Positions 1 through 64,000 of a stretch of DNA of 64,000 nt are shown piece by piece; positions within the stretch are counted from its first letter, which is position 1; each line of letters opens with the position of its first letter. The notes under the pieces were generated by a model, which was given only the letters and a program-made list of their open reading frames with translations, did not search any database and was not told the origin of the DNA. Where the stretch lies: assembly GCF_016629665.1 (NCBI RefSeq), contig NZ_JAEPRQ010000003.1, positions 124,001 through 188,000 on the forward strand. The letters are read 5' to 3'. The DNA comes from Paracoccus caeni. GTDB taxonomy: Bacteria > Pseudomonadota > Alphaproteobacteria > Rhodobacterales > Rhodobacteraceae. The translations under genes were made by a program, and so were the position numbers.

Positions 1-182
1 ATTGTACCGTCGGGATCGGCAAGCGGCTGGTGCAGTTGCTGGCGCCGCAATGGCTGCGGATCGGCGGATACTGGTATCCGCGGGGTGGCATGCCGATCGA
101 CGTGTTCTGGCAGAGCGGGGCCGTGCCTGCCGGGCTTTGGCTGCCCGATCAGGGCGTGCCGGGGTATCGCGGGCGGGGGTAG
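1..182 (+). CDS. queF: NADPH-dependent 7-cyano-7-deazaguanine reductase QueF, C-terminal part
   Basis: Partial gene cut by the window start; the first whole codon is at base 3 and the stop TAG is at 180-182, leaving 59 residues. The peptide opens with CTVGIGKR, continues [19 protein letters not shown] and ends [12 protein letters not shown]. This matches the C-terminal half of short (unimodular) QueF proteins, which reduce preQ0 to preQ1 in queuosine tRNA modification. The catalytic Cys and Asp lie upstream of the window. It converges on the ygiB-like gene with about 36 bp between the two stops. The call rests on recalled family similarity; confidence is good because the tail motif is distinctive. 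Confidence 0.85.
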
Positions 183-218
183 CTGCGGCGGTCATTGGCC
201 CGACCGCAGACCCGTTTC

Positions 219-803
219 TTATCCGCCGAAGCTGCGTGATCCGCCGCTATTGCCGAAGCCCCCGCGCGATGTGGCGGTTGCCCGTGACATCGGCGGCTGG
301 CCTGCGGTTGCGGTGGGGCGGGTGAATTGCTGGCTGCTCATCGCGCCGCGTCCGCTGTTCGAGTTGAAGGTGCTGGTCCGCGCCGCGTTGGTGTAGCCGC
401 CCTGACCGTTGCTATACATCGGCTGCGATGCCGCCATGCCGCGCCCGGCGCCGCCCAGCATGCTACCGATCAGATAGCCCGCCAGCAGCGGCATGAAGAT
501 GCTGCCCGACCCGCCATTCGACACCTGCTCCTGTTCCGAGCCGCAATTGCCGGCGCCGTGCTGTTCCTCGCAGACGGCAAGGCTGTCATAGCGGGGGGCG
601 GATTCGACATGCAGTTGCTCGGCCTCGGTGAAGGCCTGTTGGCACTGATCGGCTGTGATCAGTCCACCATCGGTCGCGGCGGCCTGACATGCGGCCAGAT
701 CGGGATAGGCCTGCGCCTCGACCTGTTCGTCGCGGCAACCGGCGATGGCGAAGGATGCGGCGCCAAGAATGGTCAGCGCGACGGTTCTGGAGCGTTTTCT
801 CAT
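219..803 (-). CDS. DUF1190 (YgiB-like) lipoprotein
   Basis: 194 aa. The N-terminus has a basic start, a hydrophobic stretch and a lipobox ending in AIAGC at about residue 20, so it is a predicted lipoprotein. A Cys-containing DUF1190-like part follows (YPDLAACQAAA, SLAVCEEQHGAGNCG). A small glycine-rich hydrophobic segment comes next (MPLLAGYLIGSMLGGAGRG), then a low-complexity Ser/Gly/Thr/Arg tail ending GGSRSFGG. An earlier in-frame start exists at 917, but 803 has AGGAGG five bases upstream and gives a proper signal peptide. The ygiC-like gene lies 19 bp upstream on the same strand, so the pair is probably co-transcribed, as ygiB-ygiC is in enterobacteria. The biochemical role is not established. 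Confidence 0.8.
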   Translation of the reverse strand: MRKRSRTVALTILGAASFAIAGCRDEQVEAQAYPDLAACQAAATDGGLITADQCQQAFTEAEQLHVESAPRYDSLAVCEEQHGAGNCGSEQEQVSNGGSGSIFMPLLAGYLIGSMLGGAGRGMAASQPMYSNGQGGYTNAARTSTFNSNSGRGAMSSQQFTRPTATAGQPPMSRATATSRGGFGNSGGSRSFGG

Positions 804-822
804 GATTCCTCCTCGGCCTTTA

Positions 823-2049
823 TTATTCCGTAATGAAATGGGGTTTGAAACGCGAAAGATCCTGGGTGATGCGCGAGCGATCCTCGCGCAGGCCCATGCC
901 GACGCAGGTGCGGCCAACGATCCAAGCGCCGATCACCGGGCGGAAGCCGCCGAAATCGGGCAGGGGGGCATAGGCCTGAACGATGCGGGGATGCTGGTCA
1001 TAGTCGGTATTGGGCGAGGCCTCGGTGACATCGCCATTCTCGACAATGCTGACCGAGGCGCCTTCGCGCGAAAAGATCGGTTTCACCACATGGCCCGCCC
1101 GCAGCAGATCGGCCGAGCGGGCATAGGCGTCGGCCACGGCGGGCACCGGCTTGCCGCCCGCGACCAGCGCGTCGGCCACGTCGTCGGCGAAGAAGGCAGG
1201 CAGCAAGTTCGGATGACCCTCGAACATCTGCCACAGGATCGGCAGGATGCCCTTGTTCGACAACAAAGCCTTCCATGCCGGTTCAAGGAACATCGCGCCT
1301 GACCCTGCAATATTGCGGGCGAAATCCTCGTTCAGCAGGTCTTCCCAGGGATAGAGCTTGAACAGCGTGCCGATTACCCGGTCGTCGCTGTCCACGAATT
1401 GACCGTCCTTGCTGATGCCGATCTTGTCGAGATCGGTGTAATGCGCGCCCATCCCGGCCTCGCGGGCGGCCCAGCCCATCGCCTCGACGGTGGCATAGTC
1501 TTCCGGGTTGTCGGCGATGGCGGTGAAATGCAGCTCGGTGTTCTTCGGGAACAATTCACGGAAGCGTTCGACCAGCGCCTCGTGAATGCCGTTGAACTGA
1601 TCCGCGCCTTCGGGCAGGACGCCTGCCTCTAGCTGATCCTCCAGCCACTGCCACTGAAAGGACGCGCTTTCGTATAGCGAGGTCGGCGTGTCGGCATTGT
1701 ATTCCAGCAGTTTCGCCGGGCCGTTGCCGTCATAGGCCAGATCGAAGCGGCCATAGATTTCCGGCTCGTTCCGCCGCCAGCTATCGGCGACCAGATCCCA
1801 ATGCGCCTCGGGGATGCCCAGTTTGCCCATCAGCATCTCATTGCCGACGATTTCCTGCACCGCATCCCGGCACATGGCGTGCAGATCGGTCGAGGGATCC
1901 TCGATATCCTCTTCGATCTCACGCAGCGAGAAGCGATAGGCCGAGGTTTCGTCCCAGTAAGGCTCACCATGCATATCGGCGAAGGTGAAGCCTACTTCCT
2001 TGGCGGTGTCGCGCCAGTCGGGGCGCTCGGGCAGGTCGATCTTTTCCAT
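823..2049 (-). CDS. ygiC: Glutathionylspermidine synthase-like ATP-grasp protein (YgiC family)
   Basis: 408 aa. It begins MEKIDLPERPDWR and carries family blocks such as YGRFDLAYDG, LLEYNADTPTSLYESA, LYPWEDLLNEDF and KPIFSREGASVSI, typical of the C-terminal synthetase domain of glutathionylspermidine synthase. YgiC/YjfC proteins have only this ATP-dependent C-N ligase domain and lack the amidase half. The substrate in this organism is unknown. Start 2049 is preferred over 2136 because the upstream extension does not resemble the family. The DUF1190 lipoprotein gene follows 19 bp downstream, the usual pairing. No frameshift or missing segment was seen. Confidence 0.85.
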   Translation of the reverse strand: MEKIDLPERPDWRDTAKEVGFTFADMHGEPYWDETSAYRFSLREIEEDIEDPSTDLHAMCRDAVQEIVGNEMLMGKLGIPEAHWDLVADSWRRNEPEIYGRFDLAYDGNGPAKLLEYNADTPTSLYESASFQWQWLEDQLEAGVLPEGADQFNGIHEALVERFRELFPKNTELHFTAIADNPEDYATVEAMGWAAREAGMGAHYTDLDKIGISKDGQFVDSDDRVIGTLFKLYPWEDLLNEDFARNIAGSGAMFLEPAWKALLSNKGILPILWQMFEGHPNLLPAFFADDVADALVAGGKPVPAVADAYARSADLLRAGHVVKPIFSREGASVSIVENGDVTEASPNTDYDQHPRIVQAYAPLPDFGGFRPVIGAWIVGRTCVGMGLREDRSRITQDLSRFKPHFITE

Positions 2050-2099
2050 GCCCGATTTCCTAGCGGTATTCTGCGGGCCGGACCAGAGCTTTCGCGGGA

Positions 2100-3254
2100 T
2101 CAGAGCGCGGCATTCTGCTGCAAAGCAGGCTGCCATTCGTCATATTGCCAGACCGATTGCAGCGTTAGCCGATCGTCCAGCAATATCATGTCGGCATGGC
2201 GTCCGGGGATGATATGGCCGTAGCGGTCATCAAGGCCGATGGCGCGGGCCGGTTCGCTGGTCGCCATGGCAAGCGCGCGTTCGGCCGGGATACCAACTTC
2301 GCCAACCAGAACCTGAAGCGCGCGGTCAAGCCGCAGGTCGGCCCCGGCAAGGGTGCCGTCGGCCAGTGTCAGCCTGCCGTTCTGGCGATACATCAACCGG
2401 CCATTCAGCGGCATTTCGGTTAGATCGGTCCCGGCGAAGGCCATGCAATCGCTGACAAGGAACACCCCCTCGGACCGTGCCGAAAGGGCAATGCGCATGG
2501 CGGCGGGGTGGACATGGACTGCATCGGCGATCAGCCCGATGGCGCGGGATTCGGTCAGGGCCGCGCCGACCAGACCGGGCTGACGGTGGCCCATCTGGCT
2601 CATGGCGTTGAAGAGATGCGTGGTGCAGCCTGCACCCGCGGCATAGGCCGCGCTGGCCGTGTCAAAATCGCAATCGCTGTGACCAAGGCTGACCACCGCA
2701 CCAGCCCCGACAAGCGTGGCGATCTGTTCCGGGGTCGCGGCCTCTGGTGCAAGCGTCACCATCAGAACGGGCAGGGCGCGGGCGGCATCGCAGAGAAGAT
2801 CCAGATCCTCGGATGTCATCGGGCGCAGCACGGCGGGGTCATGGGCACCATGCCGGCGAGGGTCCAGATGCGGCCCTTCGAGATGTAGTCCCAGAAAGCC
2901 CGGCACGCCGGTCCATGCCGCCGCATAGGCGGCGGCGATGACCTGTCGTGTCGCCTCGGGCGTGTCGCTGATCAGCGTCGGCAGGATGCCCGCACAGCCA
3001 AGCCGCAGATGCGTGGCGCAGATATGGCGAAGGGCGTGCAGATCGGTCGCGCCGTCCACCATCACGCCGCCGCCACCATTCACCTGCAGATCGACAAAGC
3101 CCGGTGCGATGATCCCTTCCACCCGTTGCGACCCGGCAGGGGCGCTGTCGGCGGGGATGATGGACCGGATCACGCCGTCTTCGATCACCAGCGCATGACC
3201 AGAGATCAATCTCTGGCCATCGAAAATTCGGGCGCCGGTCAGGATCTGGGGCAT
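2100..3254 (-). CDS. nagA: N-acetylglucosamine-6-phosphate deacetylase
   Basis: 384 aa, the normal family length. It hydrolyses GlcNAc-6-P to glucosamine-6-P and acetate in the cytoplasm. Amidohydrolase-fold landmarks are APGFVDLQVNGGGG near residue 50, the metal-site LHLEGPHL near residue 125, a second metal His in SLGHSDCDF, THLFNAMSQMGHRQPG (substrate loop), DAVHVHP, and LVSDCMAFAG with the catalytic Asp. It is the last gene of a four-gene operon; its ATG shares one base with the stop of the SIS gene (TGATG), implying translational coupling. The product would be passed to that SIS-domain deaminase. Confidence 0.95.
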   Translation of the reverse strand: MPQILTGARIFDGQRLISGHALVIEDGVIRSIIPADSAPAGSQRVEGIIAPGFVDLQVNGGGGVMVDGATDLHALRHICATHLRLGCAGILPTLISDTPEATRQVIAAAYAAAWTGVPGFLGLHLEGPHLDPRRHGAHDPAVLRPMTSEDLDLLCDAARALPVLMVTLAPEAATPEQIATLVGAGAVVSLGHSDCDFDTASAAYAAGAGCTTHLFNAMSQMGHRQPGLVGAALTESRAIGLIADAVHVHPAAMRIALSARSEGVFLVSDCMAFAGTDLTEMPLNGRLMYRQNGRLTLADGTLAGADLRLDRALQVLVGEVGIPAERALAMATSEPARAIGLDDRYGHIIPGRHADMILLDDRLTLQSVWQYDEWQPALQQNAAL

Positions 3255-4279
3255 CAGCGCGTCTCCGTCACCTTGCGCAGATGCGGGGGCGTGTCCGGGT
3301 CAAAGCCGCGTCTTCGGGCCAGCCCCTCGACGCAGGCATAATAGCTGACGATCAGGGATAGCGGTGCCAGCAGCGGATGCAGGCCGGGAACCGAGGGCAG
3401 GATGGTCGCGCCGGGAACGTCAGCTCCGGTCACGAAGACATCGGCCCCCTGATCTGCCAGACGGCTGGCCGTCGCCGCAAGCTGCGGAAGCGCCGCATCA
3501 TCGACGCCAAGCGCCAGAACTGGAAAGCTGGACTGGACGATGGCAGCGGGGCCGTGAAGGACTTCGGCGGCGCTATAGGCCTCGGCATGGATGCCCGATG
3601 TCTCTTTCATCTTCAGTGCCGCCTCATTTGCAATCGCAAAACCGGGACCGCGCCCCAGAACAAAAGCATGCTGCGCGCGTGCAAGCCGGGCGGCCAGCGG
3701 CGTCCAGTCAAGCGACACCGCCTGTTGCAGCGCATCCGGCAGGGCTGCGATGGAATCGCGCAGTGATTCATCGTCGCTCCATTCGGCCAGCAAAGCCAGC
3801 CCCGCAAGCACGGATGCGACGAAAGTCTTGGTCGCCGCCACGCTTTTCTCTTCCCCCGCCTGCAGGGGCAGGCAATGGGCCGAGGCCAGCGCCATCGGGC
3901 TGTCGGCGTGGTTGGTGATGGCGATGGACAAGGCGCCGCTATCGGTGCTGGCCTGCATCATCTCGACGATGTCGGGGCTGCGGCCTGATTGGGAAATGCC
4001 GATGCAGGCCCCCCCGGCCAGCCGAAGCGGGCGTTTGTAGATCGAGGCGATGGATGGCCCGACCGAAGCGACCGGAATGCCGGTCTGCAATTCGATCGCA
4101 TATTTCAGATAGGCTGCGGCATGGTCGGATGAGCCGCGCGCGACCGTGGCGATCACGCCCGGATCGGTCTGGCGAAGCGCTGCCGCCGCCGCGCCAAGAA
4201 CGCCCTGCGAATCGGCCAGAAAGCGGGCCACGACCTGCGGGATTTCGGCCACTTCGCGGGCCATGTGGCTTTGTGTCAT
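3254..4279 (-). CDS. SIS-domain glucosamine-6-phosphate deaminase-like protein
   Basis: 341 aa with two sugar-isomerase (SIS) domains and no N-terminal glutaminase domain. Visible phosphosugar-binding motifs are VARGSSDHAA (about residue 47), GISQSGRSPD (about 92) and EKSVAATKTF (about 143). The second half has LGRGPGFAIANEAALKMKE and HAEAYSAAEVLHGP, as in the isomerase half of GlmS. Free-standing proteins of this kind next to nagA act as NagB-II deaminases, making fructose-6-P and ammonia from glucosamine-6-P. An AgaS-type role on a related amino sugar is the alternative. It overlaps the regulator gene by 4 bp upstream and nagA by 1 bp downstream. Confidence 0.85.
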   Translation of the reverse strand: MTQSHMAREVAEIPQVVARFLADSQGVLGAAAAALRQTDPGVIATVARGSSDHAAAYLKYAIELQTGIPVASVGPSIASIYKRPLRLAGGACIGISQSGRSPDIVEMMQASTDSGALSIAITNHADSPMALASAHCLPLQAGEEKSVAATKTFVASVLAGLALLAEWSDDESLRDSIAALPDALQQAVSLDWTPLAARLARAQHAFVLGRGPGFAIANEAALKMKETSGIHAEAYSAAEVLHGPAAIVQSSFPVLALGVDDAALPQLAATASRLADQGADVFVTGADVPGATILPSVPGLHPLLAPLSLIVSYYACVEGLARRRGFDPDTPPHLRKVTETR

Positions 4280-5061
4280 GCGATATTCCTTTCGGCCTCG
4301 CCCTGATCGGGACCGGGGGCCAGTTTCAGCTCGACGGCGAAGTCATAGGCATCGCCGCGATAGATGGACCGGGTGAACTCGACCACCTGTCCGGTGCCGA
4401 GATAAGACATGCGTTCGATCCGCAACGCCGCGACCGCCGCCCCGACGCCCAGCAATTCGGCGTCCTTGGCATTCGGATTGGTCGCCGAAATCCGTTGAAC
4501 CGCCCGGACCGGGCGCAATCCCCGCGCCTCCAGCACCCCGTAAAGCGAGGTTTCGACCACCTCGGGGTCCGGCAGGATCGCAGAGGGCAGCGAGGCGCGT
4601 TCGATTGCCAGCGGCACACCGTCGGAGCTGCGCACCCGTTCAAGCCGCGCGACACGGTCGCCCGCGCCAAGGCCAAGCGCCATCACCTCTTCCGGGGCAG
4701 GGGCGTGCAATCCGCGCGCCAGCCAGCGGCTTTCGACCTGCCGACCACGCCGGGCCATATCCTCGGTGAACGAGGTCAGCAGCGACAGCGCCTGTTCCAG
4801 CCGCTCTACCTTTGGCGCAACGAAGGTGCCGGAGCCACGCCGCTGCACCAGTTGACCCGAGGCGACCAGCGCCTCGATCCCCTTGCGGATGGTGACCCGC
4901 GACAGGCCGGTCTGGGCGGCCATCTCACGCTCTGGCGGCAGGCTGTCGCCGGGTTTCAGGCGGCCCGAGATGATCGCCTCGGCGATGCGGCGGTGCAGTT
5001 GCAGATAAAGCGGACCGCCGCTGGCATCGTTGAAATCGGTGGCCTTGAACAACTCGCTCAT
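4276..5061 (-). CDS. GntR-family (HutC subfamily) regulator of amino-sugar catabolism
   Basis: 261 aa. The N-terminal winged helix-turn-helix shows the GntR signature (LYLQLHRRIAEAIISGRLKPG, then PPEREMAAQTGLSRVTIRKG), followed by a UTRA effector domain (LERVRSSDGVPLAIERASLP, VVEFTRSIYRGDAYDF). HutC-type regulators next to nagA usually sense GlcN-6-P or GlcNAc-6-P, which is the inferred role here. The start at 5061 is chosen over 5136 because it opens directly into the domain and gives a 4-bp ATGA overlap with the kinase gene. It likely binds the TTGGTATT repeats at 5919-5937 and 6007-6025 and so controls its own operon and murQ-ABC. Confidence 0.88.
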   Translation of the reverse strand: MSELFKATDFNDASGGPLYLQLHRRIAEAIISGRLKPGDSLPPEREMAAQTGLSRVTIRKGIEALVASGQLVQRRGSGTFVAPKVERLEQALSLLTSFTEDMARRGRQVESRWLARGLHAPAPEEVMALGLGAGDRVARLERVRSSDGVPLAIERASLPSAILPDPEVVETSLYGVLEARGLRPVRAVQRISATNPNAKDAELLGVGAAVAALRIERMSYLGTGQVVEFTRSIYRGDAYDFAVELKLAPGPDQGEAERNIA

Positions 5062-5897
5062 GCGGCACCTGCCATCTGGCGGGCCATGAGCAAGGCCCCA
5101 TCGACGCCATCGCCGCGTGCCTGCTGCACCGGCCATGGACCGCGCAGCCGGGCCGCATAGGACGCGCCCAGACCGCCGACGAAGACAACCGGCAGGCTGT
5201 CCCCGTCCTGCAGAACGGTCAGGATGTGGCGGACCTTATCCACCGCCTTGTCCAGGATGCGGCGCGCGGCCTCATCCTCGGAATTGACGATCCGTGGCGC
5301 GAGTTCGCCGAATTTTGCGGGGCTGGCATGGTTGCCGAAAGAGATGATCCCCTCGGCACCGCCAAATTCATCAAGCAGGCTTTGCAGCAGGGGCGTCATC
5401 GGCAGGAAACCATCCCCTGCCCGCATCGCATCGGCCAGCAGTGCCCGGCCCATGACCGCGCCGCTGCCTTCATCCCCCATCAGAAAGCCGCGCCCGCCGA
5501 CCTGCCGGACATGGCCCGCACGCTGGACGGCAAAGACCGAGCCGGTTCCAAGCGCCGCGAGAATGCCGTCATCAGGGCCAAGCGCGCCGCGCGTGGCGGT
5601 AATGGCGTCGTTCACGATCTGGGATTTCGCGAAGGGCAGCAGGTCAGACAGACGCTGCGTCGCCGCCTTGATTGTGCCCCCGGCAAGTCCCAGTGTCGCG
5701 ATCAGATCGCGAGGGTCGGCACCGCTATTGGCAAGCGCCTCGGTCGTGGCGGCAAGGATGTTGGCGGCGGCGGTATCGACATTGGTGTTGATATTGGCAG
5801 GCCCGCCATGGCCGCGACCGATCACGCGGCCATCGGCATCGGCCAAAGCCGCCCTGCACCCCGTGCCGCCACCATCGATTCCCAGAAAAAGCACCAT
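5058..5897 (-). CDS. BadF/BadG/BcrA/BcrD-family N-acetylglucosamine or N-acetylmuramic acid kinase
   Basis: 279 aa of the actin-like ATPase fold. It opens VLFLGIDGGGTGCRAAL (phosphate-1 loop) and has GLAGG, then ILAALGTGSVFAV (phosphate-2) and GDEGSGAVMGRALL, followed by a VVFVGGLGAS adenosine motif. Family members include eukaryotic-type GlcNAc kinase and clostridial MurK, which phosphorylates both MurNAc and GlcNAc. With murQ just across the promoter, a MurK-like dual specificity is plausible but inferred. Start 5897 has AAGGAG eight bases upstream. It is the first gene of the minus-strand operon, with a 4-bp overlap into the GntR gene. Confidence 0.85.
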   Translation of the reverse strand: MVLFLGIDGGGTGCRAALADADGRVIGRGHGGPANINTNVDTAAANILAATTEALANSGADPRDLIATLGLAGGTIKAATQRLSDLLPFAKSQIVNDAITATRGALGPDDGILAALGTGSVFAVQRAGHVRQVGGRGFLMGDEGSGAVMGRALLADAMRAGDGFLPMTPLLQSLLDEFGGAEGIISFGNHASPAKFGELAPRIVNSEDEAARRILDKAVDKVRHILTVLQDGDSLPVVFVGGLGASYAARLRGPWPVQQARGDGVDGALLMARQMAGAA

Positions 5898-5918
5898 TAC
5901 GATCTCCTTGCTGACAAG

Positions 5919-5937
5919 ATACCAAAGCAATACCAAA
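5919..5937. promoter_or_regulatory. Putative GntR operator, box pair A
   Basis: Two direct ATACCAAA repeats (5919-5926 and 5930-5937) lie 22 bp upstream of the kinase start. They are 11 bp apart, one helical turn. Read on the minus strand each half is TTTGGTAT, matching box pair B at the murQ end. Confidence 0.55.
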
Positions 5938-6006
5938 TGAAAAGTCGAAAGTGAGTTTGCCTGCAAAATAGGCTATTTGGACCATTTTCGTTAACACTCT
6001 TTACAA

Positions 6007-6025
6007 TTGGTATTGATTTGGCATT
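6007..6025. promoter_or_regulatory. Putative GntR operator, box pair B
   Basis: TTGGTATT (6007-6014) and TTGGCATT (6018-6025) are direct repeats, again with 11-bp phasing. They sit 22 bp upstream of the murQ start and point in the opposite direction to pair A, so the divergent promoter is flanked by mirrored box pairs. Confidence 0.55.
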
Positions 6026-6047
6026 ATCGGATCAAGTGAGGAATCAG

Positions 6048-6929
6048 ATGCCCGAACCAAGGACAGAATCGCGACATCCCGAAGCCGAGGGGCTGCATCT
6101 GCGGTCCGCGGACCGGGTTTTGTCGGCTTTGCTGGACGCCCAGATCGGCGCGCTTGCCGCCCTGCATCCGGCCTTGCCCGCGATCGAGATGGCTGCCGAG
6201 GCCGCGGCTGCAGCTTTGCGTGCGGGCGGACGAATGGGTTATGCGGGGGCCGGAAGCTCTGGCCTGATGGCGCTGGCGGATTGCCTTGAACTGGCAGGCA
6301 CGTTCGGACTGGCCCCGGCACAGACGCCGATGATGTTCGCAGGCGGCGCTGATGCGCTGCTGCATATGAAAGGCGCGGCAGAGGATGACGCCCGTCTTGC
6401 CATCGCCGATCTGGACGCCTCGGGTCTGCAATCGGGTGATGTGGTGCTGGTGCTGGCGGCGTCGGGGCGCACGCCCTATGCGCTGACCATTGCTGAACAG
6501 GCGCGGGCGCGGGGTGTGACCGTCGTTGGCTTCGCGAATGTGCCGGGGGCACCGCTGCTGGAAGCGGTCGATATTCCCGTCTTGCTGGATACGGGACCGG
6601 AGATGGTCGCCGGATCCACGAGGATGGGGGCGGCGACCGCGCAGAAAGTGGCGCTCAACATGCTGTCGGTGCTGGTCGGTATCCGGCTTGGGCATGTGCA
6701 TGATGGCTACATGGTCAATCTGACCGCTGACAATGCAAAGCTGGTCGAGCGCGCCGCGCGGATCGTCGGCGATGTCGCTTCGGTGCCGCTGGCGGTGGCC
6801 GAGGCGGCGCTTGCGGCAACGCAAGGCGCGGTGAAGACGGCGATTCTGGTGGCACAGGGCGTGGAGCCCGACGCCGCCCGCGACGCGCTGACGCGCAGCG
6901 AAGGACATCTGCAACCACTTCTGAAATGA
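6048..6929 (+). CDS. murQ: N-acetylmuramic acid 6-phosphate etherase
   Basis: 293 aa. It cleaves the lactyl ether of MurNAc-6-P to give GlcNAc-6-P and D-lactate. The N-terminal TESRHPEAEGLHLRS corresponds to the conserved TE-x-x-NP stretch of MurQ. The SIS fold shows YAGAGSSGLMA, GAAEDDARLA and LAASGRTPYAL, and the C-terminal part has GSTRMGAATAQKVALNMLS. Start 6048 is chosen over the TTG at 6018 because GAGGA lies 6-10 bases upstream and the TTG overlaps the presumed operator. It faces the kinase operon, and its product feeds NagA. The ABC importer begins 63 bp downstream, probably in the same transcript. Confidence 0.93.
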   Translation: MPEPRTESRHPEAEGLHLRSADRVLSALLDAQIGALAALHPALPAIEMAAEAAAAALRAGGRMGYAGAGSSGLMALADCLELAGTFGLAPAQTPMMFAGGADALLHMKGAAEDDARLAIADLDASGLQSGDVVLVLAASGRTPYALTIAEQARARGVTVVGFANVPGAPLLEAVDIPVLLDTGPEMVAGSTRMGAATAQKVALNMLSVLVGIRLGHVHDGYMVNLTADNAKLVERAARIVGDVASVPLAVAEAALAATQGAVKTAILVAQGVEPDAARDALTRSEGHLQPLLK

Positions 6930-6992
6930 TCGGAAGCAAAACTTTTTGGCAACGAAGGGCCGGAGAACAGGCCCAATATCAGGGAGAATGAC

Positions 6993-8252
6993 ATGACCGG
7001 AAAACTACGATTGGCCCTTCTGGCCAGCACCATGCTGGCGGGCACCGCCGCCGCGCAAGACGTGACGCTGACCGTCGAAAGCTGGCGTAACGATGACCTG
7101 CAAATCTGGCAGGACACGATCATCCCGGCGTTCGAGGCCGCCAATCCCGGCATCAAGATCAATTTCGCGCCGACCGCGCCTGCGGAATATAATGCCGTGC
7201 TGAATTCCAAGCTGGATGCAGGCTCGGCGGGCGATCTGATCACCTGCCGCCCCTTCGATGCCTCGTTGGAGCTGTTCAACAAGGGCCAGCTTGCCGATCT
7301 GACCGATCTGGCGTCGATGGCCAATTTCTCGGATGTGGCGAAATCGGCGTGGCAGACGGATGACGGCAGCGCGACTTTCTGCGTCCCGATGGCCTCGGTC
7401 ATCCACGGGTTCCTGTATAACAAGAACGCCTTCGAGGAACTGGGGCTGGAGCCGCCGAAAACCGTCGATCAATTCTATGCCGTGCTGGACGCGATCAAGG
7501 AAGACGGCACCTATATCCCGATGGCCATGGGCACCCCGGATCAATGGGAAGCCGCCACGATGGGTTACCAGAATATCGGGCCGACCTATTGGAAGGGCGA
7601 AGAGGGCCGCAAGGCGCTGATCGACGGCAGCCAGAAGCTGACCGATGATGCCTGGGTCGAACCGTTCCGGCAGCTTGCCCGCTGGAAGGATTATCTGGGC
7701 GACGGCTTCGAGGCGCAGACCTATCCCGACAGCCAGAACCTGTTCACGCTGGGCCGCGCCGCGATCTATCCGACCGGCTCGTGGGAGATCGGCGTGTTCG
7801 AGCCGCAGATCGAAGGCGCCTTCGAGATGGGAGCTTTCGCTCCGCCCGTCGCGGCAGAGGGTGACACCTGCTATATCAGCGACCATACCGATATCGCACT
7901 GGGTCTGAACGCGGCATCGCCGAATGCGGATGCGGCCCGGACCTTCCTTGAATGGGTCGGCTCGGACGAATTCGCCTCGCTTTACGCCAATGCCTTGCCG
8001 GGCTTCTTCTCGATGAATTCGAATCCGGTCGAGATGCAGAACCCGGTGGCACAGGAATTCGTAAGCTGGCGCGAAAACTGCGAGCCGACGATCCGTTCCA
8101 CCTATCAGATCCTGTCGCGCGGCACGCCGAACCTTGAGAACGAGACCTGGAATGCCAGCGCCAACGTGATCAACGGCACCGAGACCCCGGAAGCGGCCGC
8201 AGAACGGCTGCAAGAAGGTCTGGCCTCGTGGTACGAGCCGCAGAAGAACTGA
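6993..8252 (+). CDS. Extracellular solute-binding protein of an amino-sugar ABC importer
   Basis: 419 aa, periplasmic. The signal peptide is clear (basic start, LALLASTMLAG, cleavage after TAAAQ around residue 22). The mature part is a family 1 sugar-binding protein with VTLTVESWRNDD, FEAANPGIKINF and GRAAIYPTGSWEIG. AGGGAGA lies seven bases before the ATG. It is followed by two permeases, an oxidoreductase and the ATPase, in the order typical of carbohydrate uptake (CUT1) systems. The ligand is inferred to be GlcNAc, MurNAc or a small chitin or peptidoglycan saccharide from the neighbouring murQ and nagA; the sequence alone does not fix it. Confidence 0.88.
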   Translation: MTGKLRLALLASTMLAGTAAAQDVTLTVESWRNDDLQIWQDTIIPAFEAANPGIKINFAPTAPAEYNAVLNSKLDAGSAGDLITCRPFDASLELFNKGQLADLTDLASMANFSDVAKSAWQTDDGSATFCVPMASVIHGFLYNKNAFEELGLEPPKTVDQFYAVLDAIKEDGTYIPMAMGTPDQWEAATMGYQNIGPTYWKGEEGRKALIDGSQKLTDDAWVEPFRQLARWKDYLGDGFEAQTYPDSQNLFTLGRAAIYPTGSWEIGVFEPQIEGAFEMGAFAPPVAAEGDTCYISDHTDIALGLNAASPNADAARTFLEWVGSDEFASLYANALPGFFSMNSNPVEMQNPVAQEFVSWRENCEPTIRSTYQILSRGTPNLENETWNASANVINGTETPEAAAERLQEGLASWYEPQKN

Positions 8253-8264
8253 TCCGGCTCTCAG

Positions 8265-8286
8265 GCGGGGGCAGCTTTGCCCCCGC
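8265..8286 (+). terminator. Stem-loop between binding-protein and permease genes
   Basis: GCGGGGGCA at 8265-8273 pairs perfectly with TGCCCCCGC at 8278-8286 around a 4-nt loop. It follows the binding-protein stop by 12 bp and lacks a U tract. It may protect the upstream mRNA or partly stop transcription, giving more binding protein than permease. Confidence 0.55.
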
Positions 8287-8295
8287 ACCCCCAGA

Positions 8296-8317
8296 CGGTA
8301 TTTAAGCAACGAAGAAG
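8296..8317 (+). repeat. Dispersed intergenic motif, copy 1
   Basis: CGGTATTT followed by a variable triplet and CAACGAAGAAG. Further copies occur at 12153-12174 and 52798-52819, with an inverted copy at 52830-52851. This copy ends 9 bp before the permease start and may supply part of its ribosome-binding region (AAGGGG just after). Confidence 0.6.
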
Positions 8318-8326
8318 GGGCGCGGC

Positions 8327-9244
8327 ATGGCGCAGCGGAAGGCCTTTCGATGGCATATCGTGGTATTTCTGGCACCTGCTGTGCTGGTCTATACGGCGAT
8401 CATGATCATCCCCCTGATTGGGACGCTGAACCTGTCGCTGTTCGGCAAGGCCGAGGGTGGCCGGGTATTCGTCGGTCTGGCGAATTTCGCGACCCTTTTC
8501 GGCGATCCGCGCTGGTCAACGGCGTTCTGGAACGCGCTTGCCAATAATGCCTGGTTCTTTCTGATCCACATGCTGGTGCAAAACCCGGTCGGGATCATGT
8601 TGGCGGCCTTGCTGTCATCGCCAAGGTTGCGGATGGCGGCGTTCTATCGCACCGCGATCTTCATCCCCACCATTCTGTCCTTCGTGATCGTCGGCTTTGT
8701 CTGGAAGCTGATCCTGTCTCCGATCTGGGGCATTGCGCCCGGCATGCTGGATGCGGTCGGCCTGAAAAGCCTGTTCGCCCCTTGGCTGGGGCGGGAAGGG
8801 ACGGCGCTGACGACGCTGGCGCTGGTCTCGGTCTGGCAGTTCGTGGGGATCCCGATGATGCTGATCTATGCCGCGCTGCTGTCGATCCCCGATGAGGTGA
8901 TCGAAGCGGCAGAGATCGACGGCGTGACCGGCTGGTCGCAGTTCTGGAAGATCAAGCTGCCGCTGATCCTGCCCTCGATCGGCATCATCTCGGTTCTGAC
9001 CTTCGTGGCCAATTTCAACGCCTTTGACCTGATCTATGTCAGTCAGGGGGCCTTGGCCGGGCCGAATTTCGCGACCGATATTCTGGGGACGTTCCTTTAC
9101 CGGACCTTCTTCGGGTTCCAGTTGCAGCTTGGCGATCCGCATATGGGGGCGACCATCGCCACCGCCATGTTCGGGATCATCCTTGTGGGCGTCTGCATCT
9201 ATCTGTTCGCCATCCAGACGCGGCTGCGCCGCTATCAGTTCTGA
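8327..9244 (+). CDS. Sugar ABC transporter permease (MalF-like)
   Basis: 305 aa inner-membrane protein with about six hydrophobic segments, for example VVFLAPAVLVYTAIMIIPLIG near the start. The inner-membrane EAA loop appears as EVIEAAEIDGVTGWSQFWKI followed by LPLILPSIG, which docks onto the ATPase. Length and topology fit the first permease of CUT1 systems. The second permease starts 12 bp after its stop. The spacing, the shared strand and the neighbouring binding protein support one transporter complex. Confidence 0.9.
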   Translation: MAQRKAFRWHIVVFLAPAVLVYTAIMIIPLIGTLNLSLFGKAEGGRVFVGLANFATLFGDPRWSTAFWNALANNAWFFLIHMLVQNPVGIMLAALLSSPRLRMAAFYRTAIFIPTILSFVIVGFVWKLILSPIWGIAPGMLDAVGLKSLFAPWLGREGTALTTLALVSVWQFVGIPMMLIYAALLSIPDEVIEAAEIDGVTGWSQFWKIKLPLILPSIGIISVLTFVANFNAFDLIYVSQGALAGPNFATDILGTFLYRTFFGFQLQLGDPHMGATIATAMFGIILVGVCIYLFAIQTRLRRYQF

Positions 9245-9256
9245 GGAGCGTAAGAT

Positions 9257-10093
9257 ATGAGCGCCCGCAGTTCCCTTCCCCGCAGCGTTGCCGCCCACGG
9301 CATCCTGATCCTTTATACCCTGATCGCGCTGTTCCCGGTTTTCGTGATCGTCGTGAACAGCTTCAAATCGCGCCGCGCGATCTTTAACGAGCCGCTGGCC
9401 CTGCCGACCCGGGAAACCTTTGATCTGATCGGGTTTCAGACCGTGCTGTCGCAGGGGGATTTCTTCCAGTATTTCCTGAACTCGATGACGGTGACAGTGT
9501 TCAGCCTGTTCTTTGTCCTGCTGTTCGGGGCGATGGCGGCCTTTGCGCTGTCGGAATACCGCTTCCGGGGCAATACGCTGACCGGGCTTTATCTGGCGCT
9601 TGGGATCATGATCCCGATCCGGTTGGGCACCGTTGCCATCCTGCAATTGATGGTGGCGACCGGGCTGGTCAATACGCTGACCGCGCTGGTGCTGGTCTAT
9701 ACCGCGCAGGGCCTGCCGCTGGCGATCTTCATCTTGTCCGAATTCATGCGCGGCGTCTCGGACGATCTGAAGAATGCCGGGCGGATCGACGGGCTGTCCG
9801 AATATCGCATCTTCTTCCGTCTGGTGTTGCCGCTGGTCCGCCCGGCGATGGCGACGGTTGCCGTCTTCACCATGATCCCGATCTGGAACGATCTGTGGTT
9901 CCCGCTGATCCTTGCGCCATCCGAGGCGACCAAGACCATCACCCTGGGCAGTCAGGTGTTTATCGGGCAATTCGTCACCAACTGGAACGCGGTCCTTGCG
10001 GCGCTGAGCCTGGCCATCGTGCCGGTGCTGGTGCTGTATCTGATCTTCTCGCGCCAGTTGATCCGTGGCATCACCGCAGGAGCCGTGAAATGA
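9257..10093 (+). CDS. Sugar ABC transporter permease (MalG-like)
   Basis: 278 aa with six predicted membrane helices, beginning with ILILYTLIALFPVFVIVVNS. The EAA loop reads DDLKNAGRIDGLSEYRIFFRL followed by VLPLVRPA. MalG-type permeases pair with a MalF-type partner, here the gene 12 bp upstream. The stop TGA overlaps the next gene's ATG by 4 bp (ATGA), so the oxidoreductase is probably translationally coupled. A 516-aa open frame on the opposite strand over 8615-10165 is a GC-bias shadow of the two permeases. Confidence 0.9.
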   Translation: MSARSSLPRSVAAHGILILYTLIALFPVFVIVVNSFKSRRAIFNEPLALPTRETFDLIGFQTVLSQGDFFQYFLNSMTVTVFSLFFVLLFGAMAAFALSEYRFRGNTLTGLYLALGIMIPIRLGTVAILQLMVATGLVNTLTALVLVYTAQGLPLAIFILSEFMRGVSDDLKNAGRIDGLSEYRIFFRLVLPLVRPAMATVAVFTMIPIWNDLWFPLILAPSEATKTITLGSQVFIGQFVTNWNAVLAALSLAIVPVLVLYLIFSRQLIRGITAGAVK

Positions 10094-11112
10094 TCCGCGT
10101 CCTTGTCGCCGGGCTGGGCAATATGGGGCTAAGCCATGCGCTGGCCTATCACGCCGACCCGGCATTCCAGATCGTCGGGCTGGTCAATCGCAGCACGCCT
10201 GACCTGCCGGAAGCGCTGCGGGACTATCCGCTGAGCCACGATTATGCCGAGGCGCTGGAGCGGCTGAAACCCGATCTGGTCTGCATCGCCACCTATTCCG
10301 ACAGCCATGCCGATTATGCAGTGGCGGCGATGCAGGCGGGGGCGCATGTCTTTGTCGAAAAGCCGCTGGCGACCAATGTGGCCGATGCGCAGCGGGTGAT
10401 GGATTGTGCGGTGGAGACAGGGCGCAAGCTGGTCGTGGGTTATATCCTGCGGCATCATCCAAGCTGGCAACGCCTGATTGCCGAGGCGCGGGGCTTGGGC
10501 GGGCCATATGTGTTCCGGCTGAACCTGAACCAGCAATCCAGTGGCCCGACATGGGAGGTGCATAAGGCGCTGATGCGGACCACCTCGCCCATCGTCGATT
10601 GCGGGGTGCATTACGTCGATGTCATGTGCCAGATCACCGATGCCGCCCCGGTCGAGGTGCGCGGGATGGGCCTGCGGCTCAGCGATGAGATTGCGCCGGA
10701 TATGTATAATTACGGGCAATTTCAGGTGCTTTTCGCCGATGGATCGGTCGGCTGGTACGAGGCCGGCTGGGGTCCGATGATGTCGGATACCGCCTTCTTC
10801 GTGAAGGATGTGGTCAGCCCGAATGGCGCGGTGTCGATCCGTATGCCCGAAGGTGTGCGCTCGGACGATGTGGATGCGCATACGATGACCTCGACCTTGC
10901 GTATTCACCGTGTCGGGCAGGGAGACGAGGATCTGTCGATGGCGGGTGAGCCGGGGCATCAGCAGCTTTGCGATGCCGAGGCGGCCTTTGTGGCAAAAGC
11001 CATCGCCGAGGATCAGGATCTGACCCGTCACATGCAGGATGCCGTTCGCTCGCTTGCCGTCTGCCTTGCCGCCGACGAAAGCGTCCGGACCGGCGTTGCA
11101 ATCAAACTTTGA
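10090..11112 (+). CDS. Gfo/Idh/MocA-family oxidoreductase
   Basis: 340 aa. The N-terminal Rossmann fold starts at once with [17 protein letters not shown] (GxGxxG variant). The EKP motif typical of the family is [13 protein letters not shown] near residue 96. [11 protein letters not shown], about residue 174 on, contains the usual catalytic-region His. These enzymes oxidise or reduce hydroxyl groups of sugars, inositols and sugar derivatives with NAD(P). Sitting inside the ABC importer operon with ATGA coupling, it probably modifies the imported sugar; the substrate is unknown and it is not part of the textbook MurNAc route. Confidence 0.85.
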
Positions 11113-11125
11113 AGGAGGCGGCGAC

Positions 11126-12127
11126 GTGTCAGCCCTGACTTTGTCCAATGTTACCAAATCCTTCGGCAAGACCGAAGTGATCGCCGGTGTCGATCTGAAC
11201 GTCGAGCCGGGTGAGTTCTGCGTTTTCGTCGGGCCTTCCGGCTGCGGGAAATCGACGCTTTTGCGGATGATCGCCGGGCTGGAGGATGTCACCTCGGGCG
11301 ATGTCACGATCGGGGGGAACCGCGTGAACGACGTGGCCCCGGCCAAGCGCGAAATTGCCATGGTTTTCCAAAGCTATGCGCTTTATCCGCATCTGACAGT
11401 GCGCGACAATATGGGGTTGGCGCTGAAGCAGGCGGGTGCCTCGAAAGCCGAGATATCGGGCGCGACCGAGAAGGCGTCGGGGATGCTGGGATTGCAGCCG
11501 CTGCTGGAGCGGCGACCGGCAGAGTTGTCGGGCGGTCAGCGGCAGCGCGTCGCCATCGGGCGGGCCATTGTGCGGCGACCGAAGCTGTTCCTGTTTGACG
11601 AGCCGTTGTCCAACCTTGATGCCGCCCTGCGTGTCGCGACCCGGATCGAGATCGCGCGGCTGCACCGCGAACTGGGCGCGACGATGATCTATGTGACACA
11701 TGATCAGGTGGAGGCGATGACGCTTGCCGACAAGATCGTGGTGCTGCGGGCCGGGCGGGTCGAGCAGGTGGGGCGGCCGATGGATCTGTATAACGATCCG
11801 GCGAATACCTTTGTGGCGGGCTTTATCGGCAGTCCGCAGATGAATTTCCTGAAATCGGCGCCGCTTGGGATGTCCTCGGCGCAGATGGGAATCCGGCCCG
11901 AGCATGTGGCGATTTCGGCTGAGGCGGGGCAGATCGCCGGGCGCATCAGCCATGTCGAAAAGCTGGGCGGCGAGACGCTGGTTTATGCGCTGACCGAGGA
12001 TCACGGGCTGCTGACCGTGCGACTGTTTGGCGAGCATGATTATGCGGTGGACAGCGCCGTCTGGCTGACCCCGGATGCGGCGCGGGCGTTTCATTTCGAC
12101 GCGGACGGGGCGCGAATCCGGGGCTGA
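11126..12127 (+). CDS. Sugar ABC transporter ATP-binding protein (UgpC/MalK type)
   Basis: 333 aa. A GTG start at 11126 with GAAGGAGG ten bases upstream gives the canonical N-terminus ([14 protein letters not shown]); the longer frame from 11039 runs into the upstream gene. Walker A is GPSGCGKST near residue 37, the Q-loop [10 protein letters not shown], signature LSGGQRQRV, Walker [11 protein letters not shown] and the switch His in [13 protein letters not shown]-terminal TOBE-type regulatory region ([11 protein letters not shown]) is present. It energises the two permeases upstream. One such ATPase often serves several CUT1 importers. Confidence 0.92.
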
Positions 12128-12128
12128 G

Positions 12129-12149
12129 GCAACGGGCTGCGGGCGTTGC
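12129..12149. terminator. Possible stem-loop after the ABC operon
   Basis: GCAACG (12129-12134) and CGTTGC (12144-12149) form a 6-bp stem directly after the ATPase stop. It has no U tract and is weak; it is listed because it precedes copy 2 of the dispersed motif. Confidence 0.3.
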
Positions 12150-12152
12150 AAT

Positions 12153-12174
12153 CGGTATTTGCGCAACGAAGAAG
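12153..12174 (+). repeat. Dispersed intergenic motif, copy 2
   Basis: CGGTATTT, the triplet GCG, then CAACGAAGAAG, the same pattern as at 8296-8317 and 52798-52819. It lies between the convergent ABC operon and tetR-like gene. Confidence 0.6.
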
Positions 12175-12219
12175 CGGCGATGCGGGATCTTCAGCAAATG
12201 CTGGGGATTTCGCTGCACT

Positions 12220-12262
12220 GGGCGTACACCGTATAGGCACAGCCTGTGCACAGGGCGTACAC
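12220..12262. repeat. Short direct repeat in a convergent intergenic gap
   Basis: GGGCGTACAC occurs at 12220-12229 and 12253-12262, with GGCACAGCCTGTGCACAG between them. It lies between two gene 3' ends; no function is evident. Confidence 0.4.
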
Positions 12263-12294
12263 AGCTTGCGCACGGTGGGCGTTGCGCGGGGTCT

Positions 12295-13005
12295 TTAGGA
12301 CGATGATCCGGCGGCGATGCGGTCGAGAATTTCGGAAAGTAACAGGCGCTCGCCCTCGCTGAGCCCGTTGATCGCGGGAAGGCGGGCGCGCAGGGCCATG
12401 GCGGCACCTTTTTCACCGTGATCCGCGCCTTCGGGGGCGTCGCCGCTGATCGCTGCGATGATTGCCTCGCGCGCGGCATCGGCAAGCGACAGGTCGCGCC
12501 GGTCAGCTGGCTGACGCAAAAGCGTCAGGATGGTGCCGGTCGCGGCGGAGTGGATCAGATCCAGTGCCCTCTCCTCGGGCAGGCGCAGGCGGCCCGCAGT
12601 CGCCAACGCGCGCAGCTTTGCACGCAATGCATCGATGCCGCGCCTGCTGGCCGGTGAGGTAGGGCCGCTGCGCAGCGCGATCACCATGAAGATGCCCGGA
12701 TTTGCAAGCGCGAAGGCCAGATGCTCGTCCCAACCGGAACGCAGATCGGCAATCGGATCCGCGTCGGGCAGGCGCTGGCCTTTCTGGGCCACGTAATCGG
12801 CCATCACCTGTTCGGCCACCGCGTCCAGCAGCCCGTCCTTGTCACCAAAGAGGCGATAGATCGTCGGAGCCTGCACCCCGGCGGCGGTCGCGACGGCACG
12901 GGTCGTGGCTGCCTCGATCCCGCCCGAAGCGATCAGGTCGCGGGCGGCGGCGATGATCCGGGCCTGTTGTGGTTGCAGGTCGTCAACGGGTTCTGGCTGG
13001 TCCAT
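12295..13005 (-). CDS. TetR-family transcriptional regulator
   Basis: 236 aa. The N-terminal DNA-binding domain is clear: [20 protein letters not shown], then [23 protein letters not shown] (helix-turn-helix and following helix). The C-terminal ligand domain is family-variable and does not reveal the inducer. It is transcribed away from the NmrA-like oxidoreductase, 108 bp apart, with a palindrome between them, the usual arrangement for a local repressor of itself and the neighbour. Confidence 0.9.
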
Positions 13006-13036
13006 GGCCTCTGCTTAGCGCGGTTCTGTTATCGAT

Positions 13037-13056
13037 GATAGCACAATCTTGCTATC
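13037..13056. promoter_or_regulatory. Palindromic operator between TetR and oxidoreductase genes
   Basis: GATAGCA, 6-nt spacer, TGCTATC: a perfect 7-bp inverted repeat centred about 41 bp from the tetR start and 67 bp from the oxidoreductase start. ATCGAT flanks it on both sides, extending the symmetry. Confidence 0.6.
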
Positions 13057-13113
13057 GATGAAAATCGATGTTAACAACGATTCGTTTCCAATGATAACCA
13101 AGAGGTGTTTCCA

Positions 13114-13986
13114 ATGTTCATTGCGACCGGAGCGACGGGCCAGCTTGGGCGGCTGGTCGTGGCGAAGTTGTTGGAGCTTGTCCCGGCCGCGCAGATCGGG
13201 GTCAGCGTGCGCAATGCCGGGGCGGCAGCCGATCTGACGGCGAGGGGTATCCGCGTCCGCGAGGCTGATTTTGACGACGCCGACGCGCTGCACCATGCGT
13301 TCGAGGGCGCGCGGCGGATTCTGTTGGTGTCGTCGAATGCCGCTGCGGTAGGCGGCGATTCACTGGCGCAGCATCGCAATGCCATCGAGGCGGCGAAGGC
13401 CGTGGGGGTAGAGCGTCTGCTTTACACCAGCCAGATGTCTTCTTCGCCGGATTCGCATTTCCCGCCGGGGCGCGATCATGCCGCGACCGAGGCGATGTTG
13501 GCCGAATCCGGGCTGAACTGGACGGCGCTGCGGCATGGTTTCTATGCGGGCAGCGCGCTGATGATGAACCGGGCGGGGTTCGAGGCGGGGATGCTGGTCG
13601 GGCCAGAGGATGGCAAGGTGGTCTGGACCGCGCATGAGGATCTGGCCGAGGCCGATACAAGGTTTCTGGCCGGGCTTCATCAGATCGACGGGCCGACGCC
13701 GCCGCTGACCGGGGCAGAGGCGCTGGATCTGTCGGATCTGGCGCGGATCGGCACCGAGGTTCTGGGCCGTGACATTGGCCGCCGGATCGTGAGTGAAGTG
13801 GAGATGGCCGGTGCCGCGCGGCAACGCGGTTTGCCGGAGCCGACCATAGAGATCACGCTGGGCTATTTCAGGGCCGCCAAGGCCGGTGAATTCGCGCAAC
13901 CCGATCCGACTTTGCAGCAGATGTTGGGCCGGAAGCCGCAGGGGATGCGCGACTATATGGCGGCCAATCTGGTCGCTGCCGGGTAG
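13114..13986 (+). CDS. NmrA-like NAD(P)-binding oxidoreductase
   Basis: 290 aa of the atypical short-chain dehydrogenase fold. FIATGATGQLGRLVV at the extreme N-terminus is the GxxGxxG dinucleotide site. RGIRVREADFDD (about residues 45-56) marks the second strand, and LLYTSQMSSS the core. It resembles QOR2/NmrA quinone-reductase-like proteins. The ATG at 13114 has AAGAGG 7-12 bases upstream and is preferred over GTG at 13105. Divergent from a TetR gene and likely repressed by it. Substrate unknown; a stress or quinone role is only a family-level guess. Confidence 0.85.
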   Translation: MFIATGATGQLGRLVVAKLLELVPAAQIGVSVRNAGAAADLTARGIRVREADFDDADALHHAFEGARRILLVSSNAAAVGGDSLAQHRNAIEAAKAVGVERLLYTSQMSSSPDSHFPPGRDHAATEAMLAESGLNWTALRHGFYAGSALMMNRAGFEAGMLVGPEDGKVVWTAHEDLAEADTRFLAGLHQIDGPTPPLTGAEALDLSDLARIGTEVLGRDIGRRIVSEVEMAGAARQRGLPEPTIEITLGYFRAAKAGEFAQPDPTLQQMLGRKPQGMRDYMAANLVAAG

Positions 13987-13990
13987 CGCG

Positions 13991-15073
13991 TCAGGTCTTG
14001 TCGTCGTTGCCGAAGAGGCCTTTCAGACCGCGCGTCAGCAGGTTTCCGACCTTGGGGCGCGGCTGCGACAGGAAGGGCAGCGGGCGGCAGACCTCCATCG
14101 CGGCGATGCCGACGCGGGCAGTCAGGGCGCCGTTCACGATGCCCTCGCCAAAGCGGCGGCTGACCTTGGCCAGAACGCCGCCACCGGCGACGGTTTGCAC
14201 CAGATCGTCGCCAGCGGCGACTGCGCCGGTGGCGATCAGGTGGGTGATGACCGTGCGCGCAAGGCGCCAGCCGCCCACCGCGCCCGCGCGGCCGCCATAG
14301 ATTTCGGCCATACGGCGGATCATCCGCAGGTTCGCGGCCAGTGCTGCCGCCACATCGGCCAAAGCCAGCGGGATCAGCGCCGTTGCGGCGGCGACGGTGC
14401 GCGAGGCGGCCTCGATCTCGCGGCGGGCTTCCTGATCGAGGGGGGCCAGAAGCTCTGTCTCGGCCATAGTCAGCAGGGTGCGGGCGTCGAAAGTCTCGGC
14501 CCGGCGGTCGGTCAGGCGTTTGCGGTTCCATTCCAGCTCGGGGCGGCGATGGTAGAGCGCGAGAAGCTGGTCGGTGACCTCTCGGGCCTTGTCCATGCTG
14601 TCCTCGGTCAGCGCGGTTCCGGCCTTGCGCTGCATGGCGTCGATCTTGGCGAAGCGCGCCCATGCCCGGTATTCGCGCCATGCCATGCCAAGCGCGGCCA
14701 GCGTGAACAGCGCAAAAAGCGTGACCGCGATCCAGCCCAGAACCGGATAGCTGATCAGCAGCCGGTTGATATAGTCGAGCGCCGCGATACCCAGCAGAAA
14801 GGTGAACAACGCAACCCCGGAATTGATGAAGAAGGCCGTCAGCTTCGAGGGTTTCCGTCCGACCAGCCTTGTCACCATCTCCATCGTGCGCGGGCGCGGC
14901 AGGACGGCGCTGGCCATGTCGATGGGGGCGGCATCGGCGGGGTTGGGCTGGTCCGGGCGGTCGGCGAAGTCCTGATGCGGGGCTTGCCGGGGATCGGGCG
15001 CGTCGGGGGTGTCGATCTCGATCATCACCGGGCCGCGATTGGGGCCGCGTTTGCGGGGTGTCTCGTCACTCAC
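13991..15073 (-). CDS. TIGR01620/YcjF-like membrane protein
   Basis: 360 aa. A polar, proline-rich N-terminal arm (about residues 1-70) precedes two adjacent membrane helices (SGVALFTFLLGIAALDYI and YPVLGWIAVTLFALFTLAAL). A mostly helical, alanine-rich domain follows (TAATALIPLALADVAAALAANL is the hydrophobic core). A GTG start at 15073 overlaps the stop of the YcjX-like gene (GTGA). YcjF and YcjX are paired in many proteobacteria and linked to envelope or phage-shock stress, but the molecular role is unproven. The ORF could be extended to 15196; that part only overlaps the neighbour. Confidence 0.8.
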   Translation of the reverse strand: MSDETPRKRGPNRGPVMIEIDTPDAPDPRQAPHQDFADRPDQPNPADAAPIDMASAVLPRPRTMEMVTRLVGRKPSKLTAFFINSGVALFTFLLGIAALDYINRLLISYPVLGWIAVTLFALFTLAALGMAWREYRAWARFAKIDAMQRKAGTALTEDSMDKAREVTDQLLALYHRRPELEWNRKRLTDRRAETFDARTLLTMAETELLAPLDQEARREIEAASRTVAAATALIPLALADVAAALAANLRMIRRMAEIYGGRAGAVGGWRLARTVITHLIATGAVAAGDDLVQTVAGGGVLAKVSRRFGEGIVNGALTARVGIAAMEVCRPLPFLSQPRPKVGNLLTRGLKGLFGNDDKT

Positions 15074-16440
15074 AGGCGGTCTCCGATCAGGAATTCGGCG
15101 GCGCGGTCCAGCCGGATATGCGGCGGGCCGTCGCCGGGACGCGCGGTCATCGGGGCGGGGGCGAAGTTCATGATGGAATAATCGCCGTCGAGCCATTTTT
15201 CCGCCCCCTGCCGGGCCGGGTGCAGCAGTTCGGCGGGGTCGGCGGGCAATTCGCCGGGATAAAGCGCGGCCATGCGTCCGTCGATCAGGCGGCCACGAAC
15301 GGCGGGCAGTTCCTCGCCATTCTGGCGGATCACATCCTCGGTCGTGGCGCGAAGGGCGGCGATGGCCATGGCCTCGGTCCGTGCGCCCGAGAAATCGGCG
15401 CGGTCGCGGGCCTCGCGCAGCATGGCCGAGGCGATGGCGGTCAGCCGGTTGTGCTGGACGTGGTTCAGGTGGTCGGCCTTGGTGGCCGCGAAGAGGATGC
15501 GTTCCACCCGGCGGGTGCCAAGAAGCTGCGCCAGCCAGCCTGCGCGACCGGGACGGAAGGCGGTCAGGATGTCGGCCATGGCGCGGCGCATGTCCTCGAC
15601 CGCTTTCGGGCCTTGATGGATCGCGCCCAAGACATCGACCAGCACCACCTGCCGGTCGATCCGGGCGAAATGTTCGCGGAAGAAGGGTTTGACGACGCGG
15701 GATTTATAGGCGTCGAAGCGGCGGCGGAATTCCTTGTAGAGGCGGCTGTTTTGCAGATCGGCGGGCAGGGGCGCGAAGGTAAGCGCCGGAGAGCCTGCCA
15801 TCTCGCCGGGGATCAGGAAGCGACCGGGGGTGCAATCGGACCAGCCTGCCTCGCGCGCTTCGTGGAGATGGGCGGTATAGACCTCGGCCAGCGTCTTGGC
15901 GGTCGGCTCGTCAAAGGGGGGCGCATCGGTCAGGGCGGCGAGGGCTGCCATGTATTCAGGCGCGCCGGGGCGGTCCTGCATGCGGTCAAGCACCTCGGCG
16001 GACCAGTCGGTGAAGTCACGCTCCATCAGGCGCAGATCAAGCAGCCATTCGCCGGGATAGTCCACGATGTCGAGATGCACGGTTTGCGGGCCGCGCCAGC
16101 CGGACAGGAGGCCTTGGCGTTCGATGCGAAGCGACAGGCGCAACTGGCTGACATGGCGGGTGCCATCGGGCCAGAAAGGGTCTGGGCCGGTCATGGCGGC
16201 GAGGAAGCGTTCATAATCAAAGCGCGGGACGGTATCGTCGGGCTGCGGTTGTAGCCATGCCGCCTTGAGGGTGCCATCGGCTGCGACGCGCAGGGCGTGC
16301 ATACGGCCGCGGTCCATGAGATTGGCGACCAGAGAGGTGATGAACACCGTCTTGCCCGCCCGCGACAGGCCGGTCACGCCAAGCCGGATCACCGGATCGC
16401 CAAGGCCAATCCCTTGCATCAGATCGCTGCCGATACCCAT
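15070..16440 (-). CDS. ycjX: YcjX-like P-loop GTPase (DUF463)
   Basis: 456 aa, the family length. The P-loop GVTGLSRAGKTVFITSL appears at about residues 22-38. FDYERFLAAM, LDIVDYPGEWLLDL (Walker-B/switch-like) and VVLVDVLGAIHQG follow, and LFAATKADHLNHVQHNRL contains the TKAD-type base-recognition motif. DUF463 members bind GTP and GDP. The downstream partner is the TIGR01620 protein, overlapping by 4 bp. Upstream is a 100-bp gap and then another minus-strand membrane-protein gene, so the promoter is probably at 16441-16541. Confidence 0.85.
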   Translation of the reverse strand: MGIGSDLMQGIGLGDPVIRLGVTGLSRAGKTVFITSLVANLMDRGRMHALRVAADGTLKAAWLQPQPDDTVPRFDYERFLAAMTGPDPFWPDGTRHVSQLRLSLRIERQGLLSGWRGPQTVHLDIVDYPGEWLLDLRLMERDFTDWSAEVLDRMQDRPGAPEYMAALAALTDAPPFDEPTAKTLAEVYTAHLHEAREAGWSDCTPGRFLIPGEMAGSPALTFAPLPADLQNSRLYKEFRRRFDAYKSRVVKPFFREHFARIDRQVVLVDVLGAIHQGPKAVEDMRRAMADILTAFRPGRAGWLAQLLGTRRVERILFAATKADHLNHVQHNRLTAIASAMLREARDRADFSGARTEAMAIAALRATTEDVIRQNGEELPAVRGRLIDGRMAALYPGELPADPAELLHPARQGAEKWLDGDYSIMNFAPAPMTARPGDGPPHIRLDRAAEFLIGDRL

Positions 16441-16541
16441 TCACGCTCCGTCCGGTCAACTGCGCAACAGAACGCGCCGAGGGGAAGATAAGTTCGCATC
16501 CGGGAAATGTGTAGTGCAGAGCAGCGGTTAGCCCGTCAGCT

Positions 16542-17363
16542 TCAGCTTCGCATCGAGCGCCAGAGGATCACGGCGGCGTCGCTTAGATCGCCCAGTCGGG
16601 CAAGGATATGCTCTCGCTCCAGCCCGCCGCCTGCTGCTGCGCGGTCAAGGCGGTCCAGCATCCGCATCAGGCGACGACGATGGGTGCCGGTAATGGTTTG
16701 CAGCGGATCGGCCAGAACCCCCGCGAAGGTGGTCACAAGCGAGCCGATGACGGCAAGGATAACCCCGGTCAGGATCACTTCCCACGGGGACAGCTCGACC
16801 GGGAAGGCCCAATACCACATCCGCCCCATGCCGCTGCCAAGGGCGAAATCGCTGACGGCGGTGGAATGGGCGCGCATCTCGGCCAGCGGACCGGCAAGCG
16901 AGATGATGCCCGGCGTTGCCTGATGGAACAGCAGGAACCCGGCCAGCAGCACCACCAGAGAGGTGGCGATTTCCGAGACGGCGTTGCGGGTCTCGGCGTA
17001 GCTCGCGATCTGGTCGCGGATCAGGGCGGGAGGCGCATCGGGGCCAAGGCCCTTGGCCTGAAGATCGGCGATGAAGGCGGTCATGTCCTGCTGGATCTGT
17101 GTCGCCACATTGGATTGCAGGAAGATACGGCGGGACGACAGCCATGAAGCGGCCCGTTTCGCGCCCAGTTTGCCGAAAAGCAGCGCCAGCAGTCGGGTCA
17201 GCAGAAAGACCGGCGACAGCATCACGTTGACCGGCGCGCGGACCAGGTCCCAGCCAAGCGCCAGACGGTGCAGGCTCAGCGTCCCGCACAGGCCATAGCG
17301 GGCGCGGGTGAAGCGGGCGACCTCGGCCCGGCGTTGGGAAAGTCGGTCGGCTGGCGTCATCAT
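16542..17363 (-). CDS. Membrane protein of unknown function
   Basis: About 273 aa. Not recognised with confidence. It has hydrophobic segments near PVNVMLSPVFLLTRLLALLF and IATSLVVLLAGFLLFHQ, and a third near VELSPWEVILTGVILAVIGS, so two to four membrane passes are likely. The C-terminal tail is charged (THRRRLMRMLDRLDRAA). The start is uncertain: adjacent ATGs at 17363 and 17360 lack a clear ribosome site, and the frame is open to 17486. A coding-like stretch in another frame just upstream (17361-17520) raises the possibility of a frameshifted N-terminus. Confidence 0.65.
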   Translation of the reverse strand: MMTPADRLSQRRAEVARFTRARYGLCGTLSLHRLALGWDLVRAPVNVMLSPVFLLTRLLALLFGKLGAKRAASWLSSRRIFLQSNVATQIQQDMTAFIADLQAKGLGPDAPPALIRDQIASYAETRNAVSEIATSLVVLLAGFLLFHQATPGIISLAGPLAEMRAHSTAVSDFALGSGMGRMWYWAFPVELSPWEVILTGVILAVIGSLVTTFAGVLADPLQTITGTHRRRLMRMLDRLDRAAAGGGLEREHILARLGDLSDAAVILWRSMRS

Positions 17364-17486
17364 GGGGCAAGACATAATCGGCCAGCGGGCGTTCGGCCAG
17401 AGGCAGGTTCCGCGCTTGCAGGCCAAGCGCCGCCTTTCTATAGAGGGCGGCATGGAATTTCTGGCGTTCGGCATACGAATTAGCAT

Positions 17487-17516
17487 CCCGGTGGCGTAAG
17501 GTTTTACGCCGCCGGG
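17487..17516. other. Stem-loop ahead of ileS
   Basis: A 13-bp inverted repeat (17487-17499 with 17504-17516) with a single G-T mismatch and GGTT loop. It ends 36 bp before the ileS start and has no U tract on either strand, so it is more likely a leader-RNA structure or operator than a terminator. Confidence 0.5.
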
Positions 17517-17552
17517 TCACGCCTGCCTGAACCTGTCACGAAGGAAGCCCCG

Positions 17553-20507
17553 ATGGCCGCCGAGAATAGCGCCGACGCCCCCGATTACCGCGATACCGTT
17601 TTCCTGCCCCAGACCGATTTTCCGATGCGTGCGGGCCTGCCGCAGCGCGAGCCGGAATGGCTGGCCCGGTGGGAGCGTATCGGGATCTATGACCGCCTGC
17701 GCGAACGCGCCGAGGGGCGCGCGCCGTTCATCCTGCATGACGGCCCTCCTTACGCGAATGGCCATCTGCATATCGGCCACGCGCTGAACAAGACCATCAA
17801 GGACATCATCGTGCGCAGCCATCAGATGATGGGTCGCGATGCGCGCTATGTCCCCGGCTGGGATTGCCACGGCCTGCCGATCGAGTGGAAGATCGAAGAG
17901 AAATACCGTTCCGAAGGCCGCGACAAGGACGCGGTGGATGTGGTCGAGTTCCGTCAGGAATGCCGCCGCTTCGCCGATGAATGGATCGACATCCAGCGCG
18001 AGGAATTCAAGCGCCTTGGCATCACCGGAAAATGGGACGACCCCTATCTGACGATGGATTTCCACGCCGAGGCGGTGATCGCGGCGGAATTCATGAAGCT
18101 ACTGATGAACGGCGCGCTTTATCAGGGGTCGAAGCCGGTGATGTGGTCGCCGGTCGAAAAGACCGCGCTGGCCGAGGCCGAGGTGGAATATAAGGACCAT
18201 ACCAGCCATACGATCTGGGTGCGGTTCGGTATTCAGCGTCCTGTAGGCGAAATAAACGCCGACGGTCGGATCTATGAAGATATTCGCTGGACAGACGGTG
18301 CGTCTGTTGTCATCTGGACCACGACGCCCTGGACCATTCCACAGAACCGCGCGGTAGCTTACAATCCGAGCATCGCTTATGGCCTCTACGAGGTCGGAAA
18401 TGTGGCTGAAAACGCGACTGCCAAGTCCGGAGAAAAACTAATTCTCGCAGATGCATTGGCGCAAGAGGTTATGACAGCCGCCAAGGTTGATGGCTTTACT
18501 CGTCTGCGTGATGTCGGCCACGACGAGTTAGTCGGCCTGACCCTTGCCCATCCGCTGCGTGGTGTCGAAGGTGGCGCGGGTGAATGGGACTATGATGTTC
18601 CCATGCTGCCCGGCGATCACGTCACCGATGATGCGGGCACCGGCTTTGTACATACCGCGCCCAGCCACGGTGATGACGACTATCAGTTTGGCCTGAAATT
18701 CAAGCTGCCGATGACCTATAACGTCGAGCCGGATGGCAGCTACCGTGCCGATCTGCCGATCTTTGGGGGCGAGGCGATCATTCAGCCCGATGGCAAGGAT
18801 GGCCCGGCCAATGTCAGCGTCATCAAGCAGTTGGCCTATGCCGGCGCGCTGCTGGCCAAGGGCAAGATCAAGCACAGCTATCCGCATAGCTGGCGGTCGA
18901 AAGCGCCGCTGATCTATCGCAATACGCCGCAATGGTTTGCCGCGATCGATGCCAAACTGAACGACGGCATGGGCGAATATGGCGACACCATCCGCACCCG
19001 CGCGCTGACCAGCATCGACAAGCTGGTGAAATGGTGGCCTCAGTCGGGGCGGAACCGCATTCACTCGATGGTCGAGAACCGGCCCGATTGGGTGCTGTCG
19101 CGGCAGCGGGCATGGGGTGTGCCGCTGACCTGCTTCGTCAAGAAGGGTGCCAAGCCCACCGACCCGGACTTCCTGCTGCGCGATCAGCGGGTGAACGACA
19201 ATATCATCGCAGCTTTCGAAGAGGGCGGGGCCGATGTCTGGTATCGCGACGGCTTCAAGGCGCAGGTGCTGGGCAATGTCGTGAACCCTGACGATTACGA
19301 TCAGGTCATGGACGTGCTGGATGTCTGGTTCGATTCCGGCTCGACCCATTCCTTCGTGCTGCGCGACCGCGCCGATGGCGTGCCGGACGGCATCGCCGAT
19401 GTCTATCTGGAAGGCACCGACCAGCATCGCGGCTGGTTCCAGTCCTCGCTGCTGCAAGCCTCGGCGACCAAGGGCCGCGCGCCTTATCGCAACGTGGTGA
19501 CGCATGGTTTCACGCTGGACGAGAAGGGCATGAAAATGTCCAAATCGCTTGGCAATACCATCGTTCCGGCCAAGGTGATCGAACAATACGGCGCCGACAT
19601 TCTGCGTCTCTGGGTGGCGCAGACCGATTATACCGCCGACCAGCGGATCGGGCCGGAAATCCTGAAAGGCACCGCCGACAGCTACCGCCGTTTGCGCAAT
19701 ACCCTGCGGTTCATGCTGGGCGCGCTTTCGGGTTTCGACGAGGCAGAGCGGGTCTCGCCCGCCGATATGCCCGAGTTGGAGCAATGGGTGCTGCACCGGC
19801 TGGCGCAACTGGATCATGCGGTGCGCAAGGGGTATGACCAGTTCGACTTTCAGGGCGTGTTCCAGACGCTATTCCAGTTCTGTACCGTCGATCTGTCGGC
19901 CTTCTATTTCGACATCCGCAAGGACAGCCTGTATTGCGACGCGCCGGGCAGCCTGACCCGCCGGTCGGCCCGGACGGTGCTGGATCTGGTGTTCCATCGT
20001 CTGGTGACATGGCTGGCCCCGATCCTGCCCTTCACGATGGAGGATGTCTGGCTGTCTCGCTTCCCGTCGCTGGACGACAGCGTGCATCTGCACGACTTCC
20101 CGGTGACGCCTGCCGATTGGCTGAACGAGCCTCTGGCCGCGAAATGGGACCATGTTCGCCGCGCCCGCCGCGTTGTGACCGCCGCGCTGGAGGTGAAGCG
20201 GAGCGACAAGACCATCGGTGCCAGTCTGGAGGCCGCGCCGGTCGTGCATGTCGAGGATGCCGAGATGCTCAAGGCGCTGAAATCGGTGCCGTTTGAGGAT
20301 GTCTGCATCGTCTCGGACCTGCAACTGACCGCCGATCCGGCCCCGAACGAGGCGTTCCGCATGGCTGAACTTCCGGGCGTGGGCGTGGTGTTCGAACTGG
20401 CCGAGGGCGAGAAATGCCAGCGTTGCTGGAAAATCCTGCCCGATGTCGGCACGCATTCGCATCCGGGCGTCTGCGCCCGCTGTGACGCGGTGCTTAGCGG
20501 GGCGTGA
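17553..20507 (+). CDS. ileS: Isoleucyl-tRNA synthetase
   Basis: 984 aa class I aminoacyl-tRNA synthetase. The HIGH motif is in PYANGHLHIGHALNK (about residue 70), the editing (CP1) domain has VVIWTTTPWTIPQN, and the KMSKS motif is KGMKMSKSLGN near residue 660. Two Cys pairs at the C-terminus (CQRCW and CARCD) form the zinc ribbon. GAAGGAAG precedes the ATG. Codon use between roughly 18230 and 18560, inside the editing domain, is markedly less GC-rich at third positions (codons such as ATA, AAA, CTA, ATT, TTA and GCA) than on either side, suggesting gene-conversion-like import of a segment. The reading frame is intact. Confidence 0.97.
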   Translation: MAAENSADAPDYRDTVFLPQTDFPMRAGLPQREPEWLARWERIGIYDRLRERAEGRAPFILHDGPPYANGHLHIGHALNKTIKDIIVRSHQMMGRDARYVPGWDCHGLPIEWKIEEKYRSEGRDKDAVDVVEFRQECRRFADEWIDIQREEFKRLGITGKWDDPYLTMDFHAEAVIAAEFMKLLMNGALYQGSKPVMWSPVEKTALAEAEVEYKDHTSHTIWVRFGIQRPVGEINADGRIYEDIRWTDGASVVIWTTTPWTIPQNRAVAYNPSIAYGLYEVGNVAENATAKSGEKLILADALAQEVMTAAKVDGFTRLRDVGHDELVGLTLAHPLRGVEGGAGEWDYDVPMLPGDHVTDDAGTGFVHTAPSHGDDDYQFGLKFKLPMTYNVEPDGSYRADLPIFGGEAIIQPDGKDGPANVSVIKQLAYAGALLAKGKIKHSYPHSWRSKAPLIYRNTPQWFAAIDAKLNDGMGEYGDTIRTRALTSIDKLVKWWPQSGRNRIHSMVENRPDWVLSRQRAWGVPLTCFVKKGAKPTDPDFLLRDQRVNDNIIAAFEEGGADVWYRDGFKAQVLGNVVNPDDYDQVMDVLDVWFDSGSTHSFVLRDRADGVPDGIADVYLEGTDQHRGWFQSSLLQASATKGRAPYRNVVTHGFTLDEKGMKMSKSLGNTIVPAKVIEQYGADILRLWVAQTDYTADQRIGPEILKGTADSYRRLRNTLRFMLGALSGFDEAERVSPADMPELEQWVLHRLAQLDHAVRKGYDQFDFQGVFQTLFQFCTVDLSAFYFDIRKDSLYCDAPGSLTRRSARTVLDLVFHRLVTWLAPILPFTMEDVWLSRFPSLDDSVHLHDFPVTPADWLNEPLAAKWDHVRRARRVVTAALEVKRSDKTIGASLEAAPVVHVEDAEMLKALKSVPFEDVCIVSDLQLTADPAPNEAFRMAELPGVGVVFELAEGEKCQRCWKILPDVGTHSHPGVCARCDAVLSGA

Positions 20508-20514
20508 AACCGGC

Positions 20515-20538
20515 CGGGCGCGGCTTTGGCTGCGCCCG
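20515..20538. terminator. Stem-loop between convergent ileS and small membrane protein
   Basis: A 10-bp stem (20515-20524 with 20529-20538, one G-U pair) and TTTG loop lie in the 33-bp gap between the two stops. No strong U tract. Confidence 0.5.
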
Positions 20539-20540
20539 AG

Positions 20541-20900
20541 CTAGGCCTGCTTGCGCCGCGTGGCCATTGCGCCCGCGCCAAGCGCGCCGATCCCGGCCCC
20601 GATCAGGGCGCAATTGATCAACGTGACGGCCAGCCCGCGATGATGCGAGGCGGCGATGGCGGTTGCGGCACGCTGGGCGTCGGTATTGCCCAGACGCGCC
20701 TCCATCATCGCGACCATGCTGGGCTCATCACAGTGGATCAGGATGGATTCGGCTGTCTGCTGGTCATTGGGATGGGTGTCGCGCACGACCTGTTCGCACT
20801 GGGCGCGCTCTTCCGCCGTCGCTTGCGGCGCCAGAAATTGGCGGTAGATGCCGAAGGCCAGAAGAACGATGCCGATCAGAAGATAAGCCGCAGGTTTCAT
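20541..20900 (-). CDS. Small two-helix membrane protein
   Basis: 119 aa, not recognised. It has an N-terminal membrane helix (AYLLIGIVLLAFGIYR), a soluble middle with two Cys (about residues 35 and 57) and HPNDQQTAESILIHC, and a C-terminal hydrophobic glycine-rich helix (LAVTLINCALIGAGIGALGAG) followed by a basic tail ATRRKQA. The two Cys face the same side as the loop and could form a disulfide in the periplasm. Its own promoter must lie in the 60-bp gap before the glycosyltransferase-like gene. Confidence 0.75.
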   Translation of the reverse strand: MKPAAYLLIGIVLLAFGIYRQFLAPQATAEERAQCEQVVRDTHPNDQQTAESILIHCDEPSMVAMMEARLGNTDAQRAATAIAASHHRGLAVTLINCALIGAGIGALGAGAMATRRKQA

Positions 20901-20960
20901 GCTTGAATCCCCCTGTTACGCCGTAACCAGCGTAGCGGATTTTCGACTTTCGACAAAGGC

Positions 20961-21956
20961 TTATTCCAGCCACCACCCGTTCTTGCGCAGCACCTGCCGG
21001 ATCGCCTTTTCCCGCGTCGGCAAGGGCTTGTCGCTGAACAGCGGGCGGATTTTGTCGCGCCCTTTTGTCTGATAGATCAGCTTCTTGGCGGGTTCCCATT
21101 CGCGCAGGCGGCGCTTGATCCGGTTCGGCGCGACCGCCGTTTCCAGCGTCTCCAGCACCTGTTCATTGTCGCGCGCATAGAGCAGGGGCAGTTTGCGGTA
21201 ATGGCAGGTGATCGCACCATCAAGCCCGGCCAGTTCCGGCCCCGGACGACCGCCGCCGAAGCTGTGAATGACCAGAGGCAGGATGATCTGATCCAGCCAC
21301 GGGTCAAGCGACTGACAGGCCAGTTCGACATGCGGCGCGGATTTCACCTCCAGCGCCCAATCCAGAAAGCGCCGCCCGAATTCAACGGGATCGGCGCCGA
21401 AGAACCAGCCCGCATTGAAGTAAAGATAACGCTCCCAATGTTCATCGGGTTGGGCAAGGTCCAGAGAGGACGGGAAATCCAGCCCGAAGCGGTCATAAAG
21501 CGATTTCCAGATGCCGCCATAGCCCGGCCCGTAAAGCGGCGGCTCGGGCCATGTCCCCTCGCGCCGCATCGAGGCAGAGGGGCGGTTGAAGTCGAAGGCG
21601 ACCTGATCCAGCGGGCCGGTGATCAGCGTGTCGGTGTCGAAGAAGATGAAGGGTTCGCCTGCGGGCAGGGCCAGCAGCGCCTCGATCTTGTTGCCATAGG
21701 GATAGGCCGCGCCGAAATGCCTTGAGGTGAAAGGCAGGAGCTCCGCGCCGAGACCGATCAGCACCTCGCGCGTTTCCGGCGCGATGGCGATGTCGTGACC
21801 TTCCCACGCGGCCTCGGGCAGGGGTTCGGCCACGATCAGGCGGCCTTTCCAACCGGGCGCGGCATGGCGCAGGCTTGCCGCGAAGATGATCGCCTCGAAC
21901 TCAAGCCTTCCCGCCTGAGCGACGATCATCACATTGGCGGGACAACCACCACTCAT
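20961..21956 (-). CDS. Glycosyltransferase-like protein (GT-A fold)
   Basis: 331 aa. The first strand appears as NVMIVAQAGRLEFEAIIFAASLR. A DxD metal-nucleotide motif follows in PFIFFDTDTLITG near residue 107, preceded by YGNKIEALLALP. This arrangement is typical of GT8/GT32-like nucleotide-sugar transferases. Further conserved-looking parts are LYFNAGWFFGADP and HSFGGGRPGP. No signal peptide was seen. It follows arsC by 7 bp on the same strand. The acceptor and sugar donor cannot be inferred; an adjacent polysaccharide cluster is absent. Confidence 0.65.
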   Translation of the reverse strand: MSGGCPANVMIVAQAGRLEFEAIIFAASLRHAAPGWKGRLIVAEPLPEAAWEGHDIAIAPETREVLIGLGAELLPFTSRHFGAAYPYGNKIEALLALPAGEPFIFFDTDTLITGPLDQVAFDFNRPSASMRREGTWPEPPLYGPGYGGIWKSLYDRFGLDFPSSLDLAQPDEHWERYLYFNAGWFFGADPVEFGRRFLDWALEVKSAPHVELACQSLDPWLDQIILPLVIHSFGGGRPGPELAGLDGAITCHYRKLPLLYARDNEQVLETLETAVAPNRIKRRLREWEPAKKLIYQTKGRDKIRPLFSDKPLPTREKAIRQVLRKNGWWLE

Positions 21957-21963
21957 GTGCGCT

Positions 21964-22329
21964 TCACCGACCTTGTTCGGTGAGGAAATCGTGAATCCGC
22001 TCTTTCGGGCGGGTCAGTTCGCCGCCGTTCGGGCCGATGACCAAAGGACGCTCGATCAGCAGCGGGTGTGCTGCCATCGCCGCGATCAGCGCATCATCGG
22101 ACAGGGTCGGATCGCCAAGCCCCAACTCGTCATAGGGTGTGTTGTTGCGGCGCAGCAGGCCGCGCGGGCCGGTGCCAAGCTGATCCAGCACACGGCGAAT
22201 CTCTGCCTCGGTCGGCGGCTCTTTTTGATAGTCGCGCACCGTCAGCGAGACGCCGGATTCCTGCAACGCATTCAGAACATAGCGCGAAGTAGAGCACCTT
22301 GGATTGTGCCAGATGGTAAAGTCGGACAT
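21964..22329 (-). CDS. arsC: ArsC-family arsenate reductase (glutaredoxin type)
   Basis: 121 aa. The N-terminal thioredoxin-like fold carries HNPRCSTSR with the catalytic Cys at residue 12, and RDYQKEPP and LLIERPLVIG further on, the latter containing the conserved Arg that stabilises the Cys-arsenate intermediate. The family reduces arsenate to arsenite with glutathione and glutaredoxin. No arsR, arsB or acr3 is nearby, so in this context it may be a housekeeping ArsC/YffB-type protein rather than part of an arsenic operon. Confidence 0.88.
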   Translation of the reverse strand: MSDFTIWHNPRCSTSRYVLNALQESGVSLTVRDYQKEPPTEAEIRRVLDQLGTGPRGLLRRNNTPYDELGLGDPTLSDDALIAAMAAHPLLIERPLVIGPNGGELTRPKERIHDFLTEQGR

Positions 22330-22356
22330 GCGGGCCTCTTGTCACCTGCCACAACG

Positions 22357-22890
22357 CTAGCGTGTGGATTCAGGGATGGGAAGCGCGCTTGTCGCCTTGA
22401 TCTCCTCCATCGACAGCAGGGCGGTGACGTTGTGGATCTTCACCTCGTTGATCAGCGACTGATAGAAGCGATCATAGGCGCGGGCATTCCTGACCTGCAC
22501 CTTCAGGATATAGTCGATATCCCCGGCAAGCCTGTGCGCCTCGACCACTTCCGGGCGGTCGCGCAGCGCCTTGAGAAAGCGTTTTGCCCAGTCCTTGTCA
22601 TGTTCGCTGGTGCGGATCAGCACGAAGAAACAAGCCTCCAGCCCAAGCGCCTCGGGGTCCAGAATCGTGACCTGCTTGCGGATCACTCCGGCCTCGCGCA
22701 GCTTGCGGATTCGGTTCCATACCGGGGTCTTTGAGGCCCCTACCTGATCCGCGATCTGGTCCAGCGACAGGGTGGCATCCTCCTGCAGCAGGGAAAGGAT
22801 TTTGCGGTCAACATCGTCCAACCGGACGGATGTTTGCGAGTCTGCCGGTTTTTCAGTATGTGGTTCCGCCATCGCCGCCTCTTGGGTCAT
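22357..22890 (-). CDS. Lrp/AsnC-family transcriptional regulator
   Basis: 177 aa from ATG 22890 (an internal ATG at 22872 is also possible). The helix-turn-helix domain is DDVDRKILSLLQEDATLS, then IADQVGASKTPVWNRIRKLREAGVI. The C-terminal RAM/ACT-like domain shows VVEAHRLAGDIDYILKVQV and NVTALLSMEEIK. Family members bind amino acids and form octamers. It is divergent from the cysteine-biosynthesis sulfur operon, 81 bp away, and is the probable regulator of that operon in response to a sulfur amino acid; that is inference from position. Confidence 0.9.
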   Translation of the reverse strand: MTQEAAMAEPHTEKPADSQTSVRLDDVDRKILSLLQEDATLSLDQIADQVGASKTPVWNRIRKLREAGVIRKQVTILDPEALGLEACFFVLIRTSEHDKDWAKRFLKALRDRPEVVEAHRLAGDIDYILKVQVRNARAYDRFYQSLINEVKIHNVTALLSMEEIKATSALPIPESTR

Positions 22891-22926
22891 TCCGTCCTTA
22901 TTTCGGCGAAGGTATCGCAAAAATCC

Positions 22927-22939
22927 AGAACAATATTCT
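22927..22939. promoter_or_regulatory. Possible Lrp-type operator upstream of the cys operon
   Basis: AGAA-CAATA-TTCT, a short palindrome with an AT-rich centre, the usual form of Lrp/AsnC sites. It lies between the divergent lrp-like and DUF2849 genes, 33 bp from the DUF2849 start. Confidence 0.4.
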
Positions 22940-22971
22940 ATATAGAGGACATCATAGGAGAGGTCCAACCC

Positions 22972-23304
22972 ATGAGCAAAGCCTTCGCCCCCTCGGCCGC
23001 AAAACCCGGTGTCATCACCGCAAATGATCTGCGTGAGGGACACAATGTCTGGATGTGTGAGGATGGCTGGACCGCCGATCCCGCGCAGGCGACGTTGTTC
23101 GAAGACGAAGCGATTGCGGAACTGGCGCTGCTGAAGGCCATCGGTCAAAGCGGCATCGTCGTCGGCCCCTATGTGATCGAGGCCCGCCGTGGCCCCAATG
23201 GCCCCGAGCCCACGCATTTCCGCGAGGCGTTCCGTCAGCGCGGCCCCTCGAACTATTTCCACGGCATCCAGACCACCAAGCAAGCCGAGGCCAGCAATGT
23301 TTGA
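22972..23304 (+). CDS. DUF2849 protein, first gene of the sulfite-reduction operon
   Basis: 110 aa. It begins MSKAFAPSAAKPGVITANDL and includes EGHNVWMCEDGWT, VVGPYVIEA and a conserved tail (REAFRQRGPSNYFHG). AGGAGAGG lies 8 bases upstream of the ATG. DUF2849 genes sit just before cysI in many alphaproteobacteria, usually after a siroheme synthase gene (cysG), which is absent here. The function is unknown; it may assist siroheme insertion or electron transfer to the reductase. Its 3' end overlaps cysI by 8 bp. Confidence 0.88.
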   Translation: MSKAFAPSAAKPGVITANDLREGHNVWMCEDGWTADPAQATLFEDEAIAELALLKAIGQSGIVVGPYVIEARRGPNGPEPTHFREAFRQRGPSNYFHGIQTTKQAEASNV

Positions 23305-24958
23305 CGTTCGTCCCGTCGATACCGAATATGTCCGCTACCGCGCGGCCCAGTTCCGTGCGCAGGTTGAACGTCGCCTTGACGGCAGCCTCACCGAGGATGA
23401 GTTTCGTCCGCTGCGGCTGATGAACGGCGTCTATTTACAGCTTCACGCCTATATGCTGCGGATCGCCATTCCTTACGGCACGATCAGCCCGGATCAGATG
23501 CGGATGCTGGCCCATCTGGCGCAGAATTACGACAAGGGCTACGGCCACTGGACCACCCGACAGAATATCCAGTTCAACTGGCCGAAGCTGGTGGAAATCC
23601 CCGATATGCTGGATCATCTGGCCTCGGTCGGGCTGCATGCGATCCAGACTTCGGGCAACACGATCCGCAACACCACGACGGATGCCTTTGCGGGCGCTGC
23701 CGCGGATGAATACATGGACCCGCGCCCCTATGCAGAGCTGATCCGGAGCTGGTCCACCGACCATGCCGAATTCCAGTTCCTGCCGCGCAAGTTCAAGATC
23801 GCCATTTCCGGCGCCAAACGCGACCGCGCCCTGGTTGCCGCCCATGACATCGGCCTGCGCCTGATCGAGCGTGACGGCCAGACCGGCTTCGAGGTTTGGG
23901 TTGGCGGCGGTCTTGGCCGGACGCCGATGATCGGCCAGGTGATCCGCGACTTCCTGCCGGAAGAGGATCTGCTGCCCTATCTGGAAGCGATCATCGAGAC
24001 CTATAACCTCACCGGCCGCCGCGACAACAAATACAAGGCGCGGATCAAGATCACCGTGGCCGAGCGTGGTCTGGACGTGTTCAAGGCCGAGGTCGAGGAA
24101 GAGTTCATCCATCGCCGCCGCGATTTCACCGGCGTTGATCGTGACGCGCTGGACACCTTCCGCGCCCGCTTCACCCCGCCTGCCTTCCGCAATGCGGAAA
24201 TCGGCGAGTATGAGGCAGAGCGTGCGAAGAACCCGGCCTTCCGTAGCTGGACCGATACCAACCTGCACCCGCACAAGGTCGATGGCTATGCCAGCGTCAT
24301 TGTGACCTTCAAGGCTCCGGGTGCGACGCCGGGCGATGCCTCGCATGAACAGATGCGGCTGCTGGCCGATCTGGCGGAACAATATGGCCACAGCGATCTG
24401 CGCATCATCCACGATCAGAACGTGGCGCTGCCGCATGTCCACAAATCCGACCTGCCGGCGCTTTACGCGGCTTTGCGCGGGGCTGGCCTTGCCACTGCCA
24501 ATGCCGGGCTGACCAGCGATATCATCGCCTGCCCCGGCATGGATTATTGCGCGCTGGCCACCGCCCGCTCGATCCCGATTGCGCAGGAGATCTCCGAGCA
24601 TTTCCGCGAGGCCGGGCTGGAGCAGGAAATCGGCAAGCTGAACATCCGTATCTCGGGCTGCATCAATGCCTGCGGTCACCACCATCTGGGCCATATCGGG
24701 ATCCTTGGTCTGGACCGCGCGGGCGTGGAGAATTACCAGATCACGCTGGGCGGTGACGGCTATGACATCCCCTCGATCGGCCAGCGCGCCGGTGCCGGTT
24801 TCCCGGCCGAGGAAGTCGTGCCCGCCATCGACCGCCTGCTGCGCGCCTATCTGGAGCTTCGCGAAGACCCGGCGGAACGGTTCATCGACGCCTATCGCCG
24901 CCTTGGCGCCGACCCGTTCAAGGCCGCGCTTTATCCGGCCGAGGCCGCCCATGCTTGA
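23297..24958 (+). CDS. cysI: Assimilatory sulfite (nitrite/sulfite) reductase hemoprotein
   Basis: 553 aa. It reduces sulfite to sulfide with six electrons using siroheme coupled to a 4Fe-4S cluster. The cluster ligands are visible: Cys412 and Cys418 in ACPGMDYC, and Cys455 and Cys459 in SGCINACGHHH. Substrate-binding basic segments occur as GHWTTRQNIQF and AISGAKRDR. Two ferredoxin-like repeat halves are present, each with its own substrate-channel strand. The start at 23297 gives the normal N-terminus; upstream in-frame Met codons only overlap DUF2849. Electrons probably come from ferredoxin or the FNR-type enzyme three genes downstream. Confidence 0.93.
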   Translation: MFDVRPVDTEYVRYRAAQFRAQVERRLDGSLTEDEFRPLRLMNGVYLQLHAYMLRIAIPYGTISPDQMRMLAHLAQNYDKGYGHWTTRQNIQFNWPKLVEIPDMLDHLASVGLHAIQTSGNTIRNTTTDAFAGAAADEYMDPRPYAELIRSWSTDHAEFQFLPRKFKIAISGAKRDRALVAAHDIGLRLIERDGQTGFEVWVGGGLGRTPMIGQVIRDFLPEEDLLPYLEAIIETYNLTGRRDNKYKARIKITVAERGLDVFKAEVEEEFIHRRRDFTGVDRDALDTFRARFTPPAFRNAEIGEYEAERAKNPAFRSWTDTNLHPHKVDGYASVIVTFKAPGATPGDASHEQMRLLADLAEQYGHSDLRIIHDQNVALPHVHKSDLPALYAALRGAGLATANAGLTSDIIACPGMDYCALATARSIPIAQEISEHFREAGLEQEIGKLNIRISGCINACGHHHLGHIGILGLDRAGVENYQITLGGDGYDIPSIGQRAGAGFPAEEVVPAIDRLLRAYLELREDPAERFIDAYRRLGADPFKAALYPAEAAHA

Positions 24959-25682
24959 TGAAGCGCTGGATGGTCGTGCCGCGCGCCTGAACGAACGGTA
25001 TCGCCACCACGCGGCGACCGAGGTTCTGCGCCGCGCGGTCAGCGATCCCGATCTGGGTCGCGTCACGCTGGTATCGTCCTTCGGGGCGGAATCGGTGGTG
25101 CTGCTGCATATGGTCTCGGTCGTGGCGCCGGGTCTGCCGGTGCTGTTCATCGACACGCAGATGCTGTTTCCCGAAACGCTGGAATATCAGCGAGAGGTTT
25201 CGGCAAAGCTGGGCCTGACCAATGTGCAGGTGATCACCGCCAGCGAACAGGAAATCGCCCGGAACGACCCGGACGGCACCTTGCATAAATTCGACGCCAA
25301 TGCCTGCTGCGATTTCCGCAAGACGGTGCCGCTGGAACGGGTTCTGTCGGGCTATGACGCGTGGATCACCGGGCGCAAGCGGTTCCAGAATGGCGAACGC
25401 GCCGCGCTGGAATTCTTTGAGCCGGAGCCGCCTGCACGCCTGCGCATCAACCCTTTGGCCCATTGGCGGTCCGAGGACGTGCAGGAATACATGATCGAGA
25501 ACAAGCTGCCCCGGCATCCGCTGGTCGCCAAGGGCTATCCCTCGATTGGCTGCGCGCCCTGCACCTCGCCGGTCAAAGAGGGCGAGGATCCCCGTTCGGG
25601 CCGCTGGCGCGGTCAGGACAAATCCGAATGCGGCATTCACTTCATTGGCGGGCGCATGGTTCGCGGAAAGGTTTCGGCATGA
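24951..25682 (+). CDS. cysH: APS/PAPS reductase, Fe-S type
   Basis: 243 aa. It reduces activated sulfate to sulfite. The adenylyl-sulfate pocket starts with LVSSFGAESVVLLH near residue 40. Two Cys pairs, Cys119-Cys120 (ACCDFRK) and Cys201/Cys204 (GCAPC), bind a 4Fe-4S cluster, the mark of bacterial APS-using reductases. The catalytic Cys227 is in SECGIHF, and VSA ends the chain. It overlaps cysI by 8 bp and the DUF934 gene by 4 bp (ATGA). The Fe-S ligands favour APS over PAPS as substrate, which is a family-level rule. Confidence 0.93.
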   Translation: MLDEALDGRAARLNERYRHHAATEVLRRAVSDPDLGRVTLVSSFGAESVVLLHMVSVVAPGLPVLFIDTQMLFPETLEYQREVSAKLGLTNVQVITASEQEIARNDPDGTLHKFDANACCDFRKTVPLERVLSGYDAWITGRKRFQNGERAALEFFEPEPPARLRINPLAHWRSEDVQEYMIENKLPRHPLVAKGYPSIGCAPCTSPVKEGEDPRSGRWRGQDKSECGIHFIGGRMVRGKVSA

Positions 25683-26050
25683 GCGATCGCATTATCGTCC
25701 GCGACGACGGCTTTCACCCGCTGACCGAGGAAGCCCAGATCGTTCTGGCCCCCGACACCAAGACCGAGGAACTGGCGGATCATCTGCATCTCACGCTGAT
25801 CGGCATCGACTTTCCCAGCTTCAGCGACGGGCGCGGCTTTTCGCTGGCCCGCCGCCTGCGCTCGCTGGGCTATACCGGCACGCTGCGGGCCGAGGGTCGG
25901 CTGATCGCGGATCAATATGCCATGGCCCGCCGCGTCGGCTTTGACGAAGTGTCGGTCGCCCCCGATATCGCAGAACGCCAACCCGAAGCGCAGTGGCTTG
26001 CCCGCGCCGACTGGCAGGCATGGGATCACCGCGCGCTGCATGCCGGCTGA
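25679..26050 (+). CDS. DUF934 protein of the sulfate-assimilation operon
   Basis: 123 aa, beginning MSDRIIVRDDGFHP and carrying LIGIDFPSFSDGRGFSLARR, followed by GYTGTLRAEG and a conserved core DQYAMARRVGFDEV. DUF934 genes occur beside cysI/cysH across alpha- and gammaproteobacteria; the biochemical function is not known, with an accessory role in sulfite reduction generally suspected. The ATG overlaps the cysH stop by 4 bp, implying coupled translation. The FNR gene begins 51 bp downstream. Confidence 0.9.
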   Translation: MSDRIIVRDDGFHPLTEEAQIVLAPDTKTEELADHLHLTLIGIDFPSFSDGRGFSLARRLRSLGYTGTLRAEGRLIADQYAMARRVGFDEVSVAPDIAERQPEAQWLARADWQAWDHRALHAG

Positions 26051-26101
26051 TGCCCCTTTCATCCGCCGGAACAATCGCCTAAAACGCTCAGGAATTTTCA
26101 C

Positions 26102-26944
26102 ATGACGCTGGATCTGCCCGTGGCCGAAGCCGCCCAAAAACCCGTGACCAAGACGCTTCCCGACGCCCAGACCGTGACCTCGGTGAAGCACTGGACCGAC
26201 CGCCTGTTTTCGTTCCGGGTGTCGCGCCCGGCCTCGCTGCGCTTCCGCTCGGGCGAATTCGTGATGATCGGGCTGCTGGGCGACAATGGCAAACCGCTGC
26301 TGCGCGCCTATTCCATCGCCTCGCCCAACTGGGATGAAGAGCTTGAGTTCTATTCGATCAAGGTGCCGGATGGGCCTTTGACCTCGAAGCTGCAACATAT
26401 CCAGCCGGGCGATGAGATCATCCTGCGTCCGAAGCCGGTCGGCACACTGGTCCTTGACGCGCTGCTGCCCGGTAAGCGGCTGTGGTTCCTAGCCACCGGC
26501 ACCGGCCTTGCGCCCTTCGCCAGCCTGATGCGCGACCCGGAAACCTACGAGCGGTACGAGCAGGTCATCATGATGCACACCTGCCGCACGGCGGAAGAGC
26601 TGACTTATGGCCGCGAACTGGTCGAAAACCTGCGCCACGACCCGCTGCTGGGCGAGCTTTACGGCGAGGATTTCGCCAATCGTCTGCTGTATTACCCCAC
26701 CACCACCCGCGAAGAAACGCCGCTGATGGGTCGGATCACCGACAACATGACCTCGGGCAAGGTGTTCCAGGATCTGAACCTGCCGCCGATGTCGCCTGAA
26801 ACCGACCGCGCGATGATCTGCGGCAGTCTGGCCTTCAACATCGATGTGAAGGAAGTGCTGGAAGGGTTCGGCCTGAACGAGGGCGCAAACTCTGATCCGA
26901 AGGAATTCGTGGTCGAGAAGGCTTTCGTCGGCGACGGTATCTGA
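26102..26944 (+). CDS. fpr: Ferredoxin-NADP reductase
   Basis: 280 aa FAD-containing oxidoreductase. The FAD-binding motif is LRAYSIASPNWDEELEFYS (RxYS), the NADP-binding region has LWFLATGTGLAPFASL, and the chain ends in the aromatic-free VEKAFVGDGI seen in bacterial FPRs. It moves electrons between NADPH and ferredoxin or flavodoxin. As the last gene of the cys operon it is the likely electron source for CysI. It follows DUF934 by 51 bp on the same strand; a strong stem-loop at 26974-26998 follows its stop. Confidence 0.92.
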   Translation: MTLDLPVAEAAQKPVTKTLPDAQTVTSVKHWTDRLFSFRVSRPASLRFRSGEFVMIGLLGDNGKPLLRAYSIASPNWDEELEFYSIKVPDGPLTSKLQHIQPGDEIILRPKPVGTLVLDALLPGKRLWFLATGTGLAPFASLMRDPETYERYEQVIMMHTCRTAEELTYGRELVENLRHDPLLGELYGEDFANRLLYYPTTTREETPLMGRITDNMTSGKVFQDLNLPPMSPETDRAMICGSLAFNIDVKEVLEGFGLNEGANSDPKEFVVEKAFVGDGI

Positions 26945-26973
26945 CGCACCAATCGCGTTTGAGGAATGGAAAA

Positions 26974-26998
26974 GGGGCCGGGCGAAAGCCACGGCCCC
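26974..26998. terminator. Rho-independent terminator between convergent fpr and gcdH
   Basis: GGGGCCG (26974-26980) pairs with CGGCCCC (26992-26998), preceded by GAAAA and followed by TATT; the A run on one side can serve as the U tract for the opposite strand. Confidence 0.65.
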
Positions 26999-27022
26999 TA
27001 TTCATTGGCGAAATGCGGCGGC

Positions 27023-28237
27023 TTAAAAGAACGCCTGCAACCCGGTGATCGCGCGACCAAGGATCAGCGCGTGAACGTCATGCGTGCCTTCATAGGTATT
27101 TACCGTCTCAAGGTTCATCATGTGGCGGATCACCTGATATTCCTCGGAAATGCCGTTGCCGCCATGCATGTCCCGCGCCCAGCGGGCGATCTCCAGCGCC
27201 TTGCCGCAATTGTTGCGCTTGACGATCGAGATCATCTCGGGCGCGGCCTTGGCCTCGTCCAGCAGGCGACCGACGCGCAGGCTGCCTTGCAAACCAAGCG
27301 AGATCTCGGTCAGCATATTGGCCAGTTTGAGCTGATGCAGTTGCGTCTGCGCCAAGGGCTTGCCGAATTGCACCCGGTCCAGCCCGTATTGCCGCGCGGC
27401 ATCTAGGCAGAATTCGGCAGCGCCAAGCGCGCCCCAACTGATCCCGTAACGCGCCCGGTTAAGGCAACCGAACGGCCCCTTCAGCCCCTCGACATTCGGC
27501 AGCAGCGCATCCTCGCCCACCTCGACGCCGTCCATGACGATTTCGCCGGTGATCGAGGCGCGAAGCGACAGCTTGCCGCCGATTTTCGGGGCTGACAGGC
27601 CCTTCATGCCCTTTTCCAGCACGAAGCCACGGATCTTGCCGCCATGCGCCTCGGACTTGGCCCAGACGACGAAGACATCGGCGATGGGCGAGTTCGAGAT
27701 CCACATTTTTGACCCGTGAAGGCTGTAGCCGTCTGCGGTTTTGCGGGCCACGGTCTTCATGCCGCCGGGATCGGAACCGGCATCAGGCTCGGTCAGGCCG
27801 AAACAGCCGATCCATTCGCCCGAGGCGAGTTTGGGCAGATATTTCTGACGCTGCTCTTCGGAGCCATAGGCATAGATCGGATACATGACCAGCGAGGATT
27901 GCACCGACATCATGCTGCGATAACCCGAATCCACCCGCTCAACCTCGCGGGCGATCAGACCGTAAGCCACATAGGACGCGCCGATGCCGCCGTATTCTTC
28001 GGGCACGGTGACGCCCAGCAGGCCCATTTCGCCCATTTCGCGGAAGATGGCCGGGTCGGTTTCCTCGTCGCGGTAAGCGGCGATGACGCGGGGTTGCAGC
28101 TTGTCCTGCGCATAGGCGCGGGCGGCATCGCGCAACATCCGCTCTTCCTCGGTCAACTGATCCTCCAGCCGGAACGGGTCCTCCCAGTCGAAACGACCCA
28201 GATCCGGTGCGTCCTTCGGTTTCAGCGTGCCAGCCAT
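27023..28237 (-). CDS. gcdH: Glutaryl-CoA dehydrogenase-like acyl-CoA dehydrogenase
   Basis: 404 aa. It has the acyl-CoA dehydrogenase FAD fold with [18 protein letters not shown] and [18 protein letters not shown]. The C-terminal [18 protein letters not shown] places the catalytic Glu as in glutaryl-CoA dehydrogenase (oxidative decarboxylation to crotonyl-CoA in lysine and tryptophan degradation). [15 protein letters not shown]-like sequence (VPEEYGGIG) also fits. Of two close ATGs, 28237 has AGGAGG at good spacing, while 28243 abuts it. The usual partner, a CaiB-like CoA-transferase, is not adjacent. Confidence 0.88.
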
Positions 28238-28393
28238 GTCCATCCTCCTGTCATTTACCAATGTGTATGTCTGATGCGGATGAGTGGCAATCCGCGCGTT
28301 CACGGGGTGTTCACGCAGTGTTCGGGAACCTCGGCAAAGGCCGTCTGTTAGTGTGCTGATCAGATTTCACCGTGTAGGGGCAAAGGAGACCTC

Positions 28394-30580
28394 ATGCGCC
28401 GGTTCATTCACAATAGCACAGCAATCGTGGCCTGCCTGTCGATTCTGGCGCCACAGCTTGCCGAAGCCCAGCTTATCGGGGCAGGGGCCGCCGGTCGCGC
28501 GCAAGAGCAGCGACCATTGGCGGACACTCCGCTGATCTTGGCTGAAAGCGGGGACGGCGGCTCGGTCATTCGTAAAAACCCTCAGCGCAATGCTGAGGAA
28601 CAGCGGCCTCGCGAAGAGCGTGAACGCCAGCGTCCTCAACGGGCGCAGGAGGGCGAGCGTGGTGAGCGGGCCGAGCGTCGGCAGCAGCGTCAGCGCGCCG
28701 AGGATGCGGAGCGCGGCGAACGTGCAGAGCGTCGCGAAGAACGTCAACAAAATCAACAGCGCCAGCGCGCGCGCGCAAATGCCGAGCGTCCCGACCAGCC
28801 TGAGCGTGAACGGCGGCAAGAGCGTCCTCGTGCAGCAGAGCGTGAGAATGATCGCGAGCGGCCAGAGGCCGTGACGCGTCAGCGTAACGATGAAAGCCGC
28901 TTCCCGCGGGCCATTCAGGACCAGAATCGCGAGAACCGCCCTGCGCGTGCCGAGCGCCGCGAACGGCAGGCCGAAGAGCGCCGCCGTGACGAGGCGCAGG
29001 CTGAAGAACGCCGCGAGAACCGCGAAGAGCGCGCCGAGCGTCGTCAACAGCAGATAGAAGAGCGTCGTCGTGATGAGGCGCAGGCCGAACAGCGGCGTGA
29101 GAATCGCGAAGAACGTGCGGAACGCCGTGAGCGTCGAGAGCAATCGATCGAAGAGGCTTTGCGCCGCGAGCGCAATGACAGACCCCGGAACGGTCGGCTG
29201 GGGCTTGCCGATTCGGACGATGCCAGACAGCGCGGCAGAAATATGGCGGGTCTCAACGGGGTGCTGACCGAAGAGGTCGATCGCGGGTTGAATGATTCCG
29301 ATCTGCGTTGCCTTTCGGGTGGCAGCTACCCTTGTGCCGATGGTGATCGGATGGTGACGCCGAGGGGGGTGGTTGTCGAACGCCGCCGCGATGGTGGTCT
29401 GATGCTGGCCGAAGGCAGGGATCAGATGTTCCGCGTTGCGCCGAACGGTCGGATGATCGCGCGTGCCGCAGAAGAAGGTAGCCGGGAAACCGATATTTCG
29501 CGGCAGGCCGCGCGTGAAACGCGTGCATCGGATCTGGCCGCCGCGCTGTTCGATGATCGCCGGGGTCAGCGTCGGGAAGAACGGATCACGCGGGAAAACA
29601 GCAGATCCTCATCCCAGGATTTCGCCACCAGCCTGCGCGATGCTCTTAACCGGGATGATCGTCGCCGCGACAATCGACGCGATGATGACGACGACGACAA
29701 TGATTTGACCAAGGCCCTTCTTCTGGGGGCTGGTGCCTTGGCAGTCGGCGCCATGCTGAACAACAATCGTCAGGTTGCGCTAAGCTCACCCGACCGGGTG
29801 GTGGTGACACGCGCCGATGGTAGCCAAGAGGTCGTCAAGGACGAGGTCGCGCTGCTTCGCCAGCCCGGATCGACGGTGACCACCGAAGAATTCGACGACG
29901 GGTCGTCGCGTACCATTGTGACGCGCGAGGACGGCAGCAAGGTCGTCACCATTCGCGACGCCGATCTGCGGGTGTTGCGGCGAACGCTGATCTCGGCCGA
30001 CGGCAGATCGACGCGGCTGATCGATGATACCGAGGCTGTCCAACCGGTCGATATCGCCACCCTTCCCGAGCCTGCACCGGTCTATCAGCCGAACACCTCG
30101 CTGGACGAACAGGCGCTGCGCGATGCGCTGAGCCGCGAGGCGGGGGTGGACCGGCGTTTCACCCTTGGTCAGGTCCGCAACATTCCCGAAGTGCGGGCTT
30201 TGGTTGCGCCGGTCAATCTTGACGCGATCACCTTTGACACCGGATCGGCAGCGATCAACCCGGATCAGGCGAAGCAATTGTCCACTTTGGGCGAGGTGAT
30301 CGAGGAAGCTGTTGCGGCGAACCCGCAGGAGATTTTCATGATCGAAGGTCATACCGATACGGTTGGGTCCGACGTTGCCAATCTTGCGCTGTCGGATCGC
30401 CGTGCGGAATCGGTCGCACTGGCGCTGAGCGAATATTTCGACGTGCCGCCGGAAAACCTCGTCGTGCAGGGCTATGGCGAACAGTTTCCGCAAATCCGCG
30501 CCGAGGGCGATATCCGCGAAAACCGTCGGGCATCGGTGCGGCGCATCACTGACCTGCTGCAAAGCGCGCAGGCCGAATAG
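28394..30580 (+). CDS. OmpA-family protein with a long Arg/Glu-rich coiled region
   Basis: 728 aa. A signal peptide (IVACLSILAPQLAEA) precedes about 250 residues extremely rich in Arg, Glu, Gln and Ala, predicted to be a charged single helix or coiled coil. Within it an 84-bp unit is duplicated (28973-29056 and 29057-29140). A middle part includes a small hydrophobic stretch (LTKALLLGAGALAVGAML). The C-terminal OmpA peptidoglycan-binding domain reads ITFDTGSAAINPDQA, MIEGHTDTVGSDVANLALSD and VVQGYGEQFPQIRAEGDIREN. It probably links outer membrane to cell wall. A 258-aa leucine-rich frame on the opposite strand is a codon shadow of the charged region. Confidence 0.88.
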   Translation: MRRFIHNSTAIVACLSILAPQLAEAQLIGAGAAGRAQEQRPLADTPLILAESGDGGSVIRKNPQRNAEEQRPREERERQRPQRAQEGERGERAERRQQRQRAEDAERGERAERREERQQNQQRQRARANAERPDQPERERRQERPRAAERENDRERPEAVTRQRNDESRFPRAIQDQNRENRPARAERRERQAEERRRDEAQAEERRENREERAERRQQQIEERRRDEAQAEQRRENREERAERRERREQSIEEALRRERNDRPRNGRLGLADSDDARQRGRNMAGLNGVLTEEVDRGLNDSDLRCLSGGSYPCADGDRMVTPRGVVVERRRDGGLMLAEGRDQMFRVAPNGRMIARAAEEGSRETDISRQAARETRASDLAAALFDDRRGQRREERITRENSRSSSQDFATSLRDALNRDDRRRDNRRDDDDDDNDLTKALLLGAGALAVGAMLNNNRQVALSSPDRVVVTRADGSQEVVKDEVALLRQPGSTVTTEEFDDGSSRTIVTREDGSKVVTIRDADLRVLRRTLISADGRSTRLIDDTEAVQPVDIATLPEPAPVYQPNTSLDEQALRDALSREAGVDRRFTLGQVRNIPEVRALVAPVNLDAITFDTGSAAINPDQAKQLSTLGEVIEEAVAANPQEIFMIEGHTDTVGSDVANLALSDRRAESVALALSEYFDVPPENLVVQGYGEQFPQIRAEGDIRENRRASVRRITDLLQSAQAE
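28973..29140 (+). repeat. 84-bp tandem duplication within the OmpA-family gene
   Basis: Two consecutive units, each starting GAAGAGCG, encode EERRRDEAQAE(E/Q)RRENREERAERR-type peptides. The copies differ mainly at third codon positions, so the duplication is old or the codons drifted. Confidence 0.75.
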
Positions 30581-30600
30581 CCGCGGCGATGATGTACCAG

Positions 30601-30627
30601 AAAGGCCCCGGATTTCCGGGGCCTTTT
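30601..30627. terminator. Bidirectional rho-independent terminator
   Basis: GGCCCCGG (30604-30611), ATTT loop, CCGGGGCC (30616-30623), with AAA before and TTTT after. It sits between the convergent OmpA-family and CoA-binding genes. Confidence 0.85.
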
Positions 30628-30656
30628 GCTATCCGCTCATCAGATGTTGAAATTGC

Positions 30657-31088
30657 TTACAGGTGACGAGGAAATTCGATCTTGGGGCAGCGGTCCTGAA
30701 TGACGGTGACGCCCTTCTGACGCGCTTTCTCTGCCGCCTCGTCGTCACGCACGCCCAATTGCGTCCAGACGGTCTGGAGATTGGGCAGGATATTAAGTGC
30801 CTCATCCACCACCGGCCCCACGGCATCCGAGCGCCGGAAGATATCGACCATGTCCACATCCTCGGCATTCGGGATGTCGGACAGGCTGGCATAGACGGTT
30901 TCGCCTAACAGGCTTTTGCCAGCCAGGCCCGGATTGACCGGGATCACGCGAAAACCTTGTGCCTGCAGATAGCGCGCCACACCCCAGCTGGGCCGCGATT
31001 CGCTGGCAGACATGCCGACGATCGCGATCACGCGTGCGGTTCGTGCAATTCGGGCGATATCATCATCTTCTTGGAGCTGAACATCCAT
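30657..31088 (-). CDS. CoA-binding (YccU-like) protein
   Basis: 143 aa Rossmann-like protein of the succinyl-CoA-synthetase CoA-binding class. Signature parts are VIAIVGMSASESRPSWGVA, GFRVIPVNPGLAG, VDMVDIFRRSDAV and TVWTQLGVRDDEAA, ending VIQDRCPKIE. Such stand-alone proteins bind CoA or nucleotide; the function is unassigned. Start 31088 is supported by AGGGGAG 7-13 bases upstream; the ORF could extend to 31217 but that covers a terminator hairpin. It ends facing the OmpA gene terminator. Confidence 0.85.
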   Translation of the reverse strand: MDVQLQEDDDIARIARTARVIAIVGMSASESRPSWGVARYLQAQGFRVIPVNPGLAGKSLLGETVYASLSDIPNAEDVDMVDIFRRSDAVGPVVDEALNILPNLQTVWTQLGVRDDEAAEKARQKGVTVIQDRCPKIEFPRHL

Positions 31089-31140
31089 CGCGAGACTCCC
31101 CTTCCTCGTCCTGAAGTTGTGCCTACCTGACATATAAAAG

Positions 31141-31167
31141 GCGCCCGGTCCAGAACTGGCCGGGCGC
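31141..31167 (-). terminator. Rho-independent terminator after the YHS-like gene
   Basis: GCGCCCGG (31141-31148) pairs with CCGGGCGC (31160-31167). Read on the minus strand the stem is followed by a short T run (complement of AAAA at 31136-31139). Confidence 0.65.
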
Positions 31168-31194
31168 AAGTCGCGGAACGAGGGACAGTGATCT

Positions 31195-31221
31195 GAACAT
31201 GACCGTTCCGGGGTCATGTTC
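31195..31221. promoter_or_regulatory. Perfect 10-bp inverted repeat
   Basis: GAACATGACC (31195-31204) and GGTCATGTTC (31212-31221) flank a 7-nt spacer in the gap between the YHS-like and CoA-binding genes. Either an operator or a 3'-UTR stem; it lacks a T run. Confidence 0.4.
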
Positions 31222-31310
31222 TGAGAGGTAAATGGGCATCACCCGCATAAAGTTCCAGCACTGTCGCGATTTCGTGATTATGTCGACTGATTTCCCGCAA
31301 GTGATTGACC

Positions 31311-31721
31311 CTATTTCAGGCGTGCGAAGTTTTGTTCGGCACGGGCCAGAATTCCCTGCGGATCGCCGGTGAATTCCTGCAGCGCGGCGTCGGATCGCAT
31401 CAGATAGACCCGATCCTCGAAAACGGTGAAATATTCGGGATCTCCCGGCTCGGCCCGGCCTGCGGCCAGCATTACCGGGCAAAGACCGTCGAACTCGGGC
31501 GCGAAGGATCGGGGATCGGATTCGAATCGCGCCCGGTTCTCTTCACTGGTGAAATGCCAGACCTGACCTTTCCATGTCGTCGCGATGTCGCTGCGCCCCG
31601 GCATGGCCCGTCCCGATTCGAGAAACCCGACCGCGTCATAGCCATCGACCGCCCAGTCGTCAGCGAACGACGGAAGCGCCGGCACGGCAAGCAACATCAG
31701 AGGCAGGATCAGTGGTTTCAT
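31311..31721 (-). CDS. Exported YHS-like domain protein
   Basis: 136 aa with a signal peptide (LILPLMLLAVPALPSFA, cleavage about residue 20). The mature part carries AVDGYDAVGFLESGR and WHFTSEENRARFESDPRSFAP, the pattern of YHS-type domains (YDAVAYF...F.s.enr..F..nP..Y.P) found in periplasmic proteins, ending near FDGLCPVML with one Cys. YHS domains bind metal in some proteins, but the strict Tyr-His-Ser motif is not evident, so metal binding is uncertain. It is followed by its own terminator at 31141-31167. Confidence 0.75.
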   Translation of the reverse strand: MKPLILPLMLLAVPALPSFADDWAVDGYDAVGFLESGRAMPGRSDIATTWKGQVWHFTSEENRARFESDPRSFAPEFDGLCPVMLAAGRAEPGDPEYFTVFEDRVYLMRSDAALQEFTGDPQGILARAEQNFARLK

Positions 31722-31809
31722 GACAGTCTGTGTGATCGGATGCTTTTTAATTGGCAGCGCATCCGGCGATTCTCAACTTGCCGTCGTGTCATGTCGCACG
31801 GATGTGAAC

Positions 31810-32613
31810 TCACGCCTGCGCCGCCGAATACAGCGCCACCGCCGCAGCATTCGACACATTCAGCGAACCGAAATCAGCCGCAAAGGGAATCCGCGCGACG
31901 TGATCGCAGGTCTTGAGCGTCAGATCCCGCATGCCGGGCCCCTCTGCGCCCAGCACCAGACAGACGGCGCGTCCTGACAGCTTAGCCATCAGCTCGGGCA
32001 AGGGCGCATCGCCCGTCCCATCGAGGCCAACCAGAATGAAGCCCATATGTTTCAATTGCGTCAGCGCTTCGGCGAGGTTCGGCACCCGCAGATAGGGTTG
32101 CCGCTCCAGCGCGCCCGAAGCGGTCTTCGCCAAGGCTCCGGTCTCTGGCGCGGAATGGCGGGCAGGGGCGATCACTGCGCGCGCCCCGAACACCTCGGCC
32201 GAGCGCAGGATGGCCCCGATGTTATGCGGATCGGTCACCCTGTCCAAGGCGACTAAAAGCGGGCGTGTCTCACCCGGAGCCTCGCGCAGGGCAACCTCGC
32301 TGAGACTTCCCCATTTCAGCGGCTTCACCTCAAGCGCGGCGCCTTGATGGACGCTGTCAGGCGACAGCGGGACCGTCTTGCCAAAGACCCGGGGGTCGGT
32401 GATCTCGGGCGTCATGCCATGCAGATCGCCCAACCGATCAACCGCGTTCTGGGTCACCACCAGCCGCAATTTCTCGCGCGCGGGATTTGCCAAGGCGTCG
32501 CGGACGGCATGAAGCCCGAACATCCAGACGGTTTCAGCCGCCGCGGCACGCCTGGCGCGTTCCTTGTCGATCACCCAGGTGGGTTTCTTCGGCTTTCCGG
32601 GTCGTTCGGACAT
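31810..32613 (-). CDS. rlmB: TrmH/SpoU-family 23S rRNA 2'-O-methyltransferase (RlmB type)
   Basis: 267 aa. An N-terminal substrate-binding domain (WMFGLHAVRDALANP) precedes the SPOUT catalytic domain with motif 1 LDRVTDPHNIGAILRSA, motif 2 LVLGAEGPGMRDLT and motif 3 SLNVSNAAAVALY. The family methylates a ribose of 23S rRNA (G2251 in E. coli) using S-adenosylmethionine bound in a trefoil knot. Start 32613 has AAGGAA upstream; an extension to 32667 lacks family similarity. The tRNA-Tyr gene lies 122 bp upstream, divergently oriented, so both promoters share that gap. Confidence 0.88.
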   Translation of the reverse strand: MSERPGKPKKPTWVIDKERARRAAAAETVWMFGLHAVRDALANPAREKLRLVVTQNAVDRLGDLHGMTPEITDPRVFGKTVPLSPDSVHQGAALEVKPLKWGSLSEVALREAPGETRPLLVALDRVTDPHNIGAILRSAEVFGARAVIAPARHSAPETGALAKTASGALERQPYLRVPNLAEALTQLKHMGFILVGLDGTGDAPLPELMAKLSGRAVCLVLGAEGPGMRDLTLKTCDHVARIPFAADFGSLNVSNAAAVALYSAAQA

Positions 32614-32734
32614 CTGCAATTCCTTTTCCTGCGGTCCTTCATCGCGCGTTCCGGTCCTTTCGCGCAAGTCCCGGAAATCCGCTTGACGCCCTTCGGTCGT
32701 GCGGCTAATGACCCCCCACGCCGAGGCGTTCGGC

Positions 32735-32818
32735 GGGCGACGTGCTGCAAGGTGCGGCAGCGGACTGTAACTCCGCCGGGGAGACCCATGCCTGGTTCGA
32801 TTCCAGGGTCGCCCACCA
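32735..32818 (+). tRNA. tRNA-Tyr (anticodon GTA)
   Basis: Acceptor strands GGGCGAC (32735-32741) and GTCGCCC (32808-32814) pair fully, followed by A and an encoded CCA (to 32818). The D stem is GCTG/CGGC, the anticodon stem GCGGA/TCCGC around loop CTGTAAC (anticodon GTA), then a long variable arm as expected for tRNA-Tyr, and T arm CCTGG-TTCGATT-CCAGG. It is the likely insertion landmark for the remnant island that begins 64 bp downstream. Confidence 0.97.
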
Positions 32819-32881
32819 TTTTCCCCTATATCAAGTGCTTAGATGCTCAAAACCCTTGGTGCGCCATACAGGTGAGCCATA

Positions 32882-32971
32882 ATGCTGCATCTTACGGCCT
32901 ATCTGAGTCGTTCACGGCACGGGGTTTTTACTTCCGTCGGCCTATCCCGGCTCAGCTTCATCCTGACCGGA
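32882..32971 (+). pseudogene. Tyrosine-recombinase (integrase) N-terminal fragment
   Basis: ATG at 32882 opens MLHLTAYLSRSRHG; after a frameshift in the GGGGTTTTT run (32921-32929) the frame continues FYFRRPIPAQLHPDRKQ. Joined, this matches the N-terminal DUF6538-type segment common to phage/island integrases (SRHGV-Y-FR-x-P motif). The frame then runs directly into IS3 orfA sequence at about 32971, so the rest of the integrase is gone. Position just after tRNA-Tyr supports an island integrase. Identification is from pattern memory. Confidence 0.65.
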
Positions 32972-33297
32972 AGCAAAGGAGTTCAAGCGGGATGCGTTCC
33001 GCCTTCCGCTCACCAGCGGCCTGACACGGGGTAGGTTGCGTCTGAATTTAGAGTTGGTCTTTCGACACCCGGCAAGCGGATACGGTCGATTTCCGATGAG
33101 ACGAAGGTGCCTGACCGGCACGCCGATCTTCCGCACGAGAACGAACGGCTGCGCAAAGAGGACCGGGTTCTCAGGGACTTGCAAGGATCAGGAAACAGTG
33201 CTGGGGACTGTTTTCCCGCAGCAAGAGGGAGGTATTAAGAAAGGCGGCTCAGTTTTTTGCGGTTCATGGAGGGCTGGAACGCTATCGGTCCGATTGA
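32971..33297 (+). pseudogene. IS3-family orfA remnant
   Basis: Pieces in alternate frames read KEFKRDAFRLPLTSGLT, then STLGKWIRSISDETKVP and ENERLRKEDRVLR, and finally EVLRKAAQFFAVHGGLE with stop at 33295-33297. These follow the order of IS3 orfA (helix-turn-helix, then leucine-zipper). A palindrome-bearing insert at 33178-33225 interrupts the zipper and shifts the frame. At least two frame changes are needed to read through. Confidence 0.75.
33178..33225. repeat. Palindromic insert in IS3 orfA
   Basis: GGAAACAGT (33191-33199) pairs with ACTGTTTTCC (33207-33216, one bulged T), inside outer arms CTTGC (33178-33182) and GCAAG (33221-33225). It separates two halves of the orfA zipper. The core matches the palindrome in the IS5 transposase at 35446-35470. 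Confidence 0.6.
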
Positions 33298-33309
33298 CAG
33301 AGCGACACC

Positions 33310-34166
33310 GTGAAGTTTCAGTTTATTGCCAGCTATCGGGGCAGTCTGGCGCACAGCTATTTATGTCGGCTGATGGGCTTTTAAGAGCGAGGGTTCCATG
33401 CGTGGCGGCACCGGCCTCCATCGCATCGTCAGCGGCGCGACGTGGTGCTCCTTTCCCATATTCGGGACCAGCATCGGTTGAGTCTGTACAGCTACGGCAG
33501 ACCACGCATGGCCGAGGAGCTGAACGAATTGGGCCTGCGGGTCGGGCAGCGCCGCGCTGGCGGTTTGATGCGCCAGAACGTAGGCAAATCATCCGCAGCC
33601 GGAATTTCAGGTGCATGACGGACAGCAATCACAGCTTCAACATCGGGCCGAATCTGCTGAAGCAGGAATTTTCGGCGAGCGGGCCAAACCAGAAGTGGGC
33701 GGGTGAAATCACCTATGTCTGGACGAGGGGAGGTTGGGTCTATCTGGCCGTCATCATCGACCCGTTCTCAAGGCGCTTCATTGGCTGGGCCATCAGCAAC
33801 CGCATGAAGCAGGATCAGGCGATCAGGGCGTCGAACATGGCGATCGCGCTGCGCAGCCCGCCATCTGGCTGCATTCACCACACAGATCGCGGCTCGCAAT
33901 ATTGCGCCCACGATTACCAGAAAGTCCTGCGCAGCTTTTGGTTCGTGGTGTCGATGAGTGGCAAGGGAAGCCGCTACGATAACTCAGCCGTCAAAAGCTT
34001 TTTCAAATCACTGAAAGCCGAGTTGGTCCGGCGGCGCGACTGGCACGCCCGCCGAGAGGTCGATATCGCCCTTTTCGAATACGCCAACGGCTTCTACAAT
34101 CCGCGGCGCAGGCATTCAGCTTTGGGGTGGAAATCGCCCGTGGCCTTCGAACAGAAGGCCGCCTAA
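33310..34166 (+). pseudogene. IS3-family orfB (DDE integrase) pseudogene
   Basis: The frame from GTG 33310 reads VKFQFIASYRGSLAHSYLCR but stops at TAA 33382-33384 after LMGF; it continues in frame (GFHAWRHRPPSHRQRRDVV, YGRPRMAEELNELGLRVG) until a frameshift near 33580. From there an open frame runs to 34166 with the core integrase domain: KWAGEITYVWT, CIHHTDRGSQY, SGKGSRYDNSAV and SFFKSLKAELV. The second Asp and the Glu of the DDE triad are present, but the first Asp is Glu (AGE instead of GD), an additional inactivating change. Confidence 0.85.
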
Positions 34167-34222
34167 CATGAGCACCCGACCGGAACGAAACCGGTGCAGG
34201 TCCACGTGCCGAAAGGAGCAAT

Positions 34223-34381
34223 GTGAGGGTCTCATGGCGGGATCTTCCCGGTAACTCCATAATTCTTGAATATATTCTCTGGCAGTATAATCCAGTCACG
34301 AAAAGAGATGAATGGGTCTATACCGGCAGCGTTGATGATGGAACGTCGATGGATGATCTGGATAATAGCCCGAGAAAGTAG
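34223..34381 (+). CDS. Small ORF or truncated C-terminus beside the IS3 element
   Basis: 52 aa from GTG 34223, with AGGAG four bases upstream. It includes LPGNSIILEYILWQYNP, DEWVYTGSVDDGTSMDD and ends LDNSPRK. The same frame stays open back to the IS right end at 34204, so it could also be the tail of a longer gene cut by the IS. Base composition changes to AT-rich from here. It is not recognised. The 274-aa ORF starts 6 bp after its stop, so the two are probably translated together. Confidence 0.5.
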   Translation: MRVSWRDLPGNSIILEYILWQYNPVTKRDEWVYTGSVDDGTSMDDLDNSPRK

Positions 34382-34387
34382 GGTAGA

Positions 34388-35212
34388 GTGGAGCGAAACA
34401 GAGAGCTTACTGCGGCGCATCTGATCGAGCGGGACCGAATGCGTCATATGAAAAGTGACGACGACGTTGTTCTTGCAATTAATAGGTTCGATCATTGGAT
34501 AAAAAAACAGAATTTGAACTATGCTGACGCAGTGTCACAGATGCTTCATTTCATGCGGAATGGGATCCAGCAGGGTATGCAGATTCGCGATGCTCTGAAT
34601 GATAGACTTGGAATATTGATCGATGAAATGATCGAAGATGCTGAAAAAGTTGATTCGAGAATTTTATACGCGGTGCGATACGTGGCAGAAAAATATCGCA
34701 CGGATATTTTTCATGCATCAACGGAGCCCGAATTTATATATATGGGAAGGCTTATTGGCGCGACCGATTGGATATTTGGCGATGGAAAATATGCAATCGG
34801 CGTTGTTGCGGTTTATAACACAATATTTAATGAGGCATTTTCTAACAAGGTGAGTTATGCTTTTTCTCTGAGTAATGGGCTGGATATCAGTGAGCGGGAA
34901 GGAAATTCAGGGAGAGAGCTTTTCGATGTTGCCGTGATGAAAAATTATTACAATATATCCTATCACAATGACAATATGTCGGGTCGGATGGCCTGGGCGG
35001 AAGGTGAAGACATAGCTCTTGGGATATATAAGTTCATTCAGAGCCCGGAATCGAGGGGTTTGCTTTGTTCGCTCTTACCGCCAGCCGGGCTGCTTGAGGT
35101 CGATTGGTCTAAGCAGCAATGGGTTTTCGAGGCGCGGAATCGACAATGGTTAAATTACAAGCACCCTAGGGACCTTATCAGCTATTTTGACCAAATGGCT
35201 GCGACCAGTTAG
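34388..35212 (+). CDS. AT-rich island gene of unknown function (274 aa)
   Basis: GTG start at 34388. Not recognised. The protein appears soluble, with no signal peptide or membrane segment. The N-terminal third is charged and helical (ERNRELTAAHLIERDRMR, DAVSQMLHFMRNGIQQGMQ, DRLGILIDEMIEDAEKVD). The central part has hydrophobic, aromatic strands (EFIYMGRLIGATDWIFGDG, AIGVVAVYNTIFNEAF), and the C-terminus has WSKQQWVFEARNRQW. Codons such as ATA, TTA, AAT and GAT are frequent, unlike the flanking GC-rich genes. It lies between IS3 and IS5 remnants with a 52-residue ORF just upstream, typical of laterally acquired cargo. Confidence 0.75.
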   Translation: MERNRELTAAHLIERDRMRHMKSDDDVVLAINRFDHWIKKQNLNYADAVSQMLHFMRNGIQQGMQIRDALNDRLGILIDEMIEDAEKVDSRILYAVRYVAEKYRTDIFHASTEPEFIYMGRLIGATDWIFGDGKYAIGVVAVYNTIFNEAFSNKVSYAFSLSNGLDISEREGNSGRELFDVAVMKNYYNISYHNDNMSGRMAWAEGEDIALGIYKFIQSPESRGLLCSLLPPAGLLEVDWSKQQWVFEARNRQWLNYKHPRDLISYFDQMAATS

Positions 35213-35244
35213 GATGACCTATATGGGGTTCTGTCTTGTCTAGG

Positions 35245-36056
35245 TCATTTTGACAAATGTCGGCGCCCTAGCCTGATGCAGGCGATGTCTATGAAGCAGA
35301 GGAAGCTGTCTGTGGTTTCGTTGTAACCTGTGGCGAGCCGACGGCTGTTCTTCAACTTGTTGAAGCAACGCTCGACCATGTTGCGCAAAGTGTAGATGAC
35401 CTTGCGAACCTTTCGGTTCTTGCGCATCGGTAGTGAGAAGGGTCTGAAAACAGTCCGGAGGACTGTTTTCCCGACGAACGGTAGGGCGTTACGGTTTTCG
35501 ATATCTTCCCGAATTTTGTCGGTATCATAACCTCTGTCCGCCACCAGCACGGCGGGCTGTAGCAGGTTGTCGGCCATCACCAGATCATAGCCGATATAAT
35601 CGGAATCCTGCTCCGGCGTGATCACGGTCGACATCGGGAGGCCAGCGCCGTTGACGCGGAGATGGATCTTGGTCGTAAAGCCACCTCGCGAACGGCCAAG
35701 GGTCTCTTTCTGAGGCCCCCATTTGCGCCCGCCGCATGATAATGGGCGCGTATTGCGGTGTTGTCGAGCATCTGTAGCGTGTCGGGCGCGATCCCCGCAT
35801 AGTTCAGCGCGTCCAGAATGTCCTCCCACAGCCCCGCCAATTTCCAACGACGGAACTGGCGGTAGACCGATGACCACTTACCGAACTCCTCGGGCAGATC
35901 GCGCCAAGCGGCACCAGTCCGTGCGATCCAGAAAATTCCTTCTATAACAATATGATGGTTGGATGGCCTGCGCCTGTTTGGATGCCTGACAGCACGCATG
36001 GAGGCTTCGAAGAGGACCCACTCTTCGTCGGATATCAACTTGCGTGCCAAGCTCAT
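35245..36056 (-). CDS. IS5-family transposase, two frames joined by -1 frameshift
   Basis: Frame 1 (start 36056) encodes the N-terminal DUF4096-type part: ISDEEWVLFEASM, FWIARTGAAWRDLP, YRQFRRWKLAGLWEDIL and LDNTAIRAHYHAAGA. Frame 2 continues KWGPQKETLGRSRGGFTTKIH, LVADRGYDTDKIRE and NMVERCFNKLKNSRRLATGY (the DDE region). A GGGGG run at 35716-35720 (complement of CCCCC) is the likely slippage site. Between LP and LPMRKNRK the protein carries a 17-residue in-frame intrusion (35428-35484) with a palindromic DNA core. Activity is doubtful because of this insertion. Confidence 0.82.
35428..35484. repeat. In-frame palindromic insertion inside the IS5 transposase gene
   Basis: A 6-bp direct repeat CGGTAG (35428-35433 and 35479-35484) flanks 45 bp whose core is a perfect palindrome: GAAAACAGTCC (35446-35456), GGA, GGACTGTTTTC (35460-35470). 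The period is 51 bp, exactly 17 codons, so the frame is kept. Without it the protein would read ALPMRKNRK, as in related transposases. Confidence 0.7.
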
Positions 36057-36125
36057 CTCCCACGTGGAGATGAACGTGAATCACAAGTCCACGGACAAGG
36101 AAATCCATTCTGTCAACACAACCTA

Positions 36126-36422
36126 ATGACCGATGTATCAGCGGTTTACGCCTATTCGCGGGCAGAATGCGTGATCTTGTGACAGCATTTTTCACAGGTT
36201 ACCGCACTTCTGCTTCGAAATTGTTCAGCGATGTTGGCAGTCAGAAGCTTTTCGCGCGAGTCGATATGGCTTGCGCGAAAAATTTTGCCTTTTCTGGAAA
36301 TCAACTCCCGTATAGATGGATGGAAGTTATGCGCTAACATTCAAAAATAGTTAATAAACGGGATGTTTTGCGTCATGTTAACGATTTGATCCAAGCGCCA
36401 GTGCGCGAGTAGGTTTCGTCTT
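36126..36422. other. AT-richer intergenic stretch between IS5 and the Hint gene
   Basis: About 300 bp. I see no gene. The composition is closer to the island cargo than to the chromosome up to about 36400 (for example AAAAATAGTTAATAAACGG at 36345-36362), so the island's right edge may lie here. A promoter for the Hint gene is expected in 36330-36410; no clear direct repeat of the tRNA 3' end was found. Confidence 0.5.
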
Positions 36423-37577
36423 ATGGTTGATTACGCCAGAACCGTTCTGTATCTCGGGAACCGCCCGATCGCGGATACGCTTGAGGGAGTGAACAACGGA
36501 GCAACCGAGAATACCGCTGCTTTGCTGGGCAACTACACCCCAGATGACGGTTTTCAACTGACGACGATCATCTTGCGCGATCTTGAAGGCCTCACCCCAG
36601 GCAGCGCGCCGAATGGTTCGATCGACGAGGATGTCACCAACTACATCGAAGGCGGGATTCTGAATCCTGACAGCGACGACCGTGTGCTTTACAATATCGG
36701 TGCGGGAACCGTTACCGCGCGGTTAGACATGGTCCAGCTTGCCAATGCTCGGCTCACCTTGGGCGACGGTTCCACTCTCACGGTCAACAACCTTGTCATC
36801 GTGCAGATGACAAACGGCGCGGTGTTTCTGGCAGAGCATCCCAGCCTTCCGTCGACATTGGACAATATGAAGATTCAGTCTGTTCAAATTTTGGCAGTTA
36901 ATACAACGAATTACATCAACTGGACACTTCCGCCGGATATTACCGGGTCAGAGATCGTCTGCTTCGCCACCGGCACATTGATCGACACGGAACATGGGCC
37001 GATTCCGGTCGAGGACCTGGAAATCGGTATGAATGTCAGGACGCTTGATCGGGGTTTGCAACCGATCCGTTGGCTTGGATCGCGCAGGCTTACCTCAGCA
37101 GAGCTTGCGGTGAATGAAAAGCTACGTCCGATCCGCATCCGACGCGGGGTCTTGGCCGAGAATGTCCCGGATCGCGACCTGATCGTCAGCCCGCAGCACC
37201 GTATCCTCGTCAGTTCGCCTATCGCGCAGCGCATGTTTGGCGCGCGCGAAGTTCTGGTGGCAGCAAAGCAATTGCTGGTCCTAGACGGGGTCGAGATTGC
37301 CGATGATATCGGCGACGTGACCTACCACCACTTTCTGTTCGACAGGCACGAGATCGTCACCTCGAACGGGGCGATGACGGAATCGCTGTTTCCGGGTGGC
37401 GAGGCGCTGAAAGCGGTCGGCCCTGAAGCACGTGAGGAAATCTTTGCGATTTTCCCCGAATGGCGCGACAACCTTCCCCATTTCGAAGCCGCGCGAGAGT
37501 TTCCCGCAGCGCATCAGGCGCGCAAACTTGCCTTGCGGCACCAGCAAAATGGCAAACCTTTGTTCGCATCCGACTAG
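36423..37577 (+). CDS. Hint-domain protein (Hint_2 type)
   Basis: 384 aa. The first 175 residues form an acidic, beta-rich domain with weak repeats (TLGDGSTLTVNNLVIVQM) and no membrane segment. A hedgehog/intein (Hint) fold starts at EIVCFATGTLIDTEHGPIPVEDLEIG with the nucleophile-position Cys180, followed by RTLDRGLQPIRWLGSR and DLIVSPQHRILV, where the block-B-like His occurs, and HFLFDRHEIVTSNGAMTES. Such proteins are abundant in Rhodobacteraceae and are often exported by type I secretion; self-splicing is not expected because the usual C-terminal splice residues are lacking. Confidence 0.85.
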   Translation: MVDYARTVLYLGNRPIADTLEGVNNGATENTAALLGNYTPDDGFQLTTIILRDLEGLTPGSAPNGSIDEDVTNYIEGGILNPDSDDRVLYNIGAGTVTARLDMVQLANARLTLGDGSTLTVNNLVIVQMTNGAVFLAEHPSLPSTLDNMKIQSVQILAVNTTNYINWTLPPDITGSEIVCFATGTLIDTEHGPIPVEDLEIGMNVRTLDRGLQPIRWLGSRRLTSAELAVNEKLRPIRIRRGVLAENVPDRDLIVSPQHRILVSSPIAQRMFGAREVLVAAKQLLVLDGVEIADDIGDVTYHHFLFDRHEIVTSNGAMTESLFPGGEALKAVGPEAREEIFAIFPEWRDNLPHFEAAREFPAAHQARKLALRHQQNGKPLFASD

Positions 37578-37635
37578 ACCCCGCTACATTTTGCGGATCA
37601 TCCGGTCCTTCTGATCTAAACGGTGCATTTGTTCT

Positions 37636-38019
37636 TTATCGCCGCCAGAACGGAAACTCGATCTGACAGTAGTTCCCGACGGCCATGCCAATCGAGACCG
37701 AGCCATCGCGGGGACCGCCGCCGAAATGCGACAATCCGGCCCCTTCGGCCTTTTGCGCCCCATCCAGCGTGAAAACGATCCCGTCGCCGCCACGCCGTGG
37801 TTTCGGCGATGCGCGCCAGAGCCGTGTATCGCCCGGCTGATCCAGCACACGCTTTGCGAAATCACCGGCAGCGCACCAGTAATCGGTATCCCCACGTCGC
37901 GGATGAAACTCGACCGACATCTCGGTCGGACCAATCTGTCTTACCGTCATCCCGTTCTGCGCGATGAAGGCGGAAGCGGGCAGCGGCCACAACAGCAGCA
38001 CAATGGCGAATAGTCGCAT
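37636..38019 (-). CDS. Small exported protein of unknown function
   Basis: 127 aa with a signal peptide (LFAIVLLLWPLPASA, cleavage near residue 17). The mature protein has VEFHPRRGDTDYWCAAGDFAKRVL and ends GNYCQIEFPFWRR; the two Cys may form a disulfide. I cannot name a family. AAGGAGG lies 6-12 bases upstream of the ATG at 38019. It converges on the Hint gene with 58 bp between stops. Confidence 0.78.
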   Translation of the reverse strand: MRLFAIVLLLWPLPASAFIAQNGMTVRQIGPTEMSVEFHPRRGDTDYWCAAGDFAKRVLDQPGDTRLWRASPKPRRGGDGIVFTLDGAQKAEGAGLSHFGGGPRDGSVSIGMAVGNYCQIEFPFWRR

Positions 38020-38085
38020 CAGAGCCTCCTTGCTATAGCACAAGCCTTGCGCGCAAGACCTTCGCTTGCAAGCCCCGCTGGCCGG

Positions 38086-38271
38086 TCAGCGCTTCTTGCC
38101 GGTGCCTTTTGCAGGAAACCAGATCGCCATCCATCCGTCGATCCACGCGCGTTGCCAATCCTGCATCATCTTGGTCTGGTTTCGGCTGATCTCGGCCATC
38201 ATCTGCCCACGGGCCGCGCCCGCCGCGCTGTTCGCTGCAGATAGCCACGCACTCATCCATGGATTTTTCAT
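38086..38271 (-). CDS. Small Trp/Met-rich protein
   Basis: 61 aa, beginning MKNPWMSAWLSAANSAAGAA and containing QMMAEISRNQTKMMQDWQRAW, ending FPAKGTGKKR. The pattern is an amphipathic helical protein with many Trp and Met, resembling phasin-like or PHA-associated small proteins, but no firm family is recognised. GGAGGTTC sits 4-11 bases upstream of the ATG at 38271. The 121-aa protein gene lies upstream on the same strand. Confidence 0.65.
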   Translation of the reverse strand: MKNPWMSAWLSAANSAAGAARGQMMAEISRNQTKMMQDWQRAWIDGWMAIWFPAKGTGKKR

Positions 38272-38337
38272 CTGAACCTCCGGCAACAGGATGTGACTCA
38301 ATACGGCAGCCTCGATCCGGTTCCGCCCGTACCTGGT

Positions 38338-38703
38338 CTATTCGCGCCCGACGACATCGCGCCACGCCGTTTCGTCCACCTTCCGCAGCCGTTCCAGCGC
38401 GGCCACGGCCTCGGCGCGAAGTTCGTCAATGCTACGCCGCTTCACCTCGGTGATCTCGGCGGTCAGGGCGTCGATCTCGGGCAAAGGCGTCCCTGTGGAT
38501 AGCGACAGCGCCTGCAATGCCTCAAGCACCTTGCCAAGTTGCTTGCCGTAGCTGGCAACCTCGGTCACCACTTTGTCCTCGATATAGGGGCTGCCCTTGA
38601 TATCTGACGACCAGAAGCGCGGATGAATTTCCTGACTGACCTCGACATCCCCGGAGAACGGAGCCTTCCAAAACGGTGTGAGCAGATTGAAGGGAAGGGC
38701 CAT
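38338..38703 (-). CDS. Unknown 121-aa soluble protein
   Basis: Starts at ATG 38703 (GAGGTT seven bases upstream): MALPFNLLTPFWKAPFSGDVEV. It has a mostly helical C-terminal half (VASYGKQLGKVLEALQALS, EVKRRSIDELRAEAVAALERLR) that could form a coiled coil. Together with the 61-aa gene 66 bp downstream it may form a two-gene operon. Its helical, Lys/Arg/Glu-balanced C-terminus is consistent with a phasin-like granule protein, but this is a guess. Confidence 0.7.
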   Translation of the reverse strand: MALPFNLLTPFWKAPFSGDVEVSQEIHPRFWSSDIKGSPYIEDKVVTEVASYGKQLGKVLEALQALSLSTGTPLPEIDALTAEITEVKRRSIDELRAEAVAALERLRKVDETAWRDVVGRE

Positions 38704-39045
38704 GGCAACCTCGTCAACCAAACATGCCATATGTTTGGATGCGCCGGGTATCCGGTCAAACAAGAACGCATGACCGGAACCGGCAACTCTGGTTTCCGGT
38801 GAAGTGGCCCTAAAAGCGTGCAGTGGCTGGCGGTATTGCCGGTTTTATCGGCGCGGTGATCGCGAGAAGTCAGCAACAGCAGGGCTTTTCCTAGCTGCGA
38901 CCGAACACCGCCCGCGCATAGCCACGGCGCCACAAGTCAGGCAAATCGGCCGGTCCTCTACGCATCGCGCTTGCGCCTCATGGATGGTTCCGGCAACCCT
39001 AGGCTGAATATCGTCCCATCCGCCGATGGGCCAGTGGAGGAACCC
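38704..39045. other. Divergent promoter region with a palindrome
   Basis: 342 bp between the 121-aa gene and gntP. CCAAACAT (38718-38725) and ATGTTTGG (38731-38738) form a perfect 8-bp inverted repeat just upstream of the former gene's ribosome site, a candidate operator. A short in-frame stretch near 38815-38895 (VAGGIAGFIGAVIA) is hydrophobic but lacks a convincing start. No gene is called. Confidence 0.45.
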
Positions 39046-40422
39046 ATGAACAACGCCATCGAACCGGCTTATGGCACAGCAACGCTGCTGCTGATCGCCG
39101 CTGCCGCTGTCGCCTTTCTTTTGCTGCTGATCCTCAGATTCAAACTGCACGCCTTCATCGCGCTGGTTCTGGTCAGCCTGATCACGGCGCTTGTCACCCG
39201 CATCCCCTTTGCCGATGTGGTGCCGACGCTTTTGGGCGGCTTCGGATCGACGCTTGCCTCGGTCGCGATCCTTGTGGGCTTCGGCGCGATGATCGGACGG
39301 CTGCTGGAAGAGACCGGCGGCGCGCAGGTGCTGTCCGAGAGGCTCATCGACACTTTCGGAGAAAAGCGCGCACCCTTTGCGCTTGGCCTCGCCTCGCTCA
39401 TGTTCGGCTTTCCGATCTTTTTCGATGCCGGTCTGGTCGTCATGCTGCCGATCATCTTCACCGTCGCGCGGCGTTTCGGCGGCTCGGTTCTGACCTATGC
39501 TCTGCCTGCGGCGGGCGCGTTTGCGGTGATGCACGCCTTTGTGCCGCCGCATCCGGGTCCGGTCGCAGCAGGGGATCTGCTGGGCGCGGATATCGGACTG
39601 TTGGTCATCGTCGGCCTGATCATCGGTCTGCCGACATGGTATCTGGGTGGCTATCTTTACGGTCTCTATGCCGGGAAGAAATTCAACCTTCCTGTCCCCG
39701 CCCTGCTGGGTGAGGTGAAAGAGTTCCGGCCCGAAGACCTGCCGCGCTTCTCGACGGTCCTGTCGGTCCTACTGCTGCCGCTGGCGCTGATCTTTCTGAA
39801 CACCGGGCTGAACACGCTGGCGACAGCAGGGTATCTGGATCGCGGCGCGCTGTGGTTCCAAATCCTGCGGATGCTGGGCGATACCTCGATCGCGCTGCTG
39901 ATCACGGTGATCTATGCGATGTGGGCGCTTGGCAACGGGCGCACCGGCGCGCAGCTTGAAAAGATCATGAACGACTCGCTTGGTCCGGTTTGCGCGATCA
40001 TCCTTGTGACCGGCGCGGGCGGCATGTTCGGGGGCGTGTTGCGCGCCAGCGGCATCGGGCAGGCGCTGGCCGGGTCGCTGGAGCAGATTGGCATGCCGCT
40101 GATCGTGGCGGCCTTCCTTGTGGCAACCGCGCTGCGGGTGGCGCAGGGCTCGGCCACGGTGGCGCTGACGACGACGGCGGGGCTTCTGGCACCAACGGTT
40201 GCGGCGACCACGGGGCTGACCGGGCTGGATCTGTGCTTCCTCGTCATCGCCATCGCCTGCGGCTCTACCGTGCTGAGCCATGTGAACGATTCCGGCTTCT
40301 GGCTGGTCGGGCGGTTCCTTGAGATGGATGAAAAGACCACGCTGAAAACATGGACAGTGATGGAGACGCTTCTGGGCACCATCGGCTTCCTGATCGCATG
40401 GCTGGGGTGGGTGCTGCTGTAG
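39046..40422 (+). CDS. GntP-family gluconate/sugar-acid:H+ symporter
   Basis: 458 aa with about 12-14 hydrophobic segments, for example LLLIAAAAVAFLLLLIL and LITALVTRIPFADVVPT. Family parts include GFGSTLASVAILVGFGAMIG, FGFPIFFDAGLVVMLPI, AFVPPHPGPVAAG and GSTVLSHVNDSGFWLVGRF. GntP transporters import gluconate or related sugar acids by proton symport; the exact substrate is not visible. GTGGAGG lies before the ATG at 39046; the earlier Met at 38971 would add a poorly conserved arm. No dehydratase or kinase for gluconate is next to it. Confidence 0.92.
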   Translation: MNNAIEPAYGTATLLLIAAAAVAFLLLLILRFKLHAFIALVLVSLITALVTRIPFADVVPTLLGGFGSTLASVAILVGFGAMIGRLLEETGGAQVLSERLIDTFGEKRAPFALGLASLMFGFPIFFDAGLVVMLPIIFTVARRFGGSVLTYALPAAGAFAVMHAFVPPHPGPVAAGDLLGADIGLLVIVGLIIGLPTWYLGGYLYGLYAGKKFNLPVPALLGEVKEFRPEDLPRFSTVLSVLLLPLALIFLNTGLNTLATAGYLDRGALWFQILRMLGDTSIALLITVIYAMWALGNGRTGAQLEKIMNDSLGPVCAIILVTGAGGMFGGVLRASGIGQALAGSLEQIGMPLIVAAFLVATALRVAQGSATVALTTTAGLLAPTVAATTGLTGLDLCFLVIAIACGSTVLSHVNDSGFWLVGRFLEMDEKTTLKTWTVMETLLGTIGFLIAWLGWVLL

Positions 40423-40456
40423 CGGCGCCAAACAGGCACGCTGCACACGGACTATG

Positions 40457-40476
40457 GAGGGGGTATTTGCCCCCTC
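40457..40476 (+). terminator. Stem-loop after gntP
   Basis: GAGGGGG (40457-40463), TATTTG loop, CCCCCTC (40470-40476), followed by TTCT. A short T run makes it a weak terminator for gntP. Confidence 0.55.
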
Positions 40477-40483
40477 TTCTCGC

Positions 40484-40518
40484 GACAAAAAAGAAAAAGG
40501 GCGGCACCAAGGCCGCCC
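40484..40518 (-). terminator. Rho-independent terminator of the entericidin-like gene
   Basis: GGGCGGC (40499-40505) pairs with GCCGCCC (40512-40518); on the minus strand the stem is followed by TTTTTCTTTTTT (complement of 40487-40498). Confidence 0.85.
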
Positions 40519-40547
40519 GAATCCCCTGGCAGAACGCCGGGTGTGGG

Positions 40548-40694
40548 TCAGTAGCCCTGCTGCGCCTGAGCGCTTTCCTGCTGCACAACCTGACCTGCGG
40601 TCTGAATGTCGCGACCGGCACCCTGCATCGTCTCGCAAGCCGAAAGCGCCATCATCGCCAACACGGCACTCAAACCCAAAACTTTCTTCTGCAT
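40548..40694 (-). CDS. Entericidin-like small lipoprotein
   Basis: 48 aa, too short for many gene callers: MQKKVLGLSAVLAMMALSAC, then ETMQGAGRDIQTAGQVVQQE and a Gln/Ala-rich end. The lipobox is ALSAC with the modified Cys at residue 20, and the ETMQGAGRDIQ-AG pattern is the entericidin A/B family signature. GTAGGAG precedes the ATG by 5-11 bases. It has its own rho-independent terminator. The role is envelope-associated and otherwise uncertain. Confidence 0.88.
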   Translation of the reverse strand: MQKKVLGLSAVLAMMALSACETMQGAGRDIQTAGQVVQQESAQAQQGY

Positions 40695-40754
40695 TGGTCC
40701 ACTCCTACATAAATAGCTGTGATCGCAACGCTATTGCGCAGTATGGGTTCCCGG

Positions 40755-41138
40755 TCAGAAGGCAACGCCCGACCACAGGCAGATATTCGCGTAGGGGGTA
40801 AACTCGCCCGTTCTGACCACTGCGCGTGCATCACGGCTCAGACGCTTGAAGTCTTCGTGGCTGACCGTCTCGACACGTCCAATCGACCGTTGGCGGAAGG
40901 CGTGGGCCAGTTCCTCGGACGCCTCGGTCGCAATCGCTGCGCGTTCCACGACCAGTTCCGACAGCAGCGCGTCCAGCACGTCGAAAAGCCCCGGCACGCC
41001 GCGCGTGACGGCAAGGTCGATCACCCGAACCCCCGGCGGCACCGGCAGACCGGCATCGCCGACCACGATCAGATCGCCATGGCCCATCGCCGCGACCAGC
41101 CCCGACAGTTCCGCATTCAACAGCGTGCCGCGTTTCAT
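40755..41138 (-). CDS. rbsD: RbsD/FucU-like sugar mutarotase (pyranase)
   Basis: 127 aa. The family marker is SGLVAAMGHGDLIVVGDAGLP with the catalytic His near residue 20. RbsD converts beta-pyranose forms of ribose (and related sugars) to furanose. No ribose transporter or kinase is adjacent, so the substrate is not fixed. The ATG at 41138 has AAGGAG 7-12 bases before it; the first codon of the longer frame is TTG. It follows the dipeptidase gene by 10 bp and may share its transcript. Confidence 0.88.
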   Translation of the reverse strand: MKRGTLLNAELSGLVAAMGHGDLIVVGDAGLPVPPGVRVIDLAVTRGVPGLFDVLDALLSELVVERAAIATEASEELAHAFRQRSIGRVETVSHEDFKRLSRDARAVVRTGEFTPYANICLWSGVAF

Positions 41139-41148
41139 CAATCGCTCC

Positions 41149-42330
41149 TTACTCAGCAGGCAGAACTTCGGCCAGATAGGCCATCATATTGCCGCCCATC
41201 ACCTTTGCGATCTGCGTCTCGGTCAGTCCGGCATCCATCAGCGCCTGCGTCAGCGCCGACAGATGCGCCGCATCGAAGGGCGCATCGACAGAGCCGTCAT
41301 AGTCCGAGCCAAGCGAGACGTGATCTTCCCCCACCAGCGCAATCGCCGCGCGGATGCTGGCCGCGATGTCGGCAGGCGCGCGGCCACAGACCACATCGGC
41401 CCAGTAACCGATGCCGATCAACCCGCCCTTGGCGGCGATCCCGGCGACCAGTTCGTCGTCCAGATTGCGAGCACTGCTGCAGTGACCGTGAATCCCGGTA
41501 TGGGACAGGATCGGGCGCGTCCCCTCGATCGCCAGCACATCGCGGACCATTTGCGGCGAGGCATGGGCAAGATCGATCACCATGCCTTTGGCCATCATCT
41601 GCTCGACTACCTGATGCCCGAATTCTGACAGCCCGTTGCCCGAGCCACCCTCGCCATGCAGGCTGCCGCCCAATTCGTTGTCGAAGAAATGGGTAAGGCC
41701 CATCAGCCGGAAGCCCGCATCATACATCACATCAAGATTGGCGATATCACCTTCAAGCGGGTGCCCGCCTTCCGAGCCCAGCATCGCGCCCAGCAGCTTT
41801 TGCCCGCCTTCACGAGCCTCCAGCACGGCGGCCAGATCGGCTTGGGTGCGGATGACCCGCAGGCTTTCGGGGTCACGCGCCGCCGCCCGTTCCAGCGCGC
41901 GGGCCTGCACCAGCGCACGGTTCTTGAGCGAAAACCAAGACGAGACCGGGCGAAGCTGACCCATGAAGAGCGGCGTTATATTGTCCGCAGCCTCGGCGCT
42001 GTTTTCGCCATAGTTCTGGCCGCGCGGGCTTTTGGTGACGGTGGTAAAGACCTGCACCGCGACATTGCCTTCTAGCAGGCGCGGCACGTCGGTATGGCCG
42101 CGCTCGGCCCGTTTCAGGATGTTGCGATCCCATAGCAGGGTGTCGGCATGCCAGTCGCCGATGACCAGTCGGTCATGTAGTGCTTGCGCCTCAGCGCTGA
42201 CGGGCCAGCCATTCTCGGGCATGGTCATCGGGTTCAGGCCACGCTCGACATAGGCGGGGGCGAAAATGAAGAAAGCGGCAGCCGCAATGATCAGCACAGT
42301 GGCAAGTCCCAGAAGAATTCGTTTCAGCAT
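41149..42330 (-). CDS. Membrane-anchored dipeptidase (M19 family)
   Basis: 393 aa with an N-terminal membrane anchor (ILLGLATVLIIAAAAFFIFA). Zinc ligands of renal-dipeptidase-like enzymes are visible: HAD in GDWHADTLLW, Glu in GSEGGHPLEGD, and His residues in VIDLAHASPQM and ILSHTGIHG; SLGSDYDGS follows. M19 enzymes cleave dipeptides, including D-amino-acid-containing ones, and beta-lactam-like substrates. GGAGGG precedes the ATG. It could work with the peptide uptake system elsewhere in the window, but nothing links them directly. Confidence 0.88.
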   Translation of the reverse strand: MLKRILLGLATVLIIAAAAFFIFAPAYVERGLNPMTMPENGWPVSAEAQALHDRLVIGDWHADTLLWDRNILKRAERGHTDVPRLLEGNVAVQVFTTVTKSPRGQNYGENSAEAADNITPLFMGQLRPVSSWFSLKNRALVQARALERAAARDPESLRVIRTQADLAAVLEAREGGQKLLGAMLGSEGGHPLEGDIANLDVMYDAGFRLMGLTHFFDNELGGSLHGEGGSGNGLSEFGHQVVEQMMAKGMVIDLAHASPQMVRDVLAIEGTRPILSHTGIHGHCSSARNLDDELVAGIAAKGGLIGIGYWADVVCGRAPADIAASIRAAIALVGEDHVSLGSDYDGSVDAPFDAAHLSALTQALMDAGLTETQIAKVMGGNMMAYLAEVLPAE

Positions 42331-42440
42331 CCGTCCCTCCGATTTGCGGGTCAGAATAGCGCGGGGACGCGGCAAGGCCATGACGAAGATACGGATGCCC
42401 GGCAATAACGTTGGGGAAGGCGATGACGTCGCGCTTCGCT

Positions 42441-42926
42441 TCAGGCTGGTGCAGGGGCAGCTTTCAATTCCAGCCGCATGATATGTTGTGGCCCAGCTTC
42501 GCCCTCTGGCCAGACGCCGCCCTCATCCAGAAAGCCCGCCTTGCCGTAAACCGCATAGGCGGCGGGGTTGCGGAAATTCACCGTCAGATAAAGGTTTTGC
42601 GCCTGCGGATAGGCGGCGCTGACATAGCCGCGCAGCGCCTGCATCGCCGCCGTGCCGCTGCCCTTGCCCTGTTCGCGCGCATCCAGAATGACACCGCGAA
42701 GGCCCAGATCGCCATGCCCGGCGAAATCATAGGTTTCAGAATAGGCCCGGTCGATGCGGAACAGGCCGATGGCGAGATCGTCTTTGCGGATTTCATGCAG
42801 GTCCATCGTCGGCGGCGTGTTCACCGCGTCGGCGACCGTTCCCGCGAAGACAAGCTGATCGGGCCGCAGCTTGATATGCGCGACCCGATCGATATCCCCG
42901 CGATCCAGCGGATGCAGGGAAATCAC
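42441..42926 (-). CDS. GNAT-family N-acetyltransferase
   Basis: 161 aa. The acetyl-CoA binding segment appears as GVILDAREQGKGSGTAAMQAL (R-x-x-G-x-G/A), preceded by the beta-strands of the GNAT fold (AIGLFRIDRAYSETYDFAG) and followed by LYLTVNFRNPAAYAVYGKAGF, the motif B region. The acetyl acceptor is unknown. Its ATG overlaps the pepF stop by 4 bp, so they are co-translated. Confidence 0.85.
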   Translation of the reverse strand: MISLHPLDRGDIDRVAHIKLRPDQLVFAGTVADAVNTPPTMDLHEIRKDDLAIGLFRIDRAYSETYDFAGHGDLGLRGVILDAREQGKGSGTAAMQALRGYVSAAYPQAQNLYLTVNFRNPAAYAVYGKAGFLDEGGVWPEGEAGPQHIMRLELKAAPAPA

Positions 42927-44743
42927 GCTTCTAGCGCCTCCAACTCGTCGATGAATCCTTCGATCATCGACAGGCCCTTGTCCCAGAATTGCGGGTCCGA
43001 GGCGTCAAGTCCGAAAGGTGCCAGCAATTCCTTGTGATGCTTTGATCCGCCCGCCGACAGCAGGTCGAAATATTTCTGCTGGAAGTCGGGAAGCCCGTCC
43101 TCATAGGCGGCGTAAAGCGCGTTCACCAAGCCGTCACCGAAGGCATAGGCATAGACGTAGAAGGGCGAATGCACGAAATGCGGCACATAGGTCCAGAAGG
43201 TTTCATAGCCCGGCATGAACTCGAAAACCGGGCCAAGGCTTTCGGCCTGAACCGACATCCACAGCGCATTGATATCGTCGGGCGTCAATTCACCCTCGGC
43301 GCGGGCGGCATGCAGTTTGCATTCGAAATCGTAGAAGGCGATCTGGCGGACCACGGTGTTGATCATATCCTCGACCTTGCCGGCCAGCAGCGCCTTTTTC
43401 TGCGCCGGATCGGTGGTCTTGGCCAGAAGCGCGCGGAAGGTCAGCATCTCGCCAAAGACCGACGCCGTTTCCGCCAGCGTCAGCGGGGTCGAGGCCAGCA
43501 ATTCCCCCTGACCTGCCGCAAGGCGCTGGTGAACGCCGTGGCCCAGTTCATGGGCCAGCGTCATCACATCGCGCGGCTTGCCCAGATAGTTCAACAGAAC
43601 ATAGGGATGCACGGTGGTCACGGTCGGATGGGCAAAGGCGCCGGGCGCCTTGCCGGGCTTGGCGGCGGCATCGATCCAGCCCTTGTCAAAGAACGGCTCG
43701 GCCAGTTCGGCGAGCTTCGGAGAGAAGCTGCCATAGGCGTCCAGCACGGTCGCCCGCGCCTCGGTCCAGTCGATGGTCTTCGGCGTCTCGGTCGGCAGCG
43801 GGGCGTTGCGGTCCCAGACTTGCAGCTTGTCCAGACCCAGCCATTTGGCCTTCAGCGCATAATAGCGATGCGACAGACGCGGATAGGCGGCGGTGACGGC
43901 GTTGCGCAAAGCCTCGACCACTTCCGGCTCGACATGGTTCGACAGGTGGCGGCCATATTGCGGAGTGGGCATCTTGCGCCACTTGTCCTCAATGGCCTTT
44001 TCCTTGGCGAGCGTGTTGTGGATGCGGGCGAACAGCTTGACGTTATCGCCAAAGACCTTGGCAAGCGCATGGGCGGCGGCTTCGCGCTTTGCCCGGTCAT
44101 GCTCGGTCAGAAGGTTCAGCGTTTCCTCAAGGCTCAGCGTCTCGCCATCGACCTCAAAGGTCAGTGCGGCGGTGGTTTCATCGAAAAGGCGGTTCCATGC
44201 GGCTGCGCCGACGACGGAATTGTCATGCAGGAACTGTTCCAGCTCATCGGACAATTGATGCGGGCGCATGGCGCGCATGCGGTCGAAAACCGGTCTGTAG
44301 CGGGCGGGACCATCCGGCGCGGTGAAGACGGCATCATAGGTCGCGTCGGGGATGCGATTGAATTCAAGGCTGAAAAAGACCAGCGGCGTGGTGATATCGG
44401 TGATCCGGCCCTGAAGATCGCCCAATTGCTTGGCGCGGGCGGCATCGACGGTGTTCTGATAATAGCGCAGGCCCGCATAGGACATGATCCGCCCGGCGAT
44501 GATGTCGATGACCTGATACGCCTCGATCGCCTCAAGCATCTGCGGCGCGGTGAGGTCGGCCAGTTTGCCCTGATAGCGGGCGGCGAAATCGTTCACCTTC
44601 GCCTCAAGCGCGTCGATATCGGCGGTCAGTTCGGGCGCGTCGGGGGCCGGGTAAAGATCGGTCAGATCCCATTCGGGCAGATTGCCAAGGGAAGCGCCTT
44701 TGGTCGCCTCATTCGCGTCGAAACTCATCGGTCCGGGCATCAT
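42923..44743 (-). CDS. pepF: M3-family oligoendopeptidase F
   Basis: 606 aa cytoplasmic zinc metallopeptidase that cleaves medium-length peptides. The HExxH zinc motif is LAHELGHGVHQ with His398 and His402, and LTLAETASVFGEM supplies the third ligand Glu. The N-terminal oligopeptidase F helical domain begins with WDLTDLYPAPDAPEL. Two ATGs at 44743 and 44740 both follow AAAGGATCG; a third at 44728 is possible. The downstream GNAT gene overlaps by 4 bp. It may digest peptides taken in by the DppABC-like importer, an inference only. Confidence 0.92.
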   Translation of the reverse strand: MMPGPMSFDANEATKGASLGNLPEWDLTDLYPAPDAPELTADIDALEAKVNDFAARYQGKLADLTAPQMLEAIEAYQVIDIIAGRIMSYAGLRYYQNTVDAARAKQLGDLQGRITDITTPLVFFSLEFNRIPDATYDAVFTAPDGPARYRPVFDRMRAMRPHQLSDELEQFLHDNSVVGAAAWNRLFDETTAALTFEVDGETLSLEETLNLLTEHDRAKREAAAHALAKVFGDNVKLFARIHNTLAKEKAIEDKWRKMPTPQYGRHLSNHVEPEVVEALRNAVTAAYPRLSHRYYALKAKWLGLDKLQVWDRNAPLPTETPKTIDWTEARATVLDAYGSFSPKLAELAEPFFDKGWIDAAAKPGKAPGAFAHPTVTTVHPYVLLNYLGKPRDVMTLAHELGHGVHQRLAAGQGELLASTPLTLAETASVFGEMLTFRALLAKTTDPAQKKALLAGKVEDMINTVVRQIAFYDFECKLHAARAEGELTPDDINALWMSVQAESLGPVFEFMPGYETFWTYVPHFVHSPFYVYAYAFGDGLVNALYAAYEDGLPDFQQKYFDLLSAGGSKHHKELLAPFGLDASDPQFWDKGLSMIEGFIDELEALEA

Positions 44744-44813
44744 CGATCCTTTCTGCTTTGCGCTAGATTTGGACCGGCAGAGGCGCGTTCGCAAGGCTCA
44801 AGCGGCGATTTGA

Positions 44814-45404
44814 TCAGGCAGGCTGCGCTCCGGTGACCTTCAGGATCGCGGTATCGATGCCAAGCGCCTGCGCCTTCGGGTGAATGACGGGCCGTGCGTC
44901 CGACTGACCAAGCGGGAAGTGGCCAATGATCGTGCCCGCCGCTGAGACGACAAGCGAGGGGTGCAGGTCGCTCTGCGCGCCAGTCGCGCGGTGAAGCGCT
45001 TCGATGGCCGTGTTATCGGACGCAGAGGCGGGCCTGATCAGCGGCTGGACCTCGTGACGCTGAAAGTCGCGGGCGATTGCGGTGCTTTCGCGCCCCCATT
45101 CGCTTGCACGGTTACGCGACTGATGGGCCTCGAATGCGTCTTCGTCGATGAACAGCTCCGAGATGTGCCAGATCAGCGGATCGTCATCCTGCCAGGCGTC
45201 GAAGCGCAGGCAGCCCGGCTCGGCCCGGCTCAAATCGACATGACCGGGCAGCAGGGACAAAGCCGTCATCACCTGACCCGCATCGGCGCAGATGAGGCGT
45301 CCTGTCAGCGCAGCCATCGGCCGGGACAGGATGATCGGGATGCCGGTTTCATCCTCGTGATGGTGGTCGTGGGTGTGGTGGTGATGTCCGCAGGAGCAAC
45401 TCAT
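44814..45404 (-). CDS. His-rich ABM-GNAT-like fusion protein
   Basis: 196 aa. An unusual N-terminus, SCSCGHHHHTHDHHHE, is a probable metal-binding tail. Residues about 35-110 resemble an antibiotic-biosynthesis-monooxygenase (ABM) domain (LICADAGQVMTALSLLPGHV, LRFDAWQDDDPLIWHISELF). The C-terminal 80 residues (LIRPASASDNTAIEALHRA, LVVSAAGTIIGHFPL) look like the first strands of a GNAT fold, without the full acetyl-CoA loop. ATGA overlap links it to the DUF72 gene. Function is unknown; an oxidative or metal-handling role is speculative. Confidence 0.7.
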   Translation of the reverse strand: MSCSCGHHHHTHDHHHEDETGIPIILSRPMAALTGRLICADAGQVMTALSLLPGHVDLSRAEPGCLRFDAWQDDDPLIWHISELFIDEDAFEAHQSRNRASEWGRESTAIARDFQRHEVQPLIRPASASDNTAIEALHRATGAQSDLHPSLVVSAAGTIIGHFPLGQSDARPVIHPKAQALGIDTAILKVTGAQPA

Positions 45405-46135
45405 TCTTTCAGCCGTTCGATCAGCGCCATGGCGGCGGCGGGGTTGCGGGGTTTCTCGCCCGAGATGACATAAAGATAAAGGTCACGATCCTTGGCAATC
45501 TTGCGCGCCTCGTCGGCCCAGCGGTCCAAATCGGCGGGGCTGTAGCCTTCCGGCAGATCGGTGGTGCCCATCAGGCGCAGATAGGCGAAATCGGCGGTCT
45601 GGGCGTCAATCTCGGGGAATTTGCTGTCGCAAGCGCGGACGATGGCAACGTTCTTCGCGCGGCACAGATCGGCGGCCTCGGTGGCTGCGAAACTGTCATG
45701 ACGGACCTCGACCGCGTGGCGCAGCGTCAGGCCGTCATAGCTGGTGGGCAGAAGATCAAGGAACGCCGCAAAGTCCTCGGGGTCGAATTTCTTGGTTTCG
45801 GCGAACTGCCAATTGATCGGGCCGAGTTTCTTGCCCAGACGAGTCACGCCCGAATTAAGGAACCGTTCTGCGCTCTCCCTCGCCTCGGCCAACACGCGGC
45901 GATTGGTGGTAAAGCGCGGGCCTTTGACGGCGAAGACAAAGCCCTCCGGCGTCTCGTCATGCCATTTCTGAAAGCTTTCGCGCTTCTGGCTGCCGTAATA
46001 GGTCGCGTTGATCTCAATCGAGGTCAGGTGGGTGCTGGCATATTCCAGTTCCCGCCGCTGCGGCAGACCATCAGGGTAGAAAACACCGCGCCACGGCGCA
46101 AAATTCCAGCCGCCAATGCCGATATGGATCGCCAT
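45401..46135 (-). CDS. DUF72 (YecE-like) protein
   Basis: 244 aa, a TIM-barrel family of uncertain function. Motifs are HIGIGGWNFAPWRGVFYP at the start, EINATYYGSQKRESFQKWHDE, FVFAVKGPRFTTN, LGPINWQFAETKKFD and EVRHDSF. GGAGG lies four bases upstream of the ATG at 46135, which is preferred over 46147 and 46285. The ABM-GNAT gene overlaps its 3' end. A reductase or nuclease link has been suggested for the family; nothing here decides. Confidence 0.88.
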   Translation of the reverse strand: MAIHIGIGGWNFAPWRGVFYPDGLPQRRELEYASTHLTSIEINATYYGSQKRESFQKWHDETPEGFVFAVKGPRFTTNRRVLAEARESAERFLNSGVTRLGKKLGPINWQFAETKKFDPEDFAAFLDLLPTSYDGLTLRHAVEVRHDSFAATEAADLCRAKNVAIVRACDSKFPEIDAQTADFAYLRLMGTTDLPEGYSPADLDRWADEARKIAKDRDLYLYVISGEKPRNPAAAMALIERLKE

Positions 46136-46241
46136 GATCGCCTCCATCCTTCGATGGTCCCGACCTTCGGCGCTTGGCTGGATGAGGTCAAGGTGGCGTC
46201 GAGCCTCCCGGACAGATGTCAGCGATGAAATGAGCCGAGGG

Positions 46242-47801
46242 CTATTCCCACTCGATCGTGCCCGGCGGCTTCGAGGTGATGTCATAGGTGCAGCGGTTGA
46301 TGCCCTTCACCTCATTGATGATCCGGGTCGCCGTTTCGCCCAGAAACTCATGGCTGAACGGATAATAATCCGCCGTCATGCCATCGACCGAAGTGACCGC
46401 GCGCAGCGCGCAGGCGTAGTCATAGGTGCGACCGTCGCCCATCACGCCGACCGTGCGGACCGGCAGGATCGCCACGAAGGCTTGCCAGATGTCGTCGTAA
46501 AGTCCGTGTTTGCGGATCTGGTCGATGAAGACCGCATCGGCTTTGCGCAGGATCTCCAGCTTGTCGCGGGTGATCTCGCCGGGGCAGCGGATGGCGAGGC
46601 CGGGGCCGGGGAAGGGATGGCGGCCGATGAACTGGTCGGGCAGGCCAAGCTCTCGGCCCAAGGCGCGGACCTCGTCCTTGAACAATTCGCGCAGCGGTTC
46701 GACCAGCTTCAGCCCCATCTTCTCGGGCAGGCCACCGACATTGTGGTGCGATTTGATCGTCACCGAAGGTCCGCCAGAGAAGCTGACGCTTTCGATCACG
46801 TCGGGATAGAGCGTGCCTTGGGCCAGAAACTCGGCGCCCTCGATCTCGCTGGCATAGCGTTGGAACACATCGATGAACAGGCGGCCGATGGTCTTGCGCT
46901 TGACCTCGGGGTCGCTGATGCCTTCCAGCGAGCCAAGGAAAAGCTCGGTTTCATCGGCGTGGATCAGCGGGATATTGTAGTTGTCGCGGAACATTTTCAC
47001 GACTTCGTCGGCCTCGTTCAACCGCAGCAAGCCGTGATCGACGAAAACGCAGGTCAACTGGTCGCCGATCGCTTCGTGGATCAGCACCGCCGCGACCGAG
47101 CTGTCAACACCACCCGAAAGGCCGCAGATGACGCGCTTGTCGCCGACCTGCTCACGGATCTTGCGGATCGCCTCGTCCTTGTAGCTGGCCATGGTCCAGT
47201 CGCCGGTAAAGCCCGCCAGCTTGACGAAATTCTCCAGCATGGTGCGACCGTTCGGGGTGTGGTGCACCTCGGGGTGGAACTGGACGGCGTAGAAATGGCG
47301 CGACGGATCGGCGATCATCGCCATCGGCGCGTTGGGCGAGGTGCCGATGATTTCGAATCCCGGCGCAAGTTCGGTCACACGGTCGCCATGGCTCATCCAG
47401 ACTTCTTCGCGACCGCTGTCGAAAAGGCCAGCGAAGATGCCGTCGCCCTTGTGACCCGGTGCGGGAGAGATGAAGGCGCGACCGTATTCGGCATGGTGGC
47501 CCGCTTCGACGCGACCGCCCAACTGCTCCATCATCACCTGTTGGCCATAGCAGATGCCAAAGACCGGCACGCCCATGTCGAAGACCTGCTGCGGGCAACG
47601 GGGGCTGCCTTCCTCGGTCACGCTGGCTGGACCACCCGAAAGGATGATCGCCTGCGGAGCGATCTCGGCCAGCAATTCGGGCGAGACGCTGTTGAAGGGG
47701 CGGATTTCGCAATAGACATTCAGTTCGCGCAGGCGACGCGCAATAAGCTGCGTGACCTGGGATCCGAAGTCGATGATCAGAAGGCGCTGATGCTGGGTCA
47801 T
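46242..47801 (-). CDS. guaA: GMP synthase (glutamine-hydrolysing)
   Basis: 519 aa, full length. The N-terminal glutamine amidotransferase domain shows [16 protein letters not shown] and [15 protein letters not shown] with catalytic Cys84; His and Glu follow in FHPEVHHTP. The ATP pyrophosphatase domain has [17 protein letters not shown] (PP-loop, about residue 219 on), and the C-terminal dimerisation domain ends PPGTIEWE. It aminates XMP to GMP in purine synthesis. It stands alone, with 106 bp before the DUF72 gene and 127 bp before the divergent CAP-domain gene. Confidence 0.97.
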
Positions 47802-47928
47802 GTATGCGCTTTAAGCGGCAGTCGGGCTTCGCGCAAGGGGCGGATGCGGCCAACGGTTGCGGTAACCGTTGCGTTCGTCCGCGGCTTCTGCTTTGCCATG
47901 CGCAGAAAGCTTCTGAGGGACCGATCCG

Positions 47929-48444
47929 ATGATCAGGAAAACCGCTGTCATTGCCCTGATATCCGTGGTGGCGATTGCCGGCTGCGGACGTGACCGGGGC
48001 GCGTTCCCGCAGGGAGAGGCGCTTGTCGCCGGAGGCGGTGCCGTCTGTGCGGCCGATCCCCTGTTGCCGTCGGCGATGGTCGATGCCGTCAACGCCGCCC
48101 GGGCAGGGCAGGGCAAGTCGCTGCTGAAACCGGATGAGCGGCTGTCAGGGATTGCGCAATCGCATGCCTGCGATATCGCCAGCCACAATCGCGCAAGTGT
48201 CGAGGGTTCGGACGGGTCCGGGGTGGTCGATCGGGCGCGGGCCGCGCGCTATCCGACCTGTGGTGTCGCCCAACTGGTCAGCGTGGGCGGCAGCGCCGAT
48301 GCGGCGGTCAGTCGCTGGCTGGCTTCGGGTCCCCACCGTGATGAATTGCTGGCGCAGACGCCGGTCGATATCGGGGCGGGTGTGGTCCGTGGCCCGGACG
48401 GGCGGTTGTGGTGGAGCCTTGTTCTGGGCGAAAACTGCCGCTGA
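47929..48444 (+). CDS. CAP-domain lipoprotein
   Basis: 171 aa. The lipobox is IAGC (Cys about residue 19) after a hydrophobic run (ALISVVAI). The rest resembles the bacterial CAP/SCP (PR-1) fold: MVDAVNAARAGQGKSLL, LSGIAQSHACDIASHN, VSRWLASGPHRDELLAQTPVDIGAGVV and WWSLVLGENC. The His and Glu of the CAP cavity can be matched to SHA and HRDE, but this is approximate. Envelope role likely; no enzymatic activity is proven for such lipoproteins. Confidence 0.85.
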   Translation: MIRKTAVIALISVVAIAGCGRDRGAFPQGEALVAGGGAVCAADPLLPSAMVDAVNAARAGQGKSLLKPDERLSGIAQSHACDIASHNRASVEGSDGSGVVDRARAARYPTCGVAQLVSVGGSADAAVSRWLASGPHRDELLAQTPVDIGAGVVRGPDGRLWWSLVLGENCR

Positions 48445-48563
48445 GGCCAAATCGCTGAAAGTGTGACCCCAAGCCCGCCGCCCTTCGTCGTCGGGTCACT
48501 TCTGGCTCTCCCGCACAAGCGATGCTAGCGTGATCGCAAGGACGAGGCAAAAGGAGGCACCCG

Positions 48564-48845
48564 TTGGCAGCATTGGTGCGGCTGATCATTTTCCTGATCA
48601 TCGCCGAGACGGTTTTTTACCTGCTGCTGCGGGTCTATCTGCGCTCGCTTCGGACCGAGCGGCTTGAGGACATCTGGGACGCGCGCCACCCCGATCAGGC
48701 CGGGAACAACCCGGCCCGGCGCGAGTTTGTCCGCAAAGCGCTGGTCGGGTTCGAAAAGACGCTCAAGGTCAGGCTTCTGGTTCTGGTCTTCATTATTCCG
48801 ACGCTGGCGGTCATGGGGATCGTCTATTTGGTCAACTGGCAGTAG
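48564..48845 (+). CDS. Small two-helix membrane protein
   Basis: 93 aa from a TTG start at 48564, with AAAGGAGG 9-16 bases upstream. Helix 1 is LVRLIIFLIIAETVFYLLLRV, helix 2 LLVLVFIIPTLAVMGIVYLV, joined by a charged loop (SLRTERLEDIWDARHPDQ). No family is named. The DUF1523 gene follows 12 bp downstream, so the two form one transcript and perhaps one envelope complex. Confidence 0.75.
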   Translation: MAALVRLIIFLIIAETVFYLLLRVYLRSLRTERLEDIWDARHPDQAGNNPARREFVRKALVGFEKTLKVRLLVLVFIIPTLAVMGIVYLVNWQ

Positions 48846-48857
48846 GAGCCGCCCTTC

Positions 48858-49505
48858 ATGCATTATGTCAAAGTCGTTCTCGGGGTTCTGCTGGGCGTCT
48901 TCGTCTTTGCCTTTCTGGACTATGTGCTGCCGTCGAAGAACACGGTCTATATTTCCAGCGCCTATAACCGGCTGACCGATGTTACCCCCTCTAACACCAT
49001 GTTCTATGCGTCCGAGAACACCGGCACGGTCGAGAACACCTCGGGGCTGCGCGATGTCCGCTTCATCGAGACGGTGCGTCCGAACGGCAAGGTCTTCGTC
49101 TATCGCAATGAGGATACCGGCTGGATCTGGCCGCCCTATTTCAAATATGACAGCGCCAATCTTCAGGCCGAGGCGACCAACCTGCGCTCGTCCCGGCAAG
49201 ACCCGCAATGGGTCAGCGTGACAGCCTATGGCTGGCGGCTGCCGTGGCTTTCGACCTATCCGAACGCGATCTCCATCGACACGCTTGCCAGCCCGTCCGA
49301 ACAACCGAAGAACTGGCCCGCACTGATCATCCTGACCGTGCTGTTCATCTTCCTTGTGCTGTTCTGGCGGATGTGGGCGCAGTTCCGCGAGCGGACCATC
49401 GATCCCGCGATCCGCTCTGCCGATGCGCATTTCGACCGGGTCGAGGCGCGGGGCCGGTCATGGCTCGACCGTCTGAAGGGCACCAACAAGGGCGGCGGCA
49501 AATGA
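48858..49505 (+). CDS. DUF1523 membrane protein
   Basis: 215 aa. An N-terminal helix (VKVVLGVLLGVFVFAFLDYVL) leads into a periplasmic or soluble domain with YISSAYNRLTDVTPSNTMFY, GTVENTSGLRDVRFIET, VFVYRNEDTGWIWPPYFKYD and WVSVTAYGWRLPWLSTYPNA. A second helix (ALIILTVLFIFLVLFWRMWA) and an Arg/Lys-rich tail end it. DUF1523 is confined mainly to Rhodobacteraceae and its function is unknown. Its stop TGA overlaps the deoC start (ATGA). Confidence 0.87.
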   Translation: MHYVKVVLGVLLGVFVFAFLDYVLPSKNTVYISSAYNRLTDVTPSNTMFYASENTGTVENTSGLRDVRFIETVRPNGKVFVYRNEDTGWIWPPYFKYDSANLQAEATNLRSSRQDPQWVSVTAYGWRLPWLSTYPNAISIDTLASPSEQPKNWPALIILTVLFIFLVLFWRMWAQFRERTIDPAIRSADAHFDRVEARGRSWLDRLKGTNKGGGK

Positions 49506-50443
49506 GACGCAATCCCGGCACCGATCTGAATACCGACAGCTTCGCCGATATTCGCATCAACACCCCGGCGGTCGAGCGCCGCGCGGCGACCATTCCCGCC
49601 CGGCGCAGCCTGAAGAAGGATCATCAGGCCGCCTGGCTGCTGAACGCGATCCGCTGCATCGATCTGACCACGCTTGCGGGCGACGATACCGAGGCGCGGG
49701 TGGCCCGGCTTTGTGCCAAGGCACGCCAGCCGGTCGATCCCGAATTGCTTGAGGCATTGGGCGTCACCGGTCTGACCACCGGCGCGGTTTGTGTCTATCC
49801 GACGATGGTTGCGGCGGCCAAACGCGCGCTTGGCAATTCCGGCATCCCCGTCGCCAGCGTCGCCACCGGCTTTCCCGCCGGGCTGATGCCGCTGGATCTG
49901 CGCCTCGCCGAAATTCGCTATGCCGTCGATCAGGGTGCGGACGAAATCGACATCGTCATCACCCGCGCCCATGTGCTGCAAGCCGACTGGACCGCGCTTT
50001 ACGACGAAATGCGGGCGATGCGCGAAGCCTGCGGCACGTCGCGGATGAAGGCGATCCTTGCCACCGGCGATCTGAAATCGCTGGAGAATGTGGCGAAGGC
50101 CAGCCATGTGGCGATGCAGGCCGGGTCCGACTGGATCAAGACCTCGACCGGGAAAGAGGGGGTGAATGCGACCCTGCCGGTCAGCCTGATCATGTGCCGG
50201 GCGATCCGTGATTATCGCGACCAGACCGGCCATATCGTCGGCTTCAAGCCCGCAGGCGGTTTGCGCACGGCCAAGGATGCGCTGAACTGGCAGATCCTCA
50301 TGCGCGAGGAACTGGGCCGCGACTGGCTTTCCCCCGACCTTTTCCGCATCGGCGCAAGCTCTCTTCTGGGCGATATCGAGCGTCAGATCAGCCACCATGT
50401 GACGGGCCGCTATGCCAGCGCCCATCGCCAAGCCATAGCCTGA
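49502..50443 (+). CDS. deoC: Deoxyribose-phosphate aldolase
   Basis: 313 aa class I aldolase, somewhat long because of an N-terminal arm (about 45 residues). It cleaves 2-deoxyribose-5-P to glyceraldehyde-3-P and acetaldehyde. The TIM-barrel core has GAVCVYPTMVAAAKRAL, EIDIVITRAHV, DWIKTSTGKEG with the Schiff-base Lys in GFKPAGG, and AILATGDLKS. It begins inside the DUF1523 stop (ATGA) and is followed by an ALDH gene after 7 bp; together they would convert deoxyribose-5-P via acetaldehyde to acetate. Confidence 0.92.
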   Translation: MRRNPGTDLNTDSFADIRINTPAVERRAATIPARRSLKKDHQAAWLLNAIRCIDLTTLAGDDTEARVARLCAKARQPVDPELLEALGVTGLTTGAVCVYPTMVAAAKRALGNSGIPVASVATGFPAGLMPLDLRLAEIRYAVDQGADEIDIVITRAHVLQADWTALYDEMRAMREACGTSRMKAILATGDLKSLENVAKASHVAMQAGSDWIKTSTGKEGVNATLPVSLIMCRAIRDYRDQTGHIVGFKPAGGLRTAKDALNWQILMREELGRDWLSPDLFRIGASSLLGDIERQISHHVTGRYASAHRQAIA

Positions 50444-50450
50444 GGGACGA

Positions 50451-52787
50451 ATGAGCCGCGTGAGCGAAATCATGGAAACCATGGAATACGGCCCTTCGGT
50501 CGAAGACAGCAGCAATGTCCGCGACTGGCTGGCCCGCAACCCCGCCTTCGGCCATTTCATCGGCGGGAGATTCACCAGCCCCGGCAAGACCTTCGACAGC
50601 CGCGACCCCTCGGATGGCGAGCTTCTGGCGCAGATCTCGCAAGGCTCGGCCGAAGATGTGGCGTTGGCGGTCAAGGCCGCGCGAAAGGCGCAAAAGGGCT
50701 GGGCGGGGCTGTCAGGGTCGGAACGGGCGCGCTATCTTTATGCCATCGCCCGGCATGTCCAGAAACGCGAACGGTTCCTGTCGGTCCTTGAGACGCTGGA
50801 CAATGGCAAGCCGATCCGGGAATCGCGTGACATCGATATCCCGCTGGTCGCGCGGCATTTCTATCATCATGCCGGTTGGGCGGAACTGCTGGACAGCCGG
50901 TTTCCGGGCTATGCGCCGCTGGGCGTCTGCGGTCAGATCATCCCGTGGAATTTCCCGCTGCTGATGTTGGCATGGAAGATCGCGCCCGCGCTGGCCGCAG
51001 GGAATACGGTGGTGCTGAAACCTGCCGAATATACCTCGCTGACGGCCTTGGCCTTCGCCGAAATCTGCCAAGAGGTCGGCCTGCCTGCGGGCGTGGTCAA
51101 TATCGTCACCGGCGACGGTGAGACGGGGGCGGCGCTGGTCGCCTCGGATGTCGAGAAGATCGCCTTCACCGGCTCGACCGAGGTGGGGCGCCGCATTGCT
51201 GACGAGTTGGCCGGGACCGGGCGCAAACTGACGCTGGAACTGGGCGGCAAGTCGCCCTTCATCGTCATGGACGACGCCGATCTGGATGCGGCGGTGGAAG
51301 GCGTGGTCGATTCGATCTGGTTCAATCAGGGTCAGGTCTGCTGCGCCGGATCGCGGATTCTGGTGGCCGAAGCGGTCGCGGATCGGTTCGAGCGGTTGCT
51401 GCAAACCCGGCTGGCAAAGCTGCGGCTTGGCGCGCCTTTGGATAAATCGACCGATGTGGGCGCGATTGTCGATCCGGTGCAAAAGGACCGGATCGTGGCG
51501 ATCTGCCGGGCGGCGACCGATGCCGGGGCCGAGCTGATCGGCGGCGAGGCGGGCGAGGGTTGCTTTATTGCCCCCGGCTATCTGCGCGGGATCGAGCCTG
51601 CCAATCCGGGGATGCAGCAGGAAATTTTCGGGCCCATCGCCACGTTGTCCACCTTCCGCACCGCGGATGAGGCGATCGAGTTGGCGAACAATACCCGCTA
51701 CGGTCTGGCCGGTTCGGTCTGGTCGGAAAGCGCGACCGTGGCGACCGATCTGGCGGCGCGGATCAAGGCCGGGGTGATCTGGATCAACTGCGCAAACCTG
51801 TTCGACGCAGCGGCGCCCTTTGGCGGCTATCGCGAAAGCGGCTTCGGGCGCGAAGGCGCGCGGATTGGCATGCTGGAATATCTGGCCGAACCGGCGGTGA
51901 AAGCGGTGAAGGAAAAGCCCACCACGCCGCCCGTCGCCTCGACCGGGCCGGATGCTGGCGCGGGCGGCGGCATCGACCGCACGGCCAAGCTTTACATCGG
52001 CGGGGCGCAGAAGCGTCCCGATGGCGGCGCATCCTACAAGGTGCCGGGCGGTCTTGCGCCGCTGGGCAGCCGCAAGGACATCCGCAACGCGGTCGAGGCC
52101 GCTTCCAAGGCTGGCAAATGGGCGGCGATGGGCGGCCATGCCCGCGCGCAGGTGCTGTATTACATCGCCGAAAATCTGTCGGCCCGCGCAGGCGATTTCG
52201 CCGCCCGCACCAGCAAGGCAGAGGTCGAGGCCGCGATCGCCCGCGCCTTCCACTATGCCGCATGGGCGGACAAATTCGACGGCGCGAACGTGCAGGCCAA
52301 GGCCGGGCATCTGGTGAACGTGATCCCCGAACCCTTCGGCGTGATGGGCGTGGTCTGCCCGAACGCCCAACCCTTGGCCGCCTTCATGTCGCTGGTCATG
52401 CCCGCCATCGCGATGGGCAACCGGGTGGTGGCTATCGCCGCGCAGGATGATCCGCTGGCGGTGACCGATCTCTATCAGGTCTTCGACACCTCGGATCTGC
52501 CGGGCGGTGTGGTCAACATCATCACCGGCGCGAAGGACGAGCTTGCCCCGGTCCTTGCTGCCCATGATGAGGTCGCGGCGCTGTGGTATGTCGGTGACGC
52601 TGCCGGTCTGACCAAGGCCGAACGTGCGGCGGGCGGCAATCTGAAACCCGTTTGGTCGCCCGAGAATCGCGACTGGACCAAACCCGCCGCTCAGGGCGAG
52701 ACGTTCCTGCAACATGCGACGCAGGCAAAGACGATCTGGCTGCCCTATGGGGCCTTGCCGGAAGGCAGCGGCAGCGCCGCCTATTGA
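50451..52787 (+). CDS. Two-domain (ALDH16-type) aldehyde dehydrogenase
   Basis: 778 aa. The N-terminal ALDH domain (about residues 35-490) is complete: GQIIPWNFPLLMLAWKIAPAL, LELGGKSPF with the catalytic Glu, FNQGQVCCAGSRIL with the nucleophile Cys pair, and FGPIATLSTF. The C-terminal domain (about 520-778) is a second, shortened ALDH fold: PDGGASYKVPGG, VMGVVCPNAQP, IVGDAAGLTK-like VGDAAGL; no FNxGQxC catalytic motif is present. This tandem layout is that of ALDH16 proteins, whose second domain has a structural role. Acting on acetaldehyde from DeoC is inferred from adjacency. Confidence 0.88.
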   Translation: MSRVSEIMETMEYGPSVEDSSNVRDWLARNPAFGHFIGGRFTSPGKTFDSRDPSDGELLAQISQGSAEDVALAVKAARKAQKGWAGLSGSERARYLYAIARHVQKRERFLSVLETLDNGKPIRESRDIDIPLVARHFYHHAGWAELLDSRFPGYAPLGVCGQIIPWNFPLLMLAWKIAPALAAGNTVVLKPAEYTSLTALAFAEICQEVGLPAGVVNIVTGDGETGAALVASDVEKIAFTGSTEVGRRIADELAGTGRKLTLELGGKSPFIVMDDADLDAAVEGVVDSIWFNQGQVCCAGSRILVAEAVADRFERLLQTRLAKLRLGAPLDKSTDVGAIVDPVQKDRIVAICRAATDAGAELIGGEAGEGCFIAPGYLRGIEPANPGMQQEIFGPIATLSTFRTADEAIELANNTRYGLAGSVWSESATVATDLAARIKAGVIWINCANLFDAAAPFGGYRESGFGREGARIGMLEYLAEPAVKAVKEKPTTPPVASTGPDAGAGGGIDRTAKLYIGGAQKRPDGGASYKVPGGLAPLGSRKDIRNAVEAASKAGKWAAMGGHARAQVLYYIAENLSARAGDFAARTSKAEVEAAIARAFHYAAWADKFDGANVQAKAGHLVNVIPEPFGVMGVVCPNAQPLAAFMSLVMPAIAMGNRVVAIAAQDDPLAVTDLYQVFDTSDLPGGVVNIITGAKDELAPVLAAHDEVAALWYVGDAAGLTKAERAAGGNLKPVWSPENRDWTKPAAQGETFLQHATQAKTIWLPYGALPEGSGSAAY

Positions 52788-52797
52788 GGAAGAAGAT

Positions 52798-52851
52798 CGG
52801 TATTTTTACAACGAAGAAGCCAATCGCGGCTTCTTCGTTGCCTAAATACCG
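52798..52851. repeat. Inverted pair of dispersed motif copies, likely terminator
   Basis: Copy 3 (52798-52819, CGGTATTTTTACAACGAAGAAG-like) faces an inverted copy at 52830-52851 across a short loop (CAATCGCG plus flanks), so arms of about 22 bp can pair. It lies between the convergent ALDH and peptide-permease genes. Confidence 0.7.
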
Positions 52852-52866
52852 GAAAGGCCACGTCGC

Positions 52867-53862
52867 CTATCTGCCCCGGATGCGCGGGTCCATCGCATCG
52901 CGCAGGCCGTCGCCGATATAGTTCACGCAAAGCACCGTCAGCGAGATGAACAGCCCCGGCAGGATCACCCGGCTGGGATACATGACCATTTGGTCCACCG
53001 CGTCGTAAAGCAGCCGTCCCCAAGTCGGGAAATCCGGCGGGAAGCCAAGCCCGAGAAAGCTGAGCGCGGATTCGGTGATGATCGCCGTGGCGATGCCCAG
53101 CGTGGCCGCGACCATGATCGGCGACAGCACGTTCGGCAGGATGTGCCGGGTGATCATCCGCCGTGGCGGGGTGCCGATCGAGGTGGCAGCAAGGATGAAT
53201 TCCCGCTCTTTCAGGCCCAGAACATCGCCGCGGACGATCCGTGCCGCCTGCATCCAGCTTGTCGCGCCGATAGCGGTGACGATCAGGATGAAGATCCCAA
53301 GCGCCGGGCCGAAATTCTTCGACAGCGGCTCGCGGAACAGCGTCACCATCAGCAGAAGCAGCGGCAGCAGGGGCAGCGCCAGAAACAGTTCGGTCATCCG
53401 CATCAGCGGCGCGTCGAGGCGGCGGAAATAGCCGGACAGGACGCCGATCAGGCTGCCGATGGTGATGGCGATGATCATCGCCGTCAGCCCCACCGCGATT
53501 GACACCCGCCCCCCGGCCATCAGCCGGGCCAGCATGTCGCGGCCAAGTTGATCGGTGCCCAGCGGATGCGCCGCCGAAAAGCCGGAATTGCGGGCGCGAA
53601 TGTCCACATAGGTCGGATCGATGGTCCAGAGATATGGCCCGATCAGCACGAACAGGATCGTCGCCGCGAACAGGAACAGCGCCACCATTGCGCCGCGATG
53701 GCTGCGAAACTGCCGCCAGATGTCGCGCCACTGGCTGCGGGTTTCGCCCCCGGCTATCTGCGGATTGTCGGGGGGCAGGGCGGCCACCGCGCCTGCCGCC
53801 GCTGCGGTCTCGTCGATCAACTCGTTGGTGTTCAGGCTGTGTTGGCGATCGGACTCAGTCAT
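52867..53862 (-). CDS. Peptide ABC transporter permease (DppC/OppC-like)
   Basis: 331 aa inner-membrane protein. A polar N-terminal arm precedes the first helix (MVALFLFAATILFVLIGP). LGTDQLGRDMLARLMAGGRVS is the typical DppC/OppC segment, and the EAA loop is EREFILAATSIGTPPRRMI, then HILPNVLSPIM. The protein ends MDPRIRGR. The start at 53862 overlaps the DppB-like gene by 8 bp. It is the last gene of the minus-strand transporter operon; the ATPase is encoded on the opposite strand at 58144. Confidence 0.92.
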   Translation of the reverse strand: MTESDRQHSLNTNELIDETAAAAGAVAALPPDNPQIAGGETRSQWRDIWRQFRSHRGAMVALFLFAATILFVLIGPYLWTIDPTYVDIRARNSGFSAAHPLGTDQLGRDMLARLMAGGRVSIAVGLTAMIIAITIGSLIGVLSGYFRRLDAPLMRMTELFLALPLLPLLLLMVTLFREPLSKNFGPALGIFILIVTAIGATSWMQAARIVRGDVLGLKEREFILAATSIGTPPRRMITRHILPNVLSPIMVAATLGIATAIITESALSFLGLGFPPDFPTWGRLLYDAVDQMVMYPSRVILPGLFISLTVLCVNYIGDGLRDAMDPRIRGR

Positions 53863-54862
53863 AGCGGATCCTCGGGTCCAGCACCCCGTAGAGGATGTCT
53901 GCAATCAGGGTGAAGACGACGATCAGGATCGCGAAGATGAAGGTCAGCGTCAGCACCATCGGGATGTCATTGGCATGAATCGCGGTGATCAGAAGCTGAC
54001 CAAGCCCGTTCACTTTGAACACCTGTTCGGTGATGATCGCGCCGCCAAAGACCGCAGGCAGGCCAAGCGCGATGACCGTGATCACCGGGATCAGCGAATT
54101 GCGCAGGACGTGTTTCAGCACCACCGTCCGTTCGGACAGCCCCTTGGCGCGGGCGGTGCGAACGTAATCCTGATTGAGGTTGCTGAGCATCGAGGCCCGC
54201 ATGAACCGGCTGATCTGTGCCGCGTTATACAAGGCCAGCACTGTGACCGGCATCACCATCTGCCGGACCTGCGCCCAGAAGCTGTCCCAGTCCCGCACCA
54301 CCAGCGTCGTGTCATAGACCGAAGGGAACCACTGCAGTTTCACCCCGAAGATGATGATCAGCACGACGCCGGTGAAGAAGGTCGGCATCGAAAAGCCGAT
54401 CATCGACACGAAAGTGCCCAACTGATCGAACCACGAATATTGCTTATAGGCCGAGATGATACCGATCGGGATCGCGATCATCACGCCGACCACATAGGAC
54501 ATGCCCACCACCGTCAGCGTCTGCGGCACCCGCTGTGCGATCACGTCAAAGACCGGGCTGCGCGACTGAAAGCTGATGACGCGCTGCATGCCTTGGCTGA
54601 AGCTGGTGCCGAAGAAATGGTCGAACCAGTAAAGCGGCTCGACCCAGAAGAACTGCTTCAGCCACAGCACGTAGCGGATATACCACGCCTGCCCAAGCCC
54701 AAGCGCCTCGCGCATGCGTTCCTTGACCTCGGGCGGCACGGTTAGCGGCACATCGCCCAGCGGATCGCCCGGTGAGGCCTCAAGCAGCAGGAAGATCACC
54801 AGCGAGATGAACAGCAATGTCGGAATGGCCAGCAACAATCGTCGGAGCGTGAAGGTCAGCAT
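53855..54862 (-). CDS. Peptide ABC transporter permease (DppB/OppB-like)
   Basis: 335 aa. It begins MLTFTLRRLLLAIPTLLFIS, the standard DppB/OppB start, followed by the periplasmic VEPLYWFDHFFGTSF and helix-rich core. The cytoplasmic EAA loop is DYVRTARAKGLSERTVVLKHVLRNSLIPV, and the C-terminal end is DPRIRYD. It overlaps the DppC-like gene by 8 bp. A 231-bp gap with a strong stem-loop separates it from the binding protein. Confidence 0.93.
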   Translation of the reverse strand: MLTFTLRRLLLAIPTLLFISLVIFLLLEASPGDPLGDVPLTVPPEVKERMREALGLGQAWYIRYVLWLKQFFWVEPLYWFDHFFGTSFSQGMQRVISFQSRSPVFDVIAQRVPQTLTVVGMSYVVGVMIAIPIGIISAYKQYSWFDQLGTFVSMIGFSMPTFFTGVVLIIIFGVKLQWFPSVYDTTLVVRDWDSFWAQVRQMVMPVTVLALYNAAQISRFMRASMLSNLNQDYVRTARAKGLSERTVVLKHVLRNSLIPVITVIALGLPAVFGGAIITEQVFKVNGLGQLLITAIHANDIPMVLTLTFIFAILIVVFTLIADILYGVLDPRIRYD

Positions 54863-55054
54863 CTTGGTCTCCTTCGCGGGTGGTCATGCTGGGAATGGGT
54901 CACTCGGCATTGCTCCGGTTGGACATGTGGCATTGGCCTGATGCTCGGGCCTGCTTGCCTTCGGGTCAAGCGTCACGTTGCCTGCGTGAAGGCAGCAGGC
55001 GGCTGACACGAAAGCAATCCGGTAAAGGCTGAGAAATCGGGCATTTGGGAAAAT

Positions 55055-55081
55055 CGTCCCCGGCGGATCGCGCCGGGGACG
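55055..55081 (-). terminator. Stem-loop after the peptide-binding-protein gene
   Basis: CGTCCCCGGC (55055-55064) and GCCGGGGACG (55072-55081) form a perfect 10-bp stem with a 7-nt loop. On the minus strand it lies 12 bp after the binding-protein stop and is followed by ATTTTC, so it may act as a partial terminator or mRNA stabiliser. Confidence 0.65.
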
Positions 55082-55093
55082 GAGAGGATCAGG

Positions 55094-56800
55094 TCATTCC
55101 GACAGACGGTGCCAGTCGGCGACGTTCCAGATTTCGCTGTCCCATGCGTTCAGCTCGACCCCGCCAAGCGTGTTGGAATGCGCCGCCGCCGTGCCGCGAT
55201 AGACCAGCGGGATGATGGCGTTGCTTTCCTTGGTCAGCATCTCGTTCAGCTTGCGACCGGCTTGGGCGCGCTCAGTGGGGTCGCCGATGGCGCCAAGCTC
55301 GCCCATCAGCTTGTCATAGGCTTCATCGCAATAGCGGCTGATGTTTTCGCCCTGCCACTGGTTATTCGGTCCCGGCGCCTTGTCGCAGGTCCATTTTGCC
55401 AGATAGGGGGCCGGGTTGCCGCCTTCGAAGTTGTCGGCATACATTTCCACATCGGCATAGAATTTCTGCAACGTATCGGGCGAACCCGCATCCGTGCCGA
55501 AGAAGACCGAGGCATCAACCGTCTTCAGTTCCGTTTCGATGCCGATTTCAGACCACCATTGTTTGATCAGCGCCTGGAAGTCCTGACGCACGGCGTTGAC
55601 CGAGGTTTGGAAAACCATCTTCAACTGCACACCGTCTTTCGCGCGCACGCCGCTGCCATCATCGACCCAGCCAGCCTGTTCCAGCAGCGCCTTGGCGCCT
55701 TCGATGTCCTGCGTCAGACATTCGGTATTGTCCGAGGCCCATGCTTCAGGGGCAGGCACATAGTTACAGGTCGGCTGACCCGAGGTGCCATAGCCAATCT
55801 CGGTCAGCAGGGTGCGGTCGATGGCCATCGACAGCGCCTGACGCACGGCAGGATCGGACAGGAACGGGTGCGGATGGGCGGTGGTCGAACGCTCGCCCTC
55901 GGGCAGGGATGAGGAGGGATCGGTCAGGTTGACATGGATCCGCTCGACCAGACTGCCGAACGCGGCCGAGACCTTGCCCTTGCCCATCGCCTCCATCCCG
56001 GCGATCACGTCGGGCGCAAGCTGGGTGTTCCAGGCGTAATCATATTCGCCGGTCTCCAGCACCGAACGCGCGGCAGCCACTGCATCGCCGCCACCTTTGA
56101 TGGTCGCCGTGGCGAAGGCGGGTTTAGAAGCGTCGCGGAATTCCGGGTTGGCCTCGAAGGTAATCACGTCATTGGTCAGGAAGCGAGTGACCTTGAACGG
56201 GCCGGTTCCGATCGGGTTGAAGTTCTGATCGGTGCAGGTCGGCGCATTGGCGCCTTTGCAATTCTCGAACTGGGCTTTCTGGATGATCGGGGTATTCGCG
56301 CCGACGAAGGCCGAATAGGGATCGGGCATCGCGGTGACGAAATTGACCTTGATGGTCAGGTCATCGACCGCCTCGATGCTTTCCACGCCCTCGAATTTGG
56401 CAAGCTGCGAACAGCCGCCCGCCGGGTCCATGCAATATTCGCCGGTGAAGACCACATCTGCCGAAGTGACCGGGCTGCCGTCGGACCATTTCAGGCCTTC
56501 CTGCAACTTCCACGTCACCGATTTCAGGTCTTCCGCGATGCCGCCATTGTCCAGCGTCGGAATTTCGACCACCAGCCTTGGCATCAGCTCGCCCTGAGGC
56601 GTCATCACCGCCAGCGGCTCCAATGTCATGCTAGAGGCGACAAGCTCTTTCGTGCCTCCCGACAGATAGGGGTTCATCGTCGATGGCGCCTGCCACATGA
56701 TGATATTCAAGGCTCCGTCCGCACCGCGTTCGGCCATGGCCGCCGGTGCGATTGCGAGGCTCGCCACGGCGCCCATCAGCAAGGTTGTCAGCTTCATCAT
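55094..56800 (-). CDS. Peptide ABC transporter substrate-binding protein (DppA/OppA-like)
   Basis: 568 aa, periplasmic, with signal peptide (LTTLLMGAVASLAIAPAAMA). It belongs to the large SBP_bac_5 class: MWQAPSTMNPYLSGGTKEL, VTWKLQEGLKWSDGSPVTSADVVFT, GTGPFKVTRFLTNDVI, and HPFLSDPAVRQALSMAIDRT. Start 56800 (with a second ATG at 56797) follows AGGAGAG. The order binding protein, permease, permease on this strand and a separate ATPase downstream fit a complete importer. Ligand could be di- or oligopeptides or other amine compounds. Confidence 0.92.
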   Translation of the reverse strand: MMKLTTLLMGAVASLAIAPAAMAERGADGALNIIMWQAPSTMNPYLSGGTKELVASSMTLEPLAVMTPQGELMPRLVVEIPTLDNGGIAEDLKSVTWKLQEGLKWSDGSPVTSADVVFTGEYCMDPAGGCSQLAKFEGVESIEAVDDLTIKVNFVTAMPDPYSAFVGANTPIIQKAQFENCKGANAPTCTDQNFNPIGTGPFKVTRFLTNDVITFEANPEFRDASKPAFATATIKGGGDAVAAARSVLETGEYDYAWNTQLAPDVIAGMEAMGKGKVSAAFGSLVERIHVNLTDPSSSLPEGERSTTAHPHPFLSDPAVRQALSMAIDRTLLTEIGYGTSGQPTCNYVPAPEAWASDNTECLTQDIEGAKALLEQAGWVDDGSGVRAKDGVQLKMVFQTSVNAVRQDFQALIKQWWSEIGIETELKTVDASVFFGTDAGSPDTLQKFYADVEMYADNFEGGNPAPYLAKWTCDKAPGPNNQWQGENISRYCDEAYDKLMGELGAIGDPTERAQAGRKLNEMLTKESNAIIPLVYRGTAAAHSNTLGGVELNAWDSEIWNVADWHRLSE

Positions 56801-57142
56801 ACTCTCCTGTTGGGGATTCGTTCCGGTTGCACCAAGGCGCAAACACGGGGAAAGCCTGTTAACGGCTTCATTCTTTTCATTTTCTGGTCCCGTTTTTTCG
56901 GGTTGGTTTTGTTGGTCGTCCCTGCGGAATGATTACGACTTCAAACGAAGCCCGGACAGAAAGCAAGCGATATCACGGCGAACCGCGGATCCCGCCGCAC
57001 AGGTCTTTGAGGTGAAACCCGTCAGTTTTTCTGATAGAATGAAGCTCAGGACGGTTCGGCCATAGGGTGGTCGCGGGCGCATTTGGGTTCTCCGGTTGCT
57101 GCCTCGTCTGGCCTCTGGCCCTCACAGGGGGAGGATAGAACC
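56801..57142. other. Intergenic region between divergent SBP and DUF2189 genes
   Basis: 342 bp with no gene. It must hold the promoter of the binding-protein operon and of the DUF2189 gene. I see no strong palindrome; the stretch near 56865-56910 is T-rich (CATTCTTTTCATTTTCTGG). Confidence 0.5.
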
Positions 57143-58009
57143 ATGACCCGCGAAACGATCGGAAATCCTTTAAGTTGGAGCGCGCAAAGGCTGGCCGGGA
57201 TGGGCCGTGGCGTTGGTGAGGCGATGGACGGGATCACTGGCCACCCGATGGCCCGCCCCGTAGTCAACAGCATCGGAATGAGCGATATCCGTATCGCCCT
57301 TCGCAAGGGGACCATCGATTTCGTCGCGTTGCGCACCGATGTCATCACGCTGGTGGTGATCTACCCGATCATTGGCTTTGTGCTGTGTGTTTGGGCATTC
57401 AGCGCCGGACAGGTGCATCTGCTGTTTCCGCTGGCCGCAGGTTTCCCGCTGGTCGGCCCGGTCGCGGCAATCGGCCTCTATGAGATGAGCCGCCGCAGGG
57501 AGATGGACGAGCAGACCAACTGGGGTGCTGTCCTTTCGACATTGACCGGTCGTGTCCTTGGCCCGGTGCTGACAATGGGCGCGTTGTTGGCGGCGATCTT
57601 CATCACATGGCTTTTCGCGTCGCATGTCGTCTGGGAGGCGACCATGCAGGCCGAAATCTACGACAGCCTGCCTGCTTTCGCGGCAGCGACGCTGACCAGC
57701 AGCGCGGGTTGGACCATGATCGTCGTGGGTTGTGCCGTCGGATTTGTCTTCGCCGCCTTGGTTCTGTGCATCAGCTTCGTGTCCTTCCCGATGCTGATCG
57801 ACAGGCCGGTGGGCGTGCCGGTGGCTTTGGCGACATCGCTGGCCGTCGCGCGCCAGAACAAGCGGGCGACGGCTCTATGGGGCATGATTGTCGTAGGCGG
57901 GCTTATTCTGGGGTCGATACCGCTCTTTGCGGGGCTGATCATCGTTCTGCCGATCCTCGGGCATTCGACCTGGCACCTTTATCGCCGCGCGGTGTCCTAC
58001 ACGGACTGA
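57143..58009 (+). CDS. DUF2189 membrane protein
   Basis: 288 aa. The soluble N-terminus (IGNPLSWSAQRLAGMGRGVG) leads to DIRIALRKGTIDFVALRTDVI and then several helices (YPIIGFVLCVWAFSAG, LLFPLAAGFPLVGPVAAIGLYE, VLGPVLTMGALLAAIFI and WGMIVVGGLILGSIPLFAGLII), about six in all. DUF2189 proteins are inner-membrane proteins often annotated as integral membrane proteins of unknown function. GGGGGAGG precedes the ATG at 57143. It stands between the two halves of the peptide ABC system but is not known to be part of it. Confidence 0.85.
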   Translation: MTRETIGNPLSWSAQRLAGMGRGVGEAMDGITGHPMARPVVNSIGMSDIRIALRKGTIDFVALRTDVITLVVIYPIIGFVLCVWAFSAGQVHLLFPLAAGFPLVGPVAAIGLYEMSRRREMDEQTNWGAVLSTLTGRVLGPVLTMGALLAAIFITWLFASHVVWEATMQAEIYDSLPAFAAATLTSSAGWTMIVVGCAVGFVFAALVLCISFVSFPMLIDRPVGVPVALATSLAVARQNKRATALWGMIVVGGLILGSIPLFAGLIIVLPILGHSTWHLYRRAVSYTD

Positions 58010-58017
58010 AAAAAGAT

Positions 58018-58078
58018 CTGCGGTGAGGGTCCGCCCGGCAGCAAGGCGCCCGTGGGCGCCGCCGGGCAGACCCCGCAG
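58018..58078 (+). terminator. Large multi-stem hairpin after DUF2189
   Basis: Nested stems CTGCGG/CCGCAG, GGTC/GACC, GCCCGGC/GCCGGGC and GGCGCC/GGCGCC span 61 bp. No T run follows on the plus strand; likely a stable 3'-end structure. Confidence 0.6.
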
Positions 58079-58143
58079 CTTTCGGATTTGACATTTGACC
58101 AAGGCCCGTTAGCCTTCCCCTATGCCAATCAGAGGGATCGCTG

Positions 58144-59976
58144 ATGCTTGATCAGACACCGCTCGTTTCAATCGAAAAACTTCGGGTGGAATTTGAAACC
58201 GGCGACGGCGTCGTCGTTGGCGTCAAGGATATCAGCTTCTCGATCAACCCCGGCGAATGCGTCTGCGTGGTCGGCGAATCCGGGTCGGGCAAGTCGGTCA
58301 GCTCGCTGTCGCTGATGCGTCTGGTCGAATTCGGCGGCGGCACCATCACCAATGGTCAGCTTCTGTTCGATCAGGGCAATGGCAAGGTGATCGACCTTGC
58401 CAAGCAATCCACGCCCGCCATGCGCGACATTCGCGGCAACCAGATCGGCATGATCTTTCAGGAGCCGATGACCGCGCTGAACCCGGTCTTTACCGTCGGC
58501 GATCAGTTGACCGAAGGCCTGATCGTCCATCGTGGCCTGACCAAGAAACAGGCCCGCGCCCGCGCGCTGGAGATTCTGCGGCAGGTCCGCATCCCCGAAC
58601 CCGAACGGCGAATGGACCAATATCCGCACGAGCTTTCGGGCGGGATGCGCCAGCGGGTCGTGATCGCCATCGCCATGGCCTGCGAGCCGCGCCTGCTGAT
58701 CTGCGATGAGCCGACAACGGCGCTGGACGTGACCATTCAGGCGGAAATTCTGGCGCTGATCGACCGTTTGAAGCGTGAAAAGCAGATTGCCGTTCTTTTC
58801 ATCACGCATGACATGGCCGTGGTCGCGCAAATGGCAGACCGTGTCGTGGTCATGTATCGCGGCGACAAGGTCGAGGAAGGTCCGGTCGAGGAAATCTTCG
58901 AAAACCCGAAGCAGGATTACACCAAGATGCTGCTGGCGGCGGTGCCTCGTCTGGGCGAGATGACCGGCAAACCCGCGCCGGAACGGATGCGGCTGATGCG
59001 CGACGGTAGCGTCTCGGTACCCGAGCCGATCATCGTACAGGATCCCAAACCGCTGCTGACCGTGCAGAACCTGACCACCCGTTTCAACGTCAAGGGCGGC
59101 CTGCTGCATCGCACCATCGCGCGGGTTCATGCGGTCGAGGATGTCTCTTTCACCATCAATGCGGGCGAAACCCTGTCTCTGGTCGGGGAATCCGGTTGCG
59201 GGAAATCCACCACCGGCCGGTCGATCCTGCGGCTGGTCGAGCCGGAATCGGGCACTGTCGATCTAGGCGGCACCGACGTTCTGGCCCTGTCGCAAAGCGG
59301 GCTGCGCAAGGCCCGGCGCGACATGCAGATGATCTTTCAAGACCCCTTTGCCAGCCTTGATCCGCATATGAAGCTTTACGATCAGGTTGCCGAACCGCTG
59401 GAGAATTACGGCATCGGCAGCCGGCCAGAGCGTAAGGACAAGATAGCTGCCCTGTTCGACCGGGTGGAACTGCCGCGCAGCTTCATGCGCCGCTATCCGC
59501 ACGAGATGTCGGGCGGCCAGCGTCAGCGGATCGCCATCGCCCGCGCACTGGCGCTGAACCCGAAGCTGATCGTTGCGGATGAGGCGGTAAGCGCGCTGGA
59601 TGTCTCGGTTCAGGCGCAGGTGCTGAATTTGCTGATGGAATTGCAGCAGGATCTGGGCATCTCGATGCTGTTTATCAGCCACGACATGGCGGTGGTCGAG
59701 CGGGTCAGCCATTATGTCGGCGTCATGTATCTGGGCCGCATCGTCGAGCTTGGCACCCGCCAGCAGGTGTTCGAAAACCCGCAGCATTCCTATACCCGCC
59801 AGCTTATGTCCGCCGTGCCGGTCGCCGATCCCCGCGAGAAGAAGATCAGCGAGGATCTGAACTTCCGCCCGATCCCGTCGCCGATGCATCCGGCGGATTA
59901 TCAGGCACCGCCTTCGGTCTATCGAGAGGTCGCGCCGGGCCACAAGGTTCTGGTCGATCCCGTCACCCATCAGTAA
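58144..59976 (+). CDS. Peptide ABC transporter, fused double ATP-binding protein (DppD-DppF type)
   Basis: 610 aa with two complete ATPase domains. Domain 1: [16 protein letters not shown] (Walker A, about residue 46), [31 protein letters not shown]-type switch in [11 protein letters not shown]. Domain 2: [15 protein letters not shown] (about residue 350), [27 protein letters not shown] and [11 protein letters not shown]. Each is followed by the C-terminal peptide-transporter part ([25 protein letters not shown]). It powers the permeases encoded at 52867-54862. Its ATG opens the plus-strand half of the cluster; the FAD oxidase gene follows 4 bp later. Confidence 0.94.
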
Positions 59977-59980
59977 CCGA

Positions 59981-61330
59981 ATGACCATCCGCTCTGACCC
60001 GCCGATCGGCCCTTCGACGCCTGTGCAGTTCACGGCCCCCTTGCCGGATGCTGCCGATGTCGTGGTGATCGGCGGCGGCATCGCCGGAGTGACAACCGCC
60101 TTCTATCTGGCCCGCGACGGGTTGAAAGTGGTTCTGTGCGAAAAGGGCGTGATTGCGGGCGAACAATCGTCGCGCAATTGGGGTTGGGTGCGCGCGCAGG
60201 GCCGGGATGAGGCCGAAATTCCAATCATGCTGACCGCCCGTCGCTTGTGGAAAGCACTGGCGCAAGAGCTTGGCGATGTGCTGGGCCTGACCACATGCGG
60301 CGTGACCTATCTGGCGAACGATGCCGCGACCCTTGCGCGTTATGAAGCCTGGCTGGATGTCGCCAGCCGTCACGGTCTGGACAGCCGGGTGATGGGGCAG
60401 GGTGAGCTTGCGTCGGTTCTGCCTCATGCCGCTGGCTGGGTCGGCGCGCTGACCACCCCATCCGACATGCGCGCCGAACCGGCATCGGCTGTGCCCGCCA
60501 TCGCTGGTCTGGCGGTGGCCGAGGGTGTCACGATTCGCGAAAACTGCGCGGTTAGGGCGCTGGATGTGCAAGGCGGAGAACTGCGTGGGGTGGTGACCGA
60601 AGCCGGATCGGTCCGCGCCGAACGGGTGCTGTTGGCGGGCGGCGCATGGTCAGGGCTTTTCGCCGGAAATGCCGGGCTGCATCTGCCGCAGCTTTCGGTG
60701 CGTGCGACGGTTGCGGCGACGGTGCCAATCGCCGACTTCTGGCCCGGCGCTGCCGCGGATGATCGCTTCGCCTTCCGACGCCGTGCCGATGGCGGCTATA
60801 CCTTGGCTCCGGGCACGGCGCATGATTTCTGGATCGGCCCCGCCTCGTTTCGCCATCTGCGGCAATATCTGCCGATGATGCGCCGCGATCTTGCCCAGAC
60901 CAGCCTGAAACCCGCCGCGCCGAAAGGCTTTCCCGACGCATGGCGCACGCCTCGTCGTTGGTCCCCGGACGGACCGAGTCCGTTCGAGGCGATGCGGGTG
61001 CTGAACCCCGATCCTGTCGCCGCGCGAGTGACGAAACTACAGGATGACTTTGCCTCAGCCTTTCCGCAGATCGGTCGCCCACAGATCCGTGCGGCCTGGG
61101 CGGGGATGATCGACACCACGCCCGATCAGGTACCGGTTCTGGACGAGACCAGCTTGCCCGGCTTTTTCATTGCCACCGGTCTGTCCGGCCATGGTTTCGG
61201 CATTGGGCCGGGCATCGGTCGGGTCATGGCCGATCTGATACAGAACCGCGATCCGGGACATGATCTTTCCCGTTTCCGTTTTGCCCGGTTTCTGGACGGC
61301 ACGCCGGTCACGCTTGGACCGGGCCTTTAG
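59981..61330 (+). CDS. DAO-family FAD-dependent oxidoreductase
   Basis: 449 aa. The FAD Rossmann site is VVVIGGGIAGVTTAFYLAR with the Gly triplet at residues 31-36. The middle contains EQSSRNWGWVRAQGRD and the C-terminus has the adenine-end motif LPGFFIATGLSGHGFGIGPGIG. It belongs with D-amino-acid dehydrogenase, sarcosine oxidase and gamma-glutamylputrescine oxidase. Located directly after the peptide ATPase gene and before an M20 amidohydrolase, it probably oxidises an imported amine or amino acid; the substrate is not determined by sequence. Confidence 0.88.
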   Translation: MTIRSDPPIGPSTPVQFTAPLPDAADVVVIGGGIAGVTTAFYLARDGLKVVLCEKGVIAGEQSSRNWGWVRAQGRDEAEIPIMLTARRLWKALAQELGDVLGLTTCGVTYLANDAATLARYEAWLDVASRHGLDSRVMGQGELASVLPHAAGWVGALTTPSDMRAEPASAVPAIAGLAVAEGVTIRENCAVRALDVQGGELRGVVTEAGSVRAERVLLAGGAWSGLFAGNAGLHLPQLSVRATVAATVPIADFWPGAAADDRFAFRRRADGGYTLAPGTAHDFWIGPASFRHLRQYLPMMRRDLAQTSLKPAAPKGFPDAWRTPRRWSPDGPSPFEAMRVLNPDPVAARVTKLQDDFASAFPQIGRPQIRAAWAGMIDTTPDQVPVLDETSLPGFFIATGLSGHGFGIGPGIGRVMADLIQNRDPGHDLSRFRFARFLDGTPVTLGPGL

Positions 61331-61396
61331 AACTGCGCCAAGGGGCTTGCGGCTCATCGGCAAAAGATTAACCCTTGGGCGGAAGGAGACACCCAC

Positions 61397-62563
61397 ATGC
61401 CAGTCAAGAACCGCTTTGCCGAGCTGCTTCCCGAAATCACCGCGTGGCGACGAGATTTCCATGAACATCCCGAGCTGCTGTATGATGTCCATCGCACCGC
61501 AGGGAAGGTGGCGGAATTGCTGCGCGCGTTCGGTTGCGACGAGGTGGTCGAGGGGATCGGACAGACCGGCGTGGTCGGCGTCATCAAAGGCAAGACGGAT
61601 ACCAAGGGTCGCGTTATCGGTCTGCGCGCCGATATGGATGCGCTGCCGATCATCGAGCAGACGGGCGTTGAATATGCCTCGAAAACGCCGGGCAAGATGC
61701 ATGCCTGCGGACATGACGGACATACGGCGATGCTGCTGGGCGCCGCGAAATATCTGGCCGAGACCCGCAATTTCGACGGCACCGCCGTGGTGATCTTCCA
61801 GCCCGCAGAAGAGGGCGGCGCGGGTGGCGAGGCGATGATCAAGGACGGCATCGTCGATCGGTTTGGCATCGATGAGTTCTACGGCATGCATAATATGCCG
61901 GGGATGCCGGTCGGGCAGTTCTCGATCCGGCCCGGCGCGATGATGGCGGCGGCGGATCAGTTCGACATCATCGTGACCGGCAAGGGCGGCCATGCCGCCA
62001 AGCCGCATGAATGTATCGATACAACGCTGACCGCGGCGCAGATCATCGTGGCGCTGCAATCGGTTGTCTCCCGGAATATCGATCCGCTGAAAAACGCGGT
62101 GATCTCGGTCTGTGTGGTCTCCACGGATTCAACCGCGCATAACGTGATCCCGCAGGTGGTGAAGCTGAAGGGCACGGCGCGCAGTCTGGACCCCGAGGTG
62201 CGGGCGCAGCTTGAAGAGGGGATCACCCGCGTCTCGGTCAATGTAGCGGCTGCAATGGGGGCGACGGCCAAGGTCGATTACCAGCGCGGCTATCCGGTCA
62301 CGATGAACGATCCGGCAGCGACCGAATGGGCGGCCGATGTCGCCACCCAGATCGCGGGCGGGATCGACATGGACATGCAGCCGATGATGGGCGGCGAGGA
62401 TTTCAGCTATATGCTGAACGAACGACCCGGCGCCTATATCTGGGTCGGCAATGGCGATTCGGCGATGGTCCATCACCCGGCCTATAACTTCAACGATGAT
62501 GCGATCCCGGCTGGCTCTAGCTGGTATGCCGGCATGGTCGAGGCACGCCTGCCCGCTGCCTGA
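61397..62563 (+). CDS. M20-family amidohydrolase/carboxypeptidase (hippurate hydrolase-like)
   Basis: 388 aa. Metal ligands of the M20D family are visible: HEHPELLYDVHRTA, RADMDALPI and MHACGHDGHTAMLLG (HxCGHDGH), then VIFQPAEEGGAGG and MGGEDFSYM. Enzymes of this class remove acyl groups from amino acids (hippurate, N-acyl) or aminoacylases. GGAAGGAG lies 8-15 bases before the ATG. With the upstream FAD enzyme and the peptide importer it may handle N-acylated amino acids or dipeptides. Confidence 0.92.
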   Translation: MPVKNRFAELLPEITAWRRDFHEHPELLYDVHRTAGKVAELLRAFGCDEVVEGIGQTGVVGVIKGKTDTKGRVIGLRADMDALPIIEQTGVEYASKTPGKMHACGHDGHTAMLLGAAKYLAETRNFDGTAVVIFQPAEEGGAGGEAMIKDGIVDRFGIDEFYGMHNMPGMPVGQFSIRPGAMMAAADQFDIIVTGKGGHAAKPHECIDTTLTAAQIIVALQSVVSRNIDPLKNAVISVCVVSTDSTAHNVIPQVVKLKGTARSLDPEVRAQLEEGITRVSVNVAAAMGATAKVDYQRGYPVTMNDPAATEWAADVATQIAGGIDMDMQPMMGGEDFSYMLNERPGAYIWVGNGDSAMVHHPAYNFNDDAIPAGSSWYAGMVEARLPAA

Positions 62564-62712
62564 CTCTGGCACCTGATTCTTCTCCGGCATCGTCAAAGGT
62601 CGCACTGACCCCCGGCGGTGTCGGAAACGAGATTGTCAAAAATCCCGATTTAGATGAAATGCCGGGCGAAGGGCGTGTCGCCCGATCTGGCATTGATGGG
62701 ACGGAGAGCCAC

Positions 62713-63597
62713 ATGAAAAGCTATACCTTGCGCGTCACCTGCGAATCCACCCGCGGGATCGTCGCGGCCATCTCGGGCTTTCTGGCGCAGAATGATTGCA
62801 ACATCACCGACAGCGCGCAGTTCGACGATGCGGAGACCAAGCGGTTCTTCATGCGCGTCAGCTTCCGCTCGGAAGGCAGCGCGACGCTGGATCAGTTGCG
62901 CAAGGATATCGAGCCGGTCGCAGATGCATTCGACATGGATATCGAGATCACCGACGATTCCGTGAAGAAGAAGGTTCTGATCATGGTGTCGCGGTTCGGG
63001 CATTGCCTGAATGACCTTCTGTATCGCTGGCAGATCGGTGCGCTGCCGATCGATATCGTCGGCGTCATCTCGAACCACCACGAATACCAGAAAGTCGTGG
63101 TCAATCACGATATCCCGTTCCACATGATCCGCGTCACCGCCGAGAACAAGGCCGAAGCGGAAGCGCAGCAGATGGCGATCATCAAGGATACCGGCGCGGA
63201 GCTGGTGGTGCTGGCGCGATATATGCAGGTGCTGTCGGATCAGATGAGCCAGGCGATGTCGGGCCGGATCATCAACATCCACCACTCGTTCCTGCCGTCG
63301 TTCAAGGGCGCGAACCCCTACAAGCAGGCATTCGAGCGGGGGGTGAAGCTGATCGGCGCAACCAGCCATTACGTGACTGCCGATCTGGATGAGGGCCCGA
63401 TCATCGAACAGGATACGGTGCGTGTGACTCATGCCCAGTCGCCGGGCGATTACGTGTCGCTGGGCCGCGATGTCGAAGCGCAGGTTCTGGCGCGGGCGGT
63501 TCACGCCCATATCCACGGGCGCGTGTTCCAGAACGGTTCGAAAACGGTGGTCTTCCCGGCGTCTCCGGGCAGCTATGTCAGCGAGCGGATGGGCTGA
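62713..63597 (+). CDS. purU: Formyltetrahydrofolate deformylase
   Basis: 294 aa. It hydrolyses 10-formyl-THF to formate and THF, adjusting one-carbon pools. The N-terminal ACT domain reads TLRVTCESTRGIVAAISGFL and the formyl-transferase-like domain carries VGVISNHHEYQKVV (catalytic Asn-His), RIINIHHSFLPSFKGANP and the catalytic Asp region HYVTADLDEGPIIEQ. Start at 62713 after GGAGAGCC. The gene is followed by a GC-rich stem-loop (63601-63617). Confidence 0.93.
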   Translation: MKSYTLRVTCESTRGIVAAISGFLAQNDCNITDSAQFDDAETKRFFMRVSFRSEGSATLDQLRKDIEPVADAFDMDIEITDDSVKKKVLIMVSRFGHCLNDLLYRWQIGALPIDIVGVISNHHEYQKVVVNHDIPFHMIRVTAENKAEAEAQQMAIIKDTGAELVVLARYMQVLSDQMSQAMSGRIINIHHSFLPSFKGANPYKQAFERGVKLIGATSHYVTADLDEGPIIEQDTVRVTHAQSPGDYVSLGRDVEAQVLARAVHAHIHGRVFQNGSKTVVFPASPGSYVSERMG

Positions 63598-63600
63598 AGA

Positions 63601-63617
63601 GGGGGCTTTGCGCCCCC
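63601..63617 (+). terminator. Stem-loop after purU
   Basis: GGGGGC (63601-63606), TTTGC loop, GCCCCC (63612-63617); GC-rich with no T tract. Confidence 0.45.
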
Positions 63618-63644
63618 GCCGCGCCACGGCGCGGCTCCCCCGCA

Positions 63645-63806
63645 GGATATTTCGTCCAAGGCAAAGCGGCTTAACCCGGTGTTAACTCGGTCCGTGCCAT
63701 AGCTGGATCACGGTACAGGCGGGGACGCCGATGACCGTCCAAGGCAAAGCGCCTCGCTTCCTGATTGGAGGCGAGGCGCCGTGCATTTGCCTTGGTCAAA
63801 ATATCC
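63645..63806. repeat. Cluster of CCAAGGCAAAG-type repeats
   Basis: GGATATTT-CGT-CCAAGGCAAAG (63645-63666), a partial copy CGTCCAAGGCAAAGCG (63736-63751) and an inverted copy (63786-63806, reverse complement GGATATTTTGACCAAGGCAAA). A 9-bp stem GCGCCTCGC/GCGAGGCGC (63749-63757, 63771-63779) lies between them. Confidence 0.6.
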
Positions 63807-63812
63807 CGGGGG

Positions 63813-63841
63813 CGTCCCGCAGGGACGGGGGCAGCGCCCCC
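63813..63841 (-). terminator. Tandem hairpins before the BMP gene end
   Basis: CGTCCC-GCA-GGGACG (63813-63827) and GGGGGC-AGC-GCCCCC (63827-63841) are close to the stop of the minus-strand BMP gene at 63850 and could end its transcript. Confidence 0.5.
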
Positions 63842-63849
63842 ATCCTTCC

Positions 63850-64000
63850 TTATTGCGGAATGGCCGCCGTGATGCCTTCGACATAGAAGTTCATCGAAGA
63901 CAGGTCTTCGTCACTGGCGGTTTCGCCCTCGGCCAGCCACGCGCTGCCATCCGCCTTGTTCAGCGGGCCGGTAAAGGGGTGATACTCGCCCGAAGCGATT
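63850..64000 (-). CDS. BMP-family ABC transporter substrate-binding protein, C-terminus
   Basis: Partial: 49 residues, cut by the window end. The frame reads IASGEYHPFTGPLNKADGS, then WLAEGETASDEDLSSMNFYV and EGITAAIPQ before TAA (63850-63852). This is the typical end of Med/BMP-type periplasmic lipoproteins or binding proteins for purine nucleosides and related compounds (PFTGP...M.FYVEGI). The rest of the gene and the transporter genes lie outside the window. Confidence 0.8.
   Translation of the reverse strand, partial: IASGEYHPFTGPLNKADGSAWLAEGETASDEDLSSMNFYVEGITAAIPQ

Follow-up and report, generated by a model that had tools for sequence, protein, structure and literature searches.

The window, a stretch of 64,000 nucleotides from Paracoccus caeni (contig NZ_JAEPRQ010000003.1, positions 124,001 to 188,000), contains an IS5-family insertion sequence with a small hairpin inside its transposase gene, and a second, diverged hairpin copy in an IS3-like transposase gene. 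The features are as follows:

35241-36125, minus strand: IS5-family insertion sequence related to ISPko5 (extent by alignment to relatives)
35622-36056, minus strand: first of the two overlapping reading frames of the IS5 transposase
35245-35877, minus strand: second reading frame of the IS5 transposase, open across the element (Pfam DDE_Tnp_1)
35434-35478, minus strand: 45-bp hairpin element, from sequence and covariance model, with its ends set from empty homologues
35446-35470: core palindrome GAAAACAGTCC-GGA-GGACTGTTTTC, with perfect 11-bp arms and a 3-nt loop
35428-35433: first CGGTAG; in minus-strand order, bases +1 and +2 after the element, then host ACCG (empty relatives)
35479-35484: second CGGTAG; in minus-strand order, the host Leu-Pro codons ahead of the element (empty relatives)
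33178-33225, minus strand: second, diverged element copy in the IS3-like transposase gene (39.3 bits with the covariance model; flank matches rve)

The host gene at 35245-35877 (minus strand) matches the DDE transposase domain DDE_Tnp_1 with an E-value of 2.9e-11, in agreement with the first-pass annotation of this DNA, which had named it an IS5 transposase. Two ISPko5 relatives have a single annotated CDS each, of 782 and 776 bases, neither divisible by three. On the minus strand the element reads TTCGTCGG, 11-bp arm, NNN, 11-bp arm, 4 nt, CCTTCTCA, and the covariance model matches it at 35432-35480 with 70.4 bits. The two CGGTAG repeats and the perfect 11-bp-arm palindrome of the first-pass annotation are all present at the positions listed above, and the core palindrome was absent from 100 shuffles of the window, even with up to 3 mismatches. 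That annotation had missed the weaker second copy in the window and two further genome copies in IS5-type genes. The IS3-like gene with the second copy (33036-34166) appears, by reading, to be frameshifted in its first part; only its second part reads as a normal integrase core. An intrinsic terminator was considered as an identity for the window element and rejected, as a consensus terminator scan of 32800-36400 does not report it.

The ends of the element were set by comparison with homologues that lack it. The window reads CTACCG-[45 bp]-CT-ACCGATG where an empty relative of its IS5 reads CTGCCC-ATGAT-ACCGATG. Segment-free homologues occur on a plasmid of Paracoccus sp. MA (L253; CTGCCC-ATG-ATACCG), in ISPko5 of pKON1 (L316; CTGCCC-ATG-ATCCCC) and in P. 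yeei (L252; CTGTCG-ATG-ATCCCG). The left CTACCG corresponds to the host Leu-Pro codons and the right CTACCG to the host ACCG behind two changed bases. The window flanks therefore do not overlap in the empty relatives, and the net gain is 42 bp and not 51. A 51-bp insertion flanked by a 6-bp duplication of CGGTAG had been proposed; judged by the empty homologues, 45 bp replaced a few bases and the supposed duplication is mostly host codons. The proposed 17-codon in-frame insert holds insofar as the frame is open through the segment, but the gain is 14 codons. Other filled copies of the window site have CTCCTG (L270), CTCCCG (L422) or CTACCC (L362) on the right, which is evidence against a target duplication. 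When the IS was aligned by megablast to plasmid relatives, the best four alignments stopped at query positions 638-641, with the element starting at 643, and a fifth plasmid record carries the element and aligns straight across it.

Usable empty relatives, with flanks 65-100% alike, were available for 24 of the 42 distinct sites in our main sample (see below). The short target duplications that had been predicted at further copies were found at none of these 24 sites; a few target bases were replaced, with a net gain of 41-45 bp. In six filled/empty pairings the flanks seemed to overlap by 3 to 12 bases, and these pairings were set aside (L157 and L177 with L032, -10 each; L185 with L161, -12; L246 with L310 and with L210, -3 each; L248 with L270, -7). 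L157, L185, L246 and L248 have other, non-overlapping subjects, and L177 has none. Among the subjects, L161 by reading retains just the left arm and a portion of the stem and may have arisen by deletion, and L210, also by reading, has its own element. Movement was not observed directly for any copy, the filled and empty sequences being related at 65-100% in their flanks and not two strains of one species.

The unit comprises 45 bp: an 11-bp stem closed by a 3-nt loop and set off by a 4-nt bulge from paired outer arms. It is kept by this shape, with compensating changes in the stems. In a covariation test on 41 rows chosen from 92, with the structure drawn from the same rows, 43 cells were altered on both sides of a pair (12.8 in shuffles, sd 2.7) and 10 pairs were altered on both sides (5.3 in shuffles); slid structures, used as a control, gave 7 to 11 double-changed cells. 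The outer arms, on the strand reading TGAGGAGG..., contain two places where GA stands opposite GA, in 56 and 64 of 96 rows, respectively. Watson-Crick pairs take their place in 17 and 9 rows, and neither arrangement is seen in 23 rows at each. The bases immediately outside the 45 bp (-1/+1) vary between sites and are complementary at 28 of 42, where 12.3 were expected and none of 10,000 permutations reached 28. An exact-core scan that allowed gaps of 1-12 found a gap of 3 at all 21 places. When the arms were sought around palindromic cores of any sequence, 21-29 nt long, 1.96 Mb of DNA partly selected by the common core yielded 85 units, with a 25-nt core in 81 and a 4-nt bulge in 77. Up to three of the 22 stem letters deviate from the common core in 74 of these 81 units, and at least four in the other seven. 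Three loci (L348, L164 and L198) combine the same arms with clearly different stems (GCGGCCCTTCC, GGAAACCCTCC and GCAATCGATTC, respectively).

The first-pass annotation had proposed a small palindromic element that inserts into genes, to be given up if no other genomic copies existed. Many copies turned up at different sites, coding genes among them, and homologous sites that lack the element exist. The own genome contains four full copies of this arm type as well as weaker relatives (covariance model):

C14:159432: the window element at 35434-35478
C11:723840: in an IS5 gene
C17:83496: in an IS5 gene, same site, decayed by reading
C14:157178: the window copy at 33178-33225, IS3-like

The exact core with a gap of 1-12 occurs in 13 of 198 family genomes (the 21 places mentioned above, some of which are intergenic copies with other arms), and the arm-and-core pattern in 22 of 256, with no match to the reversed-pattern control. 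The core plus CGGG, with three mismatches, was found in 54 of 101 genus genomes (control 0), a count that includes intergenic copies with other arms. Among plasmid records, 44 matched, 33 of them over at least 80% of the query; half of the 44 (22) belong to Paracoccus, and other hosts include Phaeobacter, Tritonibacter, Rhodovulum, Leisingera, Cereibacter and Neorhizobium. Four Moraxella plasmid records share only 22 matching bases. Viral contigs gave no exact match to one 31-letter pattern, and phage records gave six weak partial matches. In Rfam, the window copy scored no higher than 16.2 bits against a gathering score of 137, and at seven loci no match overlapped a copy. The papers whose text contains GGACTGTTTTC deal, as listed, with human, plant and Chlamydia subjects and not with a repeat of this kind; among the open-library papers listed, no title or abstract opening described one from Paracoccus or from transposase genes.

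Related hairpins were encountered alongside. The bare core AAAACAGTCC-N3-GGACTGTTTT is, among the matches listed (L026-L144), frequent in Ruminococcus and other Clostridia and in some Treponema; these copies have other arms, and several have longer similar surroundings. The same core with yet other arms (CTCGCT...CGGGCGCTCG or similar), in many cases followed by GGATATTT, occurs at L013, L022, L130, L178, L183, L188 and L212-L219; with up to three mismatches, such repeats give 41 matches in genome G199 and 15 forward matches in G250, not all of this type. The own genome also has a second, probably intergenic hairpin repeat. Its 3-nt loop is the same, its stems end in TGTCC, its arms are CGGTCNG/CGGACC or similar, and a similar stretch of about 40 bp precedes it (L364-L366, L369 and L370, at G000:C11:466918, C18:23802, C11:334243, C13:246865 and C11:1358866).

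The main sample consists of 84 instances of this arm type, excluding loci outside Rhodobacterales and Brucella (mostly Clostridia) and flanks shorter than 60 bases; four hybrid instances from G199 (L227-L230) were dropped. The remaining 80 instances represent 42 distinct sites, 39 of which lie in transposase genes, 36 by protein match. Protein matches place 27 sites in transposases of the IS3, IS5, IS21, IS66, IS110 and IS256 types (the matches for sites 32 and 33 reach no better than about 1e-4). Nine more come from Pfam (site 9 weakly, E 0.0065). Sites 18, 28 and 38 were assigned by DNA homology to assigned sites or by reading, sites 8 and 21 are intergenic by reading, and site 39 has no assignment. 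The same tblastn procedure scored 55 of 600 random windows from IS-rich plasmid stretches, which are themselves the source of part of the tblastn reference proteins, against 27 of the 42 sites; on intergenic copies with other arms it scored one of 11. A second sample from other genera adds IS630 and further IS3 and IS5 sites, one locus beside lpxB (L331) that looks intergenic, and some loci without assignment. The identified gene interiors, in a tally that leaves aside seven unassigned loci (L234, L328, L337, L354, L372, L388 and L436), belong only to recombinases of mobile elements, namely transposases and one serine recombinase, which does not support the preference for ordinary coding genes expected from the earlier analogy with rickettsial elements. 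Since sampling began from the AACAGTCC core, the transposase share is valid for the AACAGTCC subfamily. At several sites the element coincides with or adjoins the codons of conserved transposase motifs (e.g., WAMD-F and VE-TFF), which we take to be catalytic.

An arms-only pattern with a free core gave 117 matches in 101 genomes (19 with the reversed pattern), 23 of them in G245. At least eight of the 11 core pairs are formed in 54 of the 63 distinct matches examined, and six or fewer in the other nine. The sequence GATATTT follows within 40 bp downstream in 23 of the 54 matches with a palindromic core, whereas all 80 main-sample instances lack it. In G245, 20 stretches cover 21 of the 23 matches; a transposase match is missing for every one of these 21, and 20 carry the GATATTT mark. 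Many of these copies lie close to the end of a long stop-free, unannotated frame, in some cases on either side; some of the frames may occur by chance in GC-rich DNA. The other 31 of the 54 matches comprise 21 in transposases by protein or DNA match, an IS630-like locus (L393), an IS3 locus by reading (L424), a copy in a serine recombinase (L440), two at gene ends (L383, argC-like, and L426, glyS-like, where the frame reaches the element and ends on a TGA at its edge), two that look intergenic (L402 and L432) and three without assignment (L372, L388 and L436). The family has two compartments, one near gene ends and one inside transposase genes. An exclusive home in transposases is ruled out for the whole family by the intergenic copies from this arms-based scan and was kept for the AACAGTCC subfamily.

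The window segment probably belongs to a family of REP-like, non-autonomous hairpin repeats that is found in Paracoccus and related alphaproteobacteria and also colonizes transposase genes. A few target bases are replaced at its sites. A separate enzyme would mobilize the element in trans in the form of a folded single strand, and once inside an IS the element would presumably be carried along by that IS. Frame and orientation decide between 14-15 residues added in frame, as in the window, and a stop or frameshift in the transposase. We favor single-strand, REP-like movement because of the constraint on the fold, the sharp ends and the lack of a duplication. A Y1 transposase (PF01797) of the RAYT type was found in none of eight genomes, the own genome included, while five of 14 control genomes were positive.

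A more specialized role is conceivable, and we put it forward tentatively. The hairpin may be specialized in the recombinase genes of other mobile elements, moving as a folded single strand by means of a non-RAYT enzyme and replacing a few target bases, often at conserved motif codons. It could then act as a hyperparasite or brake of insertion sequences that damps or rides its host IS.

It is rather unlikely that the hairpin is an ordinary inherited part of certain IS lineages that damps transposase expression and has no movement of its own. The same sites are occupied in diverged IS relatives (eight instances of site 0 and six each of sites 1, 2 and 3), a recurrence that fits inheritance as well as repeated insertion. 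Element-bearing IS copies also remain multicopy: one IS5-type copy with the element is present in G255 at nine places with 99-100% identity, and a second element-carrying IS has at least five copies there with different outer flanks. Such ISs still multiply, and may move in trans or with a shortened protein. Against inheritance, the same unit recurs with the same ends at 42 sites, which span several unrelated IS families, and in intergenic DNA as well, and IS relatives without the element exist at 24 sites. For the window site itself, the suspicion of an ordinary family feature is borne out in part by a few diverged relatives with the segment at the same site (L270, L362 and L422) and countered by its absence from ISPko5, Paracoccus sp. 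MA and P. yeei.

We consider it improbable that the hairpin is a Rickettsia-type palindromic element, that is, a coding insert kept in frame by selection so that the host proteins stay open. The frames stay open in the window copy and in the IS5 copy at G000:C11:723840; L010, L242, L249 and L204 also read through (for L010, L242 and L204 the frames scored weakly and the assignment rests on reading), and some arm variants (L243 and L024) are without the stop that the consensus would give. However, the net length is a multiple of three at only 12 of 24 sites, or 14 if two mixed-member sites are included, with eight expected by chance, so that the multiples-of-three rule of the first-pass annotation is not supported. 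In-frame copies with a TGA exist (L077, L154, L064, L123 and L246), others shift the frame, and the identified interiors belong to mobile-element recombinases and not to metabolic genes. Frames were assigned from ungapped flanks, which is uncertain where the two best scores are close, and only net lengths and clear readings were used. Separately, translational bypassing was rejected as a general rule: by reading, the element has matched codons on its two sides at the window copy (CTA CCG) and at site 0 (GTC), and not at L154 or L249.

It is very improbable that the element is a miniaturized DDE transposon bounded by terminal inverted repeats; this would account for the inverted-repeat ends and the many copies, but is mostly contradicted by the lack of a target duplication at 24 sites, and the loci searched gave no right half and three weak left-half matches. 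Independent terminator-like hairpins that converged on a similar sequence deserve hardly any credence: the bare core palindrome with other arms is also frequent in Clostridia assemblies among the matches listed, and intergenic copies lie near gene ends, but arms, bulge and length go together though stems differ, and precise insertion into coding sequence with empty relatives contradicts convergence.

Small palindromic repeats without a known mover, such as the CGTC-tagged REPs, are an open problem. In this family the ends are sharp, empty and filled sites can be paired in many cases, the structural constraint has been measured and the bias toward transposase genes is strong. This opens two testable questions, namely what moves hairpin repeats where RAYT is absent and whether repeats act as brakes of insertion sequences. 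Broken transposases in these bacteria may often be due to one and the same repeat.

Compared with known systems, a REP-like repeat in the wide sense describes the intergenic compartment only (21 of 21 G245 copies without a transposase match). GTAG-tagged REPs, which are associated with RAYTs, are described in PMC3733652 as short scattered palindromes, mostly downstream of genes or between convergent genes, some of which supply the stop codon of the preceding gene. The argC-like (L383) and glyS-like (L426) frames likewise stop on the TGA at the element edge. Unlike GTAG-tagged REPs, the Paracoccus-type consensus has no GTAG at its ends, has paired outer arms and a bulge, shows no Y1 transposase in the eight genomes searched and is strongly present inside transposase genes. 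The CGTC-tagged REPs, including Rickettsia RPE-4 and RPE-6, are in the account of PMC3733652 typical of alphaproteobacteria, sometimes located inside genes and without a known dedicated transposase; they have an unpaired CGTC end, 8-9-bp stems that begin with AT, and 4-5-nt loops. In contrast, the CGTC of the major form here lies in an arm and pairs or covaries with the other arm, and the stem is 11 bp with a 3-nt loop (81 of 85 units).

Rickettsial palindromic elements (RPEs), as presented in PMC10969869, are about 150 bp long and are mostly in-frame inserts in unrelated metabolic genes. The hairpin shares with them the palindromic insertion within protein genes, in some cases in frame, but it is 45 bp long, and instead of unrelated cellular genes it occupies transposase genes at 39 of 42 sites, its net length is a multiple of three at roughly half of the sites examined (12 of 24), and several in-frame copies contain a TGA. 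The target duplication of DDE-type MITEs is found at none of 24 sites. In the stem-loop-replacing transposition of IS1272-type elements, as outlined in PMC5678879, there is also no target duplication and target bases are lost, but there a whole IS replaces a stem-loop, whereas here a bare stem-loop replaces a few bases. The element fails the tested defining features of RPEs, CGTC-tagged REPs, GTAG-tagged REPs and DDE-type MITEs; it works like REPs and sits inside genes like RPEs.
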